A DNA stretch of 39,395 nt, taken from assembly GCA_035709005.1 (NCBI GenBank), contig DASTFB010000053.1, positions 1-39,395 of the forward strand. Reading direction: 5' to 3'. The notes under the pieces were generated by a model. That model was not told the DNA's origin, did not search any database, and saw only the letters and a program-made list of their open reading frames with translations. The position numbers and the translations under genes are program-made. The stretch comes from Candidatus Methylomirabilota bacterium. Its GTDB lineage: Bacteria > Methylomirabilota > Methylomirabilia > Rokubacteriales > CSP1-6. Of the stretch, positions 1 to 39,395 are shown piece by piece (within the stretch, counting starts at the first letter, position 1; every line of letters begins with the position of its first letter).

Positions 1-120
1 GCGGTGCGCGCGGACCGGATCGACGAGGGCGTGAAGCGGCTCGGCGAAGTCATCAGGGAGGCCCTCAAACGTCCCGCGCCCCCGCCCATCCTGGAGCGCG
101 CCGCGCTCCCGCTAGTGTAA
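1..120 (+). CDS. C-terminal end of a probable PLP-dependent aminotransferase (partial)
   Basis: Only the last 39 codons are inside the window, read in frame from base 1 to the TAA at 118-120. The visible part contains RIDEGVKRLGEVIREAL, a helix typical of the C-terminus of fold-type I aminotransferases (2-aminoadipate aminotransferase or MocR-like proteins), followed by a proline-rich tail. The neighbouring PLP synthase genes make a PLP enzyme or a PdxR/MocR-type regulator plausible. No catalytic residue is visible, so the family call is tentative and the substrate is unknown. Confidence 0.45.
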   Translation, partial: AVRADRIDEGVKRLGEVIREALKRPAPPPILERAALPLV

Positions 121-136
121 CGGCGAGGACGACGTG

Positions 137-230
137 GTGCGCAGTCGGGCGCACGCGGGAACTCGATGATTAAGCGAGCGTGAGATCTCGGCGGGGCATG
201 GGCGTGGCGACAGCCCGGGTGCCCATGCCC
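137..230 (+). promoter_or_regulatory. Two-hairpin structured RNA leader of pdxS (copy 1)
   Basis: Hairpin 1 is GTGCGC (137-142) pairing with GCGCAC (149-154). Hairpin 2 is a perfect 10-bp stem, GGGCATGGGC (194-203) with GCCCATGCCC (221-230). Inside it is a small GGC/GCC stem (206-208 with 213-215) and an asymmetric CGGGT bulge on the 3' side. The same architecture occurs at 4506-4595, with base changes that preserve pairing. In both copies hairpin 2 ends exactly 20 nt before the start codon and is followed by CCCTGT and an AGGAG ribosome binding site. I do not recognise it as a described riboswitch class. It may be a cis-regulatory RNA or a stabilising 5' structure. Confidence 0.6.
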
Positions 231-250
231 TGTACAAGGAGACAACTACC

Positions 251-1147
251 ATGAGTGAATTGAACGGGTTGCGGATCGCGGATCGCAAGCACATCGGCCT
301 CGCCGAGATGCTCAAGGGCGGGGTGATCATGGACGTGACCGATGCCGAGCAGGCCAAGATCGCCGAGGACGCGGGCGCGGCCTCGGTCATGGCGCTCGAG
401 CGGGTCCCCGCGGACATCCGCCGCGACGGCGGCGTGGCCCGCATGGCCTCGGTGAAGAAGATCCGGGAGATCCAGAAGGCCGTCACCATCCCCGTCATGG
501 CCAAGGCCCGCATCGGCCACTTCGTCGAAGCTCAGATCCTGGAAGCGCTGGGGGTGGACTTCATCGACGAGTCCGAGGTGCTGACCCCGGCCGACGAGCA
601 CTTCCACATCGACAAGTTCCAGTTCCGGATTCCTTTCGTGTGCGGGGCCCGCGATCTGGGGGAGGCGCTCAGACGCATCGGCGAGGGCGCGGCCATGATC
701 CGGACCAAGGGCGAGGCGGGCTCGGGGAACATCGTCGAGGCCGTGCGGCACATGCGGGCGGTGACGAGCGGCATTCGCCGCCTGACCACCCTGGGCCCGG
801 AGGAGCTGATGACCGAAGCCAAGACGCTGGGCGCGCCCTACGAGCTGCTCCGCTGGGTGGCCCAGCACGGGCAGCTGCCCGTGCCGAACTTCTCGGCTGG
901 CGGCATCGCCACGCCGGCCGACGCTGCCCTGATGATGCAGCTCGGGGCCCAGGCCGTCTTCGTGGGCTCGGGCATCTTCAAGTCGCAGGATCCGCCGCGC
1001 CGGGCGCGGGCGATCGTGCAGGCCACCACCCACTGCAAGGACCCCGACGTCCTGGCCCGCGTGAGCGAGGAGCTCGGTGAGGCGATGGTGGGGCTGGAGA
1101 CCTCCAAGCTCCCCAAGGAAGAGCTGCTTCAGACGCGCGGCTGGTAA
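251..1147 (+). CDS. pdxS: Pyridoxal 5'-phosphate synthase, lyase subunit PdxS
   Basis: PdxS makes PLP directly from ribose 5-phosphate, glyceraldehyde 3-phosphate and ammonia supplied by PdxT (the deoxyxylulose-independent route), in the cytoplasm as a 12-mer with bound PdxT. The 298-residue protein has the normal family length and a (beta/alpha)8 fold. The lysine that forms the substrate imine is K85 in [11 protein letters not shown]. The second lysine, which carries the intermediate to the P2 site, is K153 in [12 protein letters not shown]. The phosphate-binding segment VGSGIFKS is also present. The ATG at 251 has a strong AAGGAG ribosome binding site about 9 nt upstream. pdxT follows after 16 bp, so the two subunits are cotranscribed. 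A structured leader at 137-230 precedes the gene. Confidence 0.97.
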
Positions 1148-1163
1148 CGCGCCGGAGGTCACG

Positions 1164-1754
1164 ATGAGGATCGGTGTCCTCGCGCTGCAGGGCGACTTCG
1201 CCCGGCACGCCCGGGCGCTCGCCCGGTGCCGGGGCGACATCGAGGTGGTGGAGGTCCGCAAGCCGAGCGAGCTGGCCGGCCTCGACGGCCTGGTGGTGCC
1301 GGGCGGCGAGAGCACGACGCTGCTGCGCCTCATGGAGGAGTGGCAGTTCCTGCCGGCGCTCGAGAAGTTTCACGCCGAGGGCCGGCCGCTCTTCGGCACC
1401 TGCGCCGGGGCCATCGTGCTGGCCCGGGAGGTCGAGAATCCGCGCCAGCTCTCGCTGGGGCTGATCGACATCGGCATCGAGCGCAATGCCTACGGCCGGC
1501 AGCGCGAGTCGTTCGAGGCCGCCGGCGAGGCGCTGCTGGCCGACCGCCGCGTGCCCATCGAGATGGTGTTCATCCGGGCTCCGCGGATCCGCTCACTGGG
1601 CCCCGGTGTGCAGACGCTGGCCAGCCATGGGGGCGATCCGGTCCTCGTGCAGGAGGGCAGCGTGCTGGTCGGCACGTTTCATCCGGAGCTGACCGAGGAC
1701 CAGGCCGTCCATCAGTACTTCTGTGACCTGGTCGCCCGGAGCCGCGGCCGATGA
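1164..1754 (+). CDS. pdxT: Pyridoxal 5'-phosphate synthase, glutaminase subunit PdxT
   Basis: PdxT is the class I glutamine amidotransferase that hydrolyses glutamine and channels ammonia to PdxS. The 196-residue protein has the PdxT motifs: VLALQGDF at the N-terminus, PGGES (46-50), the nucleophile C80 in FGTCAGAI, and the triad partners H173 and E175 in TFHPELTED. The reading frame stays open upstream to 1077. The ATG at 1164 is chosen because it gives the canonical MRIGVLALQG start and follows a GGAGG ribosome binding site at 1153-1157. The stop codon overlaps the next start (ATGA at 1751-1754), indicating translational coupling. Confidence 0.96.
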   Translation: MRIGVLALQGDFARHARALARCRGDIEVVEVRKPSELAGLDGLVVPGGESTTLLRLMEEWQFLPALEKFHAEGRPLFGTCAGAIVLAREVENPRQLSLGLIDIGIERNAYGRQRESFEAAGEALLADRRVPIEMVFIRAPRIRSLGPGVQTLASHGGDPVLVQEGSVLVGTFHPELTEDQAVHQYFCDLVARSRGR

Positions 1755-2371
1755 TCTTCCACGACTACTACTCGGACATCCCGGCCGCGGAGGTGGATCG
1801 AGTCGTGCTGGCCCAGGAACTGGGTCGGCTGGTGACGGTGGGCGACGACGGCACCCCGCACATCGGCCTCTACCCGTTCGTCTACGAAGGTGACGCGGTG
1901 GAGGTGCACCTCGTGCGGACCGACGAGCAGATCGCCGATCTGAAGGTCCGGCCGCGGTGCCTGTTCGAGGTGGATGAAGTCCTGGCGGTGATTCCCTCGT
2001 ACTGGGTCAACGCGGAGTACGCGGGCTCGGCCACCGCGTACCACCGTACGGTGATCTTCGAGTGCACGGCCAGGGTCATCGAGACACCGGCGGCGGTGGC
2101 GGCCCAGCAACGACGTCTCCTGGCTCGCTACCAGCCGGAAGGCGGCTACCGGGCTCTGGACCCCGCGGATCCGCTCTACGCCGGCGCGCTGGAGCGGCTG
2201 GCCGCGGTCCACTTGACCATCACGCGGCGCCGGGCCAAATTCAAGCTCGGCCAGAACCGCCCGGCGGAGGCGCGGCGTCGCGTCATCGCCGAGTTGCGCC
2301 GGCGGGGACGCGCCCATGACGGGCGGGCGGCCGAGGCGCTGCAGTGGACCATCGACGTCCAGGGGAGATGA
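1751..2371 (+). CDS. PaiB-like FMN-binding split-barrel protein
   Basis: The 206-residue protein matches the PaiB/FMN-binding negative transcriptional regulator family in length. It has an N-terminal flavin-reductase-like split barrel, with strands around RLVTVGDDGTPHIGLYPFV, and the characteristic C-terminal block KFKLGQNRP (about 162-170) preceding a basic helix. Bacillus PaiB represses sporulation and protease genes, but most family members are uncharacterised and may be flavin or heme binding proteins. It overlaps pdxT by 4 bp, so it belongs to the PLP synthase operon. Its fold is shared with pyridoxamine-phosphate oxidases, so a role in B6 salvage is conceivable, but I see no specific PNPOx signature. 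The family call is firm; the function is not. Confidence 0.75.
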   Translation: MIFHDYYSDIPAAEVDRVVLAQELGRLVTVGDDGTPHIGLYPFVYEGDAVEVHLVRTDEQIADLKVRPRCLFEVDEVLAVIPSYWVNAEYAGSATAYHRTVIFECTARVIETPAAVAAQQRRLLARYQPEGGYRALDPADPLYAGALERLAAVHLTITRRRAKFKLGQNRPAEARRRVIAELRRRGRAHDGRAAEALQWTIDVQGR

Positions 2372-2375
2372 ACCG

Positions 2376-3167
2376 ATGAAGGCCAAGGCGAACGGGATCA
2401 CCGTGAACTACGCCCTCGAGGGACCGGCGACCGCCCCCGTCGTGATGGTCAGCCACTCGCTGGCCGCCCACCTCGGCATGTGGGAGCCGCAGGTGGCCGC
2501 GCTCACCCGGAGCTTCCGCGTGTTGCGCTACGACACGCGGGGCCACGGCGGGAGCGAGGTGGTCCCCGGCGCCTACACGCTCGACCAGCTCGCCGACGAT
2601 GCCGTCGGGCTTCTGGACGCGCTCGGGACCGACCGGGCCCAGTGGCTCGGCCTGTCGCTGGGCGGAATGATCGGTCAGACGCTGGCGCTCCGGGCCCCCG
2701 GCCGTCTGCGCAGCCTGATCCTCTGCGACACGACCAGCCGTGTGCCGGCCGAAGCGAAGCCCACCTGGGAAGCTCGCATCCGCACGGCCGAGACCCAGGG
2801 GATGGAGCCGATCGTCGAGCCGACCGTGGAACGGTGGTTCACCGCGCCATTCCGCCAGCGCCGGCCGGAGGTCGTCGACCGCGTCCGCACGATGATTCGC
2901 GAGACGGACCCTCGCGGCTACGCCGGCTGCTGCCACGCGATCTCCGGGCTCGACCTCACGGATCGGCTCTCGGCCATCCGCCTGCCCACGCTGGTGATCG
3001 TGGGGGAGGAGGATCAGGGCACGCCCGTGGCCGCCGCCCGGACGATTCACGAGCAGATCAAGGGCTCCGAGCTCGTGGTCATTCCCTCGGCGGCCCATCT
3101 GTCCAACATGGAGCAGCCCGAAGCCTTCACCAACGCCGTGGTGAAGTTCCTCGGCCGGGTCGCTTAG
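2376..3167 (+). CDS. Alpha/beta hydrolase resembling 3-oxoadipate enol-lactonase
   Basis: The 263-residue protein is a classical alpha/beta hydrolase. It has an oxyanion-hole region near VSHSLAAHLGMW, RYDTRGHGGS (about 51-60), the nucleophile elbow GLSLGG with S94, an acidic residue in VGEEDQGTPV and the catalytic His in SAAHLSNMEQPEAF. Overall it resembles the PcaD family, which hydrolyses 3-oxoadipate enol-lactone in aromatic degradation. No other protocatechuate-pathway gene is nearby, so the real substrate may differ. The ATG at 2376 is chosen because it follows an AGGGGAGATG ribosome binding region and lies 4 bp past the previous stop. The gene ends the pdx operon, and a new promoter follows at 3197. 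Confidence 0.75.
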   Translation: MKAKANGITVNYALEGPATAPVVMVSHSLAAHLGMWEPQVAALTRSFRVLRYDTRGHGGSEVVPGAYTLDQLADDAVGLLDALGTDRAQWLGLSLGGMIGQTLALRAPGRLRSLILCDTTSRVPAEAKPTWEARIRTAETQGMEPIVEPTVERWFTAPFRQRRPEVVDRVRTMIRETDPRGYAGCCHAISGLDLTDRLSAIRLPTLVIVGEEDQGTPVAAARTIHEQIKGSELVVIPSAAHLSNMEQPEAFTNAVVKFLGRVA

Positions 3168-3196
3168 TCGGCCGCCGCGCCGGCCGCGCGCGGGCC

Positions 3197-3225
3197 TTGA
3201 CAGGCAGGAGCGACCATAGGCATAG
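3197..3225 (+). promoter_or_regulatory. Sigma-70-type promoter of the 2-oxoacid oxidoreductase operon
   Basis: A perfect -35 hexamer TTGACA (3197-3202) is followed after 17-18 bp by a weak -10 (GCATAG or CATAGT, 3220-3226). It lies between the pdx operon and the 3272 gene, the only intergenic gap here. The palindrome at 3229-3237 overlaps the expected transcription start. Confidence 0.5.
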
Positions 3226-3226
3226 T

Positions 3227-3238
3227 GCGGTCAGACCA
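3227..3238 (+). promoter_or_regulatory. FadR-type operator GCGGTCAGACCA
   Basis: The core GGTCAGACC is a perfect 9-bp palindrome around a central A. It matches the core of the E. coli FadR box (TGGTCNGACCA) and the broader FadR-subfamily consensus TNGTNNNACNA except at the first base. The same 12-mer, with T in place of the central A, sits in the formate dehydrogenase promoter at 27809-27820. The site covers the predicted transcription start, a position typical for repression. The FadR-family protein encoded at 12350-13114 is the obvious candidate to bind it (inference). Confidence 0.5.
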
Positions 3239-3271
3239 GCCGACCAGTCATCCCTGGTGTAGGAGGACCGC

Positions 3272-4480
3272 ATGGCAGCGTTGACGTGCGAGGTTGTCTA
3301 TCGCGGCATCTTTCAAAAGAACCTCGCCGCGCGGATCGCGCGCGGCATCGTCCTCAGCTCCCGCAAGGCAGGCCGCTGGGGGATCGCGTTCGGGCGCTAC
3401 GGTGACAGCCCCCAGCGCAACGGGATCCCCGCCAAGGACTTCGCCATCGTCGCCGACACCAAGGAAGAGCTCGAGCAGAACATGGCCCGCTACGAGCCCA
3501 AGCAGGTGGACGTCACCATCTGCGTGGACGACACGCTGGCCAAGGGCGTGGAATCCTGGGCCTGGTACGGGCTGCAGCCCATCAACCGACTGACCGCCCC
3601 CAACGGCACCGTCCTGATGACGTCCCTGCAGCCGATCGACGCCCTGCTCAAGGACATCCACCAGAAGGACGCCCCCTGGACGCTCAGTCTGCTCCGGGCC
3701 AAGGCCTCGTTCTCGGGCCTGTGGGTATACAAGGAAGACCACACGGAGGCCCGGATCCTCGGGGCCCTGGCCAAGATCGCTCCCAACTTCCTGAGCCTGG
3801 ACGCCGTGTGTCAGGCCATCCAGGAGTCGGAGTGGGGCTCGGATCTCAAGGTGGCCTCGGCCCGCAAGGCCCACGACCGCCTGGAGTCGCGCGCGATCAA
3901 GCCCGGCCAGGGGAACGCCGAGACGCCGTATGCCTTCGAGATGCCCCGGTGGTGGGAGATGCGCGAGGGTGTCACCATTCCGGCCATCCCCATCGGCAAG
4001 CCCAAGGAGGGCGGCAAGGGCTACGTGCCGGAGCGCAATCCCTACTTCAAGAAGTTCACCACGCGCACCATGCGGCCGGTGATCGACTTCGATACCTGCG
4101 TGAAGTGCAACCTGTGCTGGATCGCCTGTCCCGACTCCGTGTTCGACGTCATGCCGGACGGCACCTTCGACGCCAACATGGAGGCCTGCTGCGGGTGCGG
4201 TGTGTGCGAGGCGGTCTGCCCGGTCGAGAACTGCATCACGATGGTGAACGAGCAGCTGTTCGAGGACAACGCCAGCCAGTGGGAGATGTGGCGCAAGGAC
4301 AAGGCGGGCTACAAGGCCTGGATGCAGGACAAGATCGGCAACAAGAATGCGACGGTGCGCTCGCACGGCTTCCGGTTCCGCGGGCAGTACGAGCAGGAGC
4401 TCAAGCAGGACCTGGACGTGGGAGGCGTGGAGATCACCGCCGGCATCCCGGGCGAGAACGCCGAGCACAAGACGGTGTAG
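3272..4480 (+). CDS. 2-oxoacid:ferredoxin oxidoreductase, fused gamma-delta subunit
   Basis: Residues about 1-200 form the gamma domain of the pyruvate/2-oxoacid:ferredoxin oxidoreductase family. Residues about 265-335 form the delta ferredoxin domain with two [4Fe-4S] motifs, CVKCNLCWIACP starting at C276 and CCGCGVCEAVCP starting at C306. The ferredoxin domain passes electrons from the TPP centre to external ferredoxin. The 402-residue gamma-delta fusion, followed by separate alpha and beta genes, is the arrangement known for Moorella oxalate oxidoreductase; many other members encode gamma and delta separately. The start at 3272 has AGGAGG (3261-3266) upstream. The gene is first in the operon, driven by the promoter at 3197. 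A 135-bp structured spacer separates it from the alpha gene. Confidence 0.88.
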   Translation: MAALTCEVVYRGIFQKNLAARIARGIVLSSRKAGRWGIAFGRYGDSPQRNGIPAKDFAIVADTKEELEQNMARYEPKQVDVTICVDDTLAKGVESWAWYGLQPINRLTAPNGTVLMTSLQPIDALLKDIHQKDAPWTLSLLRAKASFSGLWVYKEDHTEARILGALAKIAPNFLSLDAVCQAIQESEWGSDLKVASARKAHDRLESRAIKPGQGNAETPYAFEMPRWWEMREGVTIPAIPIGKPKEGGKGYVPERNPYFKKFTTRTMRPVIDFDTCVKCNLCWIACPDSVFDVMPDGTFDANMEACCGCGVCEAVCPVENCITMVNEQLFEDNASQWEMWRKDKAGYKAWMQDKIGNKNATVRSHGFRFRGQYEQELKQDLDVGGVEITAGIPGENAEHKTV

Positions 4481-4505
4481 GCGTAAGGCGGGGAGAGACA
4501 GCGCG

Positions 4506-4595
4506 GTGAGTCGGGACTCACGCAGCGCGATCGACATGGGCGAACGGGTGGTACCGGCGGGGCGCGGGCGTGGCGAAGCCCGGGTGCCCGCGCCC
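4506..4595 (+). promoter_or_regulatory. Two-hairpin structured RNA before the oxidoreductase alpha gene (copy 2)
   Basis: Hairpin 1 is GTGAGT (4506-4511) with ACTCAC (4516-4521) around a CGGG loop. Hairpin 2 is a perfect 10-bp stem GGGCGCGGGC (4560-4569) with GCCCGCGCCC (4586-4595), containing an inner GGC/GCC stem with a GAA loop and a CGGGT bulge. Compared with copy 1 (137-230), the outer stem has AT replaced by GC on one arm and the matching change on the other, so pairing is kept. The linker between hairpins is 38 nt here and 39 nt there, and both copies end 20 nt before the ATG. It lies inside an operon, so it probably acts on translation, RNA stability or internal regulation. Confidence 0.6.
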
Positions 4596-4615
4596 TGTTA
4601 GAGGAGGCAGGATCT

Positions 4616-5845
4616 ATGGCAGTTGCCACGACAGCGGCCCGTGCCGCCGGTGAAGACAGAGAGCTCCTGATCTCGGGCAGCGAGGCGGTGGCCGAGGCCC
4701 TGACCTTGGCCGACATCGACGTCGTCACCGCCTATCCCATCCGCCCCTACGACACGGTCATGCAGGCGATCGCCAAGAAGATCTCCGGCGGCCAGCTGGT
4801 CGCCGAGTACATCGTGGCCGAGGGTGAGCACAGCCAGTTCGAGATCGTCAAGCACGCCTCCACGGTGGGCGCCCGCGTCTTCTGCGGCTCCTCCGGGGTG
4901 GGATGGGCGTATGCGATGGAGTGCCTGGTGGTGACGCCGCCGCTGCGCGTGCCCATGGTGGCCCTCGTGGGCAACCGGGCCCTGGACGACCCCGGGGCCT
5001 TCGGCGTCGAGCACAACGATGCGCTGTTCGTCCGCGACCTGGGCTGGTTGCTGGTGTGGATCGACACCTCTCAGGAGGCGCTGGACACCACCCTCATCGC
5101 CTATCGGGTGGCCGAGGACCGCCGGATCTTCCTGCCCCTGGCCATCTCGGCCGACGGGGCGTTCCTCACGCACTCCCAGGCCCTCACGCTGGTGCCGCCC
5201 AAGGAGAAGGTCGACAAGTTCCTGCCCCGCTACGATCGGGGCGATCTGCAGCTGCATCCGGACAACCCGATCACGGTGGCGCCGCAGGCCAACGAGGACT
5301 GGGTCATCGAGATCCGGCGCCAGAACGACGAGGCCATGAAGCGGGCCTACACGGTCATCGAGGAGGCCTACGCCGACTTCCGACGGGTCTTCGGCCGGGG
5401 TCCCGAGAACCCCTGGTTCGAGGAGTACATGACCGAGGACGCCGACGTGATCCTGATCGGCATGGGCACGATCTCGCTGCCCATCAAGGTCGGCATCCGC
5501 AATATGCGGGCGCAGGGCAAGAAAGTGGGGCTGGTGCGGCTGCGCTGGTTCCGCCCCTTCCCCTACGAGCAGCTGGCCCAGAGCCTGACGAAGGCCCAGG
5601 CCATCGGCGTCATCGACCGCGACTACTCGTTCGGCTCACCGTTCGCTTCGGGTGTGGTGGCCAACGAGATCCGTGCCGCCCTCTACAACGCGCCCAAGCG
5701 GCCCCCGTTGCTCAGCTTCATCGGCGGTCTAGGCGGGCGAGAAGTGACACTGGAGGACGTCTACAAGGCGACCGAGCTTTGCTACAATGCGGCGCAATCC
5801 GGCAAATCCGACGCGAAGACCCACTGGCTCGGGGTCCGGGAATAG
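4616..5845 (+). CDS. 2-oxoacid:ferredoxin oxidoreductase alpha subunit, oxalate oxidoreductase-like
   Basis: The alpha subunit holds the substrate-binding domain and helps bind TPP. In place of the usual YPITP motif of pyruvate oxidoreductases it has YPIRP, with R43 where the pyruvate enzyme has a threonine. A second arginine, R121 in GNRALDDPGAFG, lies 78 residues later. From memory, Moorella oxalate oxidoreductase uses Arg31 and Arg109 of alpha, also 78 apart, to hold the two carboxylates. AEGEHSQFE contains the probable TPP-activating glutamate (E71). The 409-residue length and the C-terminal domain III (EDADVILIGMGTI, VRLRWFRPFP) fit this subgroup. It could still act on pyruvate or another 2-oxoacid. 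AGAGGAGG precedes the ATG. Confidence 0.9.
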   Translation: MAVATTAARAAGEDRELLISGSEAVAEALTLADIDVVTAYPIRPYDTVMQAIAKKISGGQLVAEYIVAEGEHSQFEIVKHASTVGARVFCGSSGVGWAYAMECLVVTPPLRVPMVALVGNRALDDPGAFGVEHNDALFVRDLGWLLVWIDTSQEALDTTLIAYRVAEDRRIFLPLAISADGAFLTHSQALTLVPPKEKVDKFLPRYDRGDLQLHPDNPITVAPQANEDWVIEIRRQNDEAMKRAYTVIEEAYADFRRVFGRGPENPWFEEYMTEDADVILIGMGTISLPIKVGIRNMRAQGKKVGLVRLRWFRPFPYEQLAQSLTKAQAIGVIDRDYSFGSPFASGVVANEIRAALYNAPKRPPLLSFIGGLGGREVTLEDVYKATELCYNAAQSGKSDAKTHWLGVRE

Positions 5846-5857
5846 AGGGAGAGGCGT

Positions 5858-6886
5858 ATGGCGGAGACGACGTTCTCGAACGCGACGCAGATCCTCGAAC
5901 CGTTCAAGGGGATCAAGCGGGTCACCATCGAGGAGTACTTCACCTCCGGGCACCGCACGTGTCAGGGGTGCGAGTCCGCGCTGGTCATGAAGCTGATGGT
6001 GAAGGCGGCCGGTCCCCGGACGATCGTGCTCGGCTCGACCGGGTGCATGTACGTGGCCAACACCACGTACTACACCACTCCCTGGGTGGTGCCGTGGATG
6101 CACACGCAGCTGGGCTCCTCGGGGTCCGCGGCGCTGGGGACGGCCGCCGGCCTCAAGGCGCTCATGCGCAAGGGCAAGATGAAGGCCGAGCCCATCAACG
6201 TGATCGCCTTCTGCGGTGACGGTGGCGGGGCCGACATGGGTGTGGGCGCGATCTCGGCGACCTTGACCCATCGGGAGTACAACTCCCTGATCCTGCTCTA
6301 CGACAACGAGTCGTATGCCAACACCGACATCCAGTTGTCGGGGATGACGCCCTACGGCGCCCATACCACGTTCAGCCCGCCCGGCAAGGCCAAGCGCATC
6401 ATGCACACCCGCTGGAAGAAGAACATGGCCGGCATGATGGCCGCCGGCCACCCCGAGTGCCGGTACGTGGCCACGGTATGCGCCTCCTACGCGGTGGAGA
6501 TGATGAACAAGGTGCGGCGGGCGCTCAGCATCGGCGGCCCGACCTTCATACACTCGCTCGACCCGTGCCCCAAGGGCTGGGACTACGATCCGATGCTCTC
6601 GCATGAGCTGGGCGAGCTGGCGGTGGAGACCGGCCTCTTCCCGCTCTACGAGGTCGATGACGGCAACGTGAAATACTACGGCAAGACCAAGGCGATCACC
6701 GAGGGTCGCCAGCGCAAGCCGGTCCGCGAGTACCTCCTCAAGCAGGGCCGCTTCGCGCACTTCACCGAAGAGGACCTCGCCTACTTCCAAGCCAAAGTCG
6801 ACGAGATGTGGGACAAGTGGGAGATCCCCGGTGTCGTCCCGTTCCGGCGGATCGACGCGGCCAAGGCAACGTTGGCCGCGAAGTAG
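5858..6886 (+). CDS. 2-oxoacid:ferredoxin oxidoreductase beta subunit (TPP and [4Fe-4S] binding)
   Basis: The beta subunit carries TPP and the proximal cluster. C35 and C38 in RTCQGCESAL, C63 in GSTGCMYV and the Cys in DPCPKGW provide the four [4Fe-4S] ligands. The Mg-TPP motif is GDGGGAD (120-126) with N150 in YDNESYANT. MTPYGAHTTFSPPGK is the conserved loop found in this enzyme family. At 342 residues it is slightly longer than many beta subunits because of a C-terminal helical extension (about 285-342). It starts 12 bp after the alpha gene, with GGGAGAGG upstream. A terminator follows at 6924-6953, so the enzyme forms a three-gene operon. Substrate identity depends on the alpha subunit. 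Confidence 0.9.
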   Translation: MAETTFSNATQILEPFKGIKRVTIEEYFTSGHRTCQGCESALVMKLMVKAAGPRTIVLGSTGCMYVANTTYYTTPWVVPWMHTQLGSSGSAALGTAAGLKALMRKGKMKAEPINVIAFCGDGGGADMGVGAISATLTHREYNSLILLYDNESYANTDIQLSGMTPYGAHTTFSPPGKAKRIMHTRWKKNMAGMMAAGHPECRYVATVCASYAVEMMNKVRRALSIGGPTFIHSLDPCPKGWDYDPMLSHELGELAVETGLFPLYEVDDGNVKYYGKTKAITEGRQRKPVREYLLKQGRFAHFTEEDLAYFQAKVDEMWDKWEIPGVVPFRRIDAAKATLAAK

Positions 6887-6897
6887 CGCAAGACGTT

Positions 6898-6914
6898 GGT
6901 GGTCGTCGATCACC
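6898..6914 (+). promoter_or_regulatory. 17-bp near-perfect palindrome
   Basis: The sequence is symmetric around the T at 6906, with one mismatched pair (positions 5 and 13). It lies between the oxidoreductase beta gene and the terminator. It could be an operator or just an extra RNA stem. It lacks the exact GGTCNGACC core of the FadR-like sites. Confidence 0.25.
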
Positions 6915-6923
6915 ACCCGACTC

Positions 6924-6953
6924 GGGGCCGAGCGCGGAACGCTGCTCGGCCCC
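6924..6953 (+). terminator. Hairpin terminator after the oxidoreductase operon
   Basis: A perfect 10-bp GC-rich stem, GGGGCCGAGC (6924-6933) with GCTCGGCCCC (6944-6953), has a 10-nt loop. It is followed by GTCGCGTTTCTC, a weak T-tract. Its position between the beta gene and tctC suggests separate transcription of the transporter operon. Confidence 0.6.
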
Positions 6954-6977
6954 GTCGCGTTTCTCGTATGTCGCCGG

Positions 6978-6994
6978 GCTCCGGCTACCGGAGC
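6978..6994 (+). promoter_or_regulatory. Leader hairpin before tctC
   Basis: GCTCCGG (6978-6984) pairs with CCGGAGC (6988-6994) around a CTA triloop. It ends 6 nt before the GAGAGGAGGG ribosome binding site. It may protect or tune translation initiation of the transporter operon; there is no further evidence. Confidence 0.3.
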
Positions 6995-7016
6995 GCCGGG
7001 AGAGGAGGGTACTCCC

Positions 7017-7994
7017 ATGACCCGTGACTGGCGTGTCCTGCTGTGTTGGGCCGTGCTCCTGGCGGTCGGCGCGGTGGCCGGACCGGCCGCCGCCTGGGAG
7101 CCGTCGAAGCCGATCGAGTTCGTGATCCCGGCCGGCACCGGCGGCGGCGCCGACCAGATGGCTCGGCTCATCGCCGGCCTCGCCGAGAAGCACAAGCTCA
7201 CGCCGCGGCCCCTGGTGGTCGTCAACAAGTCCGGAGGAGCCGGCGCCGAGGGGTTCATGCACGTGAAGGGTAAGAAGGGCGACGCCCACACGATCATCAT
7301 CACGCTGTCGAACCTCTTCACGACCCCGCTGGCCACCGGGACGCCGTTCAACTGGCGCGATTACACGCCCATCGCGCGCATGGCTCTCGATCGTTTCATC
7401 CTGTGGGTCAACGCCGAGACTCCCTACAAGACGGCCAAGGAGTACGTCGAGGCCGTGAAGAAGAGCCCGGGCATGAAGATGGGCGGCACCGGCTCCAAGC
7501 AGGAAGACCAGATCATCACGGTCCAGCTGGAGCAGGCCCTGGGGCTCAAGTTCACGTACGTGCCGTTCAAGGGCGGGGGCACCGTGTGCGTGAACCTCGT
7601 GGGCAAGCACGTCGATTCCACGGTGAACAACCCCATCGAGTGCGTGAGCCACTGGAAGGCCGGGCGCGTCCGGCCCCTGGCCGTCTTCGACCCCGAGCGC
7701 GTTCCCGACAAGGACTGGAAGGAGATCCCCACCGTCAAGGAGGCGCTCGGCCTCGACATCCAGTACAACATGCTGCGCGGCATCTTCGGTCCCCCGGACA
7801 TGCCGAAAGAGGCCGTCGACTGGTACATCGGCTTCCTCAAGAAGGTGTATGACACCCCGGAGTTCCAGGACTACCTGCACAAGGGCGCCCTCAAGGGCTC
7901 GTTCGCGACGGGCGCCGAATACGTCAAGTGGGTCGAGGGGGCTGAGCAGCTCCACAAGGAGTTGATGGCGAAGGGCGGGCTCGTCAAGAAGTAG
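7017..7994 (+). CDS. Tripartite tricarboxylate transporter substrate-binding protein (TctC/Bug family)
   Basis: This is the periplasmic solute receptor of a TTT carboxylate transporter. The 325-residue protein starts with a Sec signal peptide (about 1-26, ending PAAA before WEPSKP). The Bug-fold motif PAGTGGGADQMARL (about 38-51) binds a carboxylate of the ligand. Later family segments include MKMGGTGSKQEDQ and FTYVPFKGGG. The ATG at 7017 is preferred over upstream in-frame codons because of its AGAGGAGGG ribosome binding site and because it begins the signal peptide. tctB starts on the base after the stop. The ligand cannot be read from sequence; Bug proteins bind citrate, other di- or tricarboxylates, amino acids or aromatic acids. 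Proximity to the oxidoreductase suggests a small carboxylate. Confidence 0.9.
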   Translation: MTRDWRVLLCWAVLLAVGAVAGPAAAWEPSKPIEFVIPAGTGGGADQMARLIAGLAEKHKLTPRPLVVVNKSGGAGAEGFMHVKGKKGDAHTIIITLSNLFTTPLATGTPFNWRDYTPIARMALDRFILWVNAETPYKTAKEYVEAVKKSPGMKMGGTGSKQEDQIITVQLEQALGLKFTYVPFKGGGTVCVNLVGKHVDSTVNNPIECVSHWKAGRVRPLAVFDPERVPDKDWKEIPTVKEALGLDIQYNMLRGIFGPPDMPKEAVDWYIGFLKKVYDTPEFQDYLHKGALKGSFATGAEYVKWVEGAEQLHKELMAKGGLVKK

Positions 7995-8474
7995 ATGCGG
8001 GCTGCCGACCTCATCACCGCGGCGATCCTGGCCGGCCTGGGCGGCGTCGTGCTCTACGACGCCGCCCGGCTCGGCTTCGGGTGGGGGATCGAGGGGCCGC
8101 GGAGCGGGTTCTTTCCTTTCTGGCTGGCGGTCCTGCTCATCGGCATCAGCGTCGTCGTGTTCGTCCAGGCCCTCGTCCGGCATGGCGCCACGCCCTTCGT
8201 GACGCGCCGGCAGATCGGGCCGGTCCTGAAGGTGCTCGCTCCTCTGACCGGCTTCATCGTGCTGACCGATCCTCCGGGCCCCTGGTCGGGGCTCGGCCTC
8301 TACGTTGCCGCCGCCGTGTATCTGGCCTTCTACATGCGCTGGGTCGGCCGCCACCGCTGGCTGACGGTCCTGGGCATCGCGGTGGTCGTCCCGGTGCTCG
8401 CCTTCGTCGTCTTCGAGCAGTGGTTCCTGGTCCCGATGCCCAAGGGTCCGCTCGAGGACTGGCTGGGGTACTGA
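7995..8474 (+). CDS. Tripartite tricarboxylate transporter small membrane subunit TctB
   Basis: The 159-residue protein has about four hydrophobic helices: LITAAILAGLGGVVLYDAA near the N-terminus, FPFWLAVLLIGISVVVFV, a segment around ITGFIVLTD-type sequence (about 80-120), and ITVVVPVLAFVV-like sequence near the C-terminus. The GPRSGFFPFW motif after the first helix is typical of TctB. Its job is to assist the large permease subunit. It starts at the ATG directly after the tctC stop and ends 4 bp before the GTG start of tctA, so the three genes are translated together. Confidence 0.88.
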   Translation: MRAADLITAAILAGLGGVVLYDAARLGFGWGIEGPRSGFFPFWLAVLLIGISVVVFVQALVRHGATPFVTRRQIGPVLKVLAPLTGFIVLTDPPGPWSGLGLYVAAAVYLAFYMRWVGRHRWLTVLGIAVVVPVLAFVVFEQWFLVPMPKGPLEDWLGY

Positions 8475-8478
8475 GCAA

Positions 8479-10023
8479 GTGGGGCTCGACAACCTGCTCC
8501 TGGGCTTTCAGGTCGCCATCACGCCGTTCAACCTCTTCATCGCGGTGATCGGCGTGCTCCTGGGGACGATCATCGGTGTGCTCCCGGGCCTGGGCGGGGC
8601 CAACGGGGTGGCCATTCTGCTGCCCTTGACCTTCACCATGCCGCCGACCTCGGCCATCATCCTCCTGACGTGCATCTACTGGGGCGCGCTGTTCGGCGGC
8701 GCCATCACCTCGGTGCTTTTCAACATCCCGGGCGAGCCGTGGTCGGTGGCCACCACCTTCGACGGCTACCCGCTGGCCAAGCAGGGCCAGAGCGGGCAGG
8801 CCCTCACCACCGCCTTTACCTCGTCCTTCGTGGGGGCCTTCTTCTCGATCGTGCTGATCACGTTCTTCGCGCCTATCCTGGCCGAGGTGGCGCTCAAGTT
8901 CGGGCCGCCCGAGTTCTTCGCCATCCAGCTCCTCACGTTCTCCTCGTTCGTGGGCCTGGGCGGGGGCAACCCGCTGAAGTCGCTGGCCTCGATCCTGATC
9001 GGGTTCAGCCTGGCCTCGGTGGGGTTGGACATCGTCACCGGCCAGCTCCGGCTCACCTTCGGATTCGTCGACCTCATGAAGGGCTTCGACTTCATCGTGG
9101 CCGTGATCGGGCTGTTCGGGATCGGCGAGATCCTGCTGTCCGTGGAGGAGGGCCTGCGGTTTCAGGGTGCCCCGGCCCGGATGAACACCCGCGTCGTGTT
9201 CGACACCTGGAAGATCCTGCCCCGGTACTACCGGACGTTCGTACGGGGCTCGGTGATCGGCTTCTGGATGGGCTTCAAGCCAGGCGGAGCCACGCCGGCC
9301 TCGTTCATGAGCTACGCCTTCGCCAAGCGTTTCTCCAAGCACCCCGAGCGCTTCGGCAAGGGGGAGCTCGAGGGGATCGTGGCGCCGGAGACGGCGGCGC
9401 ACGCGGCTGGTGTGGCGGCCATGCTGCCGATGATCACGCTGGGCATTCCCGGCTCACCGACGGCGGCGGTGATGCTGGGCGGGCTCATCATCTGGGGGCT
9501 GCAGCCGGGCCCGATGCTGTTCGTGGACAACCCCGAGTTCGTCTGGGGCCTGATCGCCAGCATGTACACTGGCAACGTCATCGGCGTGCTCATGGTCCTC
9601 ACGCTGGTGCCGTTTTTCGCGGCCATCCTGAGAATCCCGTTCGCCATCCTGGCCCCGCTGATCGTCGTCATCTGCTCCATCGGGGCCTACGCCGTCCACA
9701 ACAGCATGATCGACATCTGGTACATGCTGATCTTCGGCGTGGTGGGCTACGTCTTCAAGAAGCTCGACTATCCCCTGGCCCCGCTGGTGCTGGCCCTCGT
9801 GCTCGGCGACATGTCGGAAAACGCCCTCCGGCAGAGCCTGATCATGTCCCAGGGCTCGCTGACGATCTTCCTCACCCGGCCCATCACGGCCGTCATCACG
9901 GCCCTGGCCCTGTTCTTCTTCGCGCTGCCCGTCATCACCCCCTGGTGGCGGCGGCTGCGCGGACATGGGACGCTGCCCGCCGGCGCCGAGCCCACCGGGC
10001 GGGCCGCCTCGCGCGAGTCATGA
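8479..10023 (+). CDS. Tripartite tricarboxylate transporter large permease TctA
   Basis: The large permease subunit has 514 residues and about 12 membrane helices, the normal TctA size. It carries the conserved motifs VLPGLGGANGVAILLPLTF (about 35-53) and LGIPGSPTAAVMLGGL in the second half, an internally repeated signature of the family. The start is GTG at 8479, 4 bp after tctB. No stronger start exists upstream, and translational coupling explains the absence of an ideal ribosome binding site. It drives ion-coupled uptake of the ligand captured by TctC. It ends the TTT cassette; another permease follows after 46 bp. Confidence 0.93.
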   Translation: MGLDNLLLGFQVAITPFNLFIAVIGVLLGTIIGVLPGLGGANGVAILLPLTFTMPPTSAIILLTCIYWGALFGGAITSVLFNIPGEPWSVATTFDGYPLAKQGQSGQALTTAFTSSFVGAFFSIVLITFFAPILAEVALKFGPPEFFAIQLLTFSSFVGLGGGNPLKSLASILIGFSLASVGLDIVTGQLRLTFGFVDLMKGFDFIVAVIGLFGIGEILLSVEEGLRFQGAPARMNTRVVFDTWKILPRYYRTFVRGSVIGFWMGFKPGGATPASFMSYAFAKRFSKHPERFGKGELEGIVAPETAAHAAGVAAMLPMITLGIPGSPTAAVMLGGLIIWGLQPGPMLFVDNPEFVWGLIASMYTGNVIGVLMVLTLVPFFAAILRIPFAILAPLIVVICSIGAYAVHNSMIDIWYMLIFGVVGYVFKKLDYPLAPLVLALVLGDMSENALRQSLIMSQGSLTIFLTRPITAVITALALFFFALPVITPWWRRLRGHGTLPAGAEPTGRAASRES

Positions 10024-10069
10024 CCGCTTGGCCGCCCCGGTGATCTGCGGCGAGGAAGACTGAGACCGC

Positions 10070-11434
10070 ATGGACCTGACGGCCTGGCTCGCCCTCGGCA
10101 TCTTCGTGGCCGCCATCGTCACGGTCATCGGCGGCTGGATCGATCGAGCCCTGACCGCGCTCCTCGGCGTGGCCCTCATGGTCTGGGTGGGGGTGGTCAC
10201 CGAGGATGAGGCGTTCCTGCTCGTGGACTGGAACGTCATGGCGATCCTCATCTCCATCTGGATCATCGCCGGGTACTTCGGGAAATCCGGGGTGCCCGAG
10301 TGGCTGGCCATTCAGGCCCTGCGACTGTCCGGCGGCCACGGCGGGCTCCTGGTGATGATCCTGTCGCTGCTGTCGGGCCTCGTCTCGATGGTGGTCGACA
10401 ACGTGGTCGTCATCCTCATGTTCGCGCCGGTGGCGCTGCCCCTGGTCCGCCACCTGGGTCTGCCGCTGACGCCGGTGATCCTCATGATCGGCTTCAGTGC
10501 CAACTTCATGGGCTCGGCCATGCTGCTGGGCGACCTGCCGCCCCAGATGCTGCACAGCGTCTCGGGGGCGGAGTTCGTGGACTTCATCTGGCACCAGGGC
10601 TTGCCGTCCTCGTTCCCCATCCTGTTGGTCACGTTCCTGGCCACGCTGGGCGGCATGTACCTCTACGGCTTCCGGACGTACGGCGTCCGGACGCCGCAGG
10701 CCGCGGCGAGCGTGTCCGGGAACCCCCGTCCGGTCGGCGCCGGGACGGCCGCGAACGCGCTGGACGCCAGCGCCCGGATTCCCCATCTGCGGTTCGCCCT
10801 GACGGTGGTGGGGATGTTCGTGCTGACGATCGTCGCCATGGCCTTGCGGGAGCTCTTCGGCGTCAAGCTCGGCTTCATCGCCATGAGCGGCGCCGTGCTG
10901 ACAGTGCTGGTGGTCGAGGTGCTCTTTCGCGGGCGTGAGCGGCCGGAGTTCGAGGCGATCCTGGCGGAGCTCGACTGGCGGGCGATCCTCTTCTACATCG
11001 GCCTCTTCGCCCTCGTCGGCGCGGTCGAGAAGACGGGCGTCCTCGAGCGGCTCGCCCACGTGCTCATCCCCATGTTCGTGGCCAACCTCGCCCTAGGCGC
11101 CACGCTGCTGTATTGGGTCACGGTGCCGATCGTCGGCATCGTCGAGCACGACGCGTACATCCTCACGTTCCTCTACACGATCCGCGATCTCGGGCAGCAG
11201 GGGGTGGATCCGTGGCCGCTCTGGTGGATGCTCCTCTGGGCCGGAACGCTGGGCTCGAATCTCACGGTGGCGGGGGCGCCGGCGCTGTACGTGGCGCTCA
11301 ACATCTGCGAGCGGGAAGAGAAGATGACGATCTCGGTCGGCACCTTCCTCCGCTGGAGCGTGCCGTTCGTCGTGCTGTCCACGATCATCTGCTACGCGAT
11401 CGGCATGGCGATCTGGGTCTTGCCGCGCGCATGA
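10070..11434 (+). CDS. SLC13/ArsB-NhaD superfamily permease
   Basis: The 454-residue polytopic protein has about 11-12 membrane helices. It belongs to the ion-transporter superfamily that includes CitT, ArsB and NhaD. The half-helix motif SMVVDNVVVILMFAPVALPL (about 103-122) and the related C-terminal segment GTLGSNLTVAGAPALYVALN (about 391-410) are the two pseudo-symmetric substrate and ion-binding hairpins. Transport of dicarboxylates, arsenite or Na+/H+ exchange are all possible. The location beside a TTT carboxylate transporter favours an organic acid (inference). The ATG at 10070 is preceded by GAGGAAGA. It probably belongs to the same operon as the TTT genes and the downstream stress protein, which starts 22 bp later. 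Confidence 0.75.
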   Translation: MDLTAWLALGIFVAAIVTVIGGWIDRALTALLGVALMVWVGVVTEDEAFLLVDWNVMAILISIWIIAGYFGKSGVPEWLAIQALRLSGGHGGLLVMILSLLSGLVSMVVDNVVVILMFAPVALPLVRHLGLPLTPVILMIGFSANFMGSAMLLGDLPPQMLHSVSGAEFVDFIWHQGLPSSFPILLVTFLATLGGMYLYGFRTYGVRTPQAAASVSGNPRPVGAGTAANALDASARIPHLRFALTVVGMFVLTIVAMALRELFGVKLGFIAMSGAVLTVLVVEVLFRGRERPEFEAILAELDWRAILFYIGLFALVGAVEKTGVLERLAHVLIPMFVANLALGATLLYWVTVPIVGIVEHDAYILTFLYTIRDLGQQGVDPWPLWWMLLWAGTLGSNLTVAGAPALYVALNICEREEKMTISVGTFLRWSVPFVVLSTIICYAIGMAIWVLPRA

Positions 11435-11456
11435 GCGCCGGCGTCGGGAGGTGAGC

Positions 11457-12353
11457 ATGCGCGTTCTCGTCGCCACCGACGGCTCGAGCGGTGCCCGCGC
11501 CGCGGTGGACTGGCTCGCTCGGTCCTTCCCCGGCGCGGGCGCGACCGTCACCGTGGTGAGCGTGGTGGCCGGGCCCCCCGCGGTCGCCGGCGGGGAGGCC
11601 GAGCGGCTGCGCGCCGTGGCCACCAGCGTGGCCGAGCGCGCGGTCGGGGAGGCACGGGCGGCGCTGTCCGCGCGCTGGCCCGAGGCGGACGGGCGCGTGC
11701 TCGACGGCGACCCGCGCGAGGAGCTCGCGCGCCTCGCCGAGGCCGAGCGGGCCGACCTCCTCGTGGTGGGCGCGGCCGGGCTCGGCGGCGTCCGTCGCTT
11801 CCTGCTGGGCAGCGTCTCCCGCGCGATGGTGCGCCACGCGCCCTGCCCGGTGCTCGTCGTGAAGGGGAGCGCGGCCCGGACCGAGACGACGATCGTCGCG
11901 GTGGACGGCTCTTCGCACGCGCTGGAAGCGGTTCGCTACTTCGCCGCGCTGGGCCTCGAGCTCGCAGGCGGCGTGCTCGTGCTCGGGGTCGTCGAGCCGG
12001 TCCGATGGCCGAGGGCCAAGCCGGTCGCCTTGAGCGCGCAGGTGCGCCAGGCCGCTCGGGAGCTGGGCGAGCGGCGGCGGAGCGAGATGCAGGAGGCGGT
12101 CGCGCAGGCGGCCGCGGAGCTCCGGGAGCGGGCCACACCGGTGGAGACGGTCCTCTCCGAGGGCCGGCCGGCTCAGAAGATCGTGGAGACGGCCCGCAAG
12201 CGGGGCGCCGGGCTGGTCGTCGTCGGCGCCCGCGGCGTGGGGACGATGATGCGCCTCGTGCTCGGCAGCGTCTCGGAGGCGGTGCTGAACGACGCGCCCT
12301 GCCCGGTCCTGGTGGTCCGAGCGAAGAGGGCGACCACGGGAGGAGTTCCATGA
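11457..12353 (+). CDS. Tandem universal stress protein (two UspA domains)
   Basis: The 298-residue protein is two UspA domains in tandem, about 1-142 and 147-296. Each starts with a beta-strand and an Asp (VLVATDGSS, TIVAVDGSS). Each ends with the ATP-binding signature G-x2-G-x9-GS (GAAGLGGVRRFLLGS and GARGVGTMMRLVLGS) followed by a PCPVLVV strand. Both copies therefore look nucleotide-competent. Such proteins often regulate adjacent transporters or respond to starvation and redox stress. A GTG lies two codons upstream, but it overlaps the GGGAGGTG ribosome binding site, so the ATG at 11457 is preferred. The stop overlaps the next start (ATGA at 12350). Confidence 0.9.
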   Translation: MRVLVATDGSSGARAAVDWLARSFPGAGATVTVVSVVAGPPAVAGGEAERLRAVATSVAERAVGEARAALSARWPEADGRVLDGDPREELARLAEAERADLLVVGAAGLGGVRRFLLGSVSRAMVRHAPCPVLVVKGSAARTETTIVAVDGSSHALEAVRYFAALGLELAGGVLVLGVVEPVRWPRAKPVALSAQVRQAARELGERRRSEMQEAVAQAAAELRERATPVETVLSEGRPAQKIVETARKRGAGLVVVGARGVGTMMRLVLGSVSEAVLNDAPCPVLVVRAKRATTGGVP

Positions 12354-13114
12354 GCACGGCGAGACGCCGACCGGAGGGCCGGGGCGCGCGCGAGATGGCG
12401 TTGGAACCGATCAAGTCGACCCGCATCTACGAGGAGATCGTCCGCCAGATCAAGGCCATGATCGCCGAGGGGCGGCTCAAGAGCGGTGACCAGCTGCCCC
12501 CCGAACGAGACCTGGCAGGGAAGTTCGTGGTCAGTCGCACCTCCGTCCGGGAGGCGCTGCGAGCCCTGGAGAGCCTGGGGTTCGTGGAGATCCGGCCCGG
12601 CGAAGGCACGTTCGTGCGCGAGGTGTCCGTGGAGGCGCTGATCGAGCCGCTGGCCCTGGTGCTGGCCACTCAGCGCGAGGCCATCGGCGACCTCTTCGAG
12701 GCGCGGCGGCTGCTCGAGCCCGCCATCGCCGCCTTGGCGGCCCGCCGGGCCACCCCGGACGAGATCCAGGAGATGGAGCGCATCCTCGACGAGCAGGCCA
12801 AGGAGATCGACCGCGGGGGCACGGGTCTTCTCCAGGACGACCAGTTCCACTCGGCCATCGCCGCCGCCGCCCACAACCAGGTCATCACCCGGCTCGTGCA
12901 CGCGATCATGGACCTGCTCACGCAAGGCCGGGAGGAGTCGCTGCACACCCCGGGTCGTCCGCAGCGCTCCCACCAGGACCACCAGCGCGTGCTCGACGCC
13001 ATCCGCCGTCGTCAGGCGAGCGCGGCCGAGCAGGCCATGCGCGAGCACGTGATCGCCGTGGAGGCCCTGGTGCTGGGCCCCGAGGCCGTGGCCCGGCGGG
13101 CGAAGAGCCGCTGA
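12350..13114 (+). CDS. FadR-subfamily GntR transcriptional regulator (FCD domain)
   Basis: The N-terminal winged helix-turn-helix spans about 25-90, with SGDQLPPERDLAGKF and the recognition helix region SRTSVREALRAL, close to the FadR sequence TRTTLREVL. The C-terminal FCD ligand-binding domain (about 100-240) has the metal-site pattern: D and H in DDQFH, then HQRVLDAI and MREHV. FCD regulators usually sense small carboxylates such as lactate, pyruvate, glycolate or malonate. The gene is the last in the transporter operon, overlapping the stress-protein gene by 4 bp, with GGGAGGAG before the ATG at 12350. A later ATG at 12395 is a less likely start. The FadR-like sites at 3227 and 27809 are its candidate targets. 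Confidence 0.9.
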   Translation: MSTARRRPEGRGAREMALEPIKSTRIYEEIVRQIKAMIAEGRLKSGDQLPPERDLAGKFVVSRTSVREALRALESLGFVEIRPGEGTFVREVSVEALIEPLALVLATQREAIGDLFEARRLLEPAIAALAARRATPDEIQEMERILDEQAKEIDRGGTGLLQDDQFHSAIAAAAHNQVITRLVHAIMDLLTQGREESLHTPGRPQRSHQDHQRVLDAIRRRQASAAEQAMREHVIAVEALVLGPEAVARRAKSR

Positions 13115-13131
13115 GGGCGCCGCACCCTGCC

Positions 13132-13161
13132 TTGACGCGGGCCAGGGACGGCCCGTATACT
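13132..13161 (+). promoter_or_regulatory. Sigma-70-type promoter of the ppdK-ilv-leu operon
   Basis: TTGACG (13132-13137) and a perfect TATACT (13156-13161) are separated by 18 bp. This is the best promoter in the window. The predicted start near 13168 falls at or just before the ATG of the leader peptide at 13170. Confidence 0.7.
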
Positions 13162-13169
13162 CCCGTGAA

Positions 13170-13244
13170 ATGACTTTACGCGTCCTGTCGCGGGGCCTTA
13201 TTCTCCTGGCGCTGCCGGGCCTGCCCGGAGCATCCGCGACCTAG
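13170..13244 (+). CDS. Putative 24-residue Leu-rich leader peptide
   Basis: An ATG-to-TAG frame of 24 residues starts only a few bases after the predicted transcription start, so it would be essentially leaderless. Seven of 24 residues are Leu, plus one Ile and one Val. They cluster as GLILLAL (9-15) and include TTA, CTT and ATT codons, which are rare in this GC-rich genome. The position between a strong promoter and an intrinsic terminator, upstream of ilv and leu genes, resembles leuL/ilvL attenuator peptides. It could also be a chance frame; it has no ribosome binding site and no homology can be checked here. Confidence 0.4.
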   Translation: MTLRVLSRGLILLALPGLPGASAT

Positions 13245-13256
13245 CGCGCGACGGAT

Positions 13257-13283
13257 GCCACGGGCAGGAGCGGGGCCCGTGGC
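13257..13283 (+). promoter_or_regulatory. Upstream hairpin (A:B) of the ppdK leader
   Basis: GCCACGGGC (13257-13265) pairs with GCCCGTGGC (13275-13283) in a perfect 9-bp stem. Arm B (CCCGTGG, 13276-13282) can instead pair with CCACGGG (13300-13306) in the 5' arm of the downstream terminator. The leader can therefore form mutually exclusive structures, the hallmark of an attenuator. Confidence 0.55.
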
Positions 13284-13294
13284 GGAAGCGATGT

Positions 13295-13335
13295 GAGGGC
13301 CACGGGTGGGCGGCACCCGTGGCCCTCGCTTTTTT
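13295..13335 (+). terminator. Intrinsic terminator/attenuator upstream of ppdK
   Basis: A perfect 14-bp stem (13295-13308 with 13314-13327) has a 5-nt loop and is followed by GC and six Ts (13330-13335). It is the strongest intrinsic terminator in the window. It lies downstream of the promoter at 13132 and upstream of the ppdK ribosome binding site, so it must be read through for ppdK expression. It acts either as an attenuator or as the end of a small RNA of about 165 nt. Confidence 0.75.
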
Positions 13336-13359
13336 GGCCTGGGAGGAGTGGAGGGAGCC

Positions 13360-16042
<2,683 letters not shown>

Positions 16043-16050
<8 letters not shown>

Positions 16051-16930
16051 CTTCGACGGCGTCTTCATTCCAGTCCCGACCCCCTTCCGCGGCGATGACG
16101 TGACGGTGGACCGCCTGGCCGCCAACCTGGGCCGGTGGAACGCCACGGCGCTGGCCGGCTACGTCGTGCTCGGCTCGACCGGCGAGTTCCCCATGCTCTC
16201 GGAGGCCGAGCGCGATCGGGTGCTGGCGGCGGCCCGCCAGGCGATCCCCCGGGACAAGCGGTTCATCGCCGGCACCGGGACCAACTCCACGCTGCACACG
16301 ATCAAGCAGTCGAAGCGGGCGGCCGAGCTGGGCGCCGACGCCGTCATCGTGATCACCCCGCACTACTTCACGCGGCCGTTCGGGCGCCCCGAGGCCCAGG
16401 CCCGGCACTACCTGGCCGTGGCCGACGCCTCGCCCGTGCCCGTGATGATCTACAACTTCCCCCTCAACACCGGCATCAACCTGGAGCCGGAGACCGTCGC
16501 CAAGATCGCCGCCCACCCCAACGTGTGCGGGATCAAGGACTCCTCGGGCAACATCCCGCAGTGCGCCCAGATCCTGGACCAGACGCCCAAGAGCTTCTCG
16601 GTCCTGGTCGGCGCGGCCTCCGCGCTGCTGCCGGGACTGGCCATCGGCGTCTCCGGCGGCATCCTGGCCCTGGGCAACATCTCGGCCCGGGAGTGGTGTG
16701 ACGTGTACGCCCTGGCCAAAGCCGGGCGGTGGGAGGAGGCGCGCGAGATCGCGGCCCGGATGATGCCCGCCGATCGCGGGATCGCGGGCCGCTACGGGAT
16801 CGGCGGGCTCAAGGCGGCCCTGGACCTGCAGGGCTTCTACGGCGGCCCCTGCCGCCCGCCGCTGGGCACGCCCGACGGCGATGCCATCGAGGACATCAAG
16901 GAAGTGCTGGCCACGGCCGGCCTGCTGTAG
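16043..16930 (+). CDS. DapA/HpaI-type class I aldolase resembling 4-hydroxy-2-oxoglutarate aldolase (HOGA1)
   Basis: The 295-residue protein belongs to the dihydrodipicolinate synthase/N-acetylneuraminate lyase family. The substrate-carboxylate loop is GSTGEFPML, the proton-relay Tyr is Y137 in MIYNFPLNTG, and the Schiff-base lysine is K165 in CGIKDSSGN. The C-terminal YGGPCRPPLG and the pattern around it (RYGIGGLKAALD) resemble human HOGA1, which cleaves 4-hydroxy-2-oxoglutarate to pyruvate and glyoxylate. That would supply pyruvate to the adjacent dikinase and acetolactate synthase, and glyoxylate to C2 metabolism (inference). Substrate calls in this family are error-prone, and true DapA or a sugar-acid aldolase remains possible. 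It overlaps ppdK by 8 bp. Confidence 0.75.
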
Positions 16931-16960
16931 AGCGACACGACCGCTGACGGAGGGACTGAC

Positions 16961-18715
16961 GTGAGAATGTCGGGCGCGCAGATGGTTCTGGAGTGCATCA
17001 AGCGGGAAGGAGTGGAGACGGTCTTTGGCCTGCCTGGGGGCGCAGTCCTTCCCATCTACGACGCCCTCTACGACTTCGAGGGGCTGCGCCACATCCTGGT
17101 CCGCCAGGAGGCGGCCGCCGGCCACGCCGCCGAAGGGTACGCGCGCACGACGGGCAAAGTGGGCGTCTGCATGGTGACCTCCGGCCCGGCGGCGACGAAC
17201 CTGGTCACCGCGCTGCAAGACGCCTACATGGATTCCATCCCGATCGTGGCCTTCACGGGCCAGGTCCCCACGCACCTCATCGGCAACGACGCCTTCCAGG
17301 AGGCCGACAACTGCGGCATCACCCGTCCCTGCACCAAGCACAACTTCCTGGTGAAGGACGGCCGCGACCTGGGGCCGATGATCCGCGAGGCCTTTCACAT
17401 CGCGGCCACCGGACGGCCGGGCCCCGTGCACATCGACCTGCCCAAGGACGTCCTGGTGAAGGAGGCCGAGCTGGTGTGGCCGGAGCGCGTGCAGCTGCGC
17501 TCCTACAACCCCACGTACGACGGTCACCCCGGGCAGATCAAGAAGGCGGCCCGGCTGATGCTGGCCGCCCGGCGGCCGGTCCTCTACGTGGGCGGCGGGG
17601 TCATCGCCTCCGACGCCTCCGCCGAGCTGCGCGAGCTGGCCGAGCTGACCCAGATCCCGGTGACCACGACGCTGATGGGCCTGGGCGCCTTCCCCTCCGA
17701 GCACGCACTGGCGCTCGACATGCTGGGGATGCACGGCACCTACTACGCCAACATGGCCGTCCACAACGCCGACGTCCTCATCGCGGTGGGCGCCCGCTTC
17801 GACGACCGGGTCACCGGCAAGGTCGAGCTCTTCGCCCCCAAAGCCGAGATCATCCACATCGACATCGACCCCTCGTCGATCTCCAAGAACATCAAGGTCC
17901 ACGTGCCCATCGTGGGAGACTGCCGGCGCGTGCTGCGGGGGCTGGTGGACGCCGTTCGCGAGGAGCTGGCCGGCGAGCCCGTCTCGCTCGGCGGGCAGGC
18001 GCGCAAGCAGTGGCTGGCCCAGATCGGCGAGTGGCGGCAAGCGCATCCGCTGCACTACGAGTGGGACGACAACCTGATCAAGCCCCAGTACGTGATGCAG
18101 GAGGTCTCCAACCTGACCCGGGGCGAGGCCTACATCATCACCGGCGTCGGCCAGCATCAAATGTGGGCCGCCCAGTACTACCGGTTCAAGTACCCGCGGC
18201 ACTGGTGCACGTCGGGCGGGCTGGGGACCATGGGATACGGCCTCCCCACCGCGATGGGCGTGGCCGCCGCGCATCCCGGGGCCCTCGTCATCAACATCGA
18301 CGGCGACGGCTCGTTCGTGATGAACAGCCAGGAGCTGGCGACCTGCTACGACCACAACCTGCCCGTGAAGACGATCATCATCAACAATGGCGGGCACGGC
18401 ATGGTGCGCCAGTGGCAGGAGATCATCTACAAGGGCCGCTTCGTGGCCATCGACCTGGACCGCAGCCCGGACTTCGTGAAGCTGGCCGAGGCCTACGGCT
18501 GCGTGGGGATCCGGGCCACCAAGCCGGCCGAGGTCGTGCCCGCCCTCGAGAAGGCCTTCTCCACGCCGGGGCCGGTGGTGGTCGACGTCCAGGTCGACCG
18601 CTGGGAGCACGTGTTCCCCATGGTGCCGGCGGGCGGCGCCAACAAGGACATGATCCTCGAGCGGCCCAGCCGGGCGGTCAAAGAGAAGGCCGCCCGCGCC
18701 CAGACGGGGTTCTGA
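16961..18715 (+). CDS. ilvB: Acetolactate synthase large (catalytic) subunit
   Basis: TPP-dependent condensation of two pyruvates, or of pyruvate with 2-oxobutyrate, is the first common step of Val, Leu and Ile synthesis. The 584-residue protein has the N-terminal TPP pyrimidine domain with [10 protein letters not shown] and catalytic E50 in [15 protein letters not shown], a central FAD-binding domain, and the C-terminal TPP motif [12 protein letters not shown] ending in NN. The GTG at 16961 is chosen because GGAGGG lies 6 nt upstream; an ATG two codons later is the alternative. It begins 30 bp after the aldolase gene and is followed one base later by the regulatory subunit. Confidence 0.97.
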
Positions 18716-18716
18716 G

Positions 18717-19289
18717 ATGCAGAATGGCGGCGGGCCGCGCAAGCACACCATCTCGGTCATGGTCGAGAACCGCTTCGGCGTGCTCTCCCGGGTCGCCGGG
18801 CTGTTCTCGGCCCGGGGCTACAACATCGAGAGCCTGTCGGTGGGCGAGACGCTGGACCCCACGGTGAGCCGGATGACCATCGTGGTGAACGGCGACGAGT
18901 TCGTCATCGAGCAGGTGATGAAGCAGCTGCACAAGCTCATCGACGTGATCAAGGTCACGGATCTCACCGACGAGGACCACGTCCAGCGCGAGCTGATGCT
19001 CGTCCGGGTGAACGCCGAGCCCCAGCACCGGGCGGAGATCCTCCGGACCGTCGACATCTTCCGGGCCAAGGTGGTCGACGTGACACCGCTGAGCTTCACG
19101 CTGGAGGCCACCGGGGACGAGGAGAAGCTGGAGGCGCTCATCGAGCTACTGCGTCCGATGGGCATCCAGGAGCTCGTGCGCACGGGGAAAGTCGCCATCG
19201 CCCGCGGCCCCAAGACGCGCCGCAAGGCCGAGGGGCCGCGACGGCCGCGCGTGTCGGAGGACCCCCGCGTGGTCGGCTTCGCCGATTAG
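18717..19289 (+). CDS. ilvN: Acetolactate synthase small (regulatory) subunit
   Basis: IlvN/IlvH activates the large subunit and confers valine feedback inhibition. The 190-residue protein has an N-terminal ACT domain ([31 protein letters not shown], about 10-85, seen as several short motifs including NRFGVLSRV and [10 protein letters not shown]). A second ACT-like domain follows ([10 protein letters not shown] to about 163), and the end is a basic, Arg/Pro-rich tail (about 164-190), longer than usual. The start ATG at 18717 follows the ilvB stop by one base (TGAGATG), consistent with coupled translation and fixed stoichiometry. Confidence 0.95.
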
Positions 19290-19308
19290 ACGAGAAAGGA
19301 CGAGAGGA

Positions 19309-20316
<1,008 letters not shown>

Positions 20317-20323
20317 GGGTGAA

Positions 20324-20971
20324 GTGGGTAAAAAGAAACGCACACGACGGATTCCGATCGCGCGAGAGGGCTGGCCGTTCGTCCTGGGGCCGGCGGCGAT
20401 CGCGGCCGGGCTCTGGCTCACCGGCCGCCGGCGGCTGGCCGCGCCGTTCGCGGCGGCCTCGGTGGCCTCGCTCGGCTTCTTCCGTGACCCCGAGCGGGAG
20501 GTCTCGGCGGCGGCCAACGCAGTGCTGGCCCCGGCCGACGGCACCGTGCGCGAGATCGTCGAGGACAGCGACGAGTGGGTGGGGCCGGGCGTGCGGGTGT
20601 CCATCTTCCTCTCGCCGCTGGACGTCCACGTCAATCGGGCGCCCATCGGCGGCCTCGTGGTGGACACGCGCCAGCAGCGGGGGCGCTTCCTGGCCGCCTG
20701 GAAGGCCGAGGCCAGCCGGATCAACGAGCGCTGCGTGATCCATCTGCAGGGTGACAACGCCCGGGTGACGGTGGTGCAGATCGCCGGCATGGCGGCCCGG
20801 CGCATCGTGTGCCGGGTGCGCGCCGGCGACAAGGTGGCGGCCGGCGATCGCATCGGGATGATCCGCTTCGGCTCGCGCACCGACTGCCTCGTGCCCCAGG
20901 GAACCGACATCCGCGTCCGCCCCGGCCAGCGCGTGGTGGCTGGCGTCACCGTCCTGGGGTTCCTGGTGTGA
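20324..20971 (+). CDS. psd: Phosphatidylserine decarboxylase, short type
   Basis: The enzyme makes phosphatidylethanolamine from phosphatidylserine at the membrane. The 215-residue protein is the short bacterial form. An N-terminal hydrophobic hairpin (about 15-52) anchors it. The conserved DVHVNRAP block (about 100-107) follows, and FGSRTD contains the self-cleavage site where S184 becomes the pyruvoyl group. The start is GTG at 20324, 7 bp after ilvC. Pairing with pssA, separated only by a 190-bp repeat region, makes the PS-to-PE route complete. Placement between ilvC and leuA is also known in Geobacter-like genomes. Confidence 0.92.
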   Translation: MGKKKRTRRIPIAREGWPFVLGPAAIAAGLWLTGRRRLAAPFAAASVASLGFFRDPEREVSAAANAVLAPADGTVREIVEDSDEWVGPGVRVSIFLSPLDVHVNRAPIGGLVVDTRQQRGRFLAAWKAEASRINERCVIHLQGDNARVTVVQIAGMAARRIVCRVRAGDKVAAGDRIGMIRFGSRTDCLVPQGTDIRVRPGQRVVAGVTVLGFLV

Positions 20972-20994
20972 TGAACGCGGGGACCGAGATGAAG

Positions 20995-21162
20995 AATCGG
21001 TCTAGAACAACGCAGCCACGCGTGCCTAGAGCAGCCCACCCACGCCCCGTGCCGGGCACGCGGCCCCCGCTACAAATCAACAATCGGTCTAAGAGAACGC
21101 AGCCACGCGTGCCTAGAGCAGCCCACCCACGCCCCGTGCCGGGCACGCGGCCCCCGCTACAA
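20995..21162 (+). repeat. 81-bp tandem direct repeat between psd and pssA
   Basis: Copy 1 (20995-21075) and copy 2 (21082-21162) differ only in a few bases near their left ends and are separated by 6 bp, giving an 87-bp period. Each copy begins AATCGGTCTA and ends CCCCCGCTACAA. Each contains a small hairpin CGTGC/GCACG. The right end of copy 2 runs into the pssA start codon, and its TACAAT resembles a -10 box. The near-identity indicates a recent duplication. The period is divisible by three, but there is no sign of coding. Other copies may exist outside the window. Confidence 0.85.
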
Positions 21163-21956
21163 TGATCAGGCGCCCGGCAACGCGGGGGCCGCGGCGGCGG
21201 CGCTGGCAGGAGCTCCGGGAAAAGCGCCGGCACGGGATCTTCCTGCTCCCCAGCCTGCTCACCACGGGCAATCTCTTCTGCGGCTTCTTCTCGATGCTGC
21301 TGGCCGCCAACCAGCGCTACCCGGAGGCGGCGCTGGCCATCTTCGTGGCGATGGTGATGGACCTCCTGGATGGCCGCGTGGCCCGGCTCATGAAGGCCAC
21401 CAGCCAGTTCGGCGTCGAGTTCGATTCGCTGGCCGACGTGGTCTCCTTCTGCGTGGCCCCGGCGTTCCTGCTCTACGCGGTGGCCCTGCGCGACCTGGGC
21501 CGCCCGGCCTGGTTCGGCGCCTTTCTGTTCGTGATCTGTGGCGCGCTCCGGCTGGCCCGCTTCAACGTGCAGACGGGCAGCGTGGATCGGCGCTTCTTCA
21601 TAGGACTCAGCACGCCGGCCGCCGCGGGCCTGGTCGCCTCCGCCGTGCTGCTGGTGAACGACCGCGCGCTCGACGCGTGGGTCAAGGTGGCGCTGGCCGC
21701 CGGCACGTACGTGGTCGCGCTGCTCATGGTCTCCACGTTCCGTTACTGGAGCTTCAAGGAGATCGACATCGCCCGGCGCTACCCCGTGCGGAGCCTGCTC
21801 ATCGTGGTGCTGGGGCTCATGATCGTGGCCACCAATTACGAGGTGTTCCTGTCCCTGCTCTTCGGCGGCTATGCCCTGTCGGGCCCGGTGCGGCGGCTGG
21901 TGCTCGGCCGCGCGGCTCCGCTGACCGGAGAGCTGGGGACCAACGAGGTGTCTTGA
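21162..21956 (+). CDS. pssA: CDP-diacylglycerol-serine O-phosphatidyltransferase
   Basis: The enzyme makes phosphatidylserine from CDP-diacylglycerol and serine. The 264-residue membrane protein has the CDP-alcohol phosphotransferase motif with its four Asp residues: MDLLDGRVARL followed by GVEFDSLAD (about 66-90). About 7-8 hydrophobic helices follow, preceded by a strongly basic N-terminus. The ATG at 21162 overlaps the end of the repeat copy and a -10-like TACAAT. If that promoter is used, the transcript would start just inside the gene. No other ATG or GTG gives a complete first helix, so 21162 is kept with some doubt. It ends 1 bp before leuA. Confidence 0.93.
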   Translation: MIRRPATRGPRRRRWQELREKRRHGIFLLPSLLTTGNLFCGFFSMLLAANQRYPEAALAIFVAMVMDLLDGRVARLMKATSQFGVEFDSLADVVSFCVAPAFLLYAVALRDLGRPAWFGAFLFVICGALRLARFNVQTGSVDRRFFIGLSTPAAAGLVASAVLLVNDRALDAWVKVALAAGTYVVALLMVSTFRYWSFKEIDIARRYPVRSLLIVVLGLMIVATNYEVFLSLLFGGYALSGPVRRLVLGRAAPLTGELGTNEVS

Positions 21957-21957
21957 G

Positions 21958-23522
<1,565 letters not shown>

Positions 23523-23523
<1 letters not shown>

Positions 23524-24608
23524 TGGCCACGTTCCGGATCGCCGTGCTGCCCGGTGACGGCATCGGCCAGGAGGTCGTCCCCCAGGCCGTGCGTGTGCTC
23601 CAGACCGTCGCCAAGGGGGCCGGTCTCGGGCTGGAGTTCCAGGAGGCCCTGATCGGCGGCGCCGCCATCGACGCGCGGGGCACGCCGTTGCCCGAGGACA
23701 GCCTGCGCCTGTGCCGGCAGGCTGGCGCCATCCTGTTCGGCGCGGTCGGCGGGCCGAAGTGGGACGGCCTGCCGCAGGAGCAGCGGGCCGAGCGGGGGCT
23801 GCTGGCCCTGCGCAAGGAGCTCGACCTCTACGCCAATCTGCGGCCGGCCCGTTGCTTCCCGATGCTGGTCGACGCCTCGCCGCTCAAGCCCTCGGTGGTG
23901 GCGGGGACCGACATCATGGTGATCAGGGAGCTCACCGGCGGGCTCTACTTCGGCGAGCCGCGCGGCGTGGAGGTGTTCGCCGACGGCAGCGCCCGCGGCG
24001 TCAACACCATGGTCTACACCACCCGGGAGATCGAGCGGGTCGCCCGGGTCGGCTTCGAGGTGGCCCGCAGGCGGCGCAAGCGGCTGGCCTCGGTGGACAA
24101 GGCCAACGTGCTGGCCGTGTCCACGCTCTGGCGGGAGGTGGTCACGCGTCTGGGCAAGGAGTTCCCCGACGTCGCTCTCGAGCACGTGCTGGTCGACAAC
24201 TGCGCGATGGCCCTGGTCCAGCGGCCCACCCACTTCGACACGATCGTCACCGAGAACACCTTCGGCGATATTCTGTCGGACGAGGCGGCGGTCCTGGCCG
24301 GCTCGATGGGGATGCTGCCCTCGGCGTCGCTGGGCGGCGAGATCGGACTCTACGAGCCCGTGCACGGCACGGCGCCGGACATCGCGGGCCAGGGTGTGGC
24401 CAACCCGATCGCCGCGATTCTGTCGGCCGCCATGCTCCTGCGGCACTCGCTCGATCGGCCCGACGACGCCGACCGGGTCGAGGCCGCGGTCGTGCGGGTC
24501 CTCGAGCAGGGGCACCGCACTCGCGACATCGCGTCCCCGGGGGCGCGGGGCGTGGGCACGCGGGAGATGGGAGACCTCATCGTGAAAGAGCTGGAGGCGC
24601 AGTACTGA
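23523..24608 (+). CDS. leuB: 3-Isopropylmalate dehydrogenase
   Basis: LeuB oxidatively decarboxylates 3-isopropylmalate with NAD+. The 361-residue length is typical. It begins with AVLPGDGIGQEVV, has the substrate arginines in ELDLYANLRPAR, KANVL and the catalytic Tyr region (NTMVYTTREIERVARV). The dehydrogenase signature is NTFGDILSDEAAVLAGSMG, with the NAD-binding VHGTAPDIAGQGVANP. The ATG at 23523 shares a base with the leuA stop; upstream frame extension is spurious. Its own stop overlaps the asd start at 24608. Confidence 0.97.
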
Positions 24609-25615
24609 TGGCCACGGGCCTGGCCATCGCCGTGGTCGGCGCTACCGGGGCCGCCGGGCAGACGACCTTGCGGGTGCTCGAGGAACGGAAGTTCCCCGTG
24701 CGGGAGCTGCGGTGCTTCGCCTCCGAGCGGTCGGTCGGCACGACGGTCACCTTTTGTGGTGAAGCCCTCGCCGTGCGGCGGGTGGAGGAACCGGCCTTCC
24801 GCGGCCTGGACCTCGTCTTCTGCTCGGCCGGCTCGGACCAGGCCAGAGAGTTCGTGCCCATGGTCCGCCGGGCCGGCGCCATCGTGATCGACAAGTCCAG
24901 CGCGTTCCGGATGGACCCCCAGGTCCCCCTCGTCGTTCCGGAGATCAACGGCCACGCGGCCCGACGCCACCAGGGGATCCTGGCCGTCCCCAACTGCACC
25001 ACGATCATCACCGTGATGCCGCTGAAACCGCTGCACGACGTCGGGCGGCTGCGCCGGGTCGTGGCGACGAGCTTCCAGTCCGCCTCCGGAGCGGGCGTCC
25101 AGGGCCTGGAGGACCTCCGCCAGCAGACGCGGGCCTGGGCGCGCGGCGAGCCCATCGTGCCGCGGCACTTCGCGCACCAGCTCGCCTTCAACCTCATCCC
25201 GCACATCGACCGCTTCGGGCCGGACGGCTACACGGGCGAGGAACTGAAGCTCGTCAACGAGACGCGCAAGATCCTCGAGGCGCCGGACCTCCTCGTCTCG
25301 CCGACCACCGTCCGGGTGCCGGTGTTCACCTGCCACTCGGTCGCCGTCAACGCCGAGACCGAGGCGAAGGTGAGCGCCGACCAGGCGCGGGAGGCGCTCG
25401 CGCGCTTCCCCGGGCTCAAGGTCTGGGACGACCCGGCCGAGCAGCGCTACCCCATGCCGGTGCTGGTGGAAGGCCAGGACGAGTGCTGGGTGGGGCGGAT
25501 CCGGGAAGACCTCTCGCACCCCCGCGGGCTCAACTTCTGGGTGGTGGGCGACCAGCTGCGCAAGGGCGCCGCCACCAACGCCGTGCAGATCGCCGAGCTG
25601 CTGCTCCGCACTTAG
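24608..25615 (+). CDS. asd: Aspartate-semialdehyde dehydrogenase
   Basis: The enzyme reduces aspartyl phosphate to the semialdehyde for Lys, Thr, Met and diaminopimelate synthesis. The 335-residue protein has the NADP motif VVGATGAAGQTTL (about 9-21), the loop DKSSAFRMDPQVPLVVPE, the catalytic C130 in VPNCTTI, and substrate-binding residues in ASGAGVQGLED and VPVFTCHSVAVN (catalytic His and Arg region). It overlaps leuB by one base. Association with leuB is a common bacterial order. A tiny membrane-protein gene follows after 13 bp. Confidence 0.96.
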   Translation: MATGLAIAVVGATGAAGQTTLRVLEERKFPVRELRCFASERSVGTTVTFCGEALAVRRVEEPAFRGLDLVFCSAGSDQAREFVPMVRRAGAIVIDKSSAFRMDPQVPLVVPEINGHAARRHQGILAVPNCTTIITVMPLKPLHDVGRLRRVVATSFQSASGAGVQGLEDLRQQTRAWARGEPIVPRHFAHQLAFNLIPHIDRFGPDGYTGEELKLVNETRKILEAPDLLVSPTTVRVPVFTCHSVAVNAETEAKVSADQAREALARFPGLKVWDDPAEQRYPMPVLVEGQDECWVGRIREDLSHPRGLNFWVVGDQLRKGAATNAVQIAELLLRT

Positions 25616-25628
25616 GACGGGCCGCGCC

Positions 25629-25769
25629 ATCGGCCTCCGGCGCTTCTACCACCGCCGCTTCGGGTCGCACACGCGGTACCACGTGGCGGTGATCGTCAAC
25701 GTCGTGCTGTTCGTGCTGGTGGCGGTCGTGTGGCTCGCCCTCGTGCCGCCGGGCGCGTCCCGGCGCTAA
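25629..25769 (+). CDS. Small predicted membrane protein, 46 residues, apparent ATC start
   Basis: Between asd and truA an open frame runs to the TAA at 25767. From the ATC at 25629 every one of the 46 sense codons ends in G or C, which is strong coding evidence in this genome. The product has a basic N-terminus (RRFYHRRFGSHTRYH), one hydrophobic helix (VAVIVNVVLFVLVAVVWLAL, about 19-38) and a short basic tail, so it is likely a single-pass protein with its N-terminus inside. No ATG, GTG or TTG occurs in frame before the helix except a GTG at the helix start. The ATC, 11 nt after AGGA, is the best candidate; ACG at 25617 is an alternative. I do not recognise the family. Confidence 0.6.
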   Translation: MGLRRFYHRRFGSHTRYHVAVIVNVVLFVLVAVVWLALVPPGASRR

Positions 25770-25778
25770 GCCCTTCGC

Positions 25779-26522
25779 ATCGGGCCCCCGCGCGTCCTGC
25801 GTCTCGTCCTCGCCTATGACGGCACAGCCTACGCCGGCTGGCAGGTGCAGCCCGATGCCGTCACGGTGCAGGGCGCGTTGCTCCGGGCCGCGCGGCCGCT
25901 GCTGGGAGCCGACGTCCGCCTCACCGGGGCGAGCCGAACGGACGCTGGCGTCCACGCGCTGCGCCAGGTCGCGGCCGTGCGCACGGACTGCCGCCTGCCC
26001 CCCGCCGCCGTGCGCGGCGCCCTGAACGCCGGCCTGCCGGCCGACATCCGGGTAGTGGAGGTCGCCGACGTCGATCGCAGCTTCGATGCCCGTCGGTCTG
26101 CCACCGGCAAGCGCTACGCCTATCTGATCGACAACGGACCCGTGCCCAATCCTTTGCTCCTGCGGTACGCGTGGCACGTGCCGGCGCCACTGGACGTAGC
26201 GACCATGCGGCGGGCGCTGGCGCCGCTGCGGGGCCGCCACGACTTCTCGGCCTTCTGCGCGGCGGCCGGCCGGGCCGCGACGCCGATCTGCGTGGTGCGG
26301 GCGCTGCACGTGGTCCGCCGCCGCCGACGGCTGGCGCTGCTCGTGTCGGCGGACCGGTTCATCCACCACATGGTGCGCATCATCGTGGGTAGCGCGGTGG
26401 CGGTGGGACGCGGCGGACGGCCTCCGGAATGGGTAGCCGAGGTGCTGGCCGGTCGGGACCGCCGGCGCGCCGGGCCCACGGCGCCGGCGCACGGGCTCAC
26501 GCTGCTGCGGGTGGTTTATTGA
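25779..26522 (+). CDS. truA: tRNA pseudouridine(38-40) synthase TruA, apparent ATC start
   Basis: TruA converts uridines 38-40 of the tRNA anticodon arm to pseudouridine. The family core is complete: LAYDGTAYAGWQVQP near the N-terminus, the catalytic D55 in SRTDAGVHAL, GKRYAYLIDNG, and the C-terminal FIHHMVRIIVGS. The first ATG-like codon in frame (GTG at 25845) would delete the essential N-terminal strand. Between the in-frame stop at 25767 and that GTG the only weak start codons are ATC at 25779 and CTG at 25797. ATC gives 247 residues, the normal length. The gene follows the small membrane protein by 9 bp and ends the operon. Confidence 0.88.
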   Translation: MGPPRVLRLVLAYDGTAYAGWQVQPDAVTVQGALLRAARPLLGADVRLTGASRTDAGVHALRQVAAVRTDCRLPPAAVRGALNAGLPADIRVVEVADVDRSFDARRSATGKRYAYLIDNGPVPNPLLLRYAWHVPAPLDVATMRRALAPLRGRHDFSAFCAAAGRAATPICVVRALHVVRRRRRLALLVSADRFIHHMVRIIVGSAVAVGRGGRPPEWVAEVLAGRDRRRAGPTAPAHGLTLLRVVY

Positions 26523-26523
26523 G

Positions 26524-26555
26524 TTGGAGGGGGGCACGCGACGCGCCCCCTCCAA
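26524..26555 (+). terminator. Hairpin after truA
   Basis: TTGGAGGGGG (26524-26533) pairs with CCCCCTCCAA (26546-26555) around a 12-nt loop. There is no T-run afterwards, but it begins 2 bases after the truA stop and separates two operons, so it probably ends the ilv-leu transcript or protects its 3' end. Confidence 0.5.
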
Positions 26556-26618
26556 ACCTCCCCCATTCACGCGGGGAGCGACAAGCGTTGCCGCGGTAGA
26601 GCCGTTTTTCAGACATCC

Positions 26619-26627
26619 TGTTACACT
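26619..26627 (+). promoter_or_regulatory. Extended -10 promoter of fdhD
   Basis: TGTTACACT matches an extended -10 element (TGnTAnnnT). No good -35 is visible. The expected transcription start (about 26633) is only a few bases before the fdhD ATG at 26636, and no ribosome binding site is present, so the mRNA may be leaderless. Confidence 0.4.
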
Positions 26628-26635
26628 CCTCAGGC

Positions 26636-27409
26636 ATGCGGACGTACCTCAGGGTCCGCGGGGACCGCGCCGAGGAGATCAGCGGCGAGGTCGTCCGGGA
26701 GCAGCCTCTGACCGTCTACGTCAACGGCCAGCGCTTTCTCACCCTGCTCTGCACACCCATCGATCTGGAGGCGCTCGTGCTGGGCTACCTCTGGATGGAG
26801 AAGGTGATCGACGGTCTGGCCGACGTCAGGCAGCTGGAGGTCTCCTCGGTCGACGGCCGCGCCGAGGTCACCCTGGCCGGCCCCGTGACGCTGCCGACCG
26901 AGCGGATCCTCACGTCCGGCTGTGGCGGCGGCATCACGTTCCGCATCGACCATCGCCTCTTCCCTCGTCTGACCTCGACGGTCCGGATCCGTCCGGGCGA
27001 GCTGGTGGCCCGCATGAAGGAGCTGTTCGCGGCCGCCGTCCACTACCGAGCCTCGCGCGGCATCCATGGCGCGGGACTGACGGACGGTGAGCAACTGCTG
27101 ATCGTCGCCGAGGACGTCGGGCGTCACAACGCGGTAGACAAGATCAAGGGCGAGGCGCTGCTGCGCGGCATCCCGACAGACGATCGGATCCTCCTGTCCA
27201 CCGGGCGGATCTCCTCGGAGATGCTGCTCAAGGCCGCGCGGATGGGCGTGCCGATCGTCGCCTCCCGCACCTCCCCGACCGAGATGGCCGTGGGCCTGGC
27301 CGAGCAGCTCGGGATCACCGTGTGCGGCTACGTGCGCCCAGATGGCCTCAATCTCTACTCGGGAGAGGGACTCTGGCTGGCCGAGACGGCCCCGGCGCGC
27401 CGTGACTGA
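26636..27409 (+). CDS. fdhD: Formate dehydrogenase accessory sulfurtransferase FdhD
   Basis: FdhD transfers sulfur from a cysteine desulfurase to the molybdenum cofactor of formate dehydrogenase, which is needed for activity. The 257-residue protein has the family blocks VREQPLTVYVNG, CTPIDLEALVLGYLW, the catalytic-loop cysteine C96 in LTSGCGGGI, the cofactor-binding EDVGRHNAVDKIKG (about 161-174), STGRISSEMLLKAA and ASRTSPTEMAV. The loop keeps a single cysteine rather than CxxC, as in many homologues. The enzyme it serves is encoded at 28219-33034. The next gene starts inside its last codons. Confidence 0.95.
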   Translation: MRTYLRVRGDRAEEISGEVVREQPLTVYVNGQRFLTLLCTPIDLEALVLGYLWMEKVIDGLADVRQLEVSSVDGRAEVTLAGPVTLPTERILTSGCGGGITFRIDHRLFPRLTSTVRIRPGELVARMKELFAAAVHYRASRGIHGAGLTDGEQLLIVAEDVGRHNAVDKIKGEALLRGIPTDDRILLSTGRISSEMLLKAARMGVPIVASRTSPTEMAVGLAEQLGITVCGYVRPDGLNLYSGEGLWLAETAPARRD

Positions 27410-27749
27410 GCCCGCCGAGGCTCACGGGGGCGAAGGACGCAAGCACTGGCGCAGGCACAAGCGCCAGGACACCGGAGTGGTCCTGTTCGAGCGCGCCCGG
27501 GAGAGTCTGGGCGACCTCAGTCAGTGCAAGCCCCTCCTGTTCGAGCTGACACGGCTCTACAACCCGGTGGTCAACGGGCCCCTCGTCGACCGGGCCACCT
27601 ACGCCCGGATTCTCGAGTCCCTGGAGGCCGGTCGGGTCGAGGAGGCCAGGCGACTCCTGGATGAGCGGTTCGCCCTGTACGCACCGGGCGAGGGCGGCGA
27701 GGCCGACCCCGACCGCTACCGCGGTGGCGCCGGGCCGTTCCACGTTTGA
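27402..27749 (+). CDS. Uncharacterised protein in the formate dehydrogenase locus
   Basis: The 115-residue frame starts at the GTG at 27402, overlapping the fdhD stop. It has a basic, His/Arg-rich N-terminal third (KHWRRHKRQD) followed by a helical region with ELTRLYNPVVNGPLVD and ESLEAGRVEEARRLLDERF. It looks cytosolic, with no signal peptide or membrane helix and one Cys (LSQCKPLL). The overlap with fdhD and its position before the structural genes suggest an assembly or regulatory role for formate dehydrogenase (inference). I do not recognise the family. Confidence 0.6.
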   Translation: MTEPAEAHGGEGRKHWRRHKRQDTGVVLFERARESLGDLSQCKPLLFELTRLYNPVVNGPLVDRATYARILESLEAGRVEEARRLLDERFALYAPGEGGEADPDRYRGGAGPFHV

Positions 27750-27800
27750 TGGCGAGCACAAACTGGCATGATGACGGACAGGCTGGGGCCGGCAGGCCGC

Positions 27801-27829
27801 TTGACAACGCGGTCTGACCAACCGTAGAG
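27801..27829 (+). promoter_or_regulatory. Promoter of the formate dehydrogenase structural operon
   Basis: A perfect -35 TTGACA (27801-27806) is followed after 17 bp by GTAGAG, or after 18 bp by TAGAGT. The FadR-like palindrome lies in the spacer between the two boxes. The first gene downstream starts at 27879. Confidence 0.5.
27809..27820 (+). promoter_or_regulatory. FadR-type operator GCGGTCTGACCA
   Basis: GGTCTGACC (27811-27819) is a 9-bp palindrome identical, apart from its central base, to the site at 3229-3237 in the 2-oxoacid oxidoreductase promoter; the flanking GC and A also match. Lying between -35 and -10, binding here would block RNA polymerase. Confidence 0.5.
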
Positions 27830-27878
27830 TGCCGCCAACCCAGTCCTTACGCCCCTTCCCACGAGGAGGGATCCAAGG

Positions 27879-28154
27879 ATGCCCAACAGTCTCACGGACT
27901 GGCTCCAGAAGAGCCGTCTCACCGTTGTTTCGGTCGACGCCACCCGGGGCCGCCTGAGAGTGCGCGGAGAGGCCGACCTGTGCTCGGAGCTGTCCTGCGG
28001 GGAGGGCACGTTGGTGGTGGCCAACGAGGGCGAGGGAAACCTCGAAGCCCTGAATCCCGGGGACATCATCAAGGTCGAGCCAAAGAGCGGTGGCGCCCAG
28101 ACGATCACCGTGTTGCGCCGAGCCTGGGAAGAGATCGCCAGCCCCGAGGTCTGA
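27879..28154 (+). CDS. Small uncharacterised protein preceding formate dehydrogenase
   Basis: The 91-residue protein is first in the transcript from the promoter at 27801, with GAGGAGGGA before its ATG. It looks like a small beta-rich soluble domain: LTVVSVDATRGRLRVRGEA, LVVANEGEG and PGDIIKVEPKSGG could be alternating strands. There are two cysteines in ADLCSELSCGEG. There is no signal peptide. It lies 64 bp before the catalytic subunit gene, so it may be a maturation factor or a small sensor, but nothing identifies it. I do not recognise the family. Confidence 0.7.
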   Translation: MPNSLTDWLQKSRLTVVSVDATRGRLRVRGEADLCSELSCGEGTLVVANEGEGNLEALNPGDIIKVEPKSGGAQTITVLRRAWEEIASPEV

Positions 28155-28218
28155 GGCTATCCGTGCTTTGCCGGGACCGTCCTTAGCACCGACCCGGTCT
28201 CGCACAAGGAGCGTCGCC

Positions 28219-31200
28219 ATGAGCCTGTCACGACGGGACTTCCTCAAGTACGGCGCCGGCGTCGCCGGCACGACCCTCGCCACGCAGGAAATCGACCTTC
28301 GCCCCGTGGAGGCTGCCGCGAGCTCGCTCCGGATCAAAGAGGCCAAGGTCTATCCCGGAGTCTGCCCGTACTGCGCCGTGGGATGCGCGCAGCTCATCTA
28401 CGTCAAGGACAACAAAATCATCGACATCGAGGGCGATCCCGACGCGCCGCATACCGAGGGCGCGCTCTGTCCCAAAGGGTCGTCCACGTTCCAGGTGTCG
28501 GTCAACTCGAGTCGCCTCACGAAGTGCCTGTATCGCGCGCCAGGGAGCGATCGGTGGGAGGAGAAGCCGCTGGACTGGATGATGGACCAGATTGCCCAGC
28601 GGATCAAAAAGACCCGCGACGAGACGTTCGTCCAACGGGCTCGGGTGGGTGGCCGCAACCTCACGGTCAACCGCTGCGAAGGGATCGCCTGGATGGGCTC
28701 GTCGGTGCTCGATAACGAAGAGAACTACCTGATCGCCAAGCTTGCGCGGGGGTTGGGCATCGTCAATCTGGAGAACTCGGCGCGCATCTGTCACTCGGCC
28801 ACGGTCCCGGCCCTGGGAGCGACCTTCGGGCGGGGCGCCATGACGACGAACCTGATCGACGTGAAGAACGCCGACGTGATCATGCCCACGTCCAACTGGG
28901 CCGAGTGCCATCCCGTGTCCTACAAGTGGGTCATGGAGGCCAAGGCGCGGGGAGCCAAGGTCATTCACGTCGACCCCCGCTTCACCCGCACCTCGGCGAC
29001 AGCCGACATCTGGGTGCCCATCCGCTCGGGCACCAATATCGTCTTCTTCGGCGGCCTCATTCGCTACGCCATCGAGACCAAGAAGTACTTCCACGACTAC
29101 GTCGTTGCCTACACCAATGCCTCTCTGCTGCTGGATCCGAGCTTCAAGACGCCCGCCGACCTCGAAGGTCTCTTCAGCGGGCTCGAAAAGACGGGCAAGA
29201 GCGGCACGGATCCGCACAGCAGCTACCGCTACGACCGGAGCACCTGGCGCTTCCAGCTCGATGCCGACGGCTATCCAAAGAAAGATCCCACGCTACGCGA
29301 TCCGAACTGCGTCTTCCAGCACCTGCGCAAGCACTACGACCGCTACACCCCGGAGATGGTCGAGCGGGTGTGCGGCATTTCCAAGGATCTGTTCCTGCAG
29401 GTCGCCGACACCTTCTGCTCGGCCTCGGGACCCGACAAGACGGGGACGATCTCCTACGCGCTCCAGCTCAACCAGTCCACCAACGGTGTCCAGCAGATTC
29501 GCTCGCTCTGCATGCTCCAGATGGTTCTCGGCAACATCGGACGTCCGGGGGGTGGGGTCGTCGCCCTTCGTGGCCACTCGAACGTGCAGGGAGCCACGGA
29601 CATGGCGACCCTGTATCACATCCTGCCCGGTTACCTGGCCCCGCCGCTGCAGGCGATCCACCCGACGCTGACCGACTACCTGGAGCGGGAGACGCCGAAG
29701 GGCGGGTACTGGGTCAACAAGCCCAAGTTCTTCATCAGCCTGCTGAAGGCCTGGTGGGGCGACGCGGCCACGAAGGACAACGACTTCGCCTACGAGTACC
29801 TGCCGAAGCGGGAGAAGGCCGACGCCTACTCCCACCAGCATTTCCTGGTCGGCATGCTGAACAAGCAGGTCAAGGGCTTCATCGTCATGGGCCAGAACCC
29901 CGGGGTGGACAGCCCGAACGCGAAGATGGCCCGGACGGCACTCCGCAATCTCGAGTGGATGGCGGTGGTCGACCTGTTCGAGACGGAGACCGCGACGGTG
30001 TGGAAAGAGCCCGGGCTCGATCCCAAGACCGTGCAGACCGAGGTGTTCTTCATCCCCGGAGCGCCTGCCGCCGAGAAGGACGGCTCCCTGACGAACACGA
30101 TGCGGCTGCTGCAGTGGCACCTGAGGGCGGTGGAGCCGCCGGGCGAGGCGCGTTCGGATGCGGCCTTCATCGTGGAACTGGGGGACCGGGTAAAGGCGCT
30201 CTACAAGGGCTCCACGGCCGCCAAGGACCGGCCGGTCCTCGACCTGGTCTGGGACTACGAGGTTCAGGGGGCTAAGAAAGAGCCCAACATGGAGCATGTC
30301 CTCAAGGAGGTCAACGGCTACGCCACCGCCGACATCACCGAGGCCGACGGCAAGCCGCTGTACAAGAAGGGTCAACCGGTCAAGACCTTCGCCCACCTGC
30401 GCGACGACGGCTCGACCGCGTGCGGCAACTGGATCTGCACCGGGGTCTACCCCGAGGAGGGCAAGAACCTGGCGCTGCGCCGCGAGAAGCCCAAGGAAGG
30501 CGACTACCTCGCCCACGAGTGGGGCTTCGTATGGCCGGCCAACCGCCGCATCCTCTACAACCGCGCGTCGGCCGACCCTCGCGGCCGGCCCTGGAGCGAG
30601 AAGAAGAAGCTCATCTGGTGGGACGCCAAGCAGAAGAAGTGGGTCGGCCTGGACGTGCCCGACTTCAGCCCGGTCATGGCCCCGAACGCGCCGCGGGCCA
30701 AGGAGGGGCCGCTCAAGGGCATCAGCGGGACCGACGCCTTCATCATGACCGGCCACGGTCTGGGACAGTTCTTCGCGGCCCTCAACGACGGCCCCTTCCC
30801 CGAACACTACGAACCGTTCGAGTCGCCGACGAAGAATCTATTATCCAAGGTGCAGAACAACCCCGTGGCCAAGTACTGGGACATCGGCGATCTCAACAAG
30901 CTGGGCACGCCCGACAAGTATCCCTACATCCTCACCACCTACCGGCTGACCGAGCACCATGCCGCCGGCATGTCGCGACACGTCCCATGGCTCAGCGAGC
31001 TCTTCTTCGGGCACTTCGCTGAGGTCAATCCCGAGATGGCCAAGGAGCTGGGGATCCAGAACGGCGACATGATCACGGTGGAGAGCCCTCGGGCGACGAT
31101 TCACACACGCGCGCTCGTCACCGAACGCATCAAGCCGTTCGTCATCGATGGCAAGAAGGTCTACCAGGTGGGTATCCCGTGGCACTGGGGGTACCAGGGG

Positions 31201-31320
31201 GTCATGAAATCCGCCCGCGGGGACATCACCAACGACCTGGTGGCGAGCCTGGGCGACCCGACCACCTACATACAGGAATCCAAGGCGCTGCTCTGCAACG
31301 TCCGAAAGGGGGTGGCATAG
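28219..31320 (+). CDS. fdnG: Formate dehydrogenase-N-type catalytic (alpha) subunit, cysteine form
   Basis: This molybdopterin (Mo/W-bis-MGD) oxidoreductase oxidises formate to CO2, probably in the periplasm. The 1033-residue protein has a Tat signal with SRRDFLKYGAG, and an N-terminal [4Fe-4S] site with C49, C52, C56 and C84. The FdnG-like block ENSARICHSATVPALG then has the metal-ligand residue as C191, where E. coli FdnG has selenocysteine. TFGRGAMTTNLIDVKNAD and AECHPVSYKWVMEAKARG follow as in FdnG. The C-terminal molybdopterin dinucleotide domain includes TYRLTEHHAAGMSRH. The ATG at 28219 follows AAGGAGCG. The beta gene starts 2 bases after its stop. Confidence 0.92.
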   Translation: MSLSRRDFLKYGAGVAGTTLATQEIDLRPVEAAASSLRIKEAKVYPGVCPYCAVGCAQLIYVKDNKIIDIEGDPDAPHTEGALCPKGSSTFQVSVNSSRLTKCLYRAPGSDRWEEKPLDWMMDQIAQRIKKTRDETFVQRARVGGRNLTVNRCEGIAWMGSSVLDNEENYLIAKLARGLGIVNLENSARICHSATVPALGATFGRGAMTTNLIDVKNADVIMPTSNWAECHPVSYKWVMEAKARGAKVIHVDPRFTRTSATADIWVPIRSGTNIVFFGGLIRYAIETKKYFHDYVVAYTNASLLLDPSFKTPADLEGLFSGLEKTGKSGTDPHSSYRYDRSTWRFQLDADGYPKKDPTLRDPNCVFQHLRKHYDRYTPEMVERVCGISKDLFLQVADTFCSASGPDKTGTISYALQLNQSTNGVQQIRSLCMLQMVLGNIGRPGGGVVALRGHSNVQGATDMATLYHILPGYLAPPLQAIHPTLTDYLERETPKGGYWVNKPKFFISLLKAWWGDAATKDNDFAYEYLPKREKADAYSHQHFLVGMLNKQVKGFIVMGQNPGVDSPNAKMARTALRNLEWMAVVDLFETETATVWKEPGLDPKTVQTEVFFIPGAPAAEKDGSLTNTMRLLQWHLRAVEPPGEARSDAAFIVELGDRVKALYKGSTAAKDRPVLDLVWDYEVQGAKKEPNMEHVLKEVNGYATADITEADGKPLYKKGQPVKTFAHLRDDGSTACGNWICTGVYPEEGKNLALRREKPKEGDYLAHEWGFVWPANRRILYNRASADPRGRPWSEKKKLIWWDAKQKKWVGLDVPDFSPVMAPNAPRAKEGPLKGISGTDAFIMTGHGLGQFFAALNDGPFPEHYEPFESPTKNLLSKVQNNPVAKYWDIGDLNKLGTPDKYPYILTTYRLTEHHAAGMSRHVPWLSELFFGHFAEVNPEMAKELGIQNGDMITVESPRATIHTRALVTERIKPFVIDGKKVYQVGIPWHWGYQGVMKSARGDITNDLVASLGDPTTYIQESKALLCNVRKGVA

Positions 31321-31322
31321 CC

Positions 31323-32096
31323 ATGGCTCGCACGCTGGCGATGTTCACGGATATCTCGCTGTGCATCGGCTGCCGCGCCTGTCAGGTCGCCTGCAAGCAA
31401 TGGAACCAGCTGGCGCCCGAGGAGCCGGAGTGGACGGGGACCTATCAGAACCACCACGACTTCACGGACAAGAGCTACCGCCTGGTGCGCTTTTTCGAGC
31501 AGCCGGACGGCAAGGGCAGCCTGACCTGGCACCTGATGTCCGACGTTTGCAAGCACTGCGCTCAGGCCGGCTGCCTGGAGGCCTGTCCCACCGGCGCCAT
31601 CTACCGGACCGAATACGGGACGGTCAACATCAACCAGGACATCTGCAACGGCTGCCGGTACTGCGTGTCGGCCTGCCCCTTCGGGGTCGTCGCCTTCAAC
31701 GAGGAGACCGGCACGGCCAACAAGTGCACATTCTGCAACGACCGCATCCACAACGGCCTCGGCCCTGCCTGCGCGAAGGCCTGCCCGACGGCCTCGATCA
31801 AGTTCGGCTATCGTGACGAGTTGGCCACCACGGCCCGCAAGCGGGTCGAGGAGCTGCGCAAGATGGGATTCAACGAGGCCCAGCTCTACGGTGAGGACCA
31901 GAGCGGCGCCCTGGGCGGGCTCAACGCCTTCTTCCTGCTGCTGGGCAAGCCTTCCATCTACGGCCTGCCCGAGAACCCGAAGCTGCCCCAGCGCAACGTC
32001 GTCGTCGACTCGTTGCTCGCGATCGGCTCGGCCGTCCTGATCGGGCTGGGGGCCGTCATGACCTTCCGCAATCGCGGCGGGACAGGAGGAGCCTGA
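31323..32096 (+). CDS. fdnH: Formate dehydrogenase iron-sulfur (beta) subunit
   Basis: The 257-residue protein is a four-cluster ferredoxin subunit that carries electrons from the catalytic subunit to the membrane. Four Cys groups are visible: CIGCRACQVACKQW, CKHCAQAGCLEACP, CNGCRYCVSACPFG and the CTFCNDR...CAKACP pair. A C-terminal hydrophobic helix (about 227-246, around LLAIGSAVLIGLGAV) anchors it in the membrane, as in FdnH. It has no signal peptide, so it would be exported as a complex with the Tat-bearing alpha subunit. The ATG at 31323 is preferred over longer versions of the frame. The gamma gene overlaps its last base. Confidence 0.94.
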   Translation: MARTLAMFTDISLCIGCRACQVACKQWNQLAPEEPEWTGTYQNHHDFTDKSYRLVRFFEQPDGKGSLTWHLMSDVCKHCAQAGCLEACPTGAIYRTEYGTVNINQDICNGCRYCVSACPFGVVAFNEETGTANKCTFCNDRIHNGLGPACAKACPTASIKFGYRDELATTARKRVEELRKMGFNEAQLYGEDQSGALGGLNAFFLLLGKPSIYGLPENPKLPQRNVVVDSLLAIGSAVLIGLGAVMTFRNRGGTGGA

Positions 32097-33034
32097 TGGA
32101 ACCTGGACTGCTGAAGAGTGCGGACTGGCCGCTGGTGATTGATCTCTACTTCTTCCTCGGCGGCATCGCCGGGGGGGCCTTCGTCCTCGCCACTGTCGCG
32201 GCTTTCGTGGATGAGCGGCGCTTCCGCGATCTCATGCGCGTGGGCTACTACGTCGCCTTCCTCGCCGCCCTCCCCGCGCCGATCCTCCTGATCGTCGACC
32301 TCGGGCTGCCCAGCCGCTTCCTGCACATGCTCGTGGTGAGCAAGCCAAACACGGACATCGGCATGAACGCCATCACCGTGGGGCCGCTTCACCTCAAGCT
32401 CCTGTCGCCCATGAGCGTGGGCGCCTGGGGCCTACTGATCTTCGGAATCTGCGCGTTCCTGGCCGCCCTGATGGTGTACTTGGAGGACCGGGGCAAGCGG
32501 CGGTTCGGTATCTCTCGGGCGATCGTGGGCATCGTCGGGAGCATTTTCGGCTTCTTTCTCGCCGCGTACCCCGGGGTCCTGCTGGGGGCCACGGCCCGGC
32601 CGCTGTTCATCAGCTCCCACTGGCTCGGCGCGCTGTTCCTGGCCGTGGGCGCCGCCACCGGGGCCGCCGCCATCGCGCTGCTTATGAGCATTCTCGGCAG
32701 GCAGAACCGCGAGGCCCTGGCCCGTCTCATGAACTTCACGGCGTTCGCGCTCGTCGTCGAGGCGGCCCTGCTCGTTCTGTTCGCTATTAGCGTGTGGATG
32801 AGCGGGTCGGCCGGCATCAGGGCGGCGCTCGGTCAGCTCCTGGCCGGTACCGACAGCGTGCTGTTCTGGCTCGCCGTCGTCATCGGCCTCGTGATCCCCC
32901 TGGGCATGGTGTTGGGCGGGGTGCTCCGGAATGCCAACCCCGGCTTGGCCGCCCTCATCTCGATCCTCGTCCTCGTCGGCGGGTTCGGCGTCAAGTACGT
33001 GCTCATCGCGGCGGGGCAGCGAGTCCTCTCGTAG
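32096..33034 (+). CDS. nrfD: NrfD/PsrC-type membrane subunit (quinone reductase anchor) of formate dehydrogenase
   Basis: The 312-residue protein has about eight or nine membrane helices and resembles NrfD/PsrC subunits rather than the heme-bearing cytochrome b anchor FdnI. Visible features include LYFFLGGIAGGAFVLATV near the N-terminus, SPMSVGAWGLLIFG in the middle and a GVLLGATARPLFISSHWLGALF segment across residues about 160-181, seen as short motifs VLLGATARP and SSHWLGALF. NrfD proteins exchange electrons with quinone without heme. Formate oxidation would thus feed the quinone pool. The start ATG overlaps the fdnH stop. The complex is alpha, beta and NrfD, a layout found in many non-enteric bacteria. 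Confidence 0.9.
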   Translation: MEPGLLKSADWPLVIDLYFFLGGIAGGAFVLATVAAFVDERRFRDLMRVGYYVAFLAALPAPILLIVDLGLPSRFLHMLVVSKPNTDIGMNAITVGPLHLKLLSPMSVGAWGLLIFGICAFLAALMVYLEDRGKRRFGISRAIVGIVGSIFGFFLAAYPGVLLGATARPLFISSHWLGALFLAVGAATGAAAIALLMSILGRQNREALARLMNFTAFALVVEAALLVLFAISVWMSGSAGIRAALGQLLAGTDSVLFWLAVVIGLVIPLGMVLGGVLRNANPGLAALISILVLVGGFGVKYVLIAAGQRVLS

Positions 33035-33060
33035 TCTCGGTGCCGTCGGCGTCCACGGCG

Positions 33061-33085
33061 AGGGGCCCTCGTTCTCGGGGCCCCT
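33061..33085 (+). terminator. Hairpin between the membrane subunit gene and fdhE
   Basis: AGGGGCCC (33061-33068) pairs with GGGCCCCT (33078-33085) around a 9-nt loop in the 70-bp gap. There is no T-run, so it may only partly terminate transcription or may stabilise the upstream mRNA and lower fdhE expression. Confidence 0.4.
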
Positions 33086-33104
33086 GCTATCAGGTCTGGC
33101 CGGG

Positions 33105-33959
33105 ATGAGCTACACCCAGCTCATCCGGGAGTGGGAGGAGCTCCTCGCTCGGCGTCCCAGCTTTCATGGCGCGCTCCAGGGCTATGGCGAGATCCTGGCC
33201 GCCTGGAGCCGGTGGCCGGCCAGCGGGGTACTGAGGCTTGGGTGGAGCGTCGCCGAGTGCCAGGACCGTTGGGCCCGGGGCGTGCCTCTGCTGGTGGAGA
33301 CGAGCCCGGCCCTGGACGCCGAAGCGCTCGAGCCGCTGCTGGCTCCCGGCCTCGATCTCCTGGCGATGGTCGGCGTGGATGAGGCTGCGCTACAAGCCTT
33401 CGCGCAGGCGTGGGACCGCGGTGAGGTGACGCCGGCGTCGTTGTTGCCGGGTAGGGGCATAACCGGTGCCGCCCTGGTGGCCGAGGCGTGGGCATTTCTG
33501 GGGTATAGCGGGCTGAGGCCTGTGCTCGAGCACTACTTCGCCGATTGTCGACCGCACCTTGCCGAGAGGATGTGGCAGCGCGGGGTGTGCCCGTTCTGCG
33601 GGAGCGCCCCCGGGTTCACGGACATTCTCGAAAACGGTGGCCGCCACCTCCTGTGCCACTTTTGCGGAGGGGGTTGGACCTTTCCCCGCCTCCGCTGCCC
33701 GTCGTGCGACACGGTCGACAGCAAACAATTCGTGAAGTTCCAGGGCGAGGACAAGGAGGAAGGCTACCTCATCAGCGCCTGCCGCGCCTGCCAGGTCTAC
33801 CTCAAGGAGCTCGATCGGCGGGTCCGGTGGAATGCCGGCTCGGCGCTCGTCGAGGACTGGGGCTCGCCCCACCTCGACGTGTTCGCGCATCGCTCGGGGT
33901 ATCGGCGTGAGGTGCCCACGCTCATCGAGCTGGAGCAGGTCGCGCGCTCGGGTTCCTGA
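33105..33959 (+). CDS. fdhE: Formate dehydrogenase accessory protein FdhE
   Basis: FdhE is a cytoplasmic maturation factor with rubredoxin-like iron sites, needed for active respiratory formate dehydrogenases. The 284-residue protein has a helical N-terminal domain (about 1-155). A C-terminal metal-binding region follows, with four CxxC motifs: CPFCG, CHFCG, CPSCD and CRACQ (about 163-235). The ATG at 33105 gives the shortest complete family domain; the frame is open upstream but runs through the hairpin. Only a weak ribosome binding site (GGGATG context) is visible. It closes the formate dehydrogenase locus. Confidence 0.93.
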   Translation: MSYTQLIREWEELLARRPSFHGALQGYGEILAAWSRWPASGVLRLGWSVAECQDRWARGVPLLVETSPALDAEALEPLLAPGLDLLAMVGVDEAALQAFAQAWDRGEVTPASLLPGRGITGAALVAEAWAFLGYSGLRPVLEHYFADCRPHLAERMWQRGVCPFCGSAPGFTDILENGGRHLLCHFCGGGWTFPRLRCPSCDTVDSKQFVKFQGEDKEEGYLISACRACQVYLKELDRRVRWNAGSALVEDWGSPHLDVFAHRSGYRREVPTLIELEQVARSGS

Positions 33960-34002
33960 CCCGCGCCCGGCCACCGCCGCCGAAATATCCGCATCGGAAT
34001 TG

Positions 34003-34011
34003 TGGTAAACT
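34003..34011 (+). promoter_or_regulatory. Extended -10 promoter of the heme operon
   Basis: TGGTAAACT matches TGnTAnnnT. No clear -35 is seen. Transcription would begin near 34018, just before the GGAG ribosome binding site of hemX. Confidence 0.35.
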
Positions 34012-34031
34012 CCAGCAACCTGGAGCCTGTC

Positions 34032-34838
34032 ATGTCGGGTCTTCTGAGCCTCGCGGTCATTGCGTATGTCTGCGCGACGGGACTCGCCCTTGCCTACCTG
34101 ATCCAGCGTGAGGAGCTCATCTACCGGATCGGCGCCGTCGTCACGCTGGGCGGCTGGGTCCTGCACGGGCTGGCCCTGGCCAGCGTGGGGCTGCAGACGG
34201 GGCGGCCCCCGGTCGGCACCATCGCCGATGCCATCTCGGTTGCCGCCTGGGTGGCCGTGGGGCTCATGATGTGGGTCGAGCGGACGTACGGCCTCAGGGT
34301 GCTGAGCGCCTTCGTCTTGCCCGTGGTGCTGATGCTGAGCCTGTCGTCGGTGACGCGCGCGCTGGGTCTCGGGCCGATCGACCGGGCCCTGTCGAGCGCC
34401 TGGCTCACCGTCCACATCGCGCTCGCTCTCGTGGGCATCGCCGCCTTCGTCCTCAACTTCGCCGGCGCCATCATGTATCTGCTCCAGGAGCGCCAGCTCA
34501 AAGGCAAGCGACCGGGCGCCGTCTACTACCGCCTGCCCTCGCTCGCCACGCTGGATCGTCTGTCCTACCGGACCCTCGCCTACGGCTTCCCCTTTCTCAC
34601 CATCGCCATCATCCTGGGCAGCTTGTCGGCGAGCGCGGCCTGGGGCAGTTTCTTCGCCTTCGACCCACTGGCGATGCTGTCGTTCGTGGCATGGGCCATC
34701 TACGCGGCGACGCTGGCGGGCAGGACCGCCGCCGGCTGGCACGGCCGCCGCGCCGCCTACTTCTCGGTCATCGGCTTCGCCGCGCTCGTGCTGACGCTGG
34801 GGGCGGGCCTCTTCCTGCCCGGCCGGCACGGCTCCTGA
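34032..34838 (+). CDS. hemX: HemX/CcsA-like membrane protein
   Basis: The 268-residue protein has eight predicted membrane helices and belongs to the CcsA/HemX cytochrome c assembly family. The CcsA tryptophan-rich heme-handling motif (WGxxWxWDP) is reduced here to WGSFFAFDP, with the later tryptophans lost. Together with its position immediately before hemA, this fits HemX, which in Bacillus lowers the level of glutamyl-tRNA reductase. The ATG at 34032 has GGAG at 34021-34024; an upstream GTG at 34002 lies in the promoter region and is rejected. It is the first gene of a hemX-A-C-D-B operon. Confidence 0.85.
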   Translation: MSGLLSLAVIAYVCATGLALAYLIQREELIYRIGAVVTLGGWVLHGLALASVGLQTGRPPVGTIADAISVAAWVAVGLMMWVERTYGLRVLSAFVLPVVLMLSLSSVTRALGLGPIDRALSSAWLTVHIALALVGIAAFVLNFAGAIMYLLQERQLKGKRPGAVYYRLPSLATLDRLSYRTLAYGFPFLTIAIILGSLSASAAWGSFFAFDPLAMLSFVAWAIYAATLAGRTAAGWHGRRAAYFSVIGFAALVLTLGAGLFLPGRHGS

Positions 34839-34874
34839 CATGCGAGGCCGAGGGGCGGACGGGCAGGAAGGCGC

Positions 34875-36179
34875 ATGACACTGTTCGCCTGCGGGCTCAA
34901 CCATCGGACGGCGCCGGTCGAGGTGCGTGAGCAGCTCGCCGTCGAGGACGACAAGCTCCGGGAGCTCCTGCACGACATCCAGGCCACGGGCGCCGTCGCC
35001 GAGATGGTGATCCTGTCGACGTGCAATCGCGTGGAAGTCTACGGGGTGGCCGACGTTCCCGGCGAGGGACGCTCGGCCGCGTTCGGACACCTGTGCCGCC
35101 ACCGCGGCGTGGCCCTGGCCGGGCTCGAGCCGTATGTCTACACGCACCTCGAACGGGACGCCATCCGGCACGTCTTCCGGGTGGCGGCCAGCCTGGATTC
35201 CATGATGGTGGGCGAGACCCAGATCCTGGGACAGGTGAAGGACGCCTTCGCGCTCGCCCAGACGTGCGAGACCGTCGGCCCCACGCTGCACTCGCTGTTC
35301 ACGCAGGCGTTCGCCGTGGCCAAGCGGGTGCGGACCGAGACGGACATCGGCCGGCACGCGGTGTCGATCTCGTTCGCCGCCGTGGAGCTGGCCAAGAAGA
35401 TCTTCGACGGCCTGCGCGGGCGGGCGGTGCTTCTCCTGGGCGCCGGCAAGATGGGCGAGCTGGCGGCCCGGCAGCTCGTGGAGCACGGCGCCTTTCCCAT
35501 CTACGTGGTGAACCGGACGTGGGCGCGGGCCCAGGAGCTGGCCCGCTCGCTGGCCGGCAACGCCGTGCCGTTCGCCGAGCTGGCCACCGCCCTGGGCGCC
35601 GTCGACATCGTCATCACCTCCACGGGCGCGGCGATGCCCCTGGTGAGTCGTTCCATGGTCGCTCAGGTGATGCAGGCGCGCGGTCCCCGTCCGCTGTTCT
35701 TCATCGACATCGCGGTCCCCCGCGACGTGGAGCCGTCGGTGGGCGAGCTGGCGGGCGTGTACTGCTACGACATCGACGATCTCCGTCAGGTGATCGAGGC
35801 CAACTTGCGCGAGCGCGCCCGCGAGGCCGAGCGCGCCGAGGCGCTCATCGAACGCGAGGTCGCCAAGTTCCTGCTCCGGCTGGGCGACGCCGAAATCATT
35901 CCCACCATCGTCTCGCTGCGGGAGCGCCTGGAGGCCATCCGCGCAGGGGAAGTGCGCAAGGCGCTGGCCCGCCTCCCCGATGCGCCGCCCGACACCCGAG
36001 AGGCGATGGAAGCCCTGTCCCAGGCCATCGTCAACAAGATCCTGCACGCCCCGATCACCAAGCTCCGCGAGTCGTCGCGCGCCGGTGCCGGCCGCTCCTG
36101 GATGCAGCTCGTGCACGAGCTCTTCGGCCTGGGGGGCCGCGGCGACAAGGCGGAGGGAGGATGGCGGCCGCGCGCCTGA
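34875..36179 (+). CDS. hemA: Glutamyl-tRNA reductase
   Basis: HemA reduces glutamyl-tRNA to glutamate-1-semialdehyde, the first committed step of C5-pathway tetrapyrrole synthesis. The 434-residue protein begins with CGLNHRTAPVEVRE and has the catalytic C50 in LSTCNRVEVY. GETQILGQVKDAF (substrate binding), the NADPH domain with LLGAGKMGELAARQL, and a helical dimerisation domain (about 310-434) follow. AGGAAGG precedes the ATG. The gene overlaps hemC by 19 bp. The semialdehyde aminotransferase hemL is not in this window. Confidence 0.97.
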   Translation: MTLFACGLNHRTAPVEVREQLAVEDDKLRELLHDIQATGAVAEMVILSTCNRVEVYGVADVPGEGRSAAFGHLCRHRGVALAGLEPYVYTHLERDAIRHVFRVAASLDSMMVGETQILGQVKDAFALAQTCETVGPTLHSLFTQAFAVAKRVRTETDIGRHAVSISFAAVELAKKIFDGLRGRAVLLLGAGKMGELAARQLVEHGAFPIYVVNRTWARAQELARSLAGNAVPFAELATALGAVDIVITSTGAAMPLVSRSMVAQVMQARGPRPLFFIDIAVPRDVEPSVGELAGVYCYDIDDLRQVIEANLRERAREAERAEALIEREVAKFLLRLGDAEIIPTIVSLRERLEAIRAGEVRKALARLPDAPPDTREAMEALSQAIVNKILHAPITKLRESSRAGAGRSWMQLVHELFGLGGRGDKAEGGWRPRA

Positions 36180-37114
36180 AGCGAGCCCGGCTGGGAACGC
36201 GGGGCAGCGCGTTGGCGCTGGCCCAGGCCGACAGCGTGGCCACGGCGCTGCGCCGCCTGGGCCAGGACGTCGAGATCGTCCCCATCAAGACCGAAGGCGA
36301 CCGGCTGTTCGGCGCGCGGCTGGCCGACGTGGGCGGCAAGGGGCTGTTCGTCCGCGAGATCGAACAGGCGCTGGCGGACGGGGCGATCGACCTCGCCGTG
36401 CACAGCCTCAAGGATCTCCCCGCCGAGCAGCCGGCCGGGCTGGAGCTCGCCGCGTTTCCGCCGCGCGAGGACCCCAGGGACGTCCTGCTCACACGGGCCG
36501 GGGGCGGGTTCGAGACCTTGCCGAACGGCGCGCGCCTGGGCACGTCGAGCCTCCGCCGGCGCGCACTGGCCCTGGCCCTGCGCCCGGACCTCGCGGTGAC
36601 CGCCATCCGGGGTAACGTGGACACCCGCTTGCGGAAGCTCGCCGAGGACGCGTGCGATGCGCTCGTCGTCGCCGCGGCCGGGCTGGCCCGACTCGGCGCC
36701 CGTCCGCCGCATGCCTGTCCGCTGGCGCCGGAGGTCTTCGTGCCCGCCGTCGGGCAGGGGATCCTGGGCGTCCAGGTTCGTCGTGACGACTCCGAGACAG
36801 GGCGTCTGGTCCGGACGCTGGACGACGCCGCCACCCGGGCGTGCGGCCTCGCCGAGCGCGCGTACCTGCGCCGGCTGGGAGCCTCCTGCACGACGCCGAT
36901 CGCCGGCTACGCGGTCCTCGAGCCGGATCGGGCAGGCGCCCGTCTGCACATGAGGGCGCTGGTCGCCAGCGAGGACGGCCGGCGCGTCCTGCGCGCGGAA
37001 GCGGCGGGCGTGCCCGACGACGCCGAAGGCCTGGGCCGCGGCCTCGCCGAGGCGCTCCTCGATCAAGGGGCGGCGGCGGTGGCGTTGCTCGACCCCGGAC
37101 GGAGGGTGTCGTGA
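36161..37114 (+). CDS. hemC: Hydroxymethylbilane synthase (porphobilinogen deaminase)
   Basis: HemC polymerises four porphobilinogens into hydroxymethylbilane. The 317-residue protein has LGTRGSALALAQAD at the N-terminus, KGLFVREIE and HSLKDLPAEQPAGL (with the catalytic Asp region). SSLRRRALAL and RGNVDTRLRKL follow, and C243 in LGASCTTPIAGY carries the dipyrromethane cofactor. The ATG at 36161 has GGAGGGAGG immediately before it and overlaps the hemA end by 19 bp. Its stop overlaps the hemD GTG. Confidence 0.97.
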   Translation: MAAARLKRARLGTRGSALALAQADSVATALRRLGQDVEIVPIKTEGDRLFGARLADVGGKGLFVREIEQALADGAIDLAVHSLKDLPAEQPAGLELAAFPPREDPRDVLLTRAGGGFETLPNGARLGTSSLRRRALALALRPDLAVTAIRGNVDTRLRKLAEDACDALVVAAAGLARLGARPPHACPLAPEVFVPAVGQGILGVQVRRDDSETGRLVRTLDDAATRACGLAERAYLRRLGASCTTPIAGYAVLEPDRAGARLHMRALVASEDGRRVLRAEAAGVPDDAEGLGRGLAEALLDQGAAAVALLDPGRRVS

Positions 37115-37941
37115 CCCCCCGGGCTCTCGCCGGGCGAACCGTCGTGGTGACGCGGGCCGCCGACCAGGCGTCCGGGTTCGTGGAGCTCCTCGAGGGGGCC
37201 GGGGCCCGGGTGCTCGAGGCGCCGACCATCGCCATCGAGCCTCCGGTGTCCTGGGGGCCGCTCGATCGGGCTCTGGATGAGCTGGCGACGTTCACGTGGG
37301 CGGTGTTTACGAGCGTGAACGGCGTCGCCATGGTGGGCCGCCGCCTGGAGGAGCGCGGCCTGGACTGGAGCGGTTTCGCCCGACTGCGGGTGGCCGCGAT
37401 CGGCCCCGCCACGGCCGAAGCCCTGATCGAGCGCGGTCTGCGACCCGCGGCCGTACCCGAGGAGTATCGCGCCGAGGCGCTGGCGCAACGGTTGCGGTCC
37501 CACATCGGCGCCGAAGACCGCGTCTTGCTGGCGCGGGCGGCGCAGGCGCGCGAGGTGCTGGCGCGGGAGCTGGCGGCACTGGGGGCGGCAGTGGTCGAGG
37601 TGCCTGCGTATACTACGCGACGGGTGGAGGTCGGCACCGGACCCTTGCGCGAGGCGCTGGCGGCCAGGACGGTGGACGTGGTCACGTTCACGAGCTCGTC
37701 GACGGCGCGCAACTTCGCCGAGCTGTTCACCGTGGAGGAACGGCAGGCCTGGCTCGACGGTGTCACCATCGCCTGCATCGGTCCTATCACGGCGGCCACC
37801 GCGGCCGAGTACGGCCTGCCCACCCACGTGATGCCGCGGCAGTACACGATCGCCGCACTGGCCGGCGCGATCGACGAGCATTTCGCCCGCGCGCGGCGGC
37901 CCTCGGGGTCGGAGCCACGCGCGGACAGGAGGAGTCAGTGA
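37111..37941 (+). CDS. hemD: Uroporphyrinogen-III synthase
   Basis: HemD cyclises hydroxymethylbilane with inversion of ring D. The 276-residue protein has the typical two-domain, low-identity pattern: [21 protein letters not shown] at the start (residues 10-30), [24 protein letters not shown], then [15 protein letters not shown] and [16 protein letters not shown]. The start is GTG at 37111 with GGAGGG upstream, overlapping the hemC stop (GTGA). The last base is shared with the hemB start. Protein-family members vary greatly, so recognition rests on the TS-rich and IGP motifs plus operon position. Confidence 0.93.
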
Positions 37942-38921
37942 TGGGACAGGGGATGTTTCGCCCGCGCCGCCTGAGAGAGAAACCGCTGCTGCGCACGCTG
38001 GTGCGCGAGACGCGGCTGGCGGTGGACGACCTGGTCTACCCGGCCTTCGTCATCCACGGTCGCGGGGTGCGCGAGCCGATCGCCTCGATGCCGGGACAGA
38101 GCCGGCTGTCCATCGACGAGCTGTTGAAGGAGGCCAAGGACGTGGCGGCCATGGGGATCCCGGCCCTGCTCCTGTTCGGCCTGCCCGCCCACAAGGACCC
38201 GCGCGGCTCGGAAGCCTACGCCGACGACGGCATCGTGCAGCAGGCGATCCGGGCGGTGAAGGACACCGTGCCCGACCTGCTGGTCGTCACCGACGTCTGT
38301 CTCTGTCAGTACACGAGCCACGGCCATTGCGGGATCGTCGAGAACGGGACGGTGCGCAACGATCCCTCCCTGGAGCTGCTGGCGCGTGTGGCCGTCTCTC
38401 ATGCCGACGCGGGCGCGGACGTGGTGGCGCCTTCGGACATGATGGACGGACGGGTCGGGGCCATCCGCGAGGCCCTGGACGAGGCCGACTACGCGGAGAC
38501 GCCGATCATGGCCTACTCGGCCAAGTACGCCTCGGCGTTCTACGGCCCCTTCCGGGAGGCGGCCGAGTCCGCGCCGCAATTCGGCGACCGTCGCGCGTAC
38601 CAGATGGACCCGGCCAACGCCGCCGAGGCCATGCGGGAGATCGCCCTGGACCTGGACGAGGGGGCCGACATCATCATGGTGAAGCCGGCGCTCCCCTACC
38701 TCGACGTGATCTCGCGGGCGCGGTCGGAGTTCGGGGTGCCGCTGGCCGCCTACTCGGTGTCGGGGGAGTACGCCATGATCAAGGCGGCCGGACAGCTCGG
38801 GTGGCTGGACGAGGAGCTCGCCATGATGGAGGCGGTCACGGCGATCCGGCGCGCCGGGGCCGACATCGTCATCACCTACTTCGCCAAGGAGGTCGCCCGC
38901 CGGCTGGAGCGGGCGCGCTGA
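37941..38921 (+). CDS. hemB: Porphobilinogen synthase (delta-aminolevulinate dehydratase), zinc type
   Basis: HemB condenses two 5-aminolevulinates. The 326-residue protein has the zinc-binding motif [14 protein letters not shown] with three cysteines, marking the Zn-dependent type. The Schiff-base lysines are K195 in [14 protein letters not shown] and K248 in [11 protein letters not shown]. The active-site lid is near [18 protein letters not shown] precedes the ATG, which shares a base with the hemD stop. It completes the route from glutamyl-tRNA to uroporphyrinogen III, except for hemL. A regulator gene follows 14 bp later. Confidence 0.97.
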
Positions 38922-38935
38922 GGGAGGCCCCGGCC

Positions 38936-39385
38936 ATCACCACCCGCCTGCGCATCTCGGCGAAGGGCGAGTACGCCATCAAGGCGGTGCTCGACCTGGC
39001 CGTGCATCATGGCCGAGGGTTGATTCCGATCCAGGAGATCGCCGCGCGGCAGCGCATCCCTCAGCGCTATCTGGAGCAGGTGCTCCTGGCCCTCAAGCGC
39101 GCGGGGCTGCTCACCTCCCGGCGGGGCGCCGCCGGCGGCTATCTGCTCACCCGGCTGCCCGAGGACATCACCGTGGGCGCCGTCTTGCGGGCGGTCGAGG
39201 GGGAGCGCGCCCCCTTCGACACGACGGGGCCGGGCCGCGCCGGACGCGACGGCCATGGCCTGGCCGAGCTCTGGGAAGAGATCGCGGACGCGGTCTGCCA
39301 CGTGGTGGATCGGCTCAATTTCGGCGACCTGGCGTCGCGCGCCCGCGCGCAGGCGGCGGCGGCGCGGCCCATGTACCACATCTGA
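38936..39385 (+). CDS. Rrf2-family transcriptional regulator, apparent ATC start
   Basis: The 149-residue protein has the Rrf2 winged helix: LRISAKGEYAIKAVLDLAVHH (seen as RISAKGEYAIKAVLDL), the helix IPIQEIAARQRIPQRYLEQV and the wing RRGAAGGYLLTRLPEDITVG. The three clustered cysteines that bind the Fe-S cluster in IscR/NsrR are absent; the only cysteine is in ADAVCHVV, so it resembles the CymR group. The domain requires a start within a few codons of LRISAKGEY. The only candidate with a ribosome binding site is ATC at 38936, 8 nt after AGGGAGG. Regulation of sulfur, cysteine or heme genes is possible (inference). Confidence 0.85.
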   Translation: MTTRLRISAKGEYAIKAVLDLAVHHGRGLIPIQEIAARQRIPQRYLEQVLLALKRAGLLTSRRGAAGGYLLTRLPEDITVGAVLRAVEGERAPFDTTGPGRAGRDGHGLAELWEEIADAVCHVVDRLNFGDLASRARAQAAAARPMYHI

Positions 39386-39395
39386 CGGGCCGCGC

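Follow-up and report, generated by a model that had tools for sequence, protein, structure and literature searches.

Which substrate does the three-subunit 2-oxoacid:ferredoxin oxidoreductase (OFOR) encoded at 3272-6886 of the window (the whole stretch of DNA that was analysed, 39,395 nucleotides from a Candidatus Methylomirabilota bacterium) oxidise? A sequence-only reading had proposed oxalate (or a similar diacid), by analogy with the oxalate oxidoreductase (OOR) of Moorella. Our results suggest that this locus probably encodes a second OOR subfamily, sister to the Moorella type, which would convert oxalate to two CO2 and reduced ferredoxin.

The three subunits most resemble the Moorella oxalate oxidoreductase

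The three ORFs of a TPP/4Fe-4S 2-oxoacid:ferredoxin oxidoreductase are present as proposed:

3272-4480, + strand: gamma-delta fusion subunit (402 aa), with an OFOR gamma domain and two 4Fe-4S ferredoxin sites
4616-5845, + strand: alpha subunit (409 aa), with R43 in YPIRP, R121 and E71
5858-6886, + strand: beta subunit (342 aa), the TPP-binding half

The closest known system is the Moorella thermoacetica OOR (PDB 5c4i, 5exd, 5exe; NCBIfam NF045790, NF045791, NF045792). This enzyme was the top match of each subunit in sequence searches of the PDB: alpha scored 325.7 bits (5c4i chain A, E = 4e-96; the next match, a pyruvate enzyme, 206.7), beta 300.1 bits (5c4i chain C, 2e-88; next 210.6) and gamma-delta 64.8 bits (5c4i chain B; next 46.6). 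In addition, 5c4i was the closest fold to the AF2 model of alpha (pLDDT 86.5; TM 0.91). The resemblance of alpha to OOR is far beyond chance, both by its E value and because the genes are kept across at least three phyla. OOR was also the top NCBIfam family for all three subunits, yet the scores fell below the equivalog cut-offs: 366.5 bits for alpha (cut-off 500), 352.5 for beta (590) and 76.9 for gamma-delta with OxalOxreddelta (230). Membership of the Moorella type by curated score was rejected on these values. Note that the alpha subunit is 42-43% identical to that of Moorella.

Alpha groups with the Moorella type, apart from pyruvate enzymes

In a quick alpha tree of 80 rows covering pyruvate-type, Moorella-type and window-type sequences, each type formed one group, and the last two were joined with an SH-aLRT of 99. 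The window alpha thus groups with the Moorella OOR and apart from the pyruvate-type enzymes, and the window-type alphas are the sister of the Moorella type, not nested within it.

R43 (in YPIRPY) pairs with Moorella R31 and R121 with R109, the two arginines lying 78 residues apart in each enzyme (phmmer against 5c4i chain A). Both had been offered as OOR hallmarks, but just one of them is informative. The YPIRP arginine occurs in 66/66 distinct window-type and 82/82 Moorella-type alphas, with T or S in its place in 8/8 of the pyruvate type. By contrast, R121 is not a hallmark because its equivalent is found in every OFOR alpha examined, all pyruvate-type ones included; in agreement, R109 was reported as the only residue that is kept in OOR and in the Sulfolobus OFORs alike (PMC5020499). 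R43, D124 and F129 are the residues of the Moorella OOR, while the pyruvate-type alphas carry T/S, other letters and I/L/V, respectively.

Could YPIRP simply be an unusual motif in an ordinary ferredoxin oxidoreductase of pyruvate, or of 2-oxoacids broadly? PorA_Arch is the second NCBIfam profile for alpha (326.6 bits, versus 366.5 for OOR), and the pyruvate:ferredoxin oxidoreductases compared (Methanosarcina acetivorans, 9bt4; Moorella, 6ciq; Desulfovibrio africanus, 1b0p) share with the window enzyme the superfamily, the fold, the TPP and 4Fe-4S layout and the generic arginine (R114 in D. africanus). However, tree and residues both place alpha outside the pyruvate-type group: the YPITP threonine is absent, with R43 instead, the loop after the arginine differs, and the branches are separate. 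Moreover, when the YPITP residues of an archaeal OFOR were mutated singly, the enzyme was inactive or had a much lower kcat (PMC5020499). With the transporter context described below also against it, we consider a pyruvate enzyme very improbable.

The plug-loop acid appears to have moved

The window alpha has equivalents of Moorella R31/R109, D112, F117 and E120. The sequence-only reading had missed that the plug-loop Asp116, which is used in the OOR 'bait and switch' and is said to be important to the mechanism (PMC5020499), has no counterpart in the window enzyme. The OOR loop reads L-D-P-P-G-D116-F-G and that of the window L-D124-D125-P-G-A128-F-G. The Asp116 to Ala and Pro113 to Asp changes are found in 66/66 window-type alphas, whereas P and D are kept in 82/82 of the Moorella type. 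Since Asp116 is replaced by Ala and an invariant Asp lies three residues earlier, the loop acid appears to have been relocated to D125 in window-type enzymes. Some relatives (L033-L037, with AASEHDQ) seemed to have lost the catalytic TPP glutamate, but this reading was rejected, as E71 of the conserved EH motif is retained.

In beta, C35, C38, C63 and C237 are conserved in window-type and Moorella-type enzymes, and probably coordinate the proximal 4Fe-4S cluster. The active-site N155 is conserved in both types as well; the glycine beside it in Moorella is Asp157 in the window, a clade-specific change that makes D157 a second candidate for the relocated acid. As in Moorella, gamma-delta has eight conserved cysteines (276/279/282/286 and 306/309/312/316), so that ligand sets for three 4Fe-4S clusters, assigned by homology, are present across gamma-delta and beta. 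That gamma and delta are fused in one gene was confirmed by profile comparison (hhalign) with Moorella-type gamma and delta, which spans both halves with 99.9% probability. The fusion, which Moorella OOR shares, is non-diagnostic as evidence for OOR, since many Moorella-type OOR loci have gamma and delta as separate ORFs.

Distribution of the two types

Members of the window-type clade come from Methylomirabilota, Acidobacteriota and Chloroflexota, with one from another phylum. In the phylum Methylomirabilota, 57/95 genomes had a match at E 1e-60, mostly window-type, with few of the Moorella or pyruvate type. The statement that this capability is described mainly from an acetogen holds for the biochemistry, and our search for an assayed enzyme within the window-type clade found none; it fails for the distribution, as Moorella-type homologues occur in Bacillota, Methylomirabilota, Acidobacteriota, Pseudomonadota, Nitrospirota, Thermodesulfobacteriota, Chloroflexota and Verrucomicrobiota. 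No window-type enzyme was found in 398 genomes sampled from the phylum of a Betaproteobacteria-labelled genome, although such an empty result is weak evidence, and the plasmid collection gave no close relative, the matches listed reaching no more than about 35% identity. The literature searched gave no report of oxalate use by Rokubacteria or Methylomirabilota; oxalate use has been predicted for sponge-associated Tectomicrobia (PMC10227082).

Neighbouring transporters favour oxalate

The genes that follow the enzyme encode carboxylate transporters:

7017-7994, + strand: TctC, substrate-binding protein of a tripartite tricarboxylate transporter (Pfam PF03401)
7995-8474, + strand: TctB, small membrane subunit (Pfam PF07331, 65 bits)
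8479-10023, + strand: TctA, large membrane subunit (Pfam PF01970, 513 bits)
10070-11434, + strand: CitMHS/ArsB-type permease (Pfam CitMHS, 175.9 bits)

The first three form a complete TctC, TctB and TctA set (7017-10023), and TctA is conserved as a neighbour of the enzyme, as is TctB in Methylomirabilota. The permease is accessory, being found otherwise in just one neighbourhood examined (L194). These transporters had been suggested to fit substrate uptake, a proposal that the gene context in relatives strengthens and directs towards oxalate. Identity between the window TctC and most TctC proteins beside Moorella-type OORs (from Methylomirabilota, Myxococcota, Thermodesulfobacteriota and Nitrospirota) is 61-69%, against at most 37% with its own paralogues. 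At two Moorella-type OOR loci (L080 and L083) the identity is just 41-44%. The window TctC probably binds oxalate, as judged from these identities.

In other relatives, the enzyme adjoins homologues of the oxalate:formate antiporter OxlT (8hpj, 8hpk; TIGR04259). Such transporters lie beside window-type enzymes at seven Acidobacteriota loci and at one locus from the Chloroflexota search, scoring 473-572 bits against a TIGR04259 cut-off of 335, with one partial at 237. In the window's own family, locus L213 (genome G062) carries an OxlT homologue directly after beta (TIGR04259, 457 bits); its alpha is 90% identical to the window alpha, and upstream PdxS-PdxT genes are common to both. The complete OxlT-like neighbours retain Arg272 and Lys355, which are the oxalate-binding residues of OxlT (PMC10070484). 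This arginine and this lysine are, however, shared throughout the OFA family, and OFA-family transporters as well as TctC proteins can carry other small carboxylates. The window itself differs in carrying TctCBA and no OxlT, and formate exchange would not suit an enzyme with CO2 as its only carbon product. Taken together, the OxlT-like and TctC neighbours in relatives support oxalate as the likely substrate.

Another small acid or diacid needing two arginines (glyoxylate, mesoxalate/oxomalonate or oxamate) could instead be the substrate, with D116A/P113D marking the change. The clade is cleanly apart from the Moorella-type OORs and its plug-loop difference has no exception, as such a change would predict; furthermore, genome G003 apparently holds both enzyme types, consistent with two substrates. 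However, the second G003 copy sits alone on a 5.7 kb contig, apart from the first, and its grouping is with another family, so that misbinning or transfer may explain it. The OxlT-type transporters and the close TctC homologues shared with Moorella-type OOR loci also speak for oxalate. We regard another acid as improbable, and oxalate as the likelier substrate.

A conserved palindrome precedes the cluster

Two further features concern regulation:

3197-3238, + strand: probable promoter with the operator-like palindrome CGGTCAGACCA, of the PdhR/LldR TGGTnnnACCA type (TTGACA at 3197-3202, palindrome at 3228-3238)
12350-13114, + strand: GntR/FCD transcriptional regulator, PdhR/LldR-like (Pfam GntR and FCD)

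In the window alone the palindrome could be a chance match (2 sites; 12/100 shuffles reach 2); the support for an operator comes from its conservation across relatives. GGTnnnACC was present within 140 bases upstream of gamma-delta in 46/78 loci, many of them related rows, whereas shuffling predicts about 5. Within the window's family it is present in nearly all loci, 40-90 bases ahead of the start codon and in most cases some 30 bases downstream of TTGACA. The GntR/FCD protein matches the NCBIfam NanR/LldR/PdhR models below cut-off, and a homologue lies near the enzyme in 42/55 loci, window-type and Moorella-type together. The regulator family is common to both enzyme types, as are the transporter families and, in some loci, the palindrome; unlike the Moorella cluster, that of the window has no CDC48-like gene. 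The GntR/FCD protein probably controls the cluster and would act through the palindrome.

The CoA route and the role of the enzyme

Formyl-CoA transferase (Frc) and oxalyl-CoA decarboxylase (Oxc) were scored against curated cut-offs in this genome, and Oxc also in 95 genomes of the phylum. The top Frc score in this genome was slightly under its cut-off (481.9 versus 504.2), that of Oxc well under (376.3 versus 739.4), and Oxc exceeded the cut-off in 1/95 genomes. Thus, a complete canonical glyoxylate-forming oxalate route, with Frc and Oxc over their cut-offs, was not found in this genome. Since Frc is just under the cut-off and an Oxc/2-hydroxyacyl-CoA-lyase-like gene is present elsewhere in the genome, the CoA route may nevertheless operate here. 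If it does not, oxalate carbon would exit as CO2. This absence fits the idea that oxalate is oxidised to supply reduced ferredoxin or for detoxification rather than for growth, a reading that concerns the role of the enzyme and leaves its substrate as proposed; we find it somewhat unlikely.

Proposed mechanism and significance

Oxidation of an oxalate-type substrate to CO2 with reduction of ferredoxin is strengthened as a prediction by an alpha tree that excludes the pyruvate type and by the gene context of relatives. We propose that oxalate would be imported by the adjacent TctCBA transporter and that TPP would add to it in the alpha-beta active site, with R43 and R121 holding its carboxylate groups. 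Departure of the first CO2 would leave a carboxylate-TPP intermediate; two electrons would then pass, one at a time, via the beta cluster and both delta clusters to ferredoxin, and the remaining CO2 would be released. The net reaction would yield 2 CO2 and two electrons on ferredoxin, without CoA and without formate. D125, or possibly beta D157, would take over the role of Moorella Asp116 in the 'bait and switch'.

Oxalate is a common acid of soils, plants and fungi. Surveys of its use usually target the CoA route, and a large one of the gut omitted oxalate oxidoreductase because information on it was lacking (PMC8062136). Our analysis raises a broader proposal, for and against which we see the case as evenly balanced: a mechanistically distinct second OOR class, with its plug-loop acid moved (D116A and P113D, possibly aided by beta D157), may serve as the principal oxalate route in the window's order and in some Acidobacteriota and Chloroflexota, and these lineages would then be oxalate oxidisers that frc/oxc surveys miss. 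If the window-type enzymes oxidise oxalate, a CoA-free, ferredoxin-linked oxalate route would be conserved through an uncultured Methylomirabilota order and its class relatives, reaching other phyla, and these uncultured soil bacteria would be overlooked by the usual oxalate-gene surveys. The invariant loop swap between sister clades would also offer a direct test of the loop acid in one-carbon TPP chemistry.

Relationship to the Moorella oxalate oxidoreductase

The features concerned are:
3228-3238, operator-like palindrome
3272-4480, gamma-delta subunit gene
4616-5845, alpha subunit gene
5858-6886, beta subunit gene
7017-7994, TctC gene, followed by TctB and TctA genes to 10023
12350-13114, GntR/FCD regulator gene

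The sequence-only reading had assigned a three-subunit 2-oxoacid:ferredoxin oxidoreductase (OFOR) with hallmarks of oxalate oxidoreductase (OOR) to this region, and its placement of the three ORFs was correct. A sequence search of the PDB returned the Moorella thermoacetica OOR as the top match of alpha (325.7 bits vs 206.7 for the next), beta (300.1 vs 210.6) and gamma-delta (64.8 vs 46.6). Alpha was also modelled with AlphaFold (pLDDT 86.5); the best fold match of the model was this enzyme (5c4i, TM 0.91, 42% identity), followed by the pyruvate enzyme 9bt4 (TM 0.89, 31% identity). Curated OOR models were the top family for all three subunits, none of which reached the OOR cut-off.

In the alpha alignment, R43 and R121, both proposed as hallmarks, matched R31 and R109 of the Moorella enzyme. 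R43 does discriminate, and the structural paper describes its YPIRP motif as unique to Moorella OOR (PMC5020499). R121 does not: it is found in every OFOR alpha examined, pyruvate-type included, and the Arg109 equivalent is the only conserved position in the comparison of that paper (PMC5020499). The gamma-delta fusion is genuine, both halves being homologous to Moorella-type gamma and delta (hhalign 99.9%), but it has no value as an OOR marker, since the two are separate genes at many Moorella-type loci. The reading is right as far as the sequence goes, and probably right on the predicted chemistry, partly through grounds that do not discriminate.

A separate clade and its distribution

The alpha phylogeny proposed as a check placed the window alpha outside the pyruvate-type in a quick tree of 80 alphas, built without bootstrap and limited to the pyruvate, Moorella and window types. 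These three types were each separated from the others by a branch of SH-aLRT 99, the latter two being joined to the exclusion of the pyruvate-type.

Most members of the window's family carry the enzyme (alpha identity 83-90% or higher), as do class relatives at 67-70%. At 54-77% alpha identity, it was found in 8 of 297 Acidobacteriota genomes, 16 of 301 Chloroflexota genomes and 1 of 297 from the phylum to which a Deltaproteobacteria-labelled genome belongs; none of 398 genomes sampled from that of a Betaproteobacteria-labelled genome had it. OOR-like enzymes of the Moorella type, carrying R31, D112, D116 and F117, are by no means confined to acetogens and are spread over many phyla (L053-L132). 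Both types are present in one Methylomirabilota genome (G003/G106, contigs C16, locus L044, and C414, locus L035). Its window-type copy sits on a short contig and clusters with another family, and so may be a contaminant or have been transferred. Two Acidobacteriota genomes contain two window-type clusters each (L160 and L164 in G179; L162 and L165 in G227), an OxlT-type gene accompanying both copies in each genome.

The plug loop

At Moorella positions R31, D112, 113, 116 and F117, Moorella-type alphas read R-D-P-D-F in 82 of 82 distinct sequences, and window-type alphas R-D-D-A-F in 66 of 66. No intermediate was seen among these sequences; note that the Moorella-type set consisted mostly of the 80 loci nearest to Moorella OOR, and that the cross-phylum searches retained only matches no worse than E 1e-110, which leaves room for undetected intermediates. 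In the OOR 'bait and switch', Asp116 is reported to act with Arg31 (PMC5020499). Residues 122-131, exactly the plug loop, form the sole internal stretch of the alpha model with pLDDT below 50, which would fit a mobile loop and may also reflect alignment variation. In beta, the alignment revealed a clade-specific change of Gly to Asp157, adjoining Asn155. Judged from the alignment, Asn155 would be the equivalent of Asn996 of D. africanus PFOR, which rotates upon pyruvate binding (PMC5020499). We infer a mechanism, of which we are only half convinced, in which the plug-loop acid has been relocated, not lost. Elsewhere in alpha, the EGEH motif has Ala or Ser in place of its first glutamate at five loci (L033-L037; AASEHDQ, ASSEHDQ), the second being kept.

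Regulator and operator-like motif

The GntR/FCD regulator gene lies farther downstream of TctCBA in the window's family, in constant order (L186-L198, L218), and directly upstream of gamma-delta in the majority of loci from Acidobacteriota, Chloroflexota and class relatives. In all window-family neighbourhoods examined at length it is followed by a pyruvate, phosphate dikinase gene (window 13306-16050; TIGR01828, 1325 bits).

Most window-family loci have TTGACA upstream of gamma-delta and, some 30 bases later, (C/T)GGTCNGACCA, in many cases with a second GACC half site after it. The core motif turned up in 46 of the 78 upstream regions, against about 5 expected, although these are related rows with some genomes repeated and not 46 independent events. 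It also occurs near the regulator gene in several Chloroflexota and class-relative loci, and heads the cluster in about ten Moorella-type loci. PdhR and LldR, whose site type is TGGTnnnACCA, belong to the families nearest the window regulator, and we take the motif to resemble their sites. A second palindrome copy (CGGTCTGACCA) lies at 27810-27820, about 280 bases before the ORF at 28090, which encodes the alpha subunit of formate dehydrogenase-N (TIGR01553, 1180 bits) and is surrounded by FdhD, beta, NrfD-type and FdhE-like genes. Finding two such sites in the window could be due to chance.

Other oxalate routes and neighbouring genes

Of 95 Methylomirabilota genomes, one (G049) has an oxalyl-CoA decarboxylase (Oxc) over the cut-off. 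A CoA route for oxalate is possible in the window's genome, where the Frc match comes close to its cut-off; the best Oxc and Frc matches are nevertheless below their cut-offs, and the gene on contig 130 that resembles Oxc clears no cut-off, its best model being an acetolactate synthase. The window enzyme is therefore the only strong oxalate candidate found in the genome.

In 23 of the 25 loci examined (L040, L041, L044, L045 and the Moorella-type loci among L053-L127), the Moorella-type OOR has a gene for a CDC48/p97-like AAA ATPase (about 700 aa) nearby, scoring below the TIGR01243 cut-off in Methylomirabilota. The window's cluster lacks this gene, and the genome gave no match at E 1e-150.

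Transporters and substrate

In the window's family, every one of the 13 loci with a long neighbourhood (L186-L198) has TctC, TctB and TctA after the enzyme, and L218 shows this arrangement as well. At seven Acidobacteriota loci and at L181, from the Chloroflexota search, an MFS transporter adjoins the enzyme and scores far over the cut-off of 335 for the TIGR04259 oxalate/formate antiporter (473-572 bits; the partial L162, 237). One locus of the window's own family (L213; alpha 90% identical, PdxS-PdxT upstream as in the window) has an OxlT homologue directly after beta, at the place of TctC in other members. The complete neighbouring transporters retain Arg272 and Lys355, the two oxalate-holding residues of OxlT, both conserved across the OFA family (PMC10070484).

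Evidence independent of these OxlT neighbours comes from TctC. The window protein is 61-69% identical to TctC adjoining Moorella-type OOR in Methylomirabilota, Myxococcota, Thermodesulfobacteriota and Nitrospirota loci, and 41-44% to two others near such enzymes; its closest paralogue in its own genome reaches 37%. Enzymes of the two types, although only 42% alike, thus have close relatives as binding proteins and draw on one transporter family, for which a shared substrate is the best explanation.

Filing the window enzyme as a Moorella-type OOR was rejected, as tests showed that a defining residue is absent and that the curated cut-offs were missed. It represents a sister clade of the Moorella-type OOR and most probably functions as OOR does, and we predict, with good confidence, that its substrate is oxalate.
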